This document shows, in pieces, positions 1 to 64,000 of a stretch of DNA of 64,000 bases (its first letter is position 1; every line of letters begins with the position of its first letter). The stretch covers positions 4,994,001 to 5,058,000 of the forward strand of contig NC_016458.1 of assembly GCF_000226115.1 (NCBI RefSeq). The letters run 5' to 3'. Made by a program: the position numbers and the translations under genes. This DNA comes from Thermothielavioides terrestris NRRL 8126. Lineage: Eukaryota; Ascomycota; Sordariomycetes; Sordariales; Chaetomiaceae. Below the pieces are notes generated by a model. The model was not told the DNA's origin. It saw only the letters and a program-made list of their open reading frames with translations, and did no database searches.

Positions 1-1115
1 TAGTTTCTCGATACTATAGAATAGTATATAGAACTCCTACTTAGTAGGTAGCTTATACTTATCCTTTGTCAATGTCTCCGTTATCGGTTCCTTACCGCTA
101 GGCTCCTATTATATAGTTATCGTTATCTATATATATTTGTCGTCTACAACGTTATCCTAGGTCTACTATATAAAGTTCTATACTATCGCCTAGATATCCC
201 TCTCTAGGCTATACTAAAGGAGGTGTCTAATACACTATCTTTTAACAATAGTAATTAGGCAAGTAGTGTTGTTCCTTACAACGGCTTAGTATATATTCTT
301 TATATCTACAATAGCGTCCAATATACCCTCGACGTATAAAGCGAAGTAGAGCTCGTATTTCTAGCTACCTAGATTATCGTTATTAGTATCTATAGGCTTG
401 AACACAGTCTCAATTAGGTATTTTATTATAGGTACGACTGTTACAGTGTTTATAGCTTTCACCTTCTAGATTATTCTTTTCTGTTTTATATACACTCTCA
501 CCTTTATATTATAGACGGACTAGAAGTAATAGATAGATATATTAAAGTCAATCTTTACTCTATTATAGAGTATAAAGTCAGTTCTAATTAATAGTTTTAC
601 TTCTAAACCTTCAATAACGTTGGCTATTATAGTGAAGTAACTATCTACGTTGGTACTATAGACAATTCCTCGGATATAGAAGTCAAACTCGATTTACTTC
701 TTAACTTCGGTATAGGCTCTAACGCCTTTAACAAAGTACAGCTTTATATTAATCCAATATAGGTTCTTAGCCCACTTAGAGATAAACTTCTTATTAACGA
801 AGTTGGTATTACTACCTATATCGAAGTAAACCTTAGTACCTAGCTCGCCTAGGTTTATACTAATGTTGATTATAAGGTATATAGCTTACTTGTCCAATAC
901 CTTTAATAGCAGTATATAAGGCTATACTTCTACGATCTATCCTTTAGTCAATGTAAAGTTTATATCCTTACTATTAAAGTTGTCTTTGTTGTTACTAAGG
1001 TCGTGCTAACAGTTTGTTTAAAGTTATATAGGTCTATACTTGTCTTCGTCGCTATCGTCAGCTATATATTTAAAAAGCTTATAACATATTATAAAGACCC
1101 TACTATAAGTAGTAT
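1..1115 (-). pseudogene. Left half of outermost decayed retroelement (retropepsin relic)
   Basis: Read on the minus strand, about 790-860 encodes a stretch like the active site of a retroviral-type aspartic protease (FDIGSNTNFV, where families usually have D-T/S-G-S/A). A later LLIRTDFI stretch resembles the LLG-x-D-F-L element of retropepsins. The sequence is broken by stops, mostly TAG and TAA, as RIP would produce. The right end stops exactly at the AGTAT target duplication of chromovirus E1, and the matching right half resumes at 16,365. Family uncertain: a Gypsy-like element fits, but no RT is in view because the window starts too late. Confidence 0.5.
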
Positions 1116-1374
1116 TGTAACGTGCTAGCCTTATAGCGTCTACAGATAAGCGCACAATGTTCTATTCAACTACCTTAAAGAGAGAAAAGGAGAAGTATAG
1201 GCTACGGTCTCGCGTATAGAGTTTTCAGGGGCTTATGTATAGGGGGCTCGGGCCGATGTTATTCTAAGCGCGAGGCAGGTCTACCTCAGGCCTATAGCAA
1301 GCTCGTTATAGGACCACTATAGATCCTAGGCGTAGCCCTACATACCTAGCCTAGGTATAGCCCAGTCTATAATA
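1116..1374 (-). repeat. E1 LTR (3' LTR relative to gag-pol)
   Basis: 259 bp beginning TGTAACGTGC and ending TATAATA; the terminal CA is changed to TA, a RIP-type transition. It pairs by length and internal sequence with 16,101-16,359. It contains the stretch TTCAACTACCTTAA that is complementary to the primer site next to the 5' LTR. Confidence 0.9.
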
Positions 1375-2189
1375 TACCCCCCCCTTCCTAGATAGAGAGC
1401 TAGTTTAGGGCATATATAGCGTAGCGCTAGGCACGGATCTAGTACAGTATAGGGTCGATCATAGCAAACGCCAATGTCCAACCTAGTATTTAGATAGCTT
1501 AGCGCTACTATCTACAATCCTATTGCCTAGCTATAGGTTATTTATTTATCTCGCTCTTATAGGACATTGATTAGCCCCTTCCTCGCCCTATACTCTCCTC
1601 CGTAGTAGCTATATCGTATAAGGTATACCCGTTAATCAGGTACAATAGACCCTTTACCCATTGCTAATAAAACCCCTCCCTTTACGTAAACTCGCTCTCT
1701 ACGTTCTCTTCTCGTTTCTAGCGTACGCCCTTTCTCTACTTCTACAACTTTGTTTTCCTCCTACTTGTATATCGACATTTCTCTCTTTATCCCGCTTTAT
1801 ATACGTTCTTCGTTTATTATACTTCTATCCTATATATATCTTCCGCCCTTTACGTTTTTTCTTACCTCCTACTCGCTCTATCGAACGTTTACCTTATACA
1901 TTGTCGGCCTCTTCTTATATAAACTATATAGTCGTCTAGCGTCTATGCTCCTATTATATTAGCCTTATCGTTGTTATTATATATCTAACCATTTTACTAA
2001 TTGTATCCGCTATATTTCCATTTTACGCCCAACTTGTCCTATAATCCTTCCTCTTTATACTCGCTTAGTCCTCTAGCTACCTCCTCTATATATATAGCTT
2101 ATATATATTCTATCTACTTGCTTCGCCTTTTATAATAGCTTCCTATTTCCTTTACAATTCTAATATATTCTTAAGACTTATCTACTATA
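1375..2189. other. E1 leader between LTR and antisense ORF
   Basis: AT-rich, pyrimidine-rich on the + strand, with no convincing coding frame. It is colinear with 6910-7536 of E2; for example, both carry a run of C residues straight after the LTR and a later ACCCCTCC block. It could hold the promoter and 5' untranslated region of the + strand ORF that follows. That role is inferred only from position. Confidence 0.4.
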
Positions 2190-3300
2190 ATATTGGTAGT
2201 AGTCGCTTCTCTTAGAAATAGCGACGAAGGACATTGTTTTAAAGAGGACAACAACTAAGATTATAATGTATATTACCCTATATTAGGCCCGCTCTAGCCT
2301 TAGACTAGAAGCTAATAGCGTCCTAGACAAAACTATAACAACTATAGTAACTCCTCTCGTTGTACTATTAGTAGCTATATTGTAGAGGGAGATTCTAATA
2401 ATAAGGATAATACCCTTCTAAAGAAGGAGGGAGACGTCTACCTCAATTATATTAAACGGCTTCTTCGTAGTAATTTAGTAGATTATATTCAAGGCTAGGG
2501 AGAAAGCTACTTAGAATATACTAAAGCCTATACTAAGTGCCGTTAGGATCTAGTACTCTAGGCGACGAATACCTCTCTATATACTAGTCTAAAACGCTTA
2601 GTCAAGTTTTATACTGATAACTAAGCTATCGCTAAGTCTACCTAAAAGAAGACTAAGACCAAGCTAGCCTATTGTACTATCTTAACGCTATAATTTAGTA
2701 CTTTCGTATATAACTTCTATAACGTAATTAGTTTAGCCCTACAATATCGGTCTCTAGTGTACTCTACCTTTATACCCAATATACTTCTAGCCCTTCCTTT
2801 ATCTCCTTTGACCCTAGGCTAACGAAGAGCCCTAGTTCTATACTAGGCTCCTTAGGACAACCTCGCTATACAATATTATAGCCACCTAGTTAAATATATA
2901 GCGTAATATCTCAATTCCTCCTAACGAGAGAATCAACGTATCGTAGAGGCTATTTATACTATAGTGTAGTCTTAGACAACTATCCTAGAGACGAATTTAC
3001 ACTTTATAGACTATATTATTATACTTACTACCCTCTCGCCTATTTATACCCCTTAAGGGTCCTACCCCCGCCACTCTCCCTATATATATTCCCCCGCCTA
3101 TAACCTACACTATAGTCGATGCCCTTCCTCCCTAGTAAAGGACGTACTATACACTCGTCAAACGTATATATAACCCCTACCTCAGACCCCTTACGTTGCT
3201 ACTCCACCCCTTTATACGCCTACTCCGCCTATATACCCGTTCGAAGATAAGGAAGAGATTGCCAACGTAGGTCCTATTATAGACCCTAAATAAGTGACGC
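2190..3300 (+). pseudogene. Antisense accessory ORF of chromovirus E1 (RIP-mutated)
   Basis: This is a + strand frame opposite to gag-pol and 3' of the chromodomain. Reading through TAG/TAA codons gives about 370 codons. It aligns along its length, in one frame, with the same-position frame in E2 (7537-8965). Matching blocks include GHC near the start, VEGD, a W/Q-rich block ending in KKT, and HFIDY against HFVDY. Nucleotide similarity is much lower than in the LTRs. No family is recognised. The position matching the E2 start ATG is ATA here. Stops are almost all TAG or TAA, as C-to-T change at CpA in Trp or Gln codons would give. Confidence 0.6.
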
Positions 3301-3479
3301 TACTAGTATATCCTATTGTTTTTTTTTGTATATAGTTCCGTTCTATCTAGGTTTAGAAGGATAACTAGACTTAGATATATTATAGTTTTCCTATACCTAT
3401 ATAGTTATATTTGTCTAAGTAGCTAATCTTTATAGGGTAGTCTATATATAAATACGACGTTTCCCCTTCCTCCTCTAAT

Positions 3480-6400
3480 TCGATATTAGCCTATTATTAT
3501 ATCGTATATCTCCCTACTCCTATTTAAACTCGTCAAATATAGCAATCTCTAGGAAGTTCTCTAAAGGCTCCTATATTAGTTTGTTGTAACCTACCTACTT
3601 AATATATATATCGTAGTTATTCCTTCTCCCTTTTACGTTTTAAGCTTTAAAGATCACCTCTACCCTATATTCCTATTAGGGAACACCCTCCTTCGATATA
3701 ATCTATATAGGGTCTAGTCTCTTATCTATAACTTTCTACGAAGGGAATAAGTTGGAAGCTACTCACTTAACTAAGTTAATATAGAAGGTCGAGTATAGAC
3801 CGCTTAGTACGTCGAACGTCACTGTTAGTAAAGTCAGTACTACAACTATCTTATACTTAGTATTTAGCTAGTCGAGCTTCTTACTAAGGCGGTTTGTCTT
3901 TATATTATATAGAGAGAGCTATACCTCGTCCTCTACTTAGAACCTCTTAGCTAGGTAGCAAAAGTAGTTTATATTCATCTACTACTACTACTATATATAT
4001 ATAATAGCTACTTAGGTCTACTCTATCCCCTTCTTTAAGTAACAGAGGAACCTAGTAGTATAACCTTCTAAAGATACTACAAGTACTATCGAGATCGTAA
4101 TAAGCTATATAGGGCTTATATTAAACCTATAGAGAAGGTAGTTCAAGTTTACTCTAATTATAGACAAGTCTCTATTGTTAAGTACGAACTAGTAGGCTAA
4201 GAGATATTTAGGCTAGTCGTACTATATAAAGGAGACGAAGATCTAAAGGATTACCTATATCTCTTAGTTAACCTACTCTATCCCTCTATCTGTCTAAGGA
4301 TAGTAAGAAGTCGACAAGAGTTGCTCTACCTCTACCGCCTTATACAATATAGTCTAGAACCTATTTAGCTAGTCTAACCTATAGTCGGTTATAATTTAGG
4401 TCGAAAACCTATAGAAACACTACTATATATTATAGAATTGAAAGGTATACTCTTCTATTCCTATTAAGTATATTGCCTTAAGCTATATATACTTAGAGAG
4501 ATAGTCGGTAATTACTATAAGGTAGCTAGGCGCTCCCTCGTCTTTTATAGAAAGGTCGGTTATAAAGTCAATAGAGATCTATTTCTAAAAGCGATTAGGG
4601 ATAGGCAAGGGCTATAAAAGCCTTTGACGCAACTATCGAAAGATCTTACTCCGACGGCACTAATTACAGTTCCTAATAAACCGCTTTACATTAGACAATA
4701 TAAGGTCCTAATAATAATCTCTCTAGAGCATTTTAAATAGCCTATTATACCCTAGGTATCCCAATATAGCTAAGTTATAAATCTACTAGATGATTGTAGT
4801 AGTTAGGGGCTCCTATATAGGAAGCTAGAGACAGCTATAAAACTAGAGTACACTTTATACATTAAAGGAGTAGTCTACGATCTAGGTCTACGTTATATTC
4901 GCCTCCTTAGGAAACTTCCAAGCTCTATTGTAGATAGCTTAGAGCCGGTAAATATAGTACTTATCTCTAGTAATACCCTTATTCTATAGGGTAGCGAGCT
5001 ACTTATCCTCGAAGAGCGTTTCTCCTATAAGTAGCCTAGCCTCCTCCTATATACTAGTCTAATATACCTTGATCGAGAGAAGCAGCTAGGCGATATACTA
5101 GTTGTCTTTAGGCTCGTCCTACTCGTACTAGGAAAGCGTATTAGAGTACAAGGCCTAGGATCCTAGCTAGTACTTCAACTCAAAGTTAAATAAAGAGAGT
5201 ATCTCCGCCTATCTAGCCTATTGTTCACTAATTGGATATAGCTAAATGAAGTATTCGAGATTCTTATAGTCGGTTAAGATAGTAAAGGGGGCTACTATAC
5301 TTCGAAGCTCCGCTAACCAAGCCTTAAGGTACAAGATAATAGCCAACAGCTCTTTGTCGTAGATAGTATAGTTACGTTCAACAGGGCTCAGTTTCGTAGA
5401 ATAGTAGGCTATAGGGTAAAGGACCCTATCCTCCCCCTACTAAGACAAGTATCTACTAAGTACTATACTAAAATAGTCCACTTCTATAATCGTCTCCCTC
5501 TTAGGATCCTACTAGGTAAGGATTAGCTCCAATATAAATGTAGCCTTAAATATATCGAAGGCCTTCTATTCCTCTTTACCCTAGTAGAATAGGACATTTT
5601 TATAGGTAAGACATATCAATAGAGCCACCTTCTTAAAGAAGTTAAAGATAAAGTTGCGATAGAAGTTAGTGAACCTAAAGAAGCTCTATACTCCTTAGAC
5701 TCTATAGGGTACCTTCCACTTATAGATAGCTTTAATCTTCTTAGGGTCAGGGCGAATATAGACTCCTACCTCTACGATATACCCTAAGTACTTAACTTCC
5801 TTCACTATGAATATATACTTCTTAAGGTCTAGGTTGAGACCTATATCCCTTAGCCTTTAAAGGACCTTATATACCTTCCTTATATAGTCCTTCCAACTCC
5901 TATTCAAGTATACTAAAACATCGTTAAAGTATATTGTTATATAGTCCTCCAACGTTAGGCCAAGGGCGTTGTTGATATATCTCTAGAACATCGTGAAAAT
6001 ATCTATAAGCCTAAAGGGGTAGACTAGCTACTCGAATAGCCTAAACCTTATATAAAACGCTATAAAGTACTTATCCCTCTTAGCTATCCGGATATAATAG
6101 AAGGTAGCTCTAACGTCTAGCTTTATAAACCATTTAGCCCTAGCTAAAGACCGGAGAGTCTCTTTAATCAAAGGGAGTAGGTACTAGTCCTACTTAGTAA
6201 TCTTATTTAAGGCCTAATAATCTATATAGAACCTCTATCCCCCTCCTAGCTTCTTTATAAAGAGGACTAGGGTAGCCGCTAATAAAGAGCTTACCTAAAT
6301 CTATCCCTTATCCATTAGGTCTATAACCTACTTCCAAATCTCTAGGAGATAGTCCCTTAGTATATTGTACAAAGGTCCCTATAAAAGCTTAAGAAGTTTC

Positions 6401-6632
6401 CTATCTAAGCCTATCTTAAGACGAATATAATAGTTGGCCTCCCTCTAATAGGAGGGTAGACCGTTCGCCTTTTCCTTATCGAAGAAGTTAGCGAAGTCTC
6501 GTAGCTCCTTCGGCAAAGTAATCTTCGGGTCTAGGTTGGCGTTGGGCTAGGAGACGGCCACCTCTAATATAGTAGTCATCTCGTAGATACTAGTAACAAA
6601 AAACGTATCTTAGGCTCCTTTAGACTTCTTCT
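3480..6632 (-). pseudogene. E1 pol relic: RT, RNase H, integrase, chromodomain
   Basis: On the minus strand from right to left there is an RT catalytic block near 5905-5945 (YFNDVLVY, where active enzymes have Y-x-D-D). An RNase H block (TDYKNLEYF) lies near 5249-5284, and the DKELLAII stretch before it. Next comes an integrase core with ISIDFITDL and ITDYLSKY near 4500-4580, after a degraded zinc-binding region. Near 3523-3618 is a chromodomain (YDIYIK*VGYNKLI*EPLEN) whose two conserved Trp positions are now TAG. The first RT catalytic Asp is changed to Asn. This is the expected damage from RIP. The relic ends at the E2 insertion; the upstream part resumes at 14,320. Confidence 0.9.
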
Positions 6633-6637
6633 TTTAT

Positions 6638-6909
6638 TGTAATGTACTAGCCTTATAGCGTCTGTAGATAAGCGTACGATGTTCTATTCAACTACCTTAA
6701 GGAAGGAAAAAGGAGAAGTATAGGCTATAGTCCTTGTGCGCAGAGTTTTTTAGGGGCTCGCGAAGTGGGTTCGGACCAACGTTATTTTGGGCGCGAGGCG
6801 GGCCTGCTATAGGTCCGTCCTAGGGCCATCGCGGATCCGTCCTAGGGCCGCCGCAGATCCTAGGCATAGCCCTATATACCTAGCCTAGGTATAGCCCGGT
6901 CTATAATAT
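6638..6909 (-). repeat. E2 LTR (3' LTR relative to gag-pol)
   Basis: 272 bp, TGTAATGTAC at the start and TATAATA at the end (CA changed to TA). It is matched to 14,049-14,319 by the shared duplicated block around CCGTCCTAGGGCCGC, which is absent from the E1 LTRs. It is unusually GC-rich for this island, with a GGGCGCGAGGCGGGCC-like core. Confidence 0.9.
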
Positions 6910-7536
6910 ACCCCCCCTACCCTGTTGAGTAGCTGAATTAGAGTATATATAACGTTGTATCGAGCGTAGTTCGGGTTCGGCGTAGCGCTAGTCGTGATAG
7001 ACGCTAGCACCTGCTGTCCAGTTGTATAGCGCCTACCTTGCTATTGGGGTAGTCTAGTGTAGTTGCCTATTGAAGCCTTACCGTTTATAGCCGTCCTATT
7101 GCCTAGGCTTGAGTTGTTTGTTTATATCGCTTAGCAAGCTGTTGATTGGCCCTTCCTCGCTTTATACATTTATATATCGCAACTACGTTGTACCGAGTAT
7201 ATTTGCTAATTGTATACGATCCAACCTTGCCTATTGTCATTTAAACCCCTCCTTTTATATAACTTAATTTTCTTATATTTTCTTCCTATACCTAATATAC
7301 GCCTCCCCTTCCCCCTCTACAACCTATTTTTCCCCCTTCTCGTATAGTAATATCGTTCTCCCTGTTCCGCCTTATATACGTTTCTTTTCTTTTGTACTTC
7401 TACCTCGTGTCTGCCTATACCTTTGAGCGTACTACTCGTTATTGCCTTGGCTTCTATAAGAGCCTCTTCGTCCTCCTCTTCGATAGCGATATAGTTCTGA
7501 AACTTGTTTGCTATATTCGTATACAGGAACGTTAAA
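6910..7536. other. E2 leader between LTR and antisense ORF
   Basis: Non-coding as far as I can read. It starts with a C run and is pyrimidine-rich on the + strand towards 7250-7330. It corresponds to 1375-2189 in E1. Possible promoter and leader for the + strand ORF beginning at about 7537 (inference). Confidence 0.4.
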
Positions 7537-8965
7537 ATGTTAGTCGCCGCCACTGCTCTTAGAGGTAGTGGTATAGGCCACTGTCTTAGTAGCGATAATA
7601 ACAAAGACTATAATATAAATGTTTCTAGGACAACTCCGCTATAGATCTAAGTCGCTTATTAACTACGATGTTATAGAACTGAAACAATTGCTAGAAGAAC
7701 GATAAGCTATTGATTAGCGGGTTCGTTGTCGAAGGAGACTTCGACGACGAAGAAAACAAACTGCTCCTCGACAAAGGAGAGTTCTATATATAGTATATTG
7801 TTCGCCTTCTTAGTAGCACTAAGGTCGAATATACCCCTAGTTATAGTAAATCCTATAAGGAATGTCGGAGGGCCTATACTATATACGAGTAGGACTCTAT
7901 ATTATAGGTAATAAACCTTCGTCTTTGGCCTAGTCTAAAGAAAATCCTTAAAGTATACAATATAGGCTAGGCTATCGAGACCCTAATTTAGAAAAAGACG
8001 AGCTTATAGCCTATTCGCTATATAGTCCTTAAGCGCGAATTCTAGAAGCTAATATAGTCTTTCTAGACCGCTTTTAACAATGTATAGACGTATTATATCC
8101 CTGCTTAGCTAGCATTACTCCCTTTGTCTACTATCGAGCGGACCCCGACTTACATTGTCCCCTAGACCTTAGTCGCCTCCCCTACTACACTAAGTCGCTA
8201 TAGGGCTTTAGTGCCTTATAATCCGTCTACCTCCTCTCTAGACCACTCTACCTAACTAGCCGCCTATCTGACTTATCACTTAATAAGCAACGAAGAAGCC
8301 TATTAGCGCGATATACACTATTTGGTCGACGCTATTACAATAGTCGTTAATATTAACAACCATTTCGTCGACTACGTTTTAAGCTTATTGTAGTCTAGCC
8401 CCTCTCTACAAGGTAGCTATAGTACGACTCCTACTAGGTACGACATTGCCCTAGTTCCCTTCGTCCTATATCCCTAGCGCTATCTATCCTCTCCCCTTAA
8501 GAACCTTGCCTATGTCCCTTAGGAGTACGCTAATCCTCTACCCCAGACCCTTAGTAGGTCTAATAGATAGCCGATTATAAAGGTGCTCTTATCGTCTAAC
8601 GAGGGTGTTGAATACCTATCTATCGGCGATATAGTGCTATCTAGAGACAAAGAGGCTATAGAGTAGGGCTAGAGACGGCTCTATCCTCTACTATAGCCCT
8701 ACTTCCACTTTATCCTATGTCTCGACCTATTATCGAACTAACCTACTGATTAGAGTAGTTACAATAACTTTAATATCCGCCCTTGCCTTGCTTTAGAGAT
8801 CCTAGAGTAGGTGATATATCGGCCGTCGACCCCGCCTCCCCTCAATTCACGCCTAGGTATCCTATAGTACTATAGGATTGACGCTAGGGTAAGGCTAGAG
8901 GACTATTTACATTTGAGGAAAGAGACCTAGTTGGTATATTAGGGCCTCCCTACGTTTATGTTTTT
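7537..8965 (+). pseudogene. Antisense accessory ORF of chromovirus E2 (RIP-mutated)
   Basis: A + strand frame starts at an ATG at 7537 (MLVAATALRGSG) and is followed by a GHC motif. After one apparent frame change between about 7610 and 7715 it continues in the frame starting VVEGDFDDEENK. It runs about 400 further codons, broken mainly by TAG, to near 8965, where a hydrophobic Phe/Leu-rich stretch lies close to the end. The amino-acid pattern matches E1 2190-3300. It is Trp-rich if TAG is read as former TGG, though some could be former CAG. No conserved domain is recognised. It overlaps no gag-pol domain. Confidence 0.6.
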
Positions 8966-9059
8966 CTTGTTGTTCTTTTGTAATAAGGCTGTAGCTAGAC
9001 ATATCGAGATAACTATATGTCTAGTAGTATTATTGAGCTATATTCGTTTTGTCGTTGTT

Positions 9060-12000
9060 GTTTCTTATAGAGTAGTCTATATATAAACATTATGTTTTCC
9101 CTTCTTCCTTTAGTTTAATGTTGGCCTATCGTTGTATTATACGTCTCCCTATTCCTATTTAAACTCGTCGAATATAGTAGTATCTAAGAAGTTCTCTAGG
9201 GGCTTCTATATTAGTTTGTTATAACCTACCTACTTAATGTATATATCGTAGTTGTTTCCTTTCCCTCTAGTATTCTAAGCTTTAAGGATCGCCTTTACCC
9301 TATACTCCTACTAAGGAATATCCTCCTTCGACGTAACCTATATAGGGTCTAGCCGCTTATCTATAACTTTCTATAAAGGGAGTAGATCGGAGGCTACTTG
9401 CTCGACTAGATCGATATAGAAGGTCGGGTATAGACCATTTGGTATATCGAGCGTTATCGTCAAGGGGGTAGGTACTATAACTACCTTGTACTTAGCATTT
9501 AGCTAGTCGAGTTTCTTACTAAGGTGGTTCGTCTTTATATTATATAGAGAGAGCTATACCTTGTCCTCTATCTTAAACCTCTTAGCTAGGCGGCGGGAGC
9601 GGTTTATATTCGTCTACTATCGCTACTACGTATACGCAATAGCTACTTAGGTCTACTCTATTCCCTTCTTCAGATAGTAGAGGAACCTAGTAGTATAGCC
9701 CTCCAAGGTCATTGTAGACGCTATTAAGATTGTAATAAATTGTATAGGGCTTATATCGAACCTATAGAAAAGGTAGTTTAGGCTTACCCTAGTTATAGAC
9801 AAGTCTCTATTGTTAAGTGTAAACTAATAGGCTAAAAGGTATTTAGGCTAGTTGTATTGTATAAAGGAGACAAAGATTTAGAGGATAGTCTATACCTCTT
9901 AGTTGACCTACTCTGTTCCTCTATCTGTCTAGGGATAGTGAGAAGTCGATAGAAGCTATTCTACTCCTATCGCCTTATATAGTGTAGTTTAGAACCTATT
10001 TAACTAGTTCGACCTATAGTCGGTTATAATTTGAGTTAGGAATCTATAGAAGCGCTACTATACGTTATAGAACTAGAGGGTATACTCTTCTACTCCTATT
10101 GAGTATATCGCCTCGAGCTATATATATTTAGAGAGGTAGTCGGTAATTACTATAAGATAGCTAAGCGCCCCTTCGTCTTTTGTAGGGAGGTTGGTTATAA
10201 AGTCAATGGAGATCTGCTTCTAGAAGCGATTAAGGATAGGTAGGGGTTGCAAAAGCCTTTGACGCAACTGCTAGGAGATCTTGCTTTAGTGGCATTGGTT
10301 GTAGTTCCTAATAAACCGTTTTACGTTGGACGATATAAGGTCCTAGTAATAATCTCTCTAAAGTATTTTAAATAGCCTATTGCGCCCTAGGTGTCTCGAT
10401 ATAGCCGAGTTATAGATTCGCTAGATGATCGTAGTGATTAGGGGCTTCTATATAGGGAGCTAGAGATAGCTATAGAATTGGAGTACGCCTTATACATTGA
10501 GGGAGTAGTCTACGATCTGGGTTTATATTGCGTTCGCCTTCTTTAGAAACTTCCGAGCTCTATTGTAAATAGCCTAGAGTTAGTGAGTATAGTGTTTATC
10601 TTCGACAATACCCTCGTCCTATAGGGCTACAAGCTACTTGTCTTTAAAGAGCGTCTCTCCTATAGGCAACTTAGCCTCCTCCTATATATTGGTCTAGTAT
10701 ACCTTGATTAGAGGGAGTAGCTAGGTGATACACTAGCTATCTTTAGGCTCGTCTTATTTACGCTAAGAGAGTGTATTAGGGCGTAAGGCCTAGGATCCTA
10801 GCTAGTACTTTAGCTCGAAGTTGAATAGGGAGAGCGTCTCCGCCTATTGGGCTTACTGTTCACTGATTAGACGTAGCTAGGTGAAATACTTAAGGTTCTT
10901 ATAGTCGGTCAGGATAGTGAAGGGGGCTACTACGCTCCGAAGCTCTACTAACTAGGCCTTGAGATATAAGATAATAGCCAATAGCTCTTTATTATAGATA
11001 GTGTAGTTGTATTTAGTAAAGCTTAGTTTCGTAGAGTAGTAGGCTATAGGGTAAAGAACCTTGTCCTCTCCCTACTAAGACAAGTATCTACTAAGTACTA
11101 TACTAGAATAGTCCGCTTCTACGATCGTCTCTTTCTTAGGATCCTATTAGGCGAGGATCGGCTTTGATATAAACGTAGCCTTAAGCGTATCGAAAGTATT
11201 CTACTCCTCTTTGCCTTAGCGAAAAGGGACGTTCTTATAGGTAAGGCGTATTAATAGAGCTACCTTTTTAAAGAAGTTGAGGATAAAGTCGTAATAGAAA
11301 TTAGTAAATCCTAGAAAGCTCTATACTCCTTAGACCTTATAGGGTGCCTCCTACTTATAGATAGCCTTAATCTTCTTAGGGTTAGGGCGGATATAGACCC
11401 TAGCCTCTATAATATACCCTAGGTACTTGACTTCCTTTATTGCAAATATATATTTCTTAAGGTCTAGGTTGAGGCCTATATCCCTTAGTCTTTAGAGAAC
11501 CTTATATACCTTCCTTATATAGTCCTTTCGGCTTCTATTCGAATATACTAAGACGTTATTAAGGTATACCGTTATATAGTCTTCTAGCGTTAGACTAAGG
11601 GCGTTGTTAATATATCTCTAGAATATCGTAGGAGTATCTACGAGCTTAAAGGGGTAGACTAGCTATTCGAATAGTCTAAACCTTATATAAAACGCTATAA
11701 GATACTTATCCTCCTTAGCTATCTAGATATAGTGGAATATAGCCCTAATATCTAGCTTTATAAGCCATTTAGCCTTGGCTAGGGACTAAAGAGTCTCCTT
11801 AATTAGGGGAAGTAGGTACCGGTCCTACTTAGTGATCTTGTTTAGGGCTTAGTAGTCTATATAGAACCTCTATCCTCCTCCTAGCTTCTTTATAAGGAGG
11901 ACTAGGGTAGCTACCGATAAGGAGCTTACTTAGATCTATCCCTTATCCAATAGGTCTACGACCTACTTCCGAATCTCTAGGAGATAGTCCCTTAGTATAT

Positions 12001-12680
12001 TATATAAGGGTCCCTATAGGAGCTTAGGAGGTTTTCTATCTAGGCTTATCTTAAGACGAATATAATAGTCGGCCTCCTCTCGATAAGGGGGAAGGTCGTT
12101 CGCCTTCTCTTTGTTAAAGAGGTTAGCGAAGTTATATAGCTCCTTTGGCAGGGCGACCTTTAGGTCTAGGTCGGTATTAGGCTAGGAGACGGCTATTCCT
12201 AGTATAGTGGTCATCTTATAGATACTAGTGACAAGGAATATGTCTTATACCCCTTTAGACTTCTTCCTTTGTACTTTGTAGGCTAAGCCTATAAATATTG
12301 CGCCTATGATTAGGGTAGCGTTAGCTTCCTTCTACTATAAGGAGCACTCGTATACTTATAGGCTGCTTTACAAATTGACGGTAAAGACCCTATTGGCTAG
12401 GTCTAGTACAATTCTACAGTAGTTCATCTAGGGGAGCTCCAATATAACGTTGTAGGCTAGCCTTAGTACTATATAGAATATAGTAGCATTGATCTACCTA
12501 TCGACGTCTATCGTAACGTAGGTGATATATATAATTTTCTTTATAATTTATACCCCCTTGACTACAACACCTAGGGTATAGGGAGTTAATAGGCTTATTT
12601 ACTTAATCCCTAACCTCTAATATACTCTCTTACTAATAGCTCTATAGCTCTAGTACCTACTATCCATTTATATATTTATA
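9060..12680 (-). pseudogene. E2 pol relic: protease, RT, RNase H, integrase, chromodomain
   Basis: From right to left on the minus strand: the C-terminal half of a retropepsin near 12,400-12,470 (YNVILELP, then a stop where Trp is usual, then MNY). The RT catalytic block near 11,543-11,573 reads YLNNVLVY, so both catalytic Asp residues of Y-x-D-D have become Asn. The RNase H block equivalent to TDHKNLEYF lies near 10,890-10,920. The integrase core is near 10,190-10,230. The chromodomain is near 9160-9258 (YDIYIK*VGYNKLI*KPLEN). Every change noted is a transition, consistent with RIP. Confidence 0.9.
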
Positions 12681-12689
12681 AAACTAGAG

Positions 12690-14036
12690 GAGTTTAGAAA
12701 AATAGGGATAAGAAAAGGGGGCTTATCTATTCTCTCTCTAATCTCTATAAACTCATTCTATAAGTGGCTAGGTCCTTTTAGCCCCTATACGAGACTTTGT
12801 ATAGGGGCTACTCTTTTCCCTCCTCCTCTTTAGAGAGGGAGTTCTCCTCTATCTATTCCTTAGCCTTCAACTTATTGATATCGACCTAAGGAGCTAGTCT
12901 CTTAGCTAGGGCGAAGGAATAGGTAGCTATAAAGTAGCCCTAACGCCTATAACGGATATAGGCTTCGGCCTATTAGCATACTATATATACTTCGTTGTTT
13001 ACCTACTTCGCCTATAGCACGTTTATACCTTGTTTTCCTCTATTCCGCTACTGCTTTCCTCTACAACCTCTATTGGCTTCCCTCTAGGCTAGGGCAATGT
13101 AGGTTATATTGATCCTAGTTATCGGTATATCTCTATCTATATCCTTCTCTATATCTACGTTAGGCCTAGGTCGCTTACCCTAGGACTACTAGTGTCGTTC
13201 CTCTAGGTAGAGGGCCTCTAGGTCGGTAGCGATCTCGTAGTACCTTATAACGGCTATAGTATAGTCGTTCTATAGGACCTCCTATCCTATTGTAATATAC
13301 TTCAACTTTAGGGAGAGGTATCGTTGTAGTCTAATAAGTTGTACCTCGTTACTCTAATTGAGTTCTCTAGCCTTCGATAGCTTTGCCTTAAAGCGAACAA
13401 TGAAGGAGGAGAACAGCTCGTTGTCTCTTTAACGGAGTATATCTAGCTCCGTCAAGGCTATAACCTATTTATAGAGGTCTATATAGACTATTACAAGATA
13501 TTTAAGAAACGCTTCTAAGTCGTAGTTGTAGCTAGGTCCTCCTAACTTATAGAAGGCTACGACCTTGGCCTAGACCCCTTAGCTAAGGTTCCTCTAAATA
13601 AATACCTATTGGTCGTAGAGATCTCTAATAAAGTCCTAGTCCACCACTAGGATATATACTATTGTGGCCCTCTAGGCGGTAAAGAGCTCCTTTTTACCGT
13701 TAAAGGGTTGTCCTATAGGGAGGCGCTTCCGCTATATCTAGGGAGCTGCTAGAGCCGTAGTATTAGTCGTTAGAGCCTAGGCGTTTACTACTATAGAAGC
13801 GTTTATAGTCTGAGCTATAGTAATCTAGGTTATACGAAGTTCCTTAATAGTTGTGTTCTAATATACGATCGTCTCTTATAAGAGTTGGAAATGTTCGTAG
13901 ACCTAATCTAGGTCTAGGATCTGTAGGACGTCTAGGTTATTTATAGTAGCGTCTAGCCTGCTCAGTGCTAGCGTCGAGACGCCTAGTGTACTACTCTCGT
14001 CTATATCTAAAAGTAATAGCTACTCTATTTATATAA
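12690..14036 (-). pseudogene. E2 gag relic with CCHC zinc knuckle
   Basis: The minus strand encodes a Gag-type capsid protein with blocks such as GKKELFTAWRATIVYIL, YDLEAFLKYL and RFKAKLSKARELN. A CCHC-type nucleic-acid-binding knuckle follows near 12,923-12,967. The knuckle now reads YIRYRR*GYFIATY: all four metal ligands (C, C, H, C) have become Tyr by single transitions. The homologous part of E1 lies at 14,325-16,100. Gag would have formed the particle shell and bound the element RNA. Confidence 0.85.
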
Positions 14037-14048
14037 AGGTAGTTGAAC
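14037..14048 (-). other. E2 primer-binding site, self-priming type
   Basis: Directly inside the 5' LTR (minus orientation) the sequence is GTTCAACTACCTT. Its complement AAGGTAGTTGAA occurs inside the LTR itself (+ strand TTCAACTACCTT about 50 bases in from the LTR edge). This is the arrangement of self-primed elements such as Tf1 and sushi, where the RNA 5' end folds back as primer. The same pair is present in E1 (16,089-16,100 and its LTR). Confidence 0.7.
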
Positions 14049-14319
14049 TGTAATATACTAGCCTTATAGCGTCTATAGATAAGTGTATAATGTTCTATTC
14101 AACTACCTTAAGGAAGGAAAAAGGAGAAGTATAGGCTACGGTCCCTGTACATAGAGTTTTTCAAGGGCTCGCGAAGTGGGTTTAGACCGACGTTATTCTG
14201 GGCGCGAGGCGGGCCCGCTACGGGTCCGTCCTAGGGCCGCTACGGATCCGTCCTAGGGCCGCCGTGGATCCTAGGCGTAGCCCTATATACCTAGCCCAGG
14301 TACAGCCTGGTCTATAACA
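14049..14319 (-). repeat. E2 LTR (5' LTR relative to gag-pol)
   Basis: 271 bp, TGTAATATAC to TATAACA, with intact TG...CA ends. It is followed directly by the TTTAT target duplication (14,320-14,324) and then by E1 sequence. Confidence 0.92.
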
Positions 14320-14324
14320 TTTAT

Positions 14325-16100
14325 ACCCTATAGGCTAAGCCTATAAATACCACGCTTATAATTAGGGTAGTATTAGTTTCTTTCTACTATAAAGAGCATT
14401 TATATACCTATAAGCCACTTTACAAATTGACAATAAGGACTCTGTTAGCCAAGTCTAGTACAATCCTACAGTAGTTTATCTAGAGGAGCTTTAGAATAAT
14501 GTCGTAGGCTAGTCCTAGGACTATATAGAATATAGTAGTACTAATCTACCTATCGATATCTATTACAACCTAGGCAATATATATAATTTTCTTTATAATT
14601 TATACCCCTTTAACTACAATGTCTAAGGTATAGGGAGTCGACAAGCTTATTTACTCGATCCCTAACCACTAATATACTCTTTCACTAATAGCTCTATAGC
14701 TCTAGTACCTACTATCCACTTATATATTTATAAAACTAAAGGAGTTTAGGAAAATAGAGATCAGAAAGGGTAGCTTATCTATTCTCTCTTTAATCTCTAT
14801 AAACTCGTTCTATAAACGGCTAGGTCCTTTCGGCCCCTATATAAGACTTTATATAAAGGCTACTCTTTTCCCTCCTCCTCTTTAGAGGAGGAGTCCTCCT
14901 CTATCTATTCCTTAGCCTCTAGTTTATTAATATCGACCTAAGGAGCTAGCCTCTTAGCTAAAGCGAAGAGATAAGTAGCTACAAAGTGACTTTAACGCCT
15001 ATAACAGATATAGGCTCTAGCCTATTAACACACTATATATACTTTGTCGCTTACCTACTTCGCCTATAGTATATTCACGTTTTACTTTCCTCTGTTCTAC
15101 TACTACTTTCCTCTATAGCCCCTATTAGCTCCCCTTTAGACGGGGGCAATATAGGCTACATTGATCCTAGTTATCGATATATCTCCGTCTATATCCTTCT
15201 CTATATCTATATTAAGCCCTAGTCGCTTGCCCTAAAACTACTAATGTTGTTCTTCTAAATGAAAGGCCTCTAAGTCGATAGCGATCTTATAGTACTTTAC
15301 AACGGCTATAGTATAGTCGTTCTATAAAACCCCTCGTCCTACTACAATATACTTCAACTTCGAGAAGAGGTATCGTTATAGTCTAATAAATTGCACTTCG
15401 TCGCTCTAATTAAGTCCTCTAGCCTTCGATAGCTTTGCCTCGAAGCGAACAAAGAAGGAGAAGAACAGCTCGTTGTCTCTCTAGCGGAGTATATCTAGCT
15501 CCGTCAAGGCTATAATCTACTCGTAGAGGTCTATATAAACGGTCGCGAAGTACTCGAGGAACGCTCCTAGGTCGTAATTGCAACGGGGCCCTCTCGACTT
15601 ATAGAAGGCTACGACTTTAGCCTAAACTCCCTAGCTAAGGTTCCCCTAAATGAATACCCACTAGTCGTAAAGGCCTCCGATAAAGTTCTAGTCTACCACT
15701 AGGATATATACTATCGTAGCCCTCTAGACGGTAAAGAGTTTCTTTTTACTATCGAAGGGTTGTCCTATAGGGAGGCACTTCTACTACGTCCTAGGAGCTA
15801 CTAGAGCCGTAGTATCAATTATCGGAGCTAGGGTATAGGCCACTGCAAAGGCGTTTATAGTCTAAGCTATAGCGATCTAGGCTGTATAGAGTTCTTTAAT
15901 AGTTACGTTCTACTATACGATCATTTCCTATAAGACTTAGAAGTGTTTGTAGACCTAGTCTAGGTCTAAAATCTACGAGACGCCTAGGTTGTTTATAGTA
16001 GCGTCTAGTCTATTCGGTGCTAGCGTCGAAACGCCTAGTATACTACTCTCGTCTATACTTAGAAGCAACAACTGCTCTATCTGCCCAAAGGTAGTTGAAC
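14325..16100 (-). pseudogene. E1 gag and protease relic (continuation right of E2)
   Basis: This is colinear with 12,285-14,048 of E2 and is the part of E1 cut off by the E2 insertion. It holds the protease C-terminal half on the left, then the Gag knuckle near 14,990-15,030 (AYICYRR*SHFVATY, with the His ligand still intact while the Cys ligands have become Tyr), then the capsid region. The right end has the primer-site sequence AAGGTAGTTGAAC at 16,088-16,100. Confidence 0.88.
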
Positions 16101-16359
16101 TATAACGTACTAGCCTTATAGCGTCTATAGATAAGTGTACAATGTTCTATTCAACTACCTTAAGGAGAGAAAAGGAGAAGTACAAGCTATGATCTCGTGT
16201 ACAGAGTTTTCAGGGGCTCGTATATAAGGGGCTTAGGCCGATGTTATTCCGGGCGCGAGGCGGGTCCGCCTCAGGCCTATAGCGGGCCCGTTATAGGACC
16301 GCTATAGATCCTAGGCGTAGCCCCACATACCTAGCCCGGGTATAGCCTGGTCCGTAACA
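16101..16359 (-). repeat. E1 LTR (5' LTR relative to gag-pol)
   Basis: 259 bp beginning TATAACGTAC (TG changed to TA by a transition) and ending GTAACA, followed by the AGTAT target duplication. It shares with 1116-1374 a CCTCAGGCCTATAGC-type block not present in the E2 LTRs. Confidence 0.9.
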
Positions 16360-16364
16360 AGTAT

Positions 16365-18750
16365 ATTGCTAAATCTATAGGAGCTATTATAGTAGTCTAT
16401 TCCAACTTAGTCTAGGCTAACGAAAGGTGTAATATAAGTAGTAAGAACTATTGGCTTCCTTGTCTTCTAATTCCTCGTTCTTAGCTTTAATATTATATTC
16501 GTCGATAAGAATATACCTAGTCTTCTCCAACATTTTACAATAAAGGTTAGTGTCTTCGTCGTCTCCTATTACTATAATCTCGCTATAGTATAAGAAGGTA
16601 CTATCTTCGAACTACTTCTTATATATATATATCCGAATCTATTGAAGTCGTCGAGGTCGTCTTCTCTAATTGCTATTGTCGCCTCTTCTCTAGCCGTTGA
16701 ACGATCTAACTCCTCCTCTATAATCGTTGAACGGTCGATATCCTCTTCTATATCTAGTTATACTATAGAAGTTTCAGTTATTGAATAGTTGTACTTAGTT
16801 ACTATCTCTATACCAATTATTTCTAGGTCGCTAAGGTTTATCCTTATCTCTTTTCTAAAGATCGTAATATCCTCTTCTACCTCTTCCTATTTAAAAGGCT
16901 CTACTATCCTCCTAGTTGTCTCCTTGTCCTTCGTCGTTATACTCTATATCTACGTTGTTAGCAATAGGACTATAGCTAATAATATAACCTTTAGCAACGT
17001 CCTAGCGAAGCTTGTCTCTAACAATATATACTTTAGTATCGAAGATACTAAAGAATATATCTATCTCTATAGTTATATCTAGTTCAAGGTATAGCTAGCG
17101 AAGTTCTAGATAGAGGCAGTTATATAAATATATTAGACGTTGCTCCTTAGTAGTGTCTCCCTAAATATATATATATTTAAAGTATTTTATAACAAATTTC
17201 TAGACTAGCTTATCTTTATAGTTGTCTCTTATAGTATATTAGTTTTTGTTTAGCTATTTCTCTACTTTATATCTTTTAATACCAAACTCCTTTTTTAAAC
17301 GTTTAGTCTATACTTTTATAAATATAGTCAATACTACCTTTTCTATAGTAGAGAGCTACTACTTATACTATTATAGTGCTAAGCCTCAAAGTAGGATCTA
17401 TATCTCTATATATAAAGTCTCTTCTCTTACTAAATAGTATCTAATAACCTAATCTACCTACTTAACCTAAAGGTTAACATCCCTATAGTATAGCTACTAT
17501 TTATTATACTATAGGTCCTAGGGTTCCTTAGACTCGTTCTCTACGTCTAGCTAGAAGAGACTAGTGTCCTAAATCTTCTATTTCAATATAGGTATAAACG
17601 GCTATAAAGACGTAGTACTTCTATCCTCGGTTTTAGGCTAATAGTCTTCTACGCCTATAGCCCTATTCGCCTTTTCGATTATAATGTTTAAGTTCTCTAT
17701 TATTCTAGCCATCTAGGTAAAAAAGTCCTATATAATGAAAGTAGCTTAGATATCTATAGCTCTAGCTACTTATTTAGAAGGTCTAGCCCCTTATCTAAAG
17801 GGTCTAGCTACTTATCTAGGTAGTAGGCTCAGTATCTTTTAGAATAGCGAGGAGACACTAGAATCGACTGAACTATCTATATATCCTATTCTAAGGTTCT
17901 AGATAACTATATCTAGTCTAGGAAGCTTAGATAAGTACTAAAATAGTTAGCTAGGCGTCTATAGCAGTGGCTAGGGAACCTAGTCGAAAGCACTGATTAG
18001 CTAAGCTATCGAAGATAATAGGTCTTCCTCTTCGAGTTATTGGTTCTAAAGCGATAGATCCTATAATCCTCTTAATAGTCCTTAGTAGCGTCTACCGAAA
18101 TTATAGCTACTAATGGTATAGGTTTTATATCCTTACTAAAGAATAGTTAGTATATCCTAAGTTTCTAATTGCTCCTAGAAGGTTAGGCTTAGTAGAGTTG
18201 CTAGCTAGTTCTTAGTCAGATTATATCTAGTTTTTACCAATATTTCTAATGGTATAGCTAGTCCTAGTTACTAATCGCTAGTCCCCTAAGGCTTTAGAGT
18301 CTCTAGCAGTCCTAGACTCTCTAGTGCTAAGGTCTCTAGCGTTTCTTAAGTCGAGTCCTCAGTCTCTAAGGCAGCGTCTTCGATCCTAGGGTCTAAGATA
18401 AGGTTCTTACTAACAGCTACTTAGACTTTATACCTAATAGTTATAAAATAGATATATAGAATATAGTTGTCGAGTATCTAAGAAGGAGAATACTCTACGA
18501 TATATAGTTCTTAAGCGTATTGTTATATATAATCGTCTCTTTCCGATACTATCTTAAGGGATACTATAGCTTCTAGGTACTTAAGTTTCTATAAGCTAAT
18601 ACTAATAACCTACTGAATATCGTAGGTGACCCTAAAGTCCTTAATAAACTTAAGTGTCTATCGTATATCCCTATAGACGTTTACATTTATAAGGCTTGAC
18701 TTCGTCTAGTTCCTAACGCCTTAAGGGTGCCTAAGGTCAGGTTGACAGTA
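16365..18750 (-). pseudogene. Right half of outermost decayed retroelement
   Basis: Minus-strand frames can be read for long distances if RIP stops are ignored. One runs from about 18,700 (INVNVYRDIR*TLKFIKDF) through acidic and Leu-rich segments. Another near 16,400-16,600 contains EDSTFLYYSEIIVIGDDED and EKTRYILIDEYNIKAKNEE. The relic continues at 1-1110 on the other side of E1, where a protease-like motif follows. It would fit an upstream Gag-like protein, but I recognise no domain. Confidence 0.4.
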
Positions 18751-18828
18751 TTGGCGAAGCGAACTAGTTCGTTATATAGTACGTTTCCCAAAGCTTGCTC
18801 CCTTAAAAAGAAGTATTATCTACCTTAG

Positions 18829-19105
18829 TGATATAGGGTAGGCCGGAATAGGGGGGTTAGGTGACCCACTGTATGTACGTAGATTAGATAAGGGTGCTCC
18901 GCGCCCTGCGTTGCGGCTTGCGCAACGCCTGGCCCGATTGGGCAGGCGGTGTGCGCTAGCGTGTTCTGCCCTGTAGGCACGTATTTCCTAGCGCGCTACC
19001 GCTTAGATCTTCGATCCAACATAGAACATATAAGAATCGAGCACTATCAATCTACATCTTATATTCTGCGCATCTAGCCACCATTTCTGCACTTTGATTG
19101 CATCA
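18829..19105. repeat. E3 left LTR
   Basis: 277 bp, starts TGATATAGGGTAGGCC and ends TTGATTGCATCA. Contains the GC-rich palindromic stretch TTGCGGCTTGCGCAACGCC. Confidence 0.9.
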
Positions 19106-19164
19106 AGTGGTAGCTGCGACTACAAGATCGATGGCCTAACCATCTTCTTCTTCTTCTTCTTTTC

Positions 19165-19612
19165 GAACCCTCCAGTGAACTCTGGGTAATCGGAGTGTTT
19201 AGATGCGATTCGGCAGTACAGCTGTTGAACTTGGGTAAATAGTTGTACGATTGGCTTGTGAGCTTCTTCAACACTTCGAATCGACGAACTTAGGTACTTG
19301 ATTTGGCCAATTCGGATCTATTTGGCGAACTTGGGTAACCGTTGCGATCTAGTCGACTACGTTGTAGCGATAACTACCGAACTTTGAGTAGGTGGCCGTT
19401 CAGAATATAGTTAACCATCTTCGACGATATCGTAGGCGATAACTACCGAACTTTAAGTAGGTGGCCGTCTACGATATTGTTAGCTGACTGCCTGGCGTGC
19501 GATACTATCGAACTTTGAGTAGGTGGCTATATACGATCTAGTCAACTAGCTTGACGAACCTTTTATTAGGCCCTCGTCACCCACTTAGCGAACCTTTAAC
19601 TAGGCCCTCGTT
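19165..19612. repeat. E3 internal degenerate repeat array
   Basis: A core GAACTTKRGTAGG-like motif recurs about nine times at roughly 40-70 base spacing. The best copies, GATAACTACCGAACTTTGAG, start near 19,369, 19,438 and 19,501 (the third slightly changed). The last copies read GAACCTTTAACTAGG. No coding frame is preserved between copies, so it looks like an expanded non-coding repeat. Confidence 0.65.
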
Positions 19613-20465
19613 AGATTACCACTTCGATCGACCGACCTGTACACTTGTTACGGCTCTTACGCGACAGACTAGTGCGATACTACTACGATAATATTATTAT
19701 AGCCGACGATTCGCCTCCCTTGCGCTTATGGGCATCCTCGCCTACTAAAGAACATACATCGAGCGATTCGCTTGCCAAGAAGTATAACAATCGCCGCGAA
19801 GGCGATGCTTTGAAGCCCGATAACCGCTGCGAAGGCTACTGAGGGCAGTGCCAAGGATCCTCCTGGCCTAGGCAGAGCGACCTGAACCACCTAGGCAACA
19901 ACTGCGGTATGGAATATAGGCACGCGGCAAGGAACATAGGCACGTGGCGACCGTACTTTGGAAGGCCAACCGCTAGCACATTATACCTATTGGTGCACCC
20001 ACTGGTATACTGGATACTAGGCAGGAAGATTGCATCAATTGGCGCAATGCCTAGGCGATATAGTTCCTAGGCGCTAAGGCATCGCGGAAGACGACACTGC
20101 TGGCCAGATGGCTATGGCCAGTACCGGAAGAACCCTGTTCCGATCGACAGGAAGATGTAGAAGAGTGTAGAAACCGCGAAAATCGTGGAATTGGCTGATT
20201 CTGCAGTTTTGAGCTAGAAAAGCTTAAATTCGTAGAGAAATTCGAGATGTAGCTAGTTCAATCAATATAGCCCGGATCGGATCAATTCGCTACCTGCGCT
20301 CCCAACCAATGAGTCATCGCAATGGCTTGGCCACTACCCTGTATCGGCATCGTAGTACCTGACAGGCAATTGAATGCGATGTAGTGGAAGGATGGCAATC
20401 TGAAGGTAGGATCTGGATTTGGAAGGCAATGAGGGCATTGCAGTTTTCTTTTGTGGGCCTGCACT

Positions 20466-20742
20466 TGATATAGGGTAGGCCGGAATGGGGGGGTCAGGTG
20501 ACCTACTGTATATATGTAGATTAGATAAGGGTGCCCCGCGCCCTGCGTTGTGGTTTGCGCAACGCCTGGCCCGATTGGGCAAGTGGTGTGCGCTAGCGTG
20601 TTCTGCCTCGTAGGCACGTATTTCCTAGCGCGCCACCGCCCAGATCTTCGATCCAACATAGAACATACAAGAATCGGGCACTATCAATCTACATCTTGTA
20701 TTCTGTGCATCTAGCCACCATTTCTGCACTTTGATTGCATCA
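20466..20742. repeat. E3 right LTR
   Basis: 277 bp, starts TGATATAGGGTAGGCC and ends TTGATTGCATCA, followed by CTTAG. It differs from the left LTR only by transitions that I can see. Confidence 0.9.
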
Positions 20743-20747
20743 CTTAG

Positions 20748-21486
20748 GCGTTGCTCTATACAACTTACTAGGCGTAACTTATAATGTCTCCCAATCCGAA
20801 CTTAGCTCCCCTCAAAGGGAAGCGAACAGGTCCAAATCGTTAGTAGGCACCACTTATTATATACAGATAGTGCTTGGTAACCATCTAGCGGTAAACGTAT
20901 AAGGGTAAGAAAGATCAATGCCTCTTAGCCTTGTTAGCTAATGAAGCAACATTCTTAAACACTAGTATATATTATAAAAGTATATTAATACAGTCTATCT
21001 TCTTACAAAGGGGTTCTAGGTAAAGTTCCCTTTTTAAGGGAACGCTCGTCACCCCTAACCGCGGTACAGTCATAGGTGCCCTTGCCACAGTTGCGTATAA
21101 CACTCTAGGACCATTTTAGAGCGTCAAGATATTTCGCCTAGAAAACAGGCTCCTACCGGTCCCGAGTTCAAAATATCTTATAAAGAAAATGATTTTCAAC
21201 TAAGAGGATTAATTCAAATAAAATAGGAATTTAAAGAATAAAAATATCTTATAATAAATATAATCTTTTACTAATAGGATTATTTTAAATAGATATTAAT
21301 ATTAGTAACTAAAGATAATTATTAGTAATAAAAAGAAACTTATAATTTAAAATAGTTTTAATTAATTTAAAATCAACTTTAAAGTAAAAGATTATCTTAT
21401 AAAATTTTATTACCTATATACTTATATATAAAAGTAAGCTCTTTTATTTATTCTAGATTTTTTATCTTTTTTTCTTTTTTCTTTTT

Positions 21487-21517
<31 letters not shown>

Positions 21518-21540
21518 CTTTTTTTTAACTGAAAAAACTA
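20748..21540. other. AT-rich intergenic sequence with long T/C tract
   Basis: No coding frame. From about 21,170 the sequence is extremely AT-rich. From about 21,463 to 21,526 it is an almost pure T tract broken by single C residues on the + strand. The tract ends just before the tRNA-like sequence. Confidence 0.6.
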
Positions 21541-21611
21541 GACTTTACGAAGAATCGAACTCAAGGCCTACACATTACAAGCTTACAGATTTACCACTAC
21601 GCTACGAGACT
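21541..21611 (-). tRNA. Degenerate tRNA-like gene, anticodon loop TTGTAAT
   Basis: The minus strand has a perfect A box (TAGCGTAGTGG) and a B box (GTTCGATTC) at tRNA spacing, and a TTTTTT run about five bases after the 3' end, as a Pol III terminator. The anticodon loop reads TTGTAAT, which would give GUA (Tyr) with this alignment; one base of shift gives UGU (Thr). The acceptor stem is poorly paired, but its mismatches become pairs if G-to-A changes are reversed, so it looks RIP- or deamination-damaged. Probably a pseudogene or tRNA-derived sequence. Confidence 0.4.
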
Positions 21612-22664
21612 ACGAATTTCACAGTTGTACGTTGAAAATTTCACACTTATCTAGAGGGCATAGGCTAGAGGGCGTAGGTTAGAGAGTGTAAACTAAAAAA
21701 ATAAAAGCGATCTTTGAGGTAGAAAATCATTTTCAAAGAAAAGAATCTTTAATCTAGAAAAAAAGCTTAACTTTAAAATCCTTCTATAGATCTAAGATAT
21801 ATATAATAAAAAACTAGTATAGTGATTATTTTACTATTAAATATATAATTTATCTAAGTAGTTCTTATAGTATATAATAATTTTAGCTCTATAATAGTAA
21901 TAGTGATCCTTTTTATTATATAAAGTATATTGTAAACTAAAAAACTATTTTAGCTCTAGGAAACTATAACAGAGATCATTTTGCCACCCCCCCCTGGCGC
22001 GCTAAGGTAGTTAGAGGAGGGAGGGAGCACATGGAAGAATGGGAGAGCTAGTCGTCAGGGTTAGGGGTATATATGGCGATTGACAAGTATTTGACATGGA
22101 ATTGATTAAACACAATCAACTCAATTATCACCGTGATCTACGCAATTCAAATCCAAATCGAGCCTTATACTTGAGTTGAATGATCTATTGGAAGCCTTGC
22201 AGGCAACTGCAAACGGAACTCAACTCATTTCTCTCATTTTCCTGCTCCCATAAACAATCCAACGCCCAAATCGTATTGCCATCAGGGCAGGCAGGCACCG
22301 TTCAAGTTCGTGTACCTCAGTCAACTAACCAGAGTACTCCCGTGCAACGACCTCCCTCCCATATAACGACTCCACAACACCGAACCCTCCCCTCTCGCCC
22401 ATGCAGATGAATCAAAGACACAAGCTTCCCCCCAGGAGACCAAATTCCAACACCTAGTATAGGAGTTGACCAAGCGCCAACCATCCATCCATGCGTTGCC
22501 ATGCACGTGTGAGTGATGTAGGTAATCCGATGCGCAAAGACCAAAGACCAGCCGTTCCCAACTCCCCGACACAACCGCATTTAGATCGTCATGATACATC
22601 CACGCCCTCTCTTAGTAGGTAACTACCACGCCTACGGGAGATACCAAGCTTCTACGGACCCGAA
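21612..22664. other. Transition from RIP island to genic DNA
   Basis: AT-rich sequence ends abruptly near 21,975 at a run of C residues (CCACCCCCCCCTGGCGCGC). Beyond that point base composition is normal for the genic part. The last few hundred bases before 22,665 probably include the 3' untranslated region of the minus-strand CUL3 gene. No gene seen. Confidence 0.5.
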
Positions 22665-25406
22665 TCACGCCAGATAGCGATACGCCGCGGCATCGCCCTC
22701 GACCCGCTCGAGGTACTCCCGCACCAGCAGATCCTCGATCCGCTTCTTGATCATGGAGATCTCGGGCCGGAACCGGCCCGCCAGCTGGCCAATGACCTCG
22801 GTCGTGAGCTGAGCATGGCTCAGTTCTTTGCGCTGCCTACACGATGGGAGAGACTCAGGGTTAGTGGCACAAACCGCTTTGGATATGAACGCCGTGTGCA
22901 ATAGCTCGGCAGTAAGGAGTTGGGGGGTGGGGAAGGGGGAAGGGGGAGCGGGGGGAAGGGGTAACAGACTTCATGATCCTCACGATAGCCGCATCGACCA
23001 CGTGCGCCCGGGTTTGGTCATTCTTGCGCTCCGTCTCCTTGCGCTCCTCGGCGTCCTCCACCTTCGACGTGCTGCTAATAACAGGCGCCTTGATCTTGAT
23101 GGTCTTGCTGACGAACTGGGCATTGAAGGCGAACCTGTCGGTGGGCTTGACGTTCTTGGTCAGCGGTTCCTTAGCGAGCACGCGCGACTTGGGCGGTATG
23201 GAGAGCGAGCCCAGCGTGCGGATGAGGTCCTGCGTGGGGATGTTGGTCTTGGCCTGGATCTCCTCGAACGACAGGCTCTCGCCGTCGCCGAGGTCGTTGA
23301 ACAGCTCTAGCACGATCATGCCGTAGGTCGAGACGTTCAGCTCGTACCGCCGCTCCTTGCTGAGCGGGCCGGATTCCTTGCCCGCGATCTTGGGGAACAC
23401 GCACTTCACATCCGCGCTGCCGGCGGATGCTACCCACGTGAGCACCCTGCCGCTGCGGTCCTTCAAGTAGAACTTGGTGAAGCTTTCCTGCAGGCGCTTG
23501 ATGGCCGGAGGGAAGATGCAATCCGCCCTGCCACCGTCCTCCTGGACGGCGCCGCGGCCCATGACCTCCGGGGGCCAATTGTTAGTGGTCAGGACATGGA
23601 TGCTAAGGTCGATGTTCTTGGTGTCGACATCGCCGAGGTTGCGGACGTGATGCCGGTAGTTGTCCGACAGGTCTTTTGACAGCTCCATGTCTTTGAACAT
23701 GCCCTCGAACTTGGCGGTGAAGTGGTTGCCCATCTCGCTCCTCATTCGGCGGACGAGCTCCTTCTCGATGTGCATCTCCGACTTGTTGTGCAGCAACCTG
23801 CGGGCGAGGTGCTTCTGGTAGTAGCGCTCGAACATGTCGCGGTCCGAGAGGTACCTGAGCAGCACAATGGCCTTTTGCATCACGATTTCCACCTCTTCGT
23901 CCGACTTCCCCCTGACGCCGCGTTTGAGACTGTCATCGATGAACAGCGAGACAAACTCGGAACTTCTGTTGAACATGTTTATGAATTCGGAGAAGCTCTT
24001 GGTTACGGCGGACTGGAGGGCGAGGTCATTGTCGAAGCAGCTCGTCGAAAGACGGTCGAATTTGTCCTTCAACTGGAGGACGTCGTCAACCCACTTAATG
24101 GCCGCTGCCGTCTGCTGGGCTGCTGCGCTTAGGGGTTGAGGCTTGGACTTATCTCCACCCTCGGCCGCATCCTCCACCTCGATGCCGGCCGCTGGAACAG
24201 AGAAGTCCGTGTTCTTGAGCGCTTGCTCAATTTCGAGGCCCAACTCCATGACTCGGCTCTGAAGGATGACCTTGAGCGCGTTCTTTGACTTGTCGACCCT
24301 CGACACGAGCTGGTAGAGGATGGATAGGTCTTCGTAGCGGTCGTTGTCAATCATGCTCTTCATGCCGCTTCCTTCCATGGCAAGGAATTCGTTCAGTTTC
24401 GCAACGATAAGCTCCTGCTCGACGACCCTTGCAATCTTGTCCGTGGTCAGGATGGAAAGCGATGTCTCGCAGCGATCGCGCTCCTCGCGGAGGCGGCGTT
24501 GGGTGTGACGGAGCCAGGCGCTAGCATTGCCCTCCCGAAGGAGTTTCTCGCACTCGTTCCTGTAGAACACCTGGCTCGCGCTGAGAAATCGCGGCTCAAA
24601 GACGGTGAGATAGAGCTTAGCATTCTCGAACTCATCATCCGTTTCGTAGAGAGCCTCCAACATGGACGTGATCATGCGAAGGAGGTTCCGGTCGATGATG
24701 TCCCCGTCTCTCTCCATATTGATCAGGTCAAGCACAACGGCATTGACGATGTCAAAGACGACGAAAGGCTGCTGCAGCTGGTCCGCGCCGCCGCCGCCCA
24801 GGTTATTCCGCAGGATGTGGTCACGGAACAGGCCAATAGTCGTCGCGAATATTGAAGGCTGTCTCGAATTGGCAACGTAGGCGCGCTCAAGGTACATGAG
24901 AATGTCGGCTACCATGTTCATGGACGTGTTGTGGTCCTCCCATGTGCTGCGGATACCCCTCAAGAACCGCTCGCCGGTCTCGCGCCGCTCGTGGGGACTC
25001 GAGCCCGGCATCTGCATCAGGGAGACGCTGACGAGATTGTTGGAGACGAGCTCGGCAATAACCGGCAGGACGTGGTCTCGAAACCATTCTTCCTCGAAGG
25101 CTTTCACTCTTTCGTAAAGAAGCTGGCCCTTCTTCTTCAGAACGATCTTGTACGACGCGCGGTATAGGTTCTCAAACGAGAGCCCGCTGGAGTCTTTATT
25201 GTGGATGTCGGTCAAGGCGGACTTGAGGATCTCCCAGCACGGCTCGAACTCGCTCGTCTCTCTGTTGATTATCGGCTGTGTACCAGGTCAGCCTGCTGAT
25301 GGAGTGCACCGCGTTGAACGGCGAACTAGCGGGCCGCAGGGCTGAGCTGCGCATTGCCGCGACGTACCCTTCGCATCGGCCGGATTTTGCTTGGCTTTGG
25401 AGGCAT
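22665..25406 (-). CDS. CUL3: Cullin-3, scaffold of BTB-type ubiquitin ligases
   Basis: Predicted from three exons: 25,368-25,406, 22,966-25,257 and 22,665-22,832, about 832 residues, normal for the family. The N-terminal MPPKPSKIRPMRR and the SSGLSFENLYRASYKIVL block match cullin-3 rather than cullin-1 or -4. The cullin homology region (LFIDDSLKRGVRG, then ERYYQKHLARRLL) is followed by the winged-helix end. The NEDD8 acceptor motif IVRIMKS lies right at the last intron, and the final exon codes RKELSHAQL to YRYLA. Introns start GTACGT and GTTACC. The exon 1-2 junction is the least certain point; I chose the acceptor that keeps the frame. Cullin-3 binds BTB adaptors and the RING protein Rbx1 to ubiquitinate substrates. 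Confidence 0.93.
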
Positions 25407-26109
25407 TGTGGCGGCGCTGCTCGTCGGCAGACGTGGGATTGCTAGGAGAGGGCGGCGATGGCTCGGTCCAGATTGTCGAACTAACCACCGGCTTGGCGGA
25501 GCAACTGGAGCGGGAGCTTGGAAACCCCTTTGATTTCCGTGCCGAGATGAAGCCAGGCACACGAGCGGAGCGGAACGTGGAAGTGTGGAAGCGGCCGGAA
25601 GACTCGATGTGAAGCGTGGAGTAGGCTCGGCGCAATCGGCCAGCGGGGTGCTCCTATGCACGGAGTGGAGGACCCGTCAATGGGTCGTCATCTTTGTTCA
25701 GGGCCGCTTTGTTCACGTTGCTTGTCTTCTGTTCTGGGAGTTGGGAAGAAAGGGGCACAATGGCACAGGCACACCAAAATAGCCACACAAACAACTGGCT
25801 CGGCTCGAAAAGGTTTAAAGTTCTAGGAATCGACAGGCAAGTTGCACTGCGTCTCGTGGCCGTGGTCCTGGTGTTGCTTTGGGCGTGTGGGGCCGGACGG
25901 AGCTCCAGGCAGCTTGGTGCCTGCCCCACTCCCTCTGCCCCTCGGATCCGATTTCTTGGCGCTGGAACAGCAGCTTATCGATAACAAGTTTCTTTCTCTT
26001 CTGAAGCTGGTGATAGCGCGCTGGTCCACCTGCCTCTCTCTCTGGATCCCAACCCTGAATTCTCCTTTCTGCCGCACGACTCTGAACTTCCTCACTCACC
26101 CACGTCACC
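25407..26109. promoter_or_regulatory. Divergent promoter region CUL3 / ZIM17
   Basis: About 700 bp between two start codons facing away from each other. It must hold both promoters and both 5' leaders. It has CT-rich stretches close to the ZIM17 start (CTCTCTCTGG), common in fungal promoters. No TATA box is evident. Confidence 0.5.
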
Positions 26110-26844
26110 ATGGCCTCCAATCGCTGCTTCTCCGCGCCGCTGCCATACCTAGCGCGGGCTTGCACGCCTGCTAGCCGCGCCCTCCTCCGCCCAGCAGCAC
26201 GAGGGCGACCACATCTCGCCCGCGCCGCGTCCGCTGCCTTCACCACCTCCTCTGTCCGCCCTGCCCACGGCATCCCCCGACCGCGCAACACCTCCCCGTT
26301 CATCCAACCCCCCAAACAACCACAGCAACAAAACCAACAACAACAACAATCACCAGACCCGGAAACACCCGCCGCCGCCACCGCGCCCCGGACCCCCAAC
26401 ATCCTCCAACAACCGCACTACGAACTGACCTTCACCTGCCGGCCGTGCGGCACGCGCTCGCGGCACCGCGTGTCCAAGCAAGGGTACCACCGGGGGTCGG
26501 TGCTGATCGCGTGCCCGACGTGCCGCAACCGGCACGTGATCAGCGACCACCTGCGCATCTTCGGCGACACGGCCATGACGGTGGAGGACCTGCTGCGCGA
26601 GCGCGGCGAGCTGGTCAAGCGCGGCACGCTCGGCGAGGACGGCGACCTCGAGTTCTGGGAGGACGGCGAGGTCACGCCGCGGCAGCCGTGGGATGATCAC
26701 GATACTTCTTCTTCTGCTGCTGCTGCTGGTGCAGGCGGGCAAAGGGGGCATGACGGAGGAGAAGAGGCCTCGGTGGATGAGCATGCGCCGCCTGGGGCGA
26801 GCTTTAAAAGTGTTAAGCCCGGGGAGAGGGATGGGACATCGTAG
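26110..26844 (+). CDS. ZIM17: DNL-type zinc finger, mitochondrial Hsp70 escort protein
   Basis: 244 residues, single exon, start in good context (CGTCACCATGGCC). Residues 1-50 are Arg/Ala/Ser-rich without acidic residues, a typical mitochondrial presequence, followed by a Gln-rich linker. The DNL zinc finger spans about 105-165: Cys110 and Cys113 (CRPC), Cys135 and Cys138 (CPTC), then NRHVISDHLRIF, the family hallmark. Members (Zim17/Tim15/Hep1) keep matrix Hsp70 soluble and support protein import and folding. The tail after the finger is acidic and low-complexity, longer than in yeast. Converges with UTP20, 238 bp away. Confidence 0.93.
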   Translation: MASNRCFSAPLPYLARACTPASRALLRPAARGRPHLARAASAAFTTSSVRPAHGIPRPRNTSPFIQPPKQPQQQNQQQQQSPDPETPAAATAPRTPNILQQPHYELTFTCRPCGTRSRHRVSKQGYHRGSVLIACPTCRNRHVISDHLRIFGDTAMTVEDLLRERGELVKRGTLGEDGDLEFWEDGEVTPRQPWDDHDTSSSAAAAGAGGQRGHDGGEEASVDEHAPPGASFKSVKPGERDGTS

Positions 26845-27082
26845 ATGGAAGGTTGAGAATAGGTATAGAGCTGTGGTGGCGGTGGGTGTGTGCAGCACAA
26901 CAGACGGGTGGGGGGTGTAGAGGACGATGTGTGTAACATGAGGAAGGCGTTTAAGACGGCGTTGGCATACCCAGAGAGAGAAATGACTTCTCTCATGTAA
27001 CAATATTTTCCTATTTGGACCCAAGATCTATCTCGAAGCAAATCAACTCAGCCCAACCCACCCCAACTGCCTGCCTGCCTGC

Positions 27083-30000
27083 CTACTGGTGGTATATCCG
27101 CCGGAGATCCCGCTGCTCCCGCCCCTTCGCCTTCCGCTTCTCCTTTTTCTTCTCGAACTTCTTCCGCTTTTCCCGCCCGTACTTCTCCGGCGCCGTCAGC
27201 GCCTCGATCTTCCGCTTGCTCGACCGCTGCTGCCGCCGCTCGCGTATGTCCTCGCCCACCGCCAGCAGCGCCTTGGTGTACTCAGCGCTGCCCAGCCGCC
27301 GCTGCAGCGTCTCCATGATGGACTGCGCCTTCGTCTTGAGCGCCTCGTACCGCGTCTTGAACGCCTCGTTGAGCGAGAACGGCTGGCGGATCGACGGGTC
27401 CGTGAGGTTGCGCAGCGGCCGGAGGATCGTCTTAACCGAGGCCAGCAGCGTTTCGGTCGGCGTCCTGAGGGAGAACGCCTCGAGGAGGTCCATTGCCGCG
27501 AGCTTGCTGACCAGCATTTCGGGCTTGGGTTGTCGTTCCTTGCGGATGATGGATGACAACTTCCAGAAGAGGTATTTCATGTCGGCGTGCTGCGCGGATT
27601 CCTTCGCGCCATTGTCTTCGTCTTCTTCGGCTTCATCACCTTCTTCTTCTTCGACCTTTGCTGACTCGAGATAACCGCCCAGGAACATGATGATCTGGAC
27701 CGCCTCCTGAGCAAGGCCCTCGTCGACTTCAGGGGCCGAGAGGATGCCGAGCGATAGCCGGACCAAGTCATTCACGTCTTCCTCATCCAATTCCAGTCCG
27801 TGTGACCCAGTAAGTGGCAGCTGCGCCCCTTTCCCGGCATTCCGTGCGAAATCCGCCAGGTACATGCTGAGGAGCTTGATCGAGGTGAGCTTCACAGTTC
27901 CGTGCGAGTGTGCCAGGCAAGCCTGGACCTCCGACCACAGCTCGCTCGAACTTGGTGCCAGAACCTTTTGCGGGTGTTTTTGAACCAGCGTCTGGAGCGT
28001 GGTAAGCGCAGTGTTGGCGAGCTCCCAGTCCGACTCGAGAGCCTGCTCGTCACCGAGCACCGTGTTCAGCTTGTCAATGACAAGCCCAAGGTCTTTGTTA
28101 TCCTGCGGACTCGGTTCGCGCCCCTCAAAGTACAGCCCAAACGCATGCAGCGCGAGCTTCAGCACTGCAGCGTTCCCGTTCTGCTCCAGCCACGACCGCA
28201 ACAGCGTCATGAACTTCGCCCGCCGTTCCCTGTCCGCGACGCGGAAGATCTCCTTGATCAGCTCACCAGCCGCGAGCCGGCACTTCTCGCTGTCATCGTT
28301 GGCCAAGACGAACACGAGGGGGATGAAGCATGTCGCCGCCACCTCCTGCGCAAACTCGTCCGCCGACTTCTTCAGCAGCAGGTTGATGACTTCCATGACC
28401 GACAACCGGCCGCCCTCGCGCTCATACTTGAGGTTAGCCACGATGAACTTGAGCTGCTTCTCCCACCGGTTCCGCTTCTGCGGGTATTCGCGCAGGAACT
28501 GGAAGAAGGCGCCGCGCGCCAGGTCGCGCGTGTCTTTGTCGTCGTTGGTGATCATGACGGTGCCGACGTGATCGAGCGTGTCGTAGACGGACGCCGTCTC
28601 GAGCTTGCGATCCAAGACGCACCGCAGGAAGTTGAAGGTGACATGGCGATAGAGCGGCTCCGTGAGGTCGTCCTTTAACTTGCCGAGAAGCATGTCCAAT
28701 GCAGCGTCCTTCATGACGATTTCGCGGCGGTCTCGAAGGATAACGGAGATGAGCTTCAGCGACGACTGCGCGAGGTCCGATGTCGTCGTAGGAGACAGGG
28801 AGATCGCCTTGATGGCCTCCTTGTGGGCGACCTTGTACAAATTGCTCGAGTCGCCGTTTTTGAATGGGACCTTGGCCAACACCGTAAGGGCCTTGAACGC
28901 TGCAATTTTGACTTCCTCCTCTACTGACAACACAGCATCACCCAGAACCGGAAGGAATCCCGCCACGTTGCCAGGGGTGCGGAGGTTGTCGTGCTTTTTC
29001 AGGACAGCACGCAGAATATCGATGGCGAAGCGCACGAGTTTGTACGTGTGCTTGCTGGTCACACCGCCATCGCTCTTCCTTGCCGCCTTCTGGACAAGGT
29101 ATCTCCTGAGGCGAGGATCGATCTTCGGTTCGGCTTCTTCCGGTTTCTCGCTCTTGTATACCTCCTGGATCACCTCGTAGCAGAAGACCAAGACATCCTG
29201 CGAGGCGGCAGCCGGGTTCTCCAGAAGGCCTTTGGTAATACGGACGAGCAGTTCGTCGATCTTCCGAGCCGTGCGCAGGTCAAGCTTCTCCAGGAGCAGG
29301 GACTGCAGCGGCATGGTGAGCTCGCCCAGGCGAGTGATGGATGCCGTCTTGGCGAGCAACTCCATCGAGTCCTGGCTCTTGCTACTCTTCACCTCCTTCA
29401 TTTGGCTCACGTATTCCGCTGCATCCTTCTCCTGGCCCGTGACTCCAAAGATGTCATCCATGATGACGGCCACAATGGAGGCGAGACAATAGTCGAGATC
29501 GCCTTGCTCGAAAGCTGGAATGGCGGCCAGCAGAATGGAATGCAACGTGTAAGAGAGCACGTGGAGTTGGTAGCCCTTGACAAGCGCGCCACGAAGCTCC
29601 TTGAGGATGAACTCGAACTTATCAGGGCCGAGGATTGCCGAGATTTTGGCGAGCGTGTCTCTGGCCATCTCGCGAGACTCCCAAGACTTGCTTCGGAGGA
29701 TGTGGCAGATGTCCGTGAGGACTCCGGGAAGTTTCTCGTTCAGTAGCGCCTCTGGAAGCAGGGTAAGGAGTTTGGCAATGATGACTCCTACGGGAACCCT
29801 GGCACTAACAGTCGTCTCATCTTTCTCGTGGATGTACTTGAGCAACGTTGGTAAAAAGTTGTTGACGATCTCGACACCGAGCTTGTCCTGGTCGGGCAGC
29901 GTGGCGGCGAGACGATGAGGCCTCGCGCCTGTCGTCTCACCGTCCACATCCATGGCATCGCCAGACTTATGAGAGACCGCCGTGCGCAAGGCGTCCACCT

Positions 30001-33000
30001 CCTTCTCCAGGAGACGAATGACCCGTTTTTGCCAGTCCGGCTTTGACTCGACATACGAGACAAACCGCCGAAGAATGGCTCGGTACTGCTGCCACTCGAG
30101 CGACGCGGTGAGAGCGGCGATCGTGTTTGTTGCCTGTGCGCTCAGACCGTGGTCATCGCCGCTTTCAGGGCGGTCAAAAATGAAGTGTTCGAAGAGCGGA
30201 ATGAAGAATTGGCTGATGTGTTTGCTGCGCAGCTCGCTCTTTTCGTTCGCCGCCTCCAGAAGGCGAAGAGCCTGCAATTGCCTCGACACGGCTGGGCTGA
30301 GCAGGTGGAAGAAGAAAGCGTTGTCTGACTCGTCAGACTCGGGAACCAAGGGAGTCAGATCGGCAACCGGCTCCCACTGAGGAAGATGAGCGACGAGGAA
30401 GCCGAACAGGCGCAGGATCTCACGGCGGACAGTCTCGGAAGGATCTCTGGCCCCTGAATAAATCGCCGGCAGGATGACGCCAGACAGGACATCGACGAAG
30501 GCAGCTTGATCGGGTCCGGCCCACGCAGATTTGACGGCCGAGATGAACTTGCATAGGCCGTCGGCCGAGTTGGACGAAAGGACGCCAAACTCCTCATCTT
30601 GCTGAATGTAGTAGAGGAGGTTGTGAACCACCGGCATCCACTGGTCAATCGTGAACGGTACCTCACGGTCGCGGGTAATGGAGCTAAAGGCAGAAAGCCG
30701 AGTGTTGTAGTCCGGCTCGTCCAACCGCTGCTCGACATAGGAGTTGAGATCGCGGCAGATGTCGGCCACCTCTTGTGCCCATGGTTCCTGCGACGCAAAC
30801 ACGGACAGAACCTCGGCCAGAGTCTGCCGGTTCTGTCTGTCCTTGAAGAAGCTGAACAACGAGGCGATGGTGCCGTAGACCTTGTTCTTCAACTCCGCAT
30901 TACTCTGGAGGTCTTCCAGGACAATGAACTGCTTCAGGATCAGCAGAATTGAACCCTTGATCTTCGGATTGACCTTCCGCAGGGGCTGGTTGAGAAGGAA
31001 TGTGGCAATCTCAACCATGTCCTGAACACCGGCTGACTTCTCCACGACTGGGGCCAGAGCCACAACCGTGTCCACGGCGGTGCCAAGCAAATCCCGGCCA
31101 ATATCGGGTTGGTCGCGAAGCAGGCTGCCGATTTTCTTGAGGATCAGGTCAATGTTCGGATCAAGAAGCTCAGACTTGATCAGCTCATTGAACTCCGACT
31201 CAGTGGCCGGAGCCTGGGCCAGGTCAATGAGGTTCTTGAGTGTGTCCAGCGCAAAAACCTTGACTTCATCCCTGGCCTTCTCAATCCCAAGGATCTCAAC
31301 GATCTTTGGCAGCACTCTCTTGTCGACAGAGAGGAACAAAGCGGACTTAGGCAGGCTAGACCAAGTGCCAAGTAGCCTCCAGGTCGCAGACACGCCCTGC
31401 GTGGTCTCAGCCGGGAGTTTCTCAATCCGAGGAGCGATGACTTCTCTGACGATCGCGTCCTGGTATGGTGTCCAGTCGAAGTCTTGAGCATTCTGAAACA
31501 GCTTGCAGAGAGACTTCAACGCAGTGGTCCGCACAACCTTGTACAAGGAAGCATTTTGGACCTGATCCGGTTCCTCAGCGTCCTGTTCCTCGGAGCTCCC
31601 GCCAAGTTGCCGGCAGGCGTAGATGAGACAGTAGAGGACAGCATTGACCAGAGCCTCCATGTAAAACGAGACACTCGTACCGAGCTCGTTGATGATGGCT
31701 TCGATCATGTTCAGTAAACCGACTTGCTTGCGGACAGGGAGAGCCTCGTGGGCAAACTCGCTCTCCTGGAATCCCTTGTCGCCGACGACGCGAGTTGTTC
31801 GAAGTCCGCCGAGAGCAATGTCCAGGAAACTTCCCATATCCTCGACACTGAGTTGCCGGATGACAGCTAAACGTGTTGCATGGAGGCCGTGACGGCCGCT
31901 TGCCACGCCCTTCTTCGAAATTGTGCGGCCATACAGGAGGTGAAGGAGCACTGGCATGACCTCGGAGCGATGGTCAGGCTGGATTTGGTTGTCTCCCTGG
32001 AAGAGCACAGTAAGCTCATTTCTGAATCTGGCCTCGTCGAGAAGGTACTCGAGGTGCTCCTGGTATGGCTTGACGGCGTCGCTCTTCCAGGTGAGAATGG
32101 CCTTCAACGCCAGTTTCTGCAGCTCGAGGTCGCCGTTTGCCAGGAGCTTCAGCAAGGATTTGTACACCTTCTGACTCTGGTACAGGACCCTCGGGTTGTT
32201 GAACTGAGAAAACACGCCGACTAGAGCTTTCCTATCAGGGAGAGACCAGCTCCCCTCCGACAACTCCTCAGCTTCGTCGTCGCCAGTTTTGTCCATTGGG
32301 GCCTCGTCCTCAGCGGCGAAAGAAAGCAAATGAGGAACCAGTCTCCTGGATCGCTTCTCAGCTAAACCAGGCAAAGCAGTGAATGCCTTAAGAGCCTTGC
32401 TGCGTGCCCTTTCCGTGCAAGACTCGATGATCTTCTGGCCCTCCTCGAAGGCGGTAAGCATGCCTTGGGAGGGGTCATCCAAAACGCTCCCCGTGAACCC
32501 GGCAGCTTCACGCAGGTTCATTAGATTGAGACATTCAAAGTCGGTCAAAGGACCGCGATTGTCGTCAGCGGGCGGCTTGTATGGCCCTGACCATTGCGGC
32601 GAGGGTACTTCCAACCAGTTGAAGGCGATATCGGCCAACGCCTCCTCTCCCGGTTTGCTTTCCGCAACTTTCTTCATCGCTTCGACGGCGTCGTCCCAAA
32701 CGGGAGACAGAGGCACTGTCGTCATGCCGAACAAGAACGCCGGAACAGCTTTGATCAGCCAGGAGTCCGGCTCAATGTGGGAGTAAGCCTGGCCCAGTTT
32801 GCGGAGATGGACGGCAATGGTCCGGACGCTCTGCAAGTTCAGGGGTAGCTCTTCGATTTGGATCATGGTCGCCAGGGCCGAGTTCGAATCGGGAGTGATA
32901 TCGAGAATTTCAAGAATTCTCAGAGAAGCAAGTCGGAGATCGTGGGATGCGGTGGAGAGATTGTTGGTCAGGCACTTGACAAGAGGGTCTTCCTCGTCCT

Positions 33001-34987
33001 GCTGACTTTGGCCATTGCTTGTCTCGGGCGACCTCTGAGTCTTGCCCATGACTTCTCGCTCGTAGTCAAGCAACGCTTCAAGGAACGCCGGTGATCGGCA
33101 GAAGCGCGGCGCCGCAGCTCTCAGCAGCGGAGCCAAGCTTAGATCAACAGAGCCGGCAGGGGCGCACATCCGAAGATAGGCGCGAAACCCATCGTTGACG
33201 ATGAAATTCGCCTCGTCCGTCGGCAGGGACGAGGAGGGTCGGAGCGCCAGCTTCAGCTTCTTGAGCAAGACCTCAGCGATCCTAGCGTTCGTAGACGGAT
33301 GCACCGACGCTGATTTCAGAACTCGTAAGCGCGCCGCGTACCTCGGCAAGCATTTGTCTCTCCAGGTATCAGGATCCTTTCCAAACCCGCCGCTTTCTGG
33401 GAAAGGTGTGTCCTCAAGTCTGACAAATTTGCTGACAATCTGATCCTGCCAGGACTGTGGGAGTTGGAAGGTCTCCTTCGCGCCAGGTGTGGGCAGTCCG
33501 CCGGTTTCCACCATGCGCGGCAGAAGCACGAAGAGTAGGTCTTCGTTCCCGTTCTGAGACCAGTGTGCGACAATGAACCTAGCCAGCAAATTAGTAAACA
33601 AATTGGTACGGAGGCACATCGTGACTGGACCATACTTTTGGAATTCCTTGAGGAAGAGCCCGCGGAATCTCTCTGGGTTCACGTCGGCCAAGTAGGAGCA
33701 AAAAAGAATGTACCACCTCATCAGCGGCTCCTTAGTCATGGTGCTGTTGAAGGTGGATAGAGCGGGAATGAGGGCGTCCATGGGGGCCTGGCTCCACACA
33801 ATGGCAGCGTTGGCGATAATGTCGTGCCACACTCGGGAGGCATCCATGGCCTCAATCTGTTCTTTTTGGGCGACGAGAGACCCCAGCAACTGGCCGAGCA
33901 CCTTAACGAGAGCAGCCCAATCGTGGATGCGGGTGCCTTTTCGCACACCGGCAATGACCCCCAAGATGCGAATGAACAAGATCGATTGTTGCCCCGCCAT
34001 CGCGTCGTCAACTACCCTGGTCTCAATGGTCTTGAACGTGTCCACGTTTGCGTGGTGGATGACGCTGGTAAGCACGCCGCAACAGACATCGGTCCAGATC
34101 TCCGACCCTGGCAGGCGCAGTTCCTCATCGGGCACCTGGTGCAAAAGGGCGGCGATGATCTCATGGCCAGTGGAGTGCACGCCGTTCCCAACCCCTTTAA
34201 TGGCCTCAGCAAACATGGTCATGATGCCCTGGCTATACAGCTCGAACTGCTTCAGCCCGACCATGCTCTGCAGGTCCTTCCTCACGTGCTCGATGAAGAG
34301 CGGCAGCGCCTTGTCCTTGTGGCTGGGGGCGGCCGCCTTCTTCACCAGGAAGCTCATGGCCTCGCCGGCAAAGCGAGCAATGTGTCCAGGATTCTTCTCC
34401 TTGCCCAAGAGCGGGGCTATCGCGTCGTACGTTGGCCTGAGATCCGGGACAAGCAGTCGCGAAAGGTATTTGAAGAGGAAGGCCAGGGCGCCAAAGGTCC
34501 ACTCGATGACCTCGACATCGTGGATCTTGCTGGCGAGCGTGACGATGAGGGCGAGGGCACGCGGGTAGTGCCTTTCGAAGCGCAGACCGAGATCGCGGGC
34601 GAAGGCTGCCACCAGGTCGAGTAGCGGTTCGAGGGCCTCCTTCTCATGTCGCGAGATGTACTCGGCCAGCAAGTCCATGATGCGGTCCTCATGGTAGAGG
34701 ATCTGGGCCAGCGATTCGGTCAGGGGGTTGACCTCCTGCCTGAAGGCCATGTACGGCCGCGAGAGGTTGAGTTCGGCCCATTTGTCCAGGCCCTTGCGCA
34801 GGTACGAGGTGGTCGGGTCGAGGTCTTCGGCGTCGAGGTCGTGGCGGCGTACTTTGCGCAGCGGATCGAGCGACTTGAGCTTCGAGATTTTGGCGCTGAA
34901 CGACTCCCACCGGTGGTTCTTTTGGTGCGGTGTGTTCTTGGAGCCCCTCTGGGTCTTGGCGATGCGCCCAGACATTGTAGACGGCAT
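27083..34987 (-). CDS. UTP20: U3 snoRNP / SSU processome component Utp20
   Basis: A single uninterrupted frame of 2634 residues, near the usual length for Utp20. I chose the start MPSTMSGRIAKTQRGS at 34,987; the frame is open further upstream but that extension looks non-coding. Features: an N-terminal block with DKWAELNLSRPY and EPLLDLVAAFARDLG typical of the family, HEAT-like alpha-helical repeats throughout, an acidic patch near the C-terminal quarter (EEEEGDEAEEDED), and a Lys/Arg-rich tail (KRKIEALTAPEKYGREKRKK) as nucleolar targeting. Utp20 acts in early 18S rRNA processing in the nucleolus. The absence of introns over 7.9 kb is notable. Divergent from RPB12. Confidence 0.95.
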   Translation of the reverse strand: MPSTMSGRIAKTQRGSKNTPHQKNHRWESFSAKISKLKSLDPLRKVRRHDLDAEDLDPTTSYLRKGLDKWAELNLSRPYMAFRQEVNPLTESLAQILYHEDRIMDLLAEYISRHEKEALEPLLDLVAAFARDLGLRFERHYPRALALIVTLASKIHDVEVIEWTFGALAFLFKYLSRLLVPDLRPTYDAIAPLLGKEKNPGHIARFAGEAMSFLVKKAAAPSHKDKALPLFIEHVRKDLQSMVGLKQFELYSQGIMTMFAEAIKGVGNGVHSTGHEIIAALLHQVPDEELRLPGSEIWTDVCCGVLTSVIHHANVDTFKTIETRVVDDAMAGQQSILFIRILGVIAGVRKGTRIHDWAALVKVLGQLLGSLVAQKEQIEAMDASRVWHDIIANAAIVWSQAPMDALIPALSTFNSTMTKEPLMRWYILFCSYLADVNPERFRGLFLKEFQKYGPVTMCLRTNLFTNLLARFIVAHWSQNGNEDLLFVLLPRMVETGGLPTPGAKETFQLPQSWQDQIVSKFVRLEDTPFPESGGFGKDPDTWRDKCLPRYAARLRVLKSASVHPSTNARIAEVLLKKLKLALRPSSSLPTDEANFIVNDGFRAYLRMCAPAGSVDLSLAPLLRAAAPRFCRSPAFLEALLDYEREVMGKTQRSPETSNGQSQQDEEDPLVKCLTNNLSTASHDLRLASLRILEILDITPDSNSALATMIQIEELPLNLQSVRTIAVHLRKLGQAYSHIEPDSWLIKAVPAFLFGMTTVPLSPVWDDAVEAMKKVAESKPGEEALADIAFNWLEVPSPQWSGPYKPPADDNRGPLTDFECLNLMNLREAAGFTGSVLDDPSQGMLTAFEEGQKIIESCTERARSKALKAFTALPGLAEKRSRRLVPHLLSFAAEDEAPMDKTGDDEAEELSEGSWSLPDRKALVGVFSQFNNPRVLYQSQKVYKSLLKLLANGDLELQKLALKAILTWKSDAVKPYQEHLEYLLDEARFRNELTVLFQGDNQIQPDHRSEVMPVLLHLLYGRTISKKGVASGRHGLHATRLAVIRQLSVEDMGSFLDIALGGLRTTRVVGDKGFQESEFAHEALPVRKQVGLLNMIEAIINELGTSVSFYMEALVNAVLYCLIYACRQLGGSSEEQDAEEPDQVQNASLYKVVRTTALKSLCKLFQNAQDFDWTPYQDAIVREVIAPRIEKLPAETTQGVSATWRLLGTWSSLPKSALFLSVDKRVLPKIVEILGIEKARDEVKVFALDTLKNLIDLAQAPATESEFNELIKSELLDPNIDLILKKIGSLLRDQPDIGRDLLGTAVDTVVALAPVVEKSAGVQDMVEIATFLLNQPLRKVNPKIKGSILLILKQFIVLEDLQSNAELKNKVYGTIASLFSFFKDRQNRQTLAEVLSVFASQEPWAQEVADICRDLNSYVEQRLDEPDYNTRLSAFSSITRDREVPFTIDQWMPVVHNLLYYIQQDEEFGVLSSNSADGLCKFISAVKSAWAGPDQAAFVDVLSGVILPAIYSGARDPSETVRREILRLFGFLVAHLPQWEPVADLTPLVPESDESDNAFFFHLLSPAVSRQLQALRLLEAANEKSELRSKHISQFFIPLFEHFIFDRPESGDDHGLSAQATNTIAALTASLEWQQYRAILRRFVSYVESKPDWQKRVIRLLEKEVDALRTAVSHKSGDAMDVDGETTGARPHRLAATLPDQDKLGVEIVNNFLPTLLKYIHEKDETTVSARVPVGVIIAKLLTLLPEALLNEKLPGVLTDICHILRSKSWESREMARDTLAKISAILGPDKFEFILKELRGALVKGYQLHVLSYTLHSILLAAIPAFEQGDLDYCLASIVAVIMDDIFGVTGQEKDAAEYVSQMKEVKSSKSQDSMELLAKTASITRLGELTMPLQSLLLEKLDLRTARKIDELLVRITKGLLENPAAASQDVLVFCYEVIQEVYKSEKPEEAEPKIDPRLRRYLVQKAARKSDGGVTSKHTYKLVRFAIDILRAVLKKHDNLRTPGNVAGFLPVLGDAVLSVEEEVKIAAFKALTVLAKVPFKNGDSSNLYKVAHKEAIKAISLSPTTTSDLAQSSLKLISVILRDRREIVMKDAALDMLLGKLKDDLTEPLYRHVTFNFLRCVLDRKLETASVYDTLDHVGTVMITNDDKDTRDLARGAFFQFLREYPQKRNRWEKQLKFIVANLKYEREGGRLSVMEVINLLLKKSADEFAQEVAATCFIPLVFVLANDDSEKCRLAAGELIKEIFRVADRERRAKFMTLLRSWLEQNGNAAVLKLALHAFGLYFEGREPSPQDNKDLGLVIDKLNTVLGDEQALESDWELANTALTTLQTLVQKHPQKVLAPSSSELWSEVQACLAHSHGTVKLTSIKLLSMYLADFARNAGKGAQLPLTGSHGLELDEEDVNDLVRLSLGILSAPEVDEGLAQEAVQIIMFLGGYLESAKVEEEEGDEAEEDEDNGAKESAQHADMKYLFWKLSSIIRKERQPKPEMLVSKLAAMDLLEAFSLRTPTETLLASVKTILRPLRNLTDPSIRQPFSLNEAFKTRYEALKTKAQSIMETLQRRLGSAEYTKALLAVGEDIRERRQQRSSKRKIEALTAPEKYGREKRKKFEKKKEKRKAKGREQRDLRRIYHQ

Positions 34988-35504
34988 GGCGGCGGTGTTG
35001 TCTAAGGTGCCGTTGTCTGTCGCTGCTGGCCCGAGACGCCCCAACACACTATGGACCACGCCGTAACTGGATCGCGCGCCGATTTCTCGAATTTTTTTTG
35101 GGCCGGGCAAGTGCCTGCCGAGTTTAGATAAGCTGATAAGGATCTTTGGTGGGGTGAGGAGAGCCCGCTTGTTGCATATCTTCAACCGCACCGGCTTAAC
35201 GAGAATAAGATCTCCTAGCACGGTGTAAATCACTATTCCTTAACACTGTATGTTCAAGAGTACCTAGAATGGAAAGAGGTACCAAGAGGATTGAGATATG
35301 AACGGCTCCTTCTGGGAGCGGATGCAATAGATCATGTGAATTTGACGGTAATGCAGAATAGCAATTACGGACAAAAACCTTTCAAATGCCGATTCTCTCC
35401 TCCAACCTCTCCAACCATTCTGTGCCAAACCATCAGGGGCCCGGCACTTACACGCCAACATACCACCTCAACACAAAATACTGCCCATAAACACCCGTCC
35501 ACCT
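34988..35504. promoter_or_regulatory. Divergent promoter region UTP20 / RPB12
   Basis: About 520 bp between start codons, containing an AATTTTTTTTGG tract near 35,089 and CAACCTCTCCAACC-type pyrimidine-rich sequence before RPB12. A ribosome-biogenesis gene and a shared RNA polymerase subunit share this spacer, so co-regulation is possible but not shown. Confidence 0.45.
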
Positions 35505-36026
35505 ATGATGGCCTCACACGAGCCCTATAAGCCGCCCAAGTGGTTGCTCCCCAGCTACAACCGTCCAACTGGGGGCACCAGCAACACCACCACCAAGAAC
35601 ACCACCACCAACGTCGACAGCAATGCTGCCGGTGACAATAGCAAGAGCACCTCTCAGCATCCCCAGCAGCCCCAGCAGCCCCAACAGCAGCCGCGGCGGT
35701 CCCCGGACCAGCAGGCGCAGCGGGAAATGCTGCAGCGCTTCTACAGCGGCCGGCGCGAGTACGACACGGCCGACAAGCGGATGGGCTACACCTGCGACGC
35801 GTGCGGCATGGCCTGCCGTTTCAAGGCCAACGAGCTGATGCGGTGCCCCACCTGCGGCGGCATGGTGATGCGCAAGCCGCGGGCTAAGGGGTACGTTTGT
35901 ATTTCTCTCTATGCTGCCCCTGCGATGCATTTCTTGTTTGGCTGGGAGGAGGGCTGGTGGGTGGTTTACAAGACGAGCAAAGGGCTGAGAAGTGAAATTA
36001 GGGTCTTGCAGTACCCGGCGACGTAG
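35505..36026 (+). CDS. RPB12: RNA polymerase I/II/III shared subunit Rpb12 (RPABC4)
   Basis: Two exons, 35,505-35,890 and 36,002-36,026, give 136 residues. The intron is 111 bp, GTACGT to TTAG. Residues 1-93 are a low-complexity Asn/Thr/Gln/Pro extension. The zinc ribbon has Cys97/Cys100 (YTCDAC) and Cys114/Cys117 (RCPTCGG), followed by MRKPRAKG and, from the 25-base last exon, VLQYPAT. The usual Rpb12 tail is K-x-R-T-K-R-hydrophobic-x-Q-F-E-A-R; here the R-x-K and the Q-aromatic remain but the final residues differ. A second splice acceptor at TTGCAG would give an Arg-rich end instead and fits less well. Start could also be the next codon (MASH). Confidence 0.78.
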   Translation: MMASHEPYKPPKWLLPSYNRPTGGTSNTTTKNTTTNVDSNAAGDNSKSTSQHPQQPQQPQQQPRRSPDQQAQREMLQRFYSGRREYDTADKRMGYTCDACGMACRFKANELMRCPTCGGMVMRKPRAKGYVCISLYAAPAMHFLFGWEEGWWVVYKTSKGLRSEIRVLQYPAT

Positions 36027-36345
36027 ATGAGTGGATTGGAGCGACATGGAACGGATGGCGTGAGAGGAAGTACACACGGAACTGTGATTTTGACCGGGAG
36101 AGGCATTGGCTTGACAACGGACGGAGCTAGGCACGGCGTTTTGATCGGGGCAGGGTTTTGATCGGGGCAGGGTTAACTCGTTCAATTGAGTTCCATTTGA
36201 GGCACCTTTTCGGTACCGAATCGCTATCACAAGCTAAATCGTCGCATTCGGGGTTGATACCGTGCCTCAATGTGCTCTGTGACCAGTTCGAGTCACTCCG
36301 CTCAGCTCCAACTATCAGCCGTCCCTTTCCATTGCGAACCGCTGC
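36027..36345. other. RPB12-DRN1 convergent spacer
   Basis: About 320 bp between convergent stop codons. It contains a direct repeat GTTTTGATCGGGGCAGG, twice in a row at about 36,139-36,172. No gene seen. Confidence 0.5.
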
Positions 36346-38052
36346 TTAAGCGGCTAGGGTGAAGTCCCAATCTTTAAATGCCTTCCGGAACGCCGCCACA
36401 TCCGCAGACTCCTCCTCCTCAGTTTGCACCACATCCTGCCAGACGGTTCGCTCCTCCAAGCCAAGCAGCTTGGCCATGACTTTTCTCGGATACTGCAAAT
36501 CGAACCTTACGCCGTCGTCGAACCGCAGCAGTAGGCTCTTGCCAACAACCCTACCACCCTCAGCATCGTCCTCCTCGGCCCAGATCCACACCCGGAAGTA
36601 ATCCCCCGGCAACTCATCCGCCGTGCCGAACTCCTTCGCCGCAAACTTGCCCAGCTTCAGGTCCTCCGCCAGCACGCGGAACCCAGCCTCCACCAGCCCC
36701 TTGCTGACCAGCTCAGCCGGCACCGGCAGGAACTGCCAGTGCACGTGGATGTTCCGCGCGCGGTTGATCTCCCACGTGACGGCGCCGAGCTTGCGCTTCG
36801 ACGCCGCCGCCACCATGCCCTGCAGCGCGCCGCGGAAGCGCGTCATCTCGGCGAACGTCCGGCGCGCCTCGTCCTCGCTCATGGCCGCCGCGCTGAGCGA
36901 CGCGGCGTGCTGGAAGGGCACGATGATGAAGTGGGCCGGGAAGTCGAGCCCCTGTTTTGCGAAGGTGGCGGCCGTCGGCAGGGGTCCCTTGGCAGTAGCA
37001 AGGTACGCTTCTTCGCCGATGCTGCAAACCATGTGCGTGGGCAGGTTCGGGTTGGAGAGGCAGAAGAAGCAGCGGTCCGGCCCGGGAGGAGGGGAGCGCT
37101 CGCGGCGGTGATGCTTGCGGCGGCGGTGGTCGTGGTCGTGCGCGTGGTGTCCGTCCTGGAAGCGGCTGAACTCGGCTTGGTCGGCCGTGCGTTTCTTGGA
37201 TGCAGGCTTGTAAAAAGGTGTGATGGTGCTCCCCTCCGGAGGTTGGGTAATGGTCTCGCGGTTCAGCTTAAAGGCGTACATTGACTTTGCCTTGGCCGAG
37301 TTTCCCAAAGGGGCCAGCGAGATGAAACGTGTGATGGGAATCCCTCTCTCCTTATCATCCGAGGTTTCGGGAAAGAACGGCTCCCGCTCGAAGCAGAGGT
37401 CGGCGGGTGACATGGCGAAGTGGTAGCGAGGTTTCAGAGCCTCGCAGAGTTCTGCAATTGTTTGGCTGGAAGGTGCCGTTTCAGCACCAATGTTCGCCTT
37501 CGCTGCCTTGGAGCTATTTCTCCAGATGTCAACTGGCCACATGGTAGTGAGAAGGATGTCTGCGTTGTTGGCTCCCCGGAGGGCCTTGGCATCGCTCTCT
37601 GTGTGGATTGGCTGGTGCTGCTCCTGAGACAGTCCGGCGACAATGTTCTGGTCGAGCATGCCTCCCAGAGTAACGATGCGCACGCCCTCGGAGGTTTTGG
37701 TGACGCTGCGTTTGCCGAGGTAGTGAAGATTCGGCGCGATTTCCTCGTCCTTCTCGATTCTTTCCACAACCTGCGCCGGCAACGGGGTGGTGCCTACCGT
37801 GAAGTAGGTCGAGCAAGGAATCTCAATGCGTCCAGCCAGCAAGTCGGCGAGCTGTTCATCGTCCTGGGCCTCGCTGAAGAGGTTTCCCGTGACGATTGCG
37901 AAGCTGAAGACATTTTTGGCGTGCTGCTTGGCCAGCGTGCTGAAAGCAGACCGGAGCTGGCCGTTGACGCTGCCAAAGACGAAGCTGAGCTGGTCAGTAT
38001 GACTGACGTCAATGAAGTGAAGAGCGCGTCGGACTGACATCTTGGCGGCCAT
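36346..38052 (-). CDS. DRN1: CWF19-like protein Drn1 (debranching-associated)
   Basis: 568 residues in one exon. Residues about 10-270 form a degenerate metallophosphoesterase-like domain (VTGNLF at 54-59, LGGMLD) without the full metal-binding set. A His/Arg-rich linker (GHHAHDHDHRRRKHHRRER) follows at 301-319. The C-terminal CwfJ domains start with RCFFCLSNP (Cys328, Cys331) and include a HIT-like motif NIHVHWQFLPVP (His436, His438). This is the layout of CWF19L1 and yeast Drn1, which associate with the lariat debranching enzyme Dbr1 and post-splicing complexes. Start at MAAKMSVRR; the Met at residue 5 is an alternative. Confidence 0.92.
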   Translation of the reverse strand: MAAKMSVRRALHFIDVSHTDQLSFVFGSVNGQLRSAFSTLAKQHAKNVFSFAIVTGNLFSEAQDDEQLADLLAGRIEIPCSTYFTVGTTPLPAQVVERIEKDEEIAPNLHYLGKRSVTKTSEGVRIVTLGGMLDQNIVAGLSQEQHQPIHTESDAKALRGANNADILLTTMWPVDIWRNSSKAAKANIGAETAPSSQTIAELCEALKPRYHFAMSPADLCFEREPFFPETSDDKERGIPITRFISLAPLGNSAKAKSMYAFKLNRETITQPPEGSTITPFYKPASKKRTADQAEFSRFQDGHHAHDHDHRRRKHHRRERSPPPGPDRCFFCLSNPNLPTHMVCSIGEEAYLATAKGPLPTAATFAKQGLDFPAHFIIVPFQHAASLSAAAMSEDEARRTFAEMTRFRGALQGMVAAASKRKLGAVTWEINRARNIHVHWQFLPVPAELVSKGLVEAGFRVLAEDLKLGKFAAKEFGTADELPGDYFRVWIWAEEDDAEGGRVVGKSLLLRFDDGVRFDLQYPRKVMAKLLGLEERTVWQDVVQTEEEESADVAAFRKAFKDWDFTLAA

Positions 38053-40866
38053 ACTGCAGAGCTCAGGTGTCAGGGTTACCTGCCTGCGTATAAAGAGGAG
38101 AAGGAGGGAAGGTCGGAGATTCAGGTCATGACATCCCCGATGCAGGAGCTATTGGTGGTGGAAAAGAGGCCTGAGAGTTGCTATCAGAGAAAGAGTGTTT
38201 ATAATCAGCAAGAGCGCAATTCTCCATCCGATATCGTTTTTTTTTAGATAGGTTGGAATTGCACGCCTTCAATCAGGTCAGGCTGGATTCAGCCAAGTGC
38301 GATACGCGCGTGAGATGAAGTTGCTGGACGCGACGTCAAACATCTTATCTTATCGACGCGCCCCGATAAATAGATGTTGCGATCCATGCACTTATTGAAG
38401 CCCATTGGGAAGCCGACTTAATTGAAACGGCAGTTAACCAGGCAGATCAGGTTTTGGCAGGGCTAACTAGGTAAGGGGACAAATTTTGTCCGTCTCCAGC
38501 AATTGATATGTGGTGTCTTGCGCCCCGAAATCCCCAGACTTATGCAAGGCCCTCTGCATGTCGGACCCGGCCCGATTGCGGGCTCTGGACATCGGAGCGG
38601 GGCGGCCCACTCCTTGCCGCGCCGGAACCCACATTCCCGGCGCCGAGTCCGAAGTTCCCGGGAACGTGCGTGCAAGTCTGGCTCCACAATTGATCGTCCC
38701 TTCTCAACTCTCAATCGGGGTTGTAGATCCCCATATCATTGAAGACTTACGGCTGTCCAACTCAATCCCTTTCCCAGGGCGTAAAAGAGAACAGAATCTC
38801 GAAGAAAAAAAATGCAACTCCCGATCCTTGTCGCATGCCACCGACCCGTGCCGCTTAACTCCCGGCATCGCCGCCTCCTTCCGTCGCGGCCCGTGGGGCA
38901 AGGCCAAGGCCAACACACATCCACTGGTTAAACAACAATCCCTGTCATAATAAGTCCACATCTCCGAAACCAGGTTAAGGGCTGGTTGCTATCACCAACC
39001 CTGCGATATAATAAGTTCTCACCTATGATTCGTAAGCTGCAAGGAGAAGGGGGGGAGAAAACTCTGCAAAAAGCCGTAGCCGATGGCACCATCCAAGGAC
39101 ATGGTATCTTTCCAGGGATGCACGCGCTGCCTCTGACTCACAAACTGAAAAGGGGTAAAGCAAAGAATACCGAGCACCTTGTAGTGCTGTCTTCGGTTGG
39201 TTCAATGTTTGCAAGCTGCCTTGGTATTCACCGCAGCAACCACCGCACAGGGTCGGCTGCTTGTTTCGACCCAAACGCCACATCAAAGACATCACATGCA
39301 GCGATAGCCGCCAGCGAAGTGATTTTGCATCTTTTTTTCCTATTTTTTGTTTCTCGCTACTTGAAGTGTAGTTACAAAGCCCACATTGCTCATAGCAGCC
39401 ACACACCCTCTTGTGCTCACAGGAGGGGGTAAACAGGGGGAAGACTCGCAGTCCCAAAACCGCCCCATAAGAAATGTGTCGTGTAGAGGAACAAATCCGG
39501 ACGACGACTCCCTAACTCCATGGAACCACGACATGGAGCGGTAATCGTCCCGCGGTGATAAAACAGGGCAGATAGACGGGCGGAGACGTCGAGGAAGAAA
39601 AAGGCGCCGTCAACGCCTTACGCCCTTGTCCTCCAAATCGGAAGCCGACATAGGTATCCTCCTTCGCACGGAGCATGCGAGCTTCCACAGTCTTCCTCTC
39701 CAACCATCCATCTCTCTCCCATGCCTAATGTTTCGAGGCGGAAAAGCGTCACCACCGAACCCTGTGATTATCATCCCGCACCGGAGTCCTATATTTTCCT
39801 CCACACACATTTGGCAGTCTCTGCCCCCTTCAGCCATACTCCGTGACACCCCTGGTGGAGTCATGCAAACCACTGCCAGCGCGAGCGTCGAGAGCTCAAT
39901 CTCCGTCGCCACGATTTCGACTCTCAGGGGAAGGTAGCGTGATTAGATCGACAAAGGAAAAAATTTCGAGTTGTTCGGTGGATGTCGGACCGAGTCGAGA
40001 ATGTTGTCCAGTGAAATGGTCGAACTTTGACATGGTGGGAAAGGCCCTCGAATGGGCTTGTGGTGGCGCGATCGTCAAGGGCTCCGAGGCGGACGTCGGC
40101 GGAAAAGAAAAGCAGTCCGGGAACCGTAACACGGTGGTCGCAGGTCAGTATGAAAATGATCGCCAGCCCCATTGCCGCGTAAGGGGCTGGTAAAGCGGCA
40201 TGCGCACACATTAGTGCAGAAGTCTCAACCATCCCGAAGGAATGAAAACATTTGCCGCAAATGCATGGAGAATGCAATGCTGGAAGGATGCCGACCGACG
40301 CTATGTCAATGACAATGCCGAATGACGGAAGAAACCAAGTGGACGAGCCGAAGGATGCATGACCCAAGGCCCGCTAGGCCTGGATAACGCCGCGCTATGC
40401 CAACAGTTTCAAGGAAAAGAAAGGCATTCAGGTTCGCCGACGACAGTGGGGTGACCAATCCCTGCGTCGAGGAACATGCCTCGAGTTTGTTGGGTGCATG
40501 TGTGGCAAAGGTTCGCCGACGACGGTTGGGTGACCAATCCCTGCGTCGAAGCACGCGCACCGAGTCTAGGCGCATATAGAAGGTTCGCCGATGAAGAACA
40601 AAAAAGGAGAACAAGGAAAAAAAAAAAAATCAATGTCTGAGTGGTAGGACCTGTGTCCACATGTGAGGGACAGCATACAGTGGTTGCTGAAGGGAGGGTA
40701 TATGTTCAGGTAACATCGAGATGTCGGGACGGCGAACAGCGTGTTCGCCAGCCGATGGAGGGTACTGAAAGGGTTCAGCCCAGCAGACCGTGTGCCCGAC
40801 CCTAACACACGTCCAAGGCATCCCGAACCGAGCCCTGAGTAGAGCTCCTGCACCAGATCGTCCGCG
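38053..40866. other. Intergenic, 2.8 kb, no supported gene
   Basis: Lies between the DRN1 start and the CDC25 stop. All open frames are short, on both strands, and without recognisable motifs. The left part must contain the DRN1 promoter; it has a TTTTTTTTT tract near 38,240. The right part holds the tandem repeat at 40,430-40,590 and an A-rich tract at 40,616-40,630. A fast-evolving multi-exon gene or a non-coding RNA cannot be excluded. Confidence 0.5.
40430..40590. repeat. Tandem repeat, 79/72-bp period, 2.2 copies
   Basis: Units begin AGGTTCGCCGACGAC at 40,430 and 40,509 and a third partial AGGTTCGCCGATGA at 40,581. The first 40 bases of units 1 and 2 are nearly identical, including GGGTGACCAATCCCTGCGTC. 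The second half of each unit diverges. No coding frame is conserved around it. It lies downstream of CDC25. Confidence 0.8.
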
Positions 40867-42741
40867 TCAGAACGACACCATGCGCCTGGCATACGCTCGG
40901 TCAGTGCCGATGGGAGATGAACCCAGCATGCTCGACAGGTCAGACTCGCGGGTGCCGAGACGACTGGGGCCAGTAGGCGAGTCGAGCAGAGTCGGATCTT
41001 GTTGCCCAAAGGCGTAGGTCTGCGCGCGGCCCAAACCCTTCCGGTTCTGGCGCAGTCGGCCCAATTCCCGCTCGCACGTGTTAACATGCTCGGCCGCGTT
41101 CATTTCGACATAAGCCTGGGGGTAGCAACGCTCCGGGTGCTCGGCGAAAAAGGCGCTGTAGCCGCCGTCCAAGATGTAGACCTCAGGATACGTAAGTTTC
41201 GGGTACTGCTCGACGTTTGCCTCCCGGTCCTTGGAGCGGATGTGGCGAGCCATTATGGGTGCCCGATGTACCGAGTATTCACAGTGGAAAATCAGGAGCG
41301 TGCGGCCCTCAATCGGGGTGTCCACCAACTGCGTAGCCAACAACTCCTTGTCGTTGTAGTTGATAGCGCCGTTGATGTGGCCTCCTTCGTACTCATACTC
41401 GAACCGGCAGTCGATGATCATCTTGTGGTCGAAATGCTCATTATATTTGCCGTCCAGCACTTCCAGCATCGTCTCACGCGTGATGCGTGGTATGGTCTCG
41501 GTCGGATCGTCCGAGAAAAAGTGGGGCAGGACGTACTCGGGAGGCTCCTCGATGTCCGCGACAGAATGAAGAGCAAACCCCGGAGGCATGGGCTGGCCCC
41601 CACTCTTCGGCTTGACAGCATCGCCGGAATTCTCGAACATGCTCACGGAGCGCCGGTACTGCTTCCGGGGTCGCAGAAACGGATTTGACGTCCTCCGAGT
41701 ATGACTTGCAACAGGCGACCCGTTGCGAACGCCGCTCATGGCACTCAGGCTGTTGAAGTTCGGTTTCGGCCGGGAAAAGGCCACGGAAGGACACGGACTA
41801 TTCGCGCTCTTTGGGCGCCGTTCCTGAGGGGGGGAGTCCTGGAAACATTCGCTCGGCGACATTGCTGCCGAGTGGGAAGTGTTCAGCTGGCCATCGCCCC
41901 CGGCCTCAAACCGGAACGGCGGCGGCTGGTTCTCTGCATTCGAGCGGGTAAGCAGCCCGCTGGTGCTGAAACCTTTGGCTCTGGTGAGAGATGGCCGCCT
42001 AAGACCAAGCCTTCTCCGGCTGCCGCAAGCGGAAGAGCGAGCATTAGCGATGAACTATGCGAGTGGCAATCCTGTGCAAGAAAGACTTACTCGGATACAA
42101 TAGGCTTTACGGGCTGCAGGGCGCTCGGGCGTAGGGCCGGACTGTCCAGCATGTCGTCGTCGTTGGCCCCCGGTGTCGGCGACGGGGCCTCTGTATGGGC
42201 TATGAAGGGCGCCTTGTGTGGTAACGGAGACATGTCCATCATATCCACGCAGCCAGGGGATGACGAAGGCGGCAGGGGGGGCGTAGTCAAGTGCCCTGCA
42301 CATGCTTCTCATCAGTTCCCCGACTCACACGACCACAGCCACCGACGACACCCAGGCTTACCACGAGCTTCAAACGCATCCATCATGGTGGCCGTGGTGA
42401 AAAGGGCCCGGCGCGGGGTTGGGAACATTGGACTACTTGTAGGATTGGGTCAGATATAACTCGCGGCAACAGGCGTCACGGGAGACGGGCCACAACCCGG
42501 GGGGATGTACTGACCTAGCTTCGTTGAGCTTGAAGTTTTGTGACAAGTCCGCTGCCAGAGACGCCGCGGGAGAGGAGCCTTGAACGGCCTTGAGATTGAA
42601 GTACTCGGCGTTGCGCAGCTGGAAAGTGAATTGGCCTCTATCGAGCGGGCTGGGCACCAGGCGCGGTCCAAACATGTTGGACTGACCGAAGTTGGAGGGC
42701 GGCGTGGGCCGCATGGCAGCCAGTGGCGACGAGGTTTCCAT
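40867..42741 (-). CDS. CDC25: M-phase inducer phosphatase Cdc25
   Basis: Four exons (42,515-42,741; 42,362-42,435; 42,091-42,295; 40,867-42,019) join in frame to 552 residues. Donors are GTCAGT, GTAAGC and GTAAGT. The N-terminal half is Ser/Pro-rich and regulatory, starting METSSPLAAMRPTPP, with RRALFTTATMMDAFEARG and a RRRLGLRRPSL segment. The C-terminal rhodanese-type catalytic domain has IIDCRFEYEYEGGHINGA at about 370-387 and the phosphatase loop HCEYSVHRAP, with catalytic Cys at about residue 415. Cdc25 removes inhibitory phosphates from Cdk1 to allow mitosis; the Aspergillus orthologue is NimT. The last about 60 residues beyond the domain are low-complexity. Confidence 0.95.
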
Positions 42742-42802
42742 GGCACCAAAGAACGACGATGCATGCGCCGAAAAGTAGAATGCGTAATCCTATGCGAAAC
42801 GG

Positions 42803-42829
42803 GTACGGTATGTACGGTATGTACGGTAT
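42803..42829. repeat. 9-bp tandem repeat upstream of CDC25
   Basis: Three perfect copies of GTACGGTAT lie about 60 bp upstream of the CDC25 start codon, probably in its 5' leader. Confidence 0.9.
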
Positions 42830-45181
42830 GCGTCCTGGAAGTCGGGGAAAAGGTGGTCGAGCTGCAGCACTGCGATCGGTGTTGCAGCACGCCGTTGCCC
42901 TTGGGAGTCGGAGCTGGGCGGGACGCGGGAAGGTCGAGCTTCGCTTGGAGTCACTGCAAGTGCATGCTGCAGTGACACTTCCTTCGACGTCCTTCTGACC
43001 CGGCCGACATGAACGAGCAGCGACCGCCTTCAGTGCACTGGTTGAGAAATGATCGGGTGGAAGTTGGGAGGTTGTTGGGCCCGAACTCTTGATTTTCTCT
43101 CGTCGTCCGGTGCAACGCGGGCGGTCTGCGGATTGGGGTTGGCAGAACCAGGGAGGGTGTGGAAGCTGTGAATTATAGCGGGGGTCCCGCTCTAAGTTGC
43201 AGGGCTGGGGGAGGTATAGCCGGGGGATTGGGGGTAAGTTGAGGAGGCTATGGCAAGGGAAGTTTGCTTCACAAATTCCTCGGCTGCCATTAAGGGAACC
43301 GAATAGAGAAGGCGTCCGATCGTTTGTGTGCTCCAAATCGGGCGCAGCAGATGCCCGAAGTAAAAATTTGTTCCCGGAGCTTAGGTTGCTGTTGAGGGAC
43401 TGGAGCTCACGGAAGGGCAGGAGGTAAAAAGAGAAGGGTTATTCCCTTCCTGTCGTTAGGTGGTGCACAGCGTCGGCAGGGGAGCCCGATCAAGCAGATG
43501 ATTTTCTCACGTTGTCATGGGCGATTGCTGGGGCTACGCTGCCTACCAAACACTAGTGCAGCCTGGTTGCTGTGCTATGAGGTGGTTTTGGCGCCAGGGA
43601 CCTCAGCAGCGGGGTCCCTGTGCGCCTGCGGCGGACGGGAGCTCTGAGCTTGCGAGCTGTGGAGCGCGGGAGCTCCTTCCCTGCAAGGGCAGCTGTGACG
43701 CCGCGGCGCTTGTGGGTAACTTGGTCCTTGTTGCCGGCACGAATTGGAGTTAACCGTCAAGCGCAGAACTTCCAGGCTGCCCGGCGCCCCAAAGAAACAC
43801 ACCAATCAAGCGAAGGTACCGTCGCGCTCGCTGTGCAACATGGCTGCATTGTTGGGCCGCTTGCGGCGCCGCAAGGCTGCAGCCGCAGCGGCCAGTCTGT
43901 GCTTGCTGCCAGGCACAGAAGCAGCCAGATGGATGAATGGAGAGGTAGGTGGCTTTGAGATGCAACTCCCGTCACCCCCCCAGAACCCCGTCATGCCGGA
44001 AACAGTCGCAAAGAACACAAAAACAACTCCACAGAACTGGCTACCTCAGTCAAACAACCAAGACTGTGTCGAGCAAGACTCAACGAGTCAATTCATCCGG
44101 CGTCGAATGAAGCTCTCAGAATGCTGCCGCCGAGCTTCATACTCGGCACTTGGGCCCCCACCTCGTTTGATCATCCAGCTCCAGCTTCCGACCACCGCTT
44201 TACACTACATACCAGGGCAGGTCGTGCGGGGAGGGTCGCATTCACCCTCCAGAGCCACTGGAACACCGGGGTGTTACAGCGACTGCTGTTCGTTTCGACA
44301 CCAACCAGTCTGAATGCCGGTTTCGAACTGGCTCGGCATCAAAGCATGGTCCAGTGAGCCTGGGCCATTATCACGGCGATTCAGCGGCTCGCCTGTAGAA
44401 TCCCTGTGCTGCGTTCTCTCTTTCTTACCAAGGCCGTTCCCTCCAATGGGCGAATTGGTGCCATGTTCCGATGAAAGCTTGGTGGGCAAGCGCCGTCGCG
44501 CAACGCAATCGACCATTGAGCATCAAGAATTATCAAGGTCCTCCGGACACGGCCGGCAATGTTCCCGCGGCCTGACGAACGCCCAACAATGGAATAAAAT
44601 TGACGCTACATGCACACATCGTACACGTGATTGGGCGTTTTCCTTCGCTTTCCGAATCCTCGCTGAGAAGAATCAGTGCTGGGTTTCGACCGCCAGCTTT
44701 CTTCAAGCAGGCCATTCGCCAGGCCCTGTCGATTCGGCCGCGGGTATGGGCATCCAACGGCAGAATGCGTCTCTACCTGAGTGTCGTTACATATCAGTGC
44801 ACGGCCCAAGCTCCCAACGATGCAATCCCAGGGTGAACGAAGTCTTGTCGAAGAAAGGACGGGCAGAGCGCTGAGCAGCAGCCTCCTGGCAGACAAGGAT
44901 GCCAGCGTAATGACGCAAACGGAAAGCATCGAAGGCCTTTCTGTCGACAACCCAGACTCGAGTCCAAGATTCTGGAAGGGATTGCGTCAAAGAAAGCTGG
45001 TCGTGGTTATAGAGGTCCCGCCAAGACTAATTTCGGAGGTTGCCGCTTACAAGTATTTACAATCGCCACCGGGTGAGCGGGGCCGCGACGACTTAGAGCA
45101 ACATCGACAATGCACAATCGCGAAGACTCGCAGCAACAACTTTACTAAACCTCAACCAAATCGAAAAAAAAGAAAACGAAG

Positions 45182-45235
45182 TTAACCCGCACCCTAACCT
45201 TGACCCTCACCCTAACCTTAACCCGAATCCTAACC
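45182..45235. repeat. Degenerate interstitial telomere-like array
   Basis: 54 bases divide exactly into nine hexamers. Three are perfect telomere units (CTAACC); the others differ by one to three bases (for example TTAACC, TTGACC, CTCACC, CGCACC). The fungal telomere repeat is TTAGGG. Further CTAACCC units follow the hairpin near 45,274-45,293. Confidence 0.8.
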
Positions 45236-45236
45236 A

Positions 45237-45261
45237 GCGGGGGGCTAGCGCCGCCCCCCGC
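45237..45261. repeat. GC-rich perfect inverted repeat (hairpin)
   Basis: Arms GCGGGGGG and CCCCCCGC (8 bp, perfect) around a 9-base loop CTAGCGCCG, placed directly at the end of the telomere-like array. Confidence 0.8.
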
Positions 45262-48200
45262 ACCCCCGGCGAACTAACCCGTGGCTAACCCGAGGCGATA
45301 GTGCAAACCCCTTGGCGGTCTTGGCGGGGTACTGACGCTGTAAAAACATTGCCGACAATTGGCGGGACCTCTATAACCTCCAGCAGAAAGCTGGCCAAGG
45401 CGCACACCAATCGCGACCCCGGCACCGGAGCCGGGCGTGTCTCACCCGTCCACACTTTCGCGGGTCGCAAGTCTGGAGGTCGTTGGCCCTTGCAGGCAGT
45501 AACTACCTCGAAGCAGTGATTGGCTGCCGGTCGTTTCCGGCCGACATTACGCGAACCGGACTTTGGCAGTCGTCTCGAAATGCTCACTGGGCAGAACTGT
45601 CCGCTCTTATGAACAAGAACAACCTGGAATCGACAACAATGTGCCAAGCCCCATCCAAGCGCCGGATATCTGGACATTTAATGTACACTACATAACCGGA
45701 AGACATCTTGGATGCGAACCCACCGGATGGCTGCTGGAAATAGCATCATCGTAGCCTGGGGTGAGGGGCATCCCTCTCGCCGTCCAAATCCGGCAAGACG
45801 TCATCCTCTCGGCAGGGCTGGAGCGGGGAATGCATCCTTGCTTCGTGTCGGCGTGTTTTTCCAAGGCTGAACCTGATCGCCGATAGTTAGCGCCCGGGGA
45901 CCCTCGTCACTCTCAACCTGCCCGATTCGTCGCTTTCCTCTCTGGACGACTCGTCAATTGAGATCTAGATCTGATCGAGCCTGGTAGAGGGACAAGAACC
46001 AAGTGAGTACACGAGCAGAAAGTTCCGGATTGACGACATTTGTTTACTTCTTCCTCGGTTAGGTGGTTCAGTGTAAAGCGTGTCAATTGTCTTTGCTGAT
46101 CTACACGCGTGTCCGGCGCATGCCAAATGACCCGCCTGACCACCCTCGTTCCTGGGCATATGGACATCCAGTGCGACGCAGGAAGAGCGCCAGCAAACAC
46201 CGGACCGCCATCCAATCGCGATGCACAATTGATTCCGCAGGGCGCCAACGCAGCGGAGTTCAGCTCCCAGGCGCCCACGCTTTGCATGCTTTGGGTTACA
46301 TGGGCGATCCCATCCCGGCTCACATCAGCCACGCCATGATTCCAAAGACAATTGGATCTCGCTAACCTCTCATTCCTCCGCGACCGAGAGCGGGTTGGTT
46401 GGTTCCCCCACAGACCCGTTGGCGCTTCTTATTTGCTTGAGCCCGCTGCAAGGGGCTTGTTTGAGAAGCTGCATGGGACAACCGCAAAAGCCGCGGAGTC
46501 AATCGAGACCAATGCCCAAGCGCGTCAGCAACATGGAAATCTGCGCATCCGGTTGCAGCAGGACGGGACGCATGCGGCACCGACGTCAAAGAGCATGGAT
46601 CCTTCGGCGCGGGGTAAAGTAAACAAAAGACGCGTGTGGCCCGAGTCGAGATAAACATTCCCGCTTGATCCCGTGTCCCTACGCCGCGGGGTAGCAGGCA
46701 CGTCGCACGCAGATAGGCGCGGTGTCACCTGATGAAACAACAGGGTTGCCGCTTTTGGTCTCCCGGCTGACCTCGGTCTGCGGAACCGGAGTGCGGGTGT
46801 TTATGTGGCACACTTCACGCTTCACCGAGAGAGCACCACTCGGCAGTGTCCTCGGGCCTCCTTTACCTCAACTGACAGTAGTGTATCCCGGAGCAAGAAG
46901 GCGTCCCAAGTTTCTCGTGTCTGACACCATCCGCCCGTCAGACCTTATCAAGAACCCAGTCTGGCCGAGTATCGGGAAGAAGATCGGCACCTCACACCTC
47001 AGTTACGAAGTGACGGACGGAGCTGGACACAGGACGAATCATTCCATTGCACTCCGGTTTTGGGTCGTGGCTGCTCATGGCGCATTTCTGAGTCCTGAAC
47101 GGTGGATTTGTCGGGTAACGTTAGTAGGCGACTCCCTGAAGGGTCTCGGCTAAAGTTGTCTTTGTTGGGTTTTTACCCTGATCTGAGACTGGAGCTGGAA
47201 AGAATGAAAAGACCTGGCCTCCGAGATGACGCGGACTCTCAACACCCGAGCCGTGACATGGACACCGACGAAACCACTAGTTTCACACTTGATAGCACCA
47301 TTTCTCGGCTGCAGGAAATCCTCGGTGACAGTTCGGTTTTCTCGAAAACTCCACACAACCGAGCCAAGTCTGCATCGGGCTACAGCGCCGTTTCCACATG
47401 CACTAGCGTCTTTGGCGGCTTACTAGTAGGGCTGCAGTTTTGGGTTCCACCTTGGTCTCCAAAAGCTTGGAACTGTCGGAGCTTCGCCCGAGGATGGACA
47501 AAGGCAGCGAGTCTTGCCAGCGAGTTTCGCACGCACCCCAGAGTCTCGGAGGCTTTGGAGCAGCGTTGCGGAACTGGACTGCTGAGAGAGGTAGGGTAGT
47601 CATTGAAGGTGTGTATCGAGCCTTCCCTGGGGGCACTGAACACTTCCTCAGTCGACCGAACCAGGCAATGCCAGCATCATATGTCACGCACCTCTCGTCA
47701 TTGCGTCGAAAGTTGTCCGAGGACGTCCTCTCCCACCGACCCGGAACCAAAGACCGGCCGCCGAAACAGCGCATGTGTAGACGGAGCATCAACTTGTGTT
47801 GACGGTAAGTCCGGAGACCATCCTGCGCTGAGCGCTCCACATTGAACAATTTGCTCTCGACCCCCACCAGTGGGTTCAAAGGATCGCAAGTCTTGGTTGG
47901 CCACGAGGGTTGCCGGTTACCCAACTCGGAAGCTCGATGCTGGTGTATCACTCTCAGACTTGATACAGTATGGCATACTTAAACGGCTCTCAAGGAAGAA
48001 CTGTGTGTTGGGCCGGCTTTGGAAGTCTATCTGCTAAGCTGCTAGGTATGGAAGAACCTTGGATGGCCGGATTCATCAGTCTCGGGTTGTCCAAAATAGC
48101 TGGGATTCGGCGCACTGTGCAATTCGAAGCCTGGGCAGTTTCACGGAACCACAAGAGTGCCTTACCGGGCGAGGCACTCCAATTCTTAACCGGCTTCGGT

Positions 48201-48555
48201 AGTTCGACAAGTTGAAGAGTCAATCTCCAAGTGAAATCTCTTAACGTTACTCCCTAGACTCGAGTTGAATCCCCGTTCACACAGACTTGAGCCAGCAACG
48301 CCCGGTCAGACATCATGCCACAATCGGGGGTATGCATGGAATCAATATGTAGTAACAGGGGTTTGCGGTGTTCAGCGTTCATGATAACGATAGCGATCGG
48401 TCTAAAAGCGGTCAATCGTGGCAGAAATGGGTGCCCCACTAAAAAACTTCCAATGCAGCTCCGCTCCAGAAGCACAGGCGAATGAATGATTGCTTTGGAC
48501 AGGCGGAACCGTCTCAGTATCGCGATTCAGTCCCGTCACCGGCGCGCCTCAAACG

Positions 48556-51500
48556 ATGAGCAACAAACGAAAGCGCGCGGCCAAGCAGGCCGCCAACGAT
48601 CACCAGCCGCCGCAAAAGCGAGCCAAAAAAGATGCATCATCGGCCACGTTGGCAGGCGCAAAAGCCCTCGACAAGTCGCCGTTCGTCGAGCGCCCCACCA
48701 CCGTCGACGAGCGCAAGAGGGAAATGCTGCTGTACGAGACGCTGGGCAGCGAGGACCCCAAAGAGCGCACCGAGGCCGCCGAGGCCGTGGTATCGGCGCT
48801 CCTCGGCGGAGACGGGGTTCCCGAGCCCGTGCTGCTGCGCCATCTCGAGAAGCGGCTGTTCCGCGGTCTCGCGAGCAGCAGGAACGCTTCCAGACTCGGT
48901 TGTGGCGAGGCTCTGATCGACATTCTGGGCCAGTTGTTTGGGAAGAAGGGGCTGGCGAGCTCCAAATACACCGGCCTGCCCTTCGAGAAGGTGCTGGGCA
49001 TCTTGGTCGAGAAGACAAAGCCCGGCGGCGGCGCTACGGGCCAGGAGGAGAGGGACCATTACATTGGTCGCTTGTTTGGCCTCGAGTGCTTTATCCGCGC
49101 CGGAATTGTCAGCGCTGACAAGGCGAGGTGGTTTGCGGTGCTGGACCTACTTCTGGAACTGTCTGCCAAGAAGTCCTGGCTGAGGTCGCCGAGCGGTTCT
49201 CTGATTGCGGTGGCCATCTCATTGATGGACAAGAAGCTGGCCGAAAAGACCCTGGAAAGGCTGGCGGAGAAGGGAGTTGCTAAGACCCCCGAGGGTGTAG
49301 GTGTATGGGTCACTGCGCTGGATCGGTTTCCCGATATGAAGGTCCCGTCGCAGCCGTGGCGTCATCCTCTGGCCGCCGCCTCCCTTCCCTCCCTGGCTGC
49401 TACCTTGAAGGATAGCGGCAGAGAAGCATCAAATGAGGAGAGTGGCGGCGCGAAACCCAAGCAGGGCGGCTGGACTGCCCAGCTTCACTTCGTCTGGGAC
49501 CCGATTCTCGCCCACTTTGTCAGCGCAAGCACGCAATCCGAGAGCGATGCCGCTGAGCAGTTCAAGCAGTTCTGGAGCCGCGTTGTCGATGGTTAGTCTC
49601 TGTGCCCCCCATCTGCAAGATCTCCTCTAACTGAAGGACAGAGGGCTTCTTTTCGAAGAGCGCTTCGGATAGTCAAAAATTCTCGGGCTTCATGATATTC
49701 CAGAAAATGATTCATGGCGCCGCCGCCAAGGCTTCTTGCTTGGTGCCGAGCCTCTTCAGCAAGAACTTCATGGTTTGTCTGATGAACCAGGCCGCCAAGG
49801 AGGACCGATATCTTCACCGCGCAGCCCTCAAGGCCCTGAAGGGAATCGAAGTTGCTGTTGAGGAAACGCCGTCACTCCTCCCCATCGTCCTGAAAGGCCT
49901 CCTCGGCAAACATGGGGCCTACAACTTTGACCAACGCACAAACACTAAGACCGTGGACAAGCTCCTGCAATACACAACCCCGACGACCGTCAAAGCCGTC
50001 CTTAAGATTCTGCGGCTCAAGGATCCAGAGAAAACTGGTCTTGACGGGACAAAATACTACCAGGCGTTGGGCGGATATCTGTTTAGGCTGTCTAGCGTGC
50101 CCTCGAAGCCCCTCGGGGCTGATTCTTCGAGCGAGTCCGTCACTGGGCCCGCGATCAGAGCCCTGACGGAGCTGGCCTACTCGAATAAGTCGGTTCCAAC
50201 GAATGTTAGGGACGCACTCCGGACGAGGTCAACGTCGGCGTTTGCCAAGCTGGTTAGGAGGCCGGAGGATTTCGGGCACCTTTGCAATGCCATCTTGTCC
50301 ATTGACGCCGACGTCGACCAGGACGATGAAATTGCCTCGGCTCTCGCCGACGCTAAGAAGATGCTGAAGGACTTGCTCGATCCTGCGAAGGAGACCGATC
50401 GCACGAGGGCGCCCCGACAAGCACTCGCGTTGTTGTATGCCGTAGGGATCCTGCAGTTTTACAACCAGGAGCCTGATGTGATAGATCTCTTTGAAGAGCT
50501 ACGCGAGTGCTACGACAAACTGGCGAACCGCAGCCGCGGTTCAGACGAGGGCATGCCCGAGTACCTGGTAGAGATCCTGCTCGCCATGGTGGCACGCCCG
50601 TCGTCGCTGATGCGGCAGGTTTCGCACCAAGTGTTTGAAGCCTTCACTGGCTTCCTGTCGGAAGAGGCGTTGAAACTCTTGACCGATCCCTTGGCTGCTG
50701 AAGAAAGTGAAAAAGGACAGCAAGCGTTGTTCGCCACCGAGGACGAGGACGTGATGGAGGCGGAGGCCGCTGACGCTGACGAGAGCGACGAGGGAGAGCT
50801 TGACTCGGACGTCGAGATGGTCAATCTTAAAGATGCCGGCTCGGAAGGGCCGGATAGCAGCGACGAGGCTTCCGCTGACGAACAAGACGAAGACGCGGAC
50901 GGCGAAGACAAAGACCAGGAGGCCCTCGACGCGCTCGACAATGCGCTCGCCGAAGTCCTCGGAAGCCACCGGCTCGACAAGGATAACGAGGCCGACTCGG
51001 CCGAGGAATCCGACATGACAGACTCGGAGATGCTGGCGGTCGACGAGAAGTTGGCCGAGATATTCAGGCAGCGCGCCAAGACGACCAGCAAGAAGAAGGA
51101 GAAGAAGGATGCCAAGGACACGGTCATCAACTTTAAGCACCGCGTGCTGGACCTGCTCGCCATCTTCGTCAGGCAGGAGGCGGCGCGCCCGCGCGTCAAC
51201 ACGCTCGTCTTCCACGTGCTCCTCCCGCTGCTGCACCTCGTGCGCACGACCAAGACGAAACCGCTCGCCAACAAGGCCTGCGACATCATCCACGCCCTAC
51301 CCAAGGCCCTCAAGAAGGCGCGCAGCAGCAGCGGCGGCGGCGGTGGTGGTGGCAGCCGGCAGGCGGCAGCGGGGGAGGCGGCGGTGGGCGAGAAAGACGC
51401 GAAGGCCCTGCTTGCGCTGCTGGCGCAGCTGCACGACGAGGCGGCGGGCCAGGACAGCAACCCGTCGCACGCGTACGCCAACGCGGTCTCGACGGCCAGC

Positions 51501-51698
51501 CTGGCAGTCGCGTCGGTCCTGTGGGGCGACGCGGCCTGCCGGGAGCGGGTGGCCGGCGTGTATGCGCGCACGCAGCTCCGGTGGATCCAGGGCCGGGCCA
51601 GGATCCAGCCCGGGTTCTTCCTGGACTGGGTGAATTGGTGCCAGAGTAAGGTCAACAATGCTGTGGAGGCGGCGACGGCGGCACCGACTCAGGCGTAA
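48556..51698 (+). CDS. POL5: Pol5 / MYBBP1A-like nucleolar protein
   Basis: Two exons, 48,556-49,591 and 49,642-51,698, separated by a 50-bp intron (GTTAGT to ACAG, with CTAAC branch site), give 1030 residues. Start at MSNKRKRAAKQAAN, a basic nuclear-targeting N-terminus. The body is alpha-helical with family-like blocks (FVERPTTVDERKREMLLYETLG; RLGCGEALIDIL; GFFSKSASDSQKFSGFMIFQK across the splice site). Residues about 705-830 are strongly acidic, a hallmark of the family, and a Gly run with Ser/Arg follows at about 910-920. Despite the old name DNA polymerase V, Pol5 acts in rRNA production and ribosome assembly in the nucleolus. The exon junction restores the conserved frame. Confidence 0.93.
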
Positions 51699-52020
51699 AG
51701 AATGTTGGCAAGGGAGGAAGTTGGCTTGGGACTTGGAGATGCTTGGCGAATATCCATGGGATGGGTGTCCAGGTGGTTGTTGGTTGTCCAGTTGGTTCGG
51801 TCCGCTGTGTTGAAGGACCTGGACATTCGAATCTGAGACTCCCTTTTCACAAGTGTCCTTCACCGCTGATTACCGTGATCAAGTAGCTTTAGTTGTTCCC
51901 ACATGCCACTTGCCAGATAGAAATTTGTGTCTATCTTCCCGCCCGCCAAAAGACCCGCAGTTCGTGGCCGACCTATGGTACAAGAGACGCCGTACTCCCG
52001 TCTTACCCCTGCGTTCCTTT
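51699..52020. other. Convergent spacer POL5 / PRE10
   Basis: About 320 bp between the two stop codons, serving as 3' untranslated sequence for both genes. No gene seen. Confidence 0.5.
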
Positions 52021-53109
52021 CTACTCCTCCATCTTCTCCTCCTTCCCTTCATCCTCCTCGTCGGCCTCCATCGCCTTCTTGGCCAACCGCTCCGCCTCTT
52101 CCCTCAGCTCCTTGGGCACCTCCTGATGCAACCCCTTGGTCGGGCCGTCCGGCCCGCTGATCCACGTCATCTCCAGCTCGAACTCCTTGTCCTTGCTCTC
52201 GTCGTGCGACAGGTAGATGATGCGGGCGGCCTCCTTGACGGCCTGCTCCAGCGTCAGCGCGGGGCCGCCGGGCCCGCCCAGGTCCAGCTTCTCCAGCTCC
52301 GCCTTGGCCGCCTGCCGGCCCTTGCCGGTCGCGGCCCCGTAGTAGCCCCAGTACAGGCCGGACGGCTCGATCATGTAGAGGAACGGCCCGCCGTGCGTCT
52401 TGCCCGCCACCTTGCCGCCCGCGCCGCACGCCGGCCCGCTGCCCACCTCGCCGTCCACGGGAAGCTCGGCCGGGCTGTCGAAGCCGCCGATGATGGCGGT
52501 GATGCCGAACGGCCGCACCGACTGGTACAGCGTGTACGCCTGCAGGTAGCCGCCCATGCGCGACGCCAGGTCCGCCGTCGAGATGGGCGTCTTGAACGTG
52601 TCGCGCCACGCGCGCGCCTCGTCGCGCGCCCGCTCGATGAAGTGCCGGCCGTCGGGGACCATGCCCGAGTATACCTGGGAGGGGCGAAGGGAGGGGCGGT
52701 TAGCCGGGAACTTGCGCGCAAGAGCTGAATGGTAGGAGTTTTTGGCGCGCTTACCACACCCAGATGCCTGTCAACGGTCGCGATGCGCTTGTTGGCGCCC
52801 GGTTTGAGCAGCTTGGAGGTGATGATCTTCTCGACGGCCAGCACCACACCGTCCTTGCACCGGATGCCGATGGAGGTGCCGCCGTTCTCGACCGCCTTCA
52901 CGGCGTACTCGACCTGGAAGTTGCGGCCATCGGGGGAGAAGATGGAGTTGGCGAGGTCGTAGCCCGTGCCTATCGACGTCTGCGATTTGGAAGCGGAACG
53001 AGGGTCAGCCGGGCCAGCCAGCTCGGGGGCCTGCATGCACGGTCTCCGGCAGCATCGCCGCCGCTGGGGGTGGGGGGAGGGGATGGGAGGGGAAAAAACA
53101 ACATACCAT
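52021..53109 (-). CDS. PRE10: 20S proteasome alpha subunit (Pre10/PSMA3 type)
   Basis: Three exons: 53,107-53,109 (the ATG alone), 52,755-52,979 and 52,021-52,674, giving 293 residues. The first intron is 127 bp (GTATGT to CGCAG, CTGAC branch). The protein then starts [18 protein letters not shown] and [15 protein letters not shown], the alpha-subunit signature. [26 protein letters not shown] and the [11 protein letters not shown] block place it in the Pre10/PSMA3 branch. A Gly/Ala-containing insert around [12 protein letters not shown] lengthens it compared with human PSMA3. The C-terminus is Glu-rich ([15 protein letters not shown]), as usual for this subunit. It forms part of the outer gating ring of the 20S core. 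Confidence 0.93.
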
Positions 53110-54372
53110 TGTGGTGGTAGATCTGGCAAATCGGGCTATGGACGGAGGTTCTTAGGGTTTATGACGTCGAAAAGCACTGGTGTGCGGTGTGGGTGGTGCC
53201 GTGGTGGTTTGGATGCGGCGATGGTCGAGGTTCGATTTGGTCTGTCTGGGGTCTGCGAGATGTTGTTGCATGAGCTCACATCAGGCAGCCCAGAGCTGCG
53301 TGTTGCTTCCCCTGCAAGCCCAGGAAGGTAACTAAGCGGAGCTGGGGCTGGGGCTGTGGCGGGTGCTCTCGCCTGGCTCGGCAGCCTTGGATGGCGCCAC
53401 AGCACACAGCTGAGGGTGCACGGGCGCAGGGCACCGATAACGTAACGTTCAGCTGATAAGGTAATTACAGAGGCTGACCCCTGAGATCAACTGGTGTTCC
53501 ACGCATCGAGCAGAACGGTTCGCGATTTCTCTCATCAGAACCGGACATCATGGCAGCCATCCCTGATTCTTCGCCATCCTGTATTCTGATGATGCAAGAG
53601 TAACTGCCTACCTATCTATTGTTTCCTCACTACCGCAACTGACCGACCTTGACTAGCATGCCTCAGCAAGACACCAGACACGGGCTGCGAGGCAAAGAAA
53701 AAGGAAAGGGAAACCTGAGCCTAGCTTGTCAGCCGATATATGTGAGTATGATGAGTTTTTGACGGCCTCACTACCAACTCGCTGCGTGGCATGTCCAAAT
53801 GCCACACGCCAGCCCTCAGATCACGGCCATGTGGGTAGCACATTACATTACCAACAAGGTCATGAGGGAGCTGGTTCTGAGTGGGAATCTTTTCTCGAGC
53901 CCTTGTCAGCTTGCTACACTCTGCTTTGGCAAGGCACCATTTTGAAGGCGTGACAGCTTAGTGTTGGACCTGTGGATGTGGATAGGACTGCCCAACAAAG
54001 AGCACAACTCGGGCAGTCGCCTCCAACAACCACTGGCGAGTGGGAGAGGCCACCAATGGGTTTTGGAGCTTTGCAAATCGGCTCGATGAGGAAGTGAGGG
54101 ATGGGCAGGTGTACTGTGGCAACGTGGTTCTAGGGCTGCTACTCCGAGATCATGGGTGTTCTGCCCTTTGTAAGACTTCCAAATGTCCATTGCCGCACGG
54201 CATGGCTGCAGAGGTGCTCCTCCAGCTCTACAAAAGGGGCCAGCAACCTCAGTCTGCCGGTCGGCCACGCTGCATAACTACAGCACGGAAATTCATCTGT
54301 CCCTGTTTCTCAACACCTTGTCGTTCGCATCCCCACGAAGGAGAATCCTGACCGACAGTGACTCTCGACACC
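53110..54372. other. Intergenic, 1.26 kb
   Basis: Between the starts of PRE10 (-) and the next + strand gene, so it holds two promoters. No proteasome-type PACE element (GGTGGCAAA) is evident. Open frames are short and without motifs. Confidence 0.45.
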
Positions 54373-55413
54373 ATGTCTTCCCTCCGCGCCCGCAGTAGTG
54401 GGGACGAAGGCGCAGGCACCGGAGACCAATCACAGGGACCGGTGTTCTTCAACTGCCACATCGGACGTGTATACTACACCTACAATCAGGGGACCGCCGG
54501 ATCTGGCCCGTCCCGGCGTATTGGCGTTGTAGCGGCGGAGAACATCAGCGACTCGGAAACCCCGTCTCCTACGAGCGTAGCGGGTACATCAGGCTCCTCC
54601 TCACGATTTTGCGCCCGGCACACACATGGAGTGTACCGCAGAGCAGGACGCCAGTCCAGCCTCTGGACAAACACTTCGTCATCCCCGCGAATGGCCCGCA
54701 CGTTTATGCGGCTGCGGCGCCCAACGCTGCTGTTCCCCGATTATAGCGACCATGCCTGGCATATGCCTCGCCGCCGCCGTGCGGCATCCAGCCGCCCCGT
54801 GTCTCCCCGGCAAACGGAGATCTTGTCCAGTAGCGACAGCGAGGATTACTCTGTCTCAGACTTGGATAGCAATTCAGACCCGTCGGGTTCGGTTCCGCCC
54901 TGGGTGCTCCGCACGATCCAGGAACTGACTTCGGACCTTGACCTCGACCAGAGCCGCCTCGATTTCGACCGCCTTCGCCTAGACGATTTGAAGCAAGAAA
55001 TTGACTGGATCATATCTCTGGATATGATGGCCAGACACGGTAATCGGCCGGTGGTCAGGGACGGTGGGGTGAACGGTGTCGCGGCGGGATCCGAGCCGAG
55101 GCGGCAAGTCAATGGGGTGAACGGGAAGGACGGCGGTGCCGATACTGGTGTTAGCGCAGACGCGTCCTCGTGTTGCCCGGGCAGGGTGTCTCAGGCGACG
55201 ACAGTGGTTGCCACAGGCGAGAAGGAAGCAAGTGTCCCTGGGATTGGCCGAGTTGGTGCAGCGCGTCAAGTCCCCGCGGCGGACTCGGGATACGAGGCCG
55301 GGTCGGAGGCTGGGAGAGCGAGCCTGGGACCGGTGACGCCGGCAGAGGGGAACGAGGCAGAGGTCAATGGCGTGGGGCCTGGTGTTGAAACTGTCCAACT
55401 GGGGGATGAGTAG
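54373..55413 (+). CDS. Uncharacterised Ser/Arg-rich protein
   Basis: 346 residues from MSSLRARSSGDEG (start context CGACACCATGTC); an in-frame Met five codons earlier is possible. I recognise no domain. An N-terminal block GPVFFNCHIGRVYYTYNQG is compositionally ordered. The middle has RRRRAASSRPVSPR and an acidic-Ser stretch SSSDSEDYSVSDLDSNSD. A predicted helix of alternating Leu and charged residues follows (TIQELTSDLDLDQSRLDF and on). The last third is low-complexity Gly/Ala/Val. It could be a rapidly evolving fungal protein; introns are not evident. Confidence 0.6.
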   Translation: MSSLRARSSGDEGAGTGDQSQGPVFFNCHIGRVYYTYNQGTAGSGPSRRIGVVAAENISDSETPSPTSVAGTSGSSSRFCARHTHGVYRRAGRQSSLWTNTSSSPRMARTFMRLRRPTLLFPDYSDHAWHMPRRRRAASSRPVSPRQTEILSSSDSEDYSVSDLDSNSDPSGSVPPWVLRTIQELTSDLDLDQSRLDFDRLRLDDLKQEIDWIISLDMMARHGNRPVVRDGGVNGVAAGSEPRRQVNGVNGKDGGADTGVSADASSCCPGRVSQATTVVATGEKEASVPGIGRVGAARQVPAADSGYEAGSEAGRASLGPVTPAEGNEAEVNGVGPGVETVQLGDE

Positions 55414-56077
55414 ACGTGCTGAACGTATCCTGGCGCACGGCATGTTCATGTTGTTGGTGGCTCGACACTGCGTTGCATTTACTTTGAGCTTCGACTCGAC
55501 GGGTCAATGACTTTTCCATAGCTATATGTTGTGTACCTCAGAATCGTCCGTAGAAATATGAGTTTCGATCTTCGCGAGGCGGGTGTCGCCGCAAACCGAG
55601 AAGCATAAAAGGATATCAACAAGTTCAAGAGCTTGATCAATAGACAGCAATGCATGTTCTGCGAAGCGTCATTTGGAGTGTATCACGCACCGGCTTGACT
55701 CTCGGGACGTCCCATAACCTCCCCTTGGGATCCGAGCCACGGTCAAGAAGCAACACTTCTGAGCGCTCAGGGTGTGCATGGTAGATGCTGTATCACCTAT
55801 CTAGACCCAAACTCAGTTAGACACAGCCGGGCAGAACGACGGCATGCAAAATAATGCGCAATGATCTGGGGTTCCTCGAACACAAAGGAAAACCAAGCAG
55901 CCATATCTACTCCATCAGTCATCCATACGTATATACCTCCTCCACAGTCTCCCATATCAACAGAGGCAACTTCCCTATACCAACCAGTCCTCGGCACAGA
56001 CGGGTACATGACTGCCCGGTCGGCCACACCCTCCAACATCTTCCACGACATACCCTTACAGCCTCTCCGCTTGACAC
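55414..56077. other. Convergent spacer, 660 bp
   Basis: Lies between two convergent uncharacterised genes. No open frame with recognisable content; presumably both 3' untranslated regions. Confidence 0.45.
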
Positions 56078-56594
56078 TCAAAGCATCTCCTCATCTTCCT
56101 TCATAGCCATGAAGCGGCCATACTGGTCCGCCATGGCCGCCTCCCGCCTGAAATCGACCACCAACACGCCCCCACCACCGCCCCCACTATGCGTCGTCTT
56201 ATACACCGGATCGGCATGCGCCGGATTGAACCTCACCACCCCAGCATCACCATTCCCATTACCGCCAGCACCGTCCTTCCCCACCAACGGCGCCGCCACA
56301 TCCTCCGCGTACGCCCTGCGCACCGAGGCCTCGTACTCGCGGCGCGCCAGCTCCTCGTACCCGGACAGCATGTACGGCTCCATGTAGTGGTATGCGGCGC
56401 AGCCGCCGAGCAGCCAGCGGCCGTCGCCGGCCTGGAGGGTGATGGGCGTGAGCGGGGTGCCGTCGAGCGACATGACCGTTTCCGTATCGGGGTCCTGGTC
56501 CGGGGAGGAGGGCTGGTGGTGGTCCTCCGTTTCCATGGCGGCGGCGGAGGAGAGTTCGCGCTGGCGTTGCTGGTCGAGGAGGTGCTGCTCCCGC

Positions 56595-56625
<31 letters not shown>

Positions 56626-57088
56626 CGAAGCGCTGGCGCGCGAGGGATTCTTCCTGCTCGAGCGTGGTGCTGGTCCAGGTCCGGGTCGGGTTGTCGGTGC
56701 TGGATGTCGGCGGGCAGACACGCCACAGCTCGATCAGGCGGAATTGCTGGGGAGTGTCGGACGTTTTGAAGAGCTGGAGCTGGGCGGCAGAGAGCCCCGA
56801 GGGGTCTACGCTCTGCTGGCGGAGTACTTGTTCTACGTCTCTGTACTCGTTCTTAGGGGGCTCCGAGGCCGGCCGAGGCGGCTGGGTGTTGGGCTTTGCT
56901 AAGTGGGCTGAGTGGTTGTAGTGTTGCGAGATATAGACGATCTTCCGTTCGTCTTGGGAGACGTGCGCCGGGGCCGGAACTGGTGCGGGTACCGGTGCCG
57001 GATGCGACGTGGGGTGAAGGGTGAGGTTACGGGAGAAGAGCGCCGCCAGTTCCTCCTGGGGCTGCATGTTTGCGTACACAGCAGCCAT
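56078..57088 (-). CDS. Uncharacterised polyglutamine protein
   Basis: 336 residues starting MAAVYANMQPQEELAALFSRNL; the Met at residue 8 is an alternative start. The N-terminal region contains KIVYISQHYNHSAHL. A central block SAAQLQLFKTSDTPQQFRLIELWRVCPP looks structured. It is followed by a run of ten Gln encoded by CAG/CTG-type repeats (56,594-56,628) within a Gln/Glu/Arg-rich helix. The C-terminal part DGRWLLGGCAAYHYMEPYML and EELARREYEASVRRAYAE is again ordered. I do not recognise the family and infer that it is a fungal conserved protein of unknown role. Confidence 0.7.
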
Positions 57089-58550
57089 GATGCTGCTGAG
57101 AATGGGCTGACAGCACGGTTAGCCAGATTTGCTCTCGAGAACTCCGCGGTATCAGCCTTGTGCAACAGTACCTGAAATAAGCCCGCTTCCCCAAGTCGAA
57201 TTTGACACAGCTGTGAAGAATATGCCTCTGTCGACGGGTGCTGCCGATATGCTGTGGCTTTACGGATAGTTGTCCACGAGAGCAAGAGCAGTGTATTGGC
57301 GGTCAGCGAGAGAGCATGTACCGAGGGCCGGACGGGGGAACTTCTGGTCCGGTCTGCAGCGGGCTGCGAGAAACTGCGTTTCTATTGACTATGCTATGTA
57401 CTGCGGAACTGTCACCTCAGCAAGCAATATCGGTGACAAAGAGGCCGGATGGGAAGCCACGGCGCAACAAGAAACGGTTGCGTGTGAGGCCGGAGTTCGG
57501 GTCGAACAATGGCGGGGCGGAGCCAAGATTGGGTCTCAAAGACGCGAAGCAAGCAAAGCCGCCGGTCAAGGCGACAAGTAACCAAGACAGATGGCGAGCG
57601 TTCGTGCGAGGGAAGCAGTGCCGAAGGTTCCGCAGCTTGAGTGGCGAGTTGCAAAGGTGCAGAGCAAAGAGCAAAAATCGAAGACGTGGTCGATATTTGA
57701 GGGAGTTGGATCACACATGCAGAGACCAGGGAAATGAGGAGGGGCAGGCCCGGCCCGGGGCAATTTTGTTGAATGGAGGGGTTGACTGGCCAGGCAGTCA
57801 CCAGCCGGAGCCAGACCAGCAAGCGCAGATCGGGCTTGGTTGGCGCGGTCAGGCTTCAATGCCCACATGGGTTCCCATCGTTTGGCCGCCTGTGACCACT
57901 ACACTGGTTATTGGGCAGTGACACATTGCAACCTTGCAACTTGCCCACCACCGCCAAGCGGTTGGAGGGCCAGCTCCTGAAACGGGCCTAAGGTGAGCCA
58001 TCCAGTCCCAACAAAGCGAGGCGAACAATGACGATGCCCGCTAGCAATGGAACCACCGTTAGTTGTACAAAATGTTCGTAAAAAATGAAAGAAAGGAAAA
58101 AAAAGGAAGGCAAAGCCGTCTCTCGTGTATTGGAACCGTACACCAAACGGGAGAAAATATCCAGAGGAGTCGAAGACAGCGGTGGAGTGACGTCTTCGAA
58201 GATCGTGCTGATCCGACCGGAGCGGGCGGGTCCACTCAAGACATGCAGCCGCGCGGGGCGTGCAGCTGGTGGGGATCTCGAAGAGACAGGGGCTGCAGCT
58301 CAAGAAGAAATAAGCCACATTTCAGCGCCACAGGATGACGTCGGCCTCGTCCCTCCATCCCACTGACCCACCCCCACCCTCACGGTAGCCTGATGAAGGG
58401 ACTATTCAAAGTGCATATCGCGGTCGTTCTCGAAGAATCAGATTAGCCCTTGAGGGCCGTTTAGTGTGGAACTCGATCCTATCCTCCTCTTCATACCGCG
58501 CCGGTGCCCTCCTCCCCAGGTCCCCGCGGCTTACCCCGTCAAGCGTCAAG
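57089..58550. other. Divergent intergenic, 1.46 kb
   Basis: Between the starts of the polyglutamine gene (-) and the J-domain gene (+). It has no recognisable gene; frames are short. It includes an AAAAAATGAAAGAAAGGAAAA-type purine tract near 58,080. Long upstream regions like this often carry leaders with introns; none can be assigned. Confidence 0.45.
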
Positions 58551-59657
58551 ATGGCTTCAAAAGCTGGCCGTCCGCCGAATTACTGTAAGCCCCAGGCACC
58601 CCGTTACCGAAGGAGTAACTATCCGCCCTCCGAACCACCGCTAATCCAAGCAACCCCAGACGCCATCCTTGAGGTCTCCGAGACAGCCAGCACCTCCCAA
58701 ATCCGCGACGCATACAAGCGGTAAGCCACCTCACCCCCACCACCCCGCTCCGCCAGACGCCTGCAACAATCCAATATCCCCCCATCTACATCCTCACTGT
58801 GGAACCCCCCGTAACTAACCTCTACCTCCCCCTCCGGGGTCTTCTACGCACTGTCCCAGCGCCGCCCTGAAAACCCACCCCGACCGGGTGCCGGCTGACC
58901 ACCCGGACCGCGCCCGGCGCACCCGCCGCTTCCAGCTCGTCAACGACGCCTACTACACGCTGGGCGACGCCGCCCGCCGGCGCGAGTACGACGCCCAGCG
59001 CAAGCTCTTCCCCGGCGGCGGCTTCACCGCGGGAGGGGATGCGTTCGCCGAGGCCGAGGCAGCGGAACCCGGTTCTGGACCCGGTGCGGGCGGTGCCGGG
59101 ACCGGAACAGGGACCGGGACCGGGACAGGAACAGGGACGGGGACAGGGGGTGGCGGCGCGCCGGATTTCTCGTCGTGGGCGTGGAACTTCTTCACCGGCG
59201 GCTCGCAGCAGCAGCAGGAGCGGGAGCGGGCGCGGCGGCGGGCGGAGGAGGCGCAGTTCGCCGACGTGTTCGAGGAGATGCTGCGGGAGGAGGGGATGGC
59301 GGAGCCCGGGGCAGGCGGCGGCGGGGCGCGGCCGACGGGCAAGTTCTGGAGCGTGGTGGGCGGGCTGAGCGGCGGCGCGCTGGGGTTCATCGTCGCCAAC
59401 GTGCCCGGCCTGGTGGCCGGCGCCGTGGCGGGGAACCGGCTTGGCGCGGTGCGCGATGCCAAGGGGAAGAGTGTCTATGCTGTTTTTCAGGTGAGTCTCG
59501 CTCTCTCTCCGTTTTGCTCGATCTGCTGGAATGGAGGGAGGGTTGGCTGGGCTTGCTGACGACGGGGGGTGACTGCTAGGAGCTACCGCAGGATGATCGG
59601 GCAAGGATACTGAGCCAGCTGGCAGCGAGGGTGTTGAGCCATGTCGTGGGGAGTTGA
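58551..59657 (+). CDS. J-domain (DnaJ) co-chaperone
   Basis: Three exons, 58,551-58,720, 58,860-59,490 and 59,580-59,657, give 292 residues. Introns are GTAAGC...CCCAG (139 bp) and GTGAGT...GCTAG (89 bp). The J domain spans about residues 36-105, with the Hsp70-activating HPD at 63-65 split closely by the first intron. A (Gly-Thr) repeat follows, then SSWAWNFFTGGS, then a Gly/Ala-rich hydrophobic segment (VVGGLSGGALGFIVANVPG) that may enter a membrane. The end ARILSQLAARVLSHVVGS comes from the last exon. An in-frame upstream Met at 58,464 would add a 29-residue basic extension without acidic residues, possibly a mitochondrial presequence; which start is used is open. Confidence 0.85.
59096..59152 (+). 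repeat. Hexamer minisatellite inside the J-domain gene
   Basis: About nine imperfect copies of GGGACC/GGAACA encode the run of Gly-Thr pairs. The period is a multiple of three, so copy-number change would keep the frame. Confidence 0.85.
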
Positions 59658-60037
59658 TGCAAGCCTCGTTGTGTCGGTTCATTCAGGGTCACTGTTGGGC
59701 ATGGGTCTGGTGATGATTCGGCGTTCTGGGACAGGTTTGCGGAAGGGATTGCGGCATGGGAGAGGCAGGCACGAATATCCATTGGAGCTATGTGAACGCA
59801 ATACTTCTGTTCTGATCTTGCCCCACAACCCCTTTCAGCGGCTTGAGTCTGCGGTCGAGCCGCGAGACCCAGCAGGCCGCCGGGCATGCCCCTATTCCCC
59901 CGCCCGTCTATCCGTCCCCAAGTGAGCGACGCTTGTTGACTGTTGTTGTCATTTACGGCGCCTACCCAAGCCATACCTCAGGGTCCGGCATCATAAGCAC
60001 TGCCATGTTTCCAACCTCCTCACGCGACTGCCCTTCG
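59658..60037. other. Convergent spacer between two J-protein genes
   Basis: 380 bp of presumed 3' untranslated sequence. No gene seen. Confidence 0.45.
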
Positions 60038-61534
60038 TCACCTCTTTTTGTTCTTCCGTTTGCCCGCCTTTCCGCCCTGCTTCTGGCTGCCGCTGGTCTT
60101 GGCCAGACCCTGCTCGTCCACCGACTTTTCAAGCAGCTCGAAATCCTCGGCCGAGCCGCTGCTCGGCGTGGGCTTCCCGGGCTCGGACTCTGCGTCGTCG
60201 TTGTCCAGGACTTCCACCTCGGTGGCTTCTTCGCCCTCCTCTTCCGTGCCGGCCTCCGTCCGCTTCGAAAAGAGGCGACCAACGGTCAGCCGGTACACCC
60301 ACATTGGGAGCCGCACGACGGCAGTGTCCTTGAAGGTGGGAGGGGGGAGCTCATCGGGCTAGTTGGAGATGGCGTCAGTTACCACCACAGAGAATGCGAC
60401 GGCTGGAGCACTGAAGCAGAAACTCACGTCAAGCAGGTACTCGGCCACATTCCCGTCTTCGTCCGTCTGCTCCAGGTACACGTCGCCCAGGGAGTCGACA
60501 ACCAGGACTTTGCCGTTCTCCGCAACAACCCGCTTCTTGGTGCCCGTCGGCCCGCTGCGGGGGGCCGGCGGCGGCTGGGGCGTTGCCGAGCCCGACGCCG
60601 ACGGCGAACCGCGGCCGCGGCGTGCCTTGCGCCCGCCGCCCTGGGCCTCCTTCTTCGCCTCGCGCTCCTGCATCCGGCGCATCTTCCGGTTCATCGGCAT
60701 GGCGCGCCCCTCGTCGTCCTGCGGCGGAGGGGCAGCCGCGGGCTGCTCATCCAGGCCCAGGACATTGATGCCGAGGTTCTCGCCCCAGGCGGCGTGCCGC
60801 GCAAACTTGATGTACCGCTCGACAAACTCGCGCTGGCGCTTCCAGCTCATGTAGAGCGCGAGGTAGTGCGCGGCGCCGCCGGCGAAGAGGAAGACGCCGA
60901 GCAGGGCGGTACCCAGGCCCGGGCGGTAGCGGCTGTAGTAGTACTCGGTGCCCTTCCAGGTGGGGAAGCCGTTGGCGAGGAAGTAGTCGTAGCGGTCGCG
61001 GCCGGGCCCGCGCAGGACGTCGGCGACGATGGACAGGCGGGCCTGGCGCTCCGAGGCGCGCTTGACGGCGGCCTTGAGCTCGGCGGCCGTGGGCGGCTTC
61101 ACCACGTGGGCGCCCGGCTTGCCCTTCTTCTGCTTGGCCTGCTCCTTCTGGGCCTTAATGCGCTCCGCTGTGAGCTGCTGCCTGACCTTGTCGGGGTGGA
61201 GCTGGCGCGACTTCTTCTTGTAGGCCTTGTTGATGTCATCGAGGCTCGCCGACCGCGACACGCCCAGGAAGTCGTAGAAGGTGACGTCCGGGCCCTCGTG
61301 CGCGATCAGCTCGTCGCGGACGCGGAAGATTTCGCGATCTGTTGTCGGGGTAGGGGAAAGGTACGTGTCAGCACTCCAGACTGCTTGTCCACGAGCTCGA
61401 GGAGAAGAGAAGCCACAACGGCGCCAACTTGCAACTTCCAGGAGGAAAAGGGCACACTTGCCTTCCTTCGTCCATGCTGCGGTCAGCGGCGTCAAGAGGG
61501 CCAGGAGGCCAACAGAAATCGCGGAGAGCTTCAT
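60038..61534 (-). CDS. ERJ5: ER membrane J-protein, Erj5-like
   Basis: Three exons, 61,462-61,534, 60,428-61,338 and 60,038-60,358, give 434 residues. Residues 1-20 are a signal peptide (MKLSAISVGLLALLTPLTAA). Then comes WTKEDREIFRVRDE and the J domain, about 43-145, with HPD at 72-74. A transmembrane segment lies at about 166-188, and a basic cytosolic-type region with MNRKMRRMQEREAKKE follows. The end is acidic then Lys-rich (GKAGKRKNKKR). This order matches yeast Erj5, a type I ER J-protein that works with Kar2/BiP. Intron 1 (123 bp) starts GCAAGT, a GC-AG intron: only this donor keeps the frame. Intron 2 is GTGAGT...CTAG (69 bp). Confidence 0.9.
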
Positions 61535-62120
61535 GATGGCATTATCGCAAGCGGGGAACAGCCTGCTGCTTCTGGCCGGCGCAGGGGATTGGGTTGGTGG
61601 TGGTGTCCGTGTCAGGTTTCGCAAGAGACACGCTGGAAGTTTTGCGACTGCCAAGACATGCATGCCACCGAGGTATTTTAGCGCGGCCCGCCTCAGCAGG
61701 GGTGTGGTCCCTGCTGAGCGTGGGACAGCAGAAAGTCGTGTGCAAGTCCCTGAAAGTCAACACAAAAAGGAGCCCCAGCAAACAACTGAATGGAACAAGA
61801 GCGATCGGTTGGCCGCCTTGTAGCCGGCTACAAAGGGTCCAGTCGGCAAAAGAAGGACCCCTCGAGAGGCGTCCTTTTGGGAAAGGACCCTCATTTATGC
61901 GATTGGCTTTTTGGGCCATGGGATGCGATCGTTTTGTTCTCCACAAACAAACTGGGAATGACATTGGATGAGTGAGTGAAGGAGGCGAGTGATAGCACTT
62001 CATCCTGTCTACTCCAGTAGGTACAGTACGATAAACCAAAATACCGTATTTGGACACCCTGGTCTGTTCTCTTTCCCCCCTGCTTTTTTGAGAGAGAGCC
62101 GAATATTCTGCGCACATCAC
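61535..62120. other. Intergenic upstream of ERJ5
   Basis: Contains the ERJ5 promoter side. No gene with recognisable content on either strand. Confidence 0.4.
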
Positions 62121-62790
62121 TCCGGAACTAGACACCTCCATACGCTCACTTCCCCGGCGTAGCACGCCACCGATACAGCACCGCCTCCCGCCCCGTCAAC
62201 ATGACTGTCGCCGTCGCCAGCGCGGGTTTGTCTGGCATCAGCGTGTGCATGCCCAGGTACAGCACCATCGCGTTCCCCCCCCCCCCCCCCCCCCCCCAAC
62301 CGCGTGTAGTGTTCGCCGTCAGTGTTACGGCGCGGACCCTGCGCCCTTGGTCGCCCCGAACGCGAACGCGAGAGCCACGTGGTCGGACATGATCTGGCCG
62401 CCGGTGCTGAGCTAACTCTTGATTAGCGCTGGTAGGGCGCCAGGTGCTTGGTAGCGCTTGCTGTGGTTGAGAAGGTCGTGGACCGAGAGCGGTGGTGCTG
62501 GTGGGGGGTTGGTGAAGGTCGGCTGAGAAGCCGTGTAACGCAGGCCGCTGCCGAAGGCTTGCACCGGGTTGGGGAACCAGCAATACGTGCGGCCAGGGAT
62601 CGAGCTGCTCGGCTTGAGGCAGGTACAGCATCTCAGCAAACCTGCTGCTCCTTCAAATGCGCACCGGGATAATACCAAGATGGTTGAAAAACTTATGTTT
62701 AGCGAATTGTTCCTCCGAGCCGTCGCCGTCGTCTTCGACCCACGCGCCAGGAAGAGCCAGAGGTGTTTCTTCGATGCACGCCCCGAACTC
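62121..62790 (-). pseudogene. Decayed protein-coding remnant
   Basis: The minus strand has protein-like blocks in changing frames. TYCWFPNPVQAFGSGLRY is followed by SVHDLLNHSKRY and ALPALIKS, then an in-frame TAG, then LSTGGQIMSDHVALAFAFG in the same frame. A stop follows, and after the C/G run at 62,275-62,297 another frame has MVLYLGMHTLMPDKP and TGREAVLYRWRATPGK. I do not recognise the family. The stop and frame changes argue for a pseudogene, although undetected introns could explain part of it. It overlaps the 3' end of the ankyrin gene at its right. Confidence 0.4.
62275..62297. repeat. Homopolymer of 23 C
   Basis: An uninterrupted C run on the + strand. Its true length may be uncertain because sequencing often miscounts such runs. 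Confidence 0.9.
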
Positions 62791-64000
62791 CCCGGCAAGC
62801 TCCTCGACAAGTGGATCCCATTCCCATATGAGATCCCAATCCGCCGGCCGTGGTCCGTACTTGAACCCTTTCCAGCGGTATCCGCCTTCGGCTGAGCCCT
62901 TTACTCCATTGGCTCTCGGGGGCCAGGTTAGACGACTTGCCACATGTTCCCGACGGCGGAAAGCCGCCGCCTCGGCTTCTCCATACTCCTCTAGGTTTTG
63001 ACCGCTCTCTTTCAAATCCTCCAGCCAGTATCTGAGGACGCTGCGCATCAGATATTTCCAGCGTCGGCGGCGGCAATAGCGCTGGTATCTGCACTGCAGC
63101 TTCTCTCTCCACAACAAGATCCCATCCATCAGCACCGTATTCCCGGACTTGGAAGAAGGCGTGCTGAGGTCGCTGGGATCCAAGGCGGCAACCATTTCGC
63201 GAACAACGAGGCGGGCTGGATTCGGGCGTCCCCAGTATCGTTTGTAGCCGTCGGGCTGGAAGGGCCCCGGTGGGGAGATAGAGTCGCGGCGGCCCTCGTC
63301 GAATTCCACCATGAAGTACGTGACGGCGTAGAACTGGAACACGGTCCGCCCCCTGAGGCAGAGCGGGTATCGCAGGTCTTCGGCGCGGAAACGACCGTCG
63401 GGGTGGAACAGGCGCGCGACGGCCTTGGGGTCGACGAACGGCCGGTAGTAGAAGGAGAACAGCTGCGCCCGGGCAATCAGCGGCCAGCGGTACAGGTCCG
63501 GAAAGACGTTCGTGTGGAACAAGTCGAAGAGCTCGCAGCTCCGGAGCATCAGGACCGCAGCCTTCAGGGCCATTTTAGAGTCCCAGGGGTTCTTGTGGCA
63601 CTCGCAGGCTTCGTCGTACACGCCTTTGGCGAGCATGAGCCTCTGCAGAGCCACCTCGCCGGCCGCCCCGGCACGCTTCGCCATGCCGGTGAACAAGAAG
63701 TCGCATGGCCGAGAACGTTTGAAGTTCTCGGCGAACAAGTCTAGCCCCGCTCGCATGAGTGGTTCGACGAAGTCCCAGTTATACACCATCGCGTACTGAT
63801 GTCGCCGCCCAGTCAGTAATGAATTGGTGCACCCAAAAAAGCCCCGGCGACGCGTCACTTACATGGAGAGGACTCCACCCGTCGGGATTTATGCAAAAGG
63901 GTGATGCGAGCCCCTGACTGAACAGCTCCAAGAGCCTTTCTACCGTCCCGGTCTTAATGGTAACAAAGATCTCCGAATCTTTCGGAATAATTGCGTACTG
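62653..64000 (-). CDS. Ankyrin-repeat protein, 5' end beyond window
   Basis: Partial gene; the start lies to the right of base 64,000. Two exons are visible: 63,863 to beyond 64,000 and 62,653-63,795, joined by a 67-bp intron (GTAAGT...ATCAG). The splice joins NPDGWSPLH to YAMVYNWDFVEPLMRAGLDLF, a classical ankyrin-repeat pattern (G-x-T/S-P-L-H-x-A, then a second helix). Beyond the repeats the protein has conserved-looking hydrophobic and Trp-rich segments (RWPLIARAQLFSFYYRP, WRKEL-like basic region YQRYCRRRRWKYLMRSVLRY) but no domain I can name. It resembles the large class of fungal ankyrin proteins of unknown role. Confidence 0.75.

What the first reader, a model, noticed from the sequence alone, without database searches (positions are those of the whole stretch)
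2190..8965. Chromovirus family with a conserved ORF antisense to gag-pol
Both chromovirus copies carry, between the chromodomain and the 3' LTR, a long + strand frame opposite to gag-pol (2190-3300 and 7537-8965). Seen directly: the two frames align in the same register with shared blocks (GHC, VEGD, KKT, HF-I/V-DY), and their stops are almost only TAG/TAA, as RIP would make from TGG, CAG and CAA. The copies are diverged at the nucleotide level, so conservation of the amino-acid pattern suggests selection on a protein before RIP. Antisense ORFs near the 3' LTR are known in a few plant Gypsy elements; I know of none in this position in fungal chromoviruses, but cannot check. The function is unknown.
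Basis: partly seen in the sequence, partly recalled or inferred. Interest (0 to 1): 0.8.

Follow-up and report, generated by a model that had tools for sequence, protein, structure and literature searches.

The report
Spliced antisense gene in fungal retrotransposons
Two families of dead, heavily mutated retrotransposons in a heat-loving fungus carry what was once a selected gene, with an apparent intron, that runs backwards to the virus-like genes next to it; a gene of this kind is already known from the grey-mould fungus, so this is a new example rather than a new kind.

Summary
The window (Thermothielavioides terrestris) holds two complete nested Ty3/Gypsy elements. Each has a + strand gene opposite gag-pol, between the pol end and the 3' LTR. 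It lies beside 40 of the 41 best-scored pol match rows in the genome.

RIP-blind tests do show coding: transversions concentrate at third positions of one + frame (38 of 59 columns in A, 13 of 20 in B), position-1+2/4-fold transversion ratios are 0.23 and 0.31, and exon lengths hold while the leader varies.

Four positions (C-X7-C-X2-C-X6-C) hold only Cys or Tyr in all 75 aligned rows.

Most likely it was a zinc-binding accessory regulator with its own promoter (inferred). Boty-like elements of Botrytis carry the antisense gene brtn, so "none known in fungal chromoviruses" fails. Homology to BRTN could not be tested.

The parts
1116..16359 (-). Element A, complete Ty3/Gypsy element split by element B; 5-bp target duplication AGTAT at 1111-1115 and 16360-16364
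   Evidence: LTR pair 1108-1372 / 16093-16357 at 86%; junctions read
6638..14319 (-). Element B, complete Ty3/Gypsy element inserted into A; target duplication TTTAT at 6633-6637 and 14320-14324
   Evidence: LTR pair 6638-6909 / 14049-14320 at 89%; junctions
1651..2150 (+). Pyrimidine-rich leader, presumed promoter of the antisense gene in A
   Evidence: Best 100-nt windows here have pyrimidine fraction 0.72-0.78 against a mean of 0.54 (sd 0.07) over 1-18900; the 14 highest windows listed all lie upstream of the two antisense genes. RIP does not change pyrimidine content. Promoter role inferred
2190..2267 (+). Antisense gene A, exon 1 (26 codons; start ATG in 22 of 39 rows, ATA 16, GTA 1)
   Evidence: N-terminus matches B exon 1
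2268..2330 (+). Antisense gene A, inferred intron (63 nt), with an in-frame stop in 39 of 39 rows
   Evidence: donor GT in 16 of 39 rows, AT in 23; branch CTAAY 35, CTGAT 1, TTGAT 3; acceptor AG in 29, AA in 10; stop at 2313 TAA 35, TGA 4
2331..3293 (+). Antisense gene A, exon 2; stop codon 3291-3293 (TAA 30, TAG 6, TGA 3 of 39)
   Evidence: transversion-variable columns 15:6:38 on positions 1:2:3 over 2355-3290, p 1e-6
2484..2540 (+). Four-cysteine motif of A (C-X7-C-X2-C-X6-C)
   Evidence: only Cys or Tyr at all four positions in 39 of 39 rows
4645..4806 (-). pol of A: integrase zinc-binding domain (PF17921)
   Evidence: E 1.2e-6
5194..5577 (-). pol of A: RNase H (PF17919, PF17917)
   Evidence: E 2.2e-18 and 1.1e-17
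5773..6258 (-). pol of A: reverse transcriptase (PF00078)
   Evidence: E 1.1e-13
7226..7450 (+). Pyrimidine-rich leader, presumed promoter of the antisense gene in B
   Evidence: best 100-nt windows 0.73-0.79
7537..7614 (+). Antisense gene B, exon 1 (start ATG in 31 of 36 rows, ATA in 5)
7615..7676 (+). Antisense gene B, inferred intron (62 nt)
   Evidence: donor GT in 16 of 36 rows, AT in 20; branch CTAAY 28, TTAAC 8; acceptor ATAG in 35 of 36
7677..8666 (+). Antisense gene B, exon 2; true end either 8664-8666 or 8928-8930 (both are stops in 36 of 36 rows)
   Evidence: 4:3:13 over 7701-8663, p 0.011; length identical in 35 of 35 copies; A-B protein match
7830..7886 (+). Four-cysteine motif of B
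   Evidence: only Cys or Tyr at all four positions in 36 of 36 rows

Best explanation
Two related Ty3/Gypsy (probably chromovirus) families of T. terrestris each carried a separate two-exon gene of about 350-440 codons. It runs opposite to gag-pol, lies tail-to-tail with it, and starts near its own pyrimidine-rich leader just inside the 3' LTR. Before RIP destroyed the copies, its protein was under purifying selection about as strong as that on pol (shown). Splicing is inferred from conserved signals and a frame change. Its one recognisable feature is a conserved four-cysteine motif, so it most likely bound zinc. Because it must be made from a separate transcript, it most likely acted in trans as a nuclear accessory factor that tunes expression or integration of the element, as is proposed for the antisense genes of plant elements and reported for HTLV (inferred; about 0.4 for this function, about 0.9 for a selected + strand gene).
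For: Transversions, which RIP does not make: exon 2 falls 15:6:38 in A (p 1e-6) and 4:3:13 in B (p 0.011), against no significant phase in the leaders (p 0.086 and 0.78). The position-1+2 / 4-fold ratio is 0.23 [0.13-0.38] in A and 0.31 [0.10-0.96] in B; pol in its Pfam-supported frames gives 0.47 (A) and 0.33 (B). Strand: in A the 2-fold/4-fold third-position ratio is 0.42 [0.20-0.75] on +, 0.78 [0.42-1.55] for the - frame sharing the wobble. Exon 2 length is equal in 35 of 35 B copies; in A 29 of 38 are equal, 8 differ by 3 and one by 28; the leader is equal in only 15 of 35 and 21 of 38. Intron signals in both families explain the frame change. A-B protein score 328 against a shuffled maximum of 55. 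Cys/Tyr-only positions in 75 of 75 rows. Beside 40 of 41 scored pol match rows. Leaders are the pyrimidine extremes of the block. Codons that are a stop in every row are no commoner than in pol: 3 of 318 and 5 of 329 against 4 of 241 and 3 of 177.
Against: No copy that spans exon 2 is open; the least mutated has 9 stops. Stops at 2544, 2559, 2853, 7890, 7905, 8007, 8391 and 8475 are in every row. Fragments hardly touched by RIP still carry them: L079 at the 7890 position, L081 at both the 7890 and 7905 positions. Donors are GT in only 16 of 39 and 16 of 36 rows, the rest AT, which RIP could cause but which I did not prove. The inferred intron varies less than the exons (2 of 63 and 0 of 62 columns). 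B alone is modest (p 0.011) and its strand test is not significant. The pol phase control is itself weak (p 0.028 in A, 0.074 in B). No transcript data, and no intron-less copy among three fragments. No Pfam, PDB or protein-database relative. Promoter, zinc binding and function are inferred.
Confidence: 0.72

Rival explanations
1. The frame is an accident of RIPed DNA: a strand with somewhat fewer stops, similar in two copies only because they are homologous repeats.
For: Stop numbers are near the shuffled expectation and TAG/TAA bias is general. Some stops in the frame are in every row, and two hardly RIPed fragments keep one or two of them.
Against: Transversion phase, 4-fold ratio and length conservation are not made by RIP and point to homologous frames in two families. 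Stops in every row are no commoner than in pol.
Confidence: 0.06
2. The selected thing is an antisense RNA (dsRNA source or copy-number control), and the protein frame is incidental.
For: PMC7264820 (passages) discusses antisense RNA as a possible regulator.
Against: RNA function does not predict third-position transversions, a 2-fold/4-fold contrast or 3-nt length steps.
Confidence: 0.06
3. The gene is a captured host gene, or a nested second element that became fixed in the family. This is a rival about origin, not about coding.
For: It has intron signals and a promoter-like leader of its own; a few short matches without heavy RIP exist elsewhere in the genome.
Against: No intact relative among the 124 genome matches or in two searches of a database shown to hold many fungal proteins, though with damaged queries. 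It sits at the same place in both families.
Confidence: 0.2
4. The segment is an extension of pol or an env-like gene on the sense (-) strand.
For: The - frame with the same wobble has a fairly low ratio (0.30 in A, 0.36 in B).
Against: Its 2-fold/4-fold ratio is not below 1 with confidence. First positions vary more than second only if read on + (15 against 6 in A). Start codon, intron signals and stop are on +.
Confidence: 0.03

Closest known systems
[quoted passage not shown] 2011, Virology 417:248; paper not held, known from passages of PMC7264820, PMC8365987, PMC4227169)
   Same: Fungal Ty3/Gypsy element; PMC4227169 lists a CHROMO domain in its gag-pol; an extra antisense gene between pol and 3' LTR.
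   Different: Host class (Sordariomycetes here, Leotiomycetes there; recalled).
aORF-3R of plant elements: Grande gene23, RIRE2, Retand (TRP28), PvRetro13 (passages of PMC7264820, PMC11963269)
   Same: Antisense gene between pol and 3' LTR, kept through the family; gene23 has its own upstream promoter; roles unknown, some products nuclear.
   Different: Retand is described as a non-chromovirus lineage (abstract of PMC11963269); no Pfam match here, so no TRP28.
HBZ of HTLV-1 (mentioned in passages of PMC11963269 and PMC7264820)
   Same: Antisense accessory gene at the 3' end of an LTR element, nuclear product; a works-like comparison only.
   Different: The HTLV antisense promoter is inside the 3' LTR; here the presumed promoter lies internal to it. 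No sequence relation was sought.

Membership tests
Ty3/Gypsy LTR retrotransposon | LTR pair with 5-bp target duplication | tested here: met
   both elements
Ty3/Gypsy LTR retrotransposon | order RT - RNase H - integrase | tested here: met
   (RT, RNase H, integrase zinc domain, element A only)
Chromovirus | chromodomain at the end of pol | tested here: inconclusive
   Chromo 18.9 bits, below the 25.1 cut-off, in L070 (B-type copy); none in element A; window copy B not searched
Chromovirus | RT phylogeny within the chromovirus clade | not tested
   no reference set used
[quoted passage not shown]
   40 of 41 best-scored pol match rows (40 of 124 candidates were scored)
aORF-3R (conserved antisense gene between pol and 3' LTR) | protein conserved by selection | tested here: met
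   strong in A, modest in B
aORF-3R (conserved antisense gene between pol and 3' LTR) | antisense transcript | not testable with these tools
   no RNA data held
BRTN protein family | sequence homology to BRTN | not testable with these tools
   paper not held; two database searches returned no relative of any name
Known zinc-finger families | match to a Pfam zinc-finger model | tested here: not met
   nothing up to E 1 but one DEAD match (0.2) in one of 13 members; the proteins are RIP-damaged

The most novel reading that the evidence does not exclude
A family of spliced, zinc-binding antisense accessory proteins, BRTN among them, has travelled with chromoviruses across filamentous ascomycetes as a retrovirus-like regulatory gene, and has been overlooked in RIP-proficient fungi because RIP turns it into a frame full of stops.
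Probability: 0.3. Interest if true: 0.65.

Novelty: new member of a known kind. Interest (0 to 1): 0.42.

Why it matters
It suggests that the antisense accessory gene known from Botrytis is not confined to that group. It also shows that a gene buried under RIP can be recognised without any repair, by asking where transversions fall. If the gene proves related to brtn, fungal retrotransposons would have a long-lived regulatory gene comparable to retroviral accessory genes, and its role could be tested in species with weak RIP.

Tried and rejected
Stop counts per frame and stops fixed in 90% or more of copies were rejected as tests, because RIP is saturated. My first list of fixed stops in pol used the wrong phase for element A; one search repeats it in the phase of the integrase zinc domain and replaces it. 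Rfam found nothing in 1-20000 at gathering thresholds. Structure prediction gave mean pLDDT 29 and was not used. The PDB profile search gave only two designed chains at E 0.97. A host CwfJ gene as control for the protein database hit many fungi and T. terrestris itself at 100%, so the two empty searches have some weight, though the queries were RIP-damaged and only the 7996 best candidates were scored. Pfam on the gag-side third of A found nothing. I looked for exon 1 joined to exon 2 without intron in L079, L081 and L082 and did not find it. Paper searches for antisense genes in LTR elements turned up no fungal case other than Boty/brtn in what I read; most hits were seen as listings only, and one search returned none. 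(T. terrestris transposons) were seen as listings only.

Rows dropped: of 78 copies fetched, L005, L060, L067, L072 and L078 were left out of the alignments (rearranged, truncated or otherwise partial); 73 copies plus the two window copies make the 75 rows. The ratio tests also left out L027 and the two window copies. Genome DNA searches score only about the best 40 matches, so copy counts are lower bounds.

Full report
WHAT IS THERE. The left 19 kb of the window is AT-rich, RIP-mutated DNA (TA/AT mostly 1.6-2.2 per kb over the first 19 kb) beside GC-rich host DNA. It holds two complete LTR elements, one inside the other. Element B (6638-14319, duplication TTTAT) sits in element A (1116-16359, duplication AGTAT); their pol blocks align at 80%. 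gag-pol of A is on the - strand. A host gene in the window is 100% identical over 96% of its length to a protein named Thermothielavioides terrestris.

The stop-based case does not hold. The + frame of A has 21 stops against a shuffled best-of-six mean of 26 (0.10 of shuffles as low), and the frame given for B has 33 against 32 (0.67). TGA is rare in every frame. RIP is so complete that codons which are stops in every row occur in the antisense frame (3 of 318 codons in A, 5 of 329 in B) and in pol alike (4 of 241 and 3 of 177). So I relied on changes that RIP does not make.

RIP-BLIND TESTS. Of 78 fetched copies, 73 plus the two window copies were aligned. Exon 2 columns with a purine/pyrimidine difference (minor class at least 2 rows) fall 15:6:38 on codon positions 1:2:3 of the + frame in A (p 1e-6) and 4:3:13 in B (p 0.011). 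The leaders show no significant phase (34:33:19, p 0.086; 9:11:8, p 0.78). Pol as a positive control is weak: p 0.028 in A and 0.074 in B (all). Between subfamilies, the transversion rate at positions 1+2 over 4-fold sites is 0.23 [0.13-0.38] in A and 0.31 [0.10-0.96] in B; of six frames the + frame is lowest in both (0.26 and 0.32). Pol gives 0.47 in A and 0.33 in B in the frames of its integrase zinc domain and chromodomain. Strand: two-fold over four-fold third positions is 0.42 [0.20-0.75] on +, 0.78 [0.42-1.55] on the - frame sharing the wobble (A); B points the same way (0.47 against 0.88) but is not significant. Exon 2 is of equal length in 35 of 35 B copies and 29 of 38 A copies, with eight more differing by three bases and one by 28; the leader is of equal length in only 15 of 35 and 21 of 38. 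Transversion-variable columns are 0.10 (A) and 0.04 (B) in exon 2, against 0.30 and 0.18 upstream.

THE INTRON. A's protein matches B in two phases: about residues 0-27 in the phase of 7537, the rest in the phase of 7677. Between them lies a 63-nt (A) or 62-nt (B) stretch. It begins GT in 16 of 39 and 16 of 36 rows and AT in the others. It holds CTAAY, CTGAT, TTGAT or TTAAC in all rows. It ends AG in 29 of 39 and 35 of 36. In A it contains an in-frame stop in 39 of 39 rows, TGA in four of them. Splicing is inferred from these signals; no cDNA was available, and none of three fragments showed an intron-less join. The stretch is less variable than the exons (2 of 63 and 0 of 62 columns), which I cannot explain.

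THE PROTEIN. Exon 2 of two of the least mutated copies (L029, L070) scores 328 between families against a maximum of 55 in 500 shuffles. Four positions spaced C-X7-C-X2-C-X6-C hold Cys or Tyr and nothing else in 39 of 39 A rows and 36 of 36 B rows, which suggests a zinc site. No Pfam family, PDB chain or database protein matched at a meaningful level, although the database holds many fungal proteins; the queries are RIP-damaged, so this is weak evidence of absence. The fold prediction was useless. A ends at 3291-3293, a stop in 39 of 39 rows in all three forms. For B two ends remain possible: 8664, where the protein alignment stops, and 8928, which lies as far (21 nt) from the start of the shared pol block as A's stop does. 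The end of pol was not fixed: 3277, 3415 and 3442 (A) and 8903 and 8927 (B) are stops in every row, so the two genes may abut or slightly overlap.

SPREAD. The translated exon finds 124 matches in the genome (128 first-look candidates, 124 scored). Of 41 scored pol match rows (40 of 124 candidates scored; two rows are pieces of one element), 40 have it within 2.6 kb on the 3' side in the same relative orientation; the exception is C2:7636761. It is therefore part of the element. Four places with few stops were fetched (L079-L082). L079, L080 and L081 have TA/AT below 1, as in DNA hardly touched by RIP, and are short degenerate pieces. L079 still has a stop at the position of 7890 and a sense codon at the position of 7905; L081 has a stop at both. 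This counts mildly against a once-open frame at those codons.

MECHANISM. Shown: position, orientation, linkage, past selection on the + frame, intron-like signals, and leaders that are the pyrimidine extremes of the 19-kb block (top windows 0.72-0.79 against a mean of 0.54). Inferred: that the leader is the promoter (CT-rich leaders are common in filamentous fungi; recalled), that the motif binds zinc, and that the protein worked in the nucleus in trans to control the element. An antisense protein cannot be made from the sense RNA, so it needs its own promoter; this favours a regulatory over a structural role.

KNOWN RELATIVES. [quoted passage not shown] 2011. PMC8365987 (passages) takes brtn as the additional ORF of BcGypsy1. 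PMC4227169 (passages) lists a CHROMO domain in the Boty-like gag-pol. PMC5987419 (one passage) reports a Monilinia transcript similar to truncated Pol and BRTN. PMC11963269 (abstract and passages) gives the plant Retand case. The original brtn paper was not held. So the architecture is known in fungi. What is added here is a further fungal lineage, the intron signals, the cysteine motif, and evidence of selection before RIP; whether brtn shares the intron and motif is unknown to me.

Noticed in passing
window 18829-19105 and 20466-20742: A 277-nt direct repeat at 93% identity near the edge of the RIP block, less diverged than the elements.
   Followed up: no
window 2268-2330 and 7615-7676: The inferred intron varies less in transversions than the exons around it (2 of 63 and 0 of 62 columns).
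   Followed up: partly
L079, L080, L081: Short fragments of exon 2 in DNA with TA/AT below 1, probably relics that escaped most RIP. The L079 match starts within a few bases of a possible second acceptor site.
   Followed up: partly
L070 (C6:1110142-1113539): A B-type copy with GC 0.57, the highest of the 78 copies fetched (next 0.49); described only.
   Followed up: partly
window 8927-8930: In B a stop in the pol frame (8927) and a stop in the antisense frame (8928) overlap, each in 36 of 36 rows.
   Followed up: no
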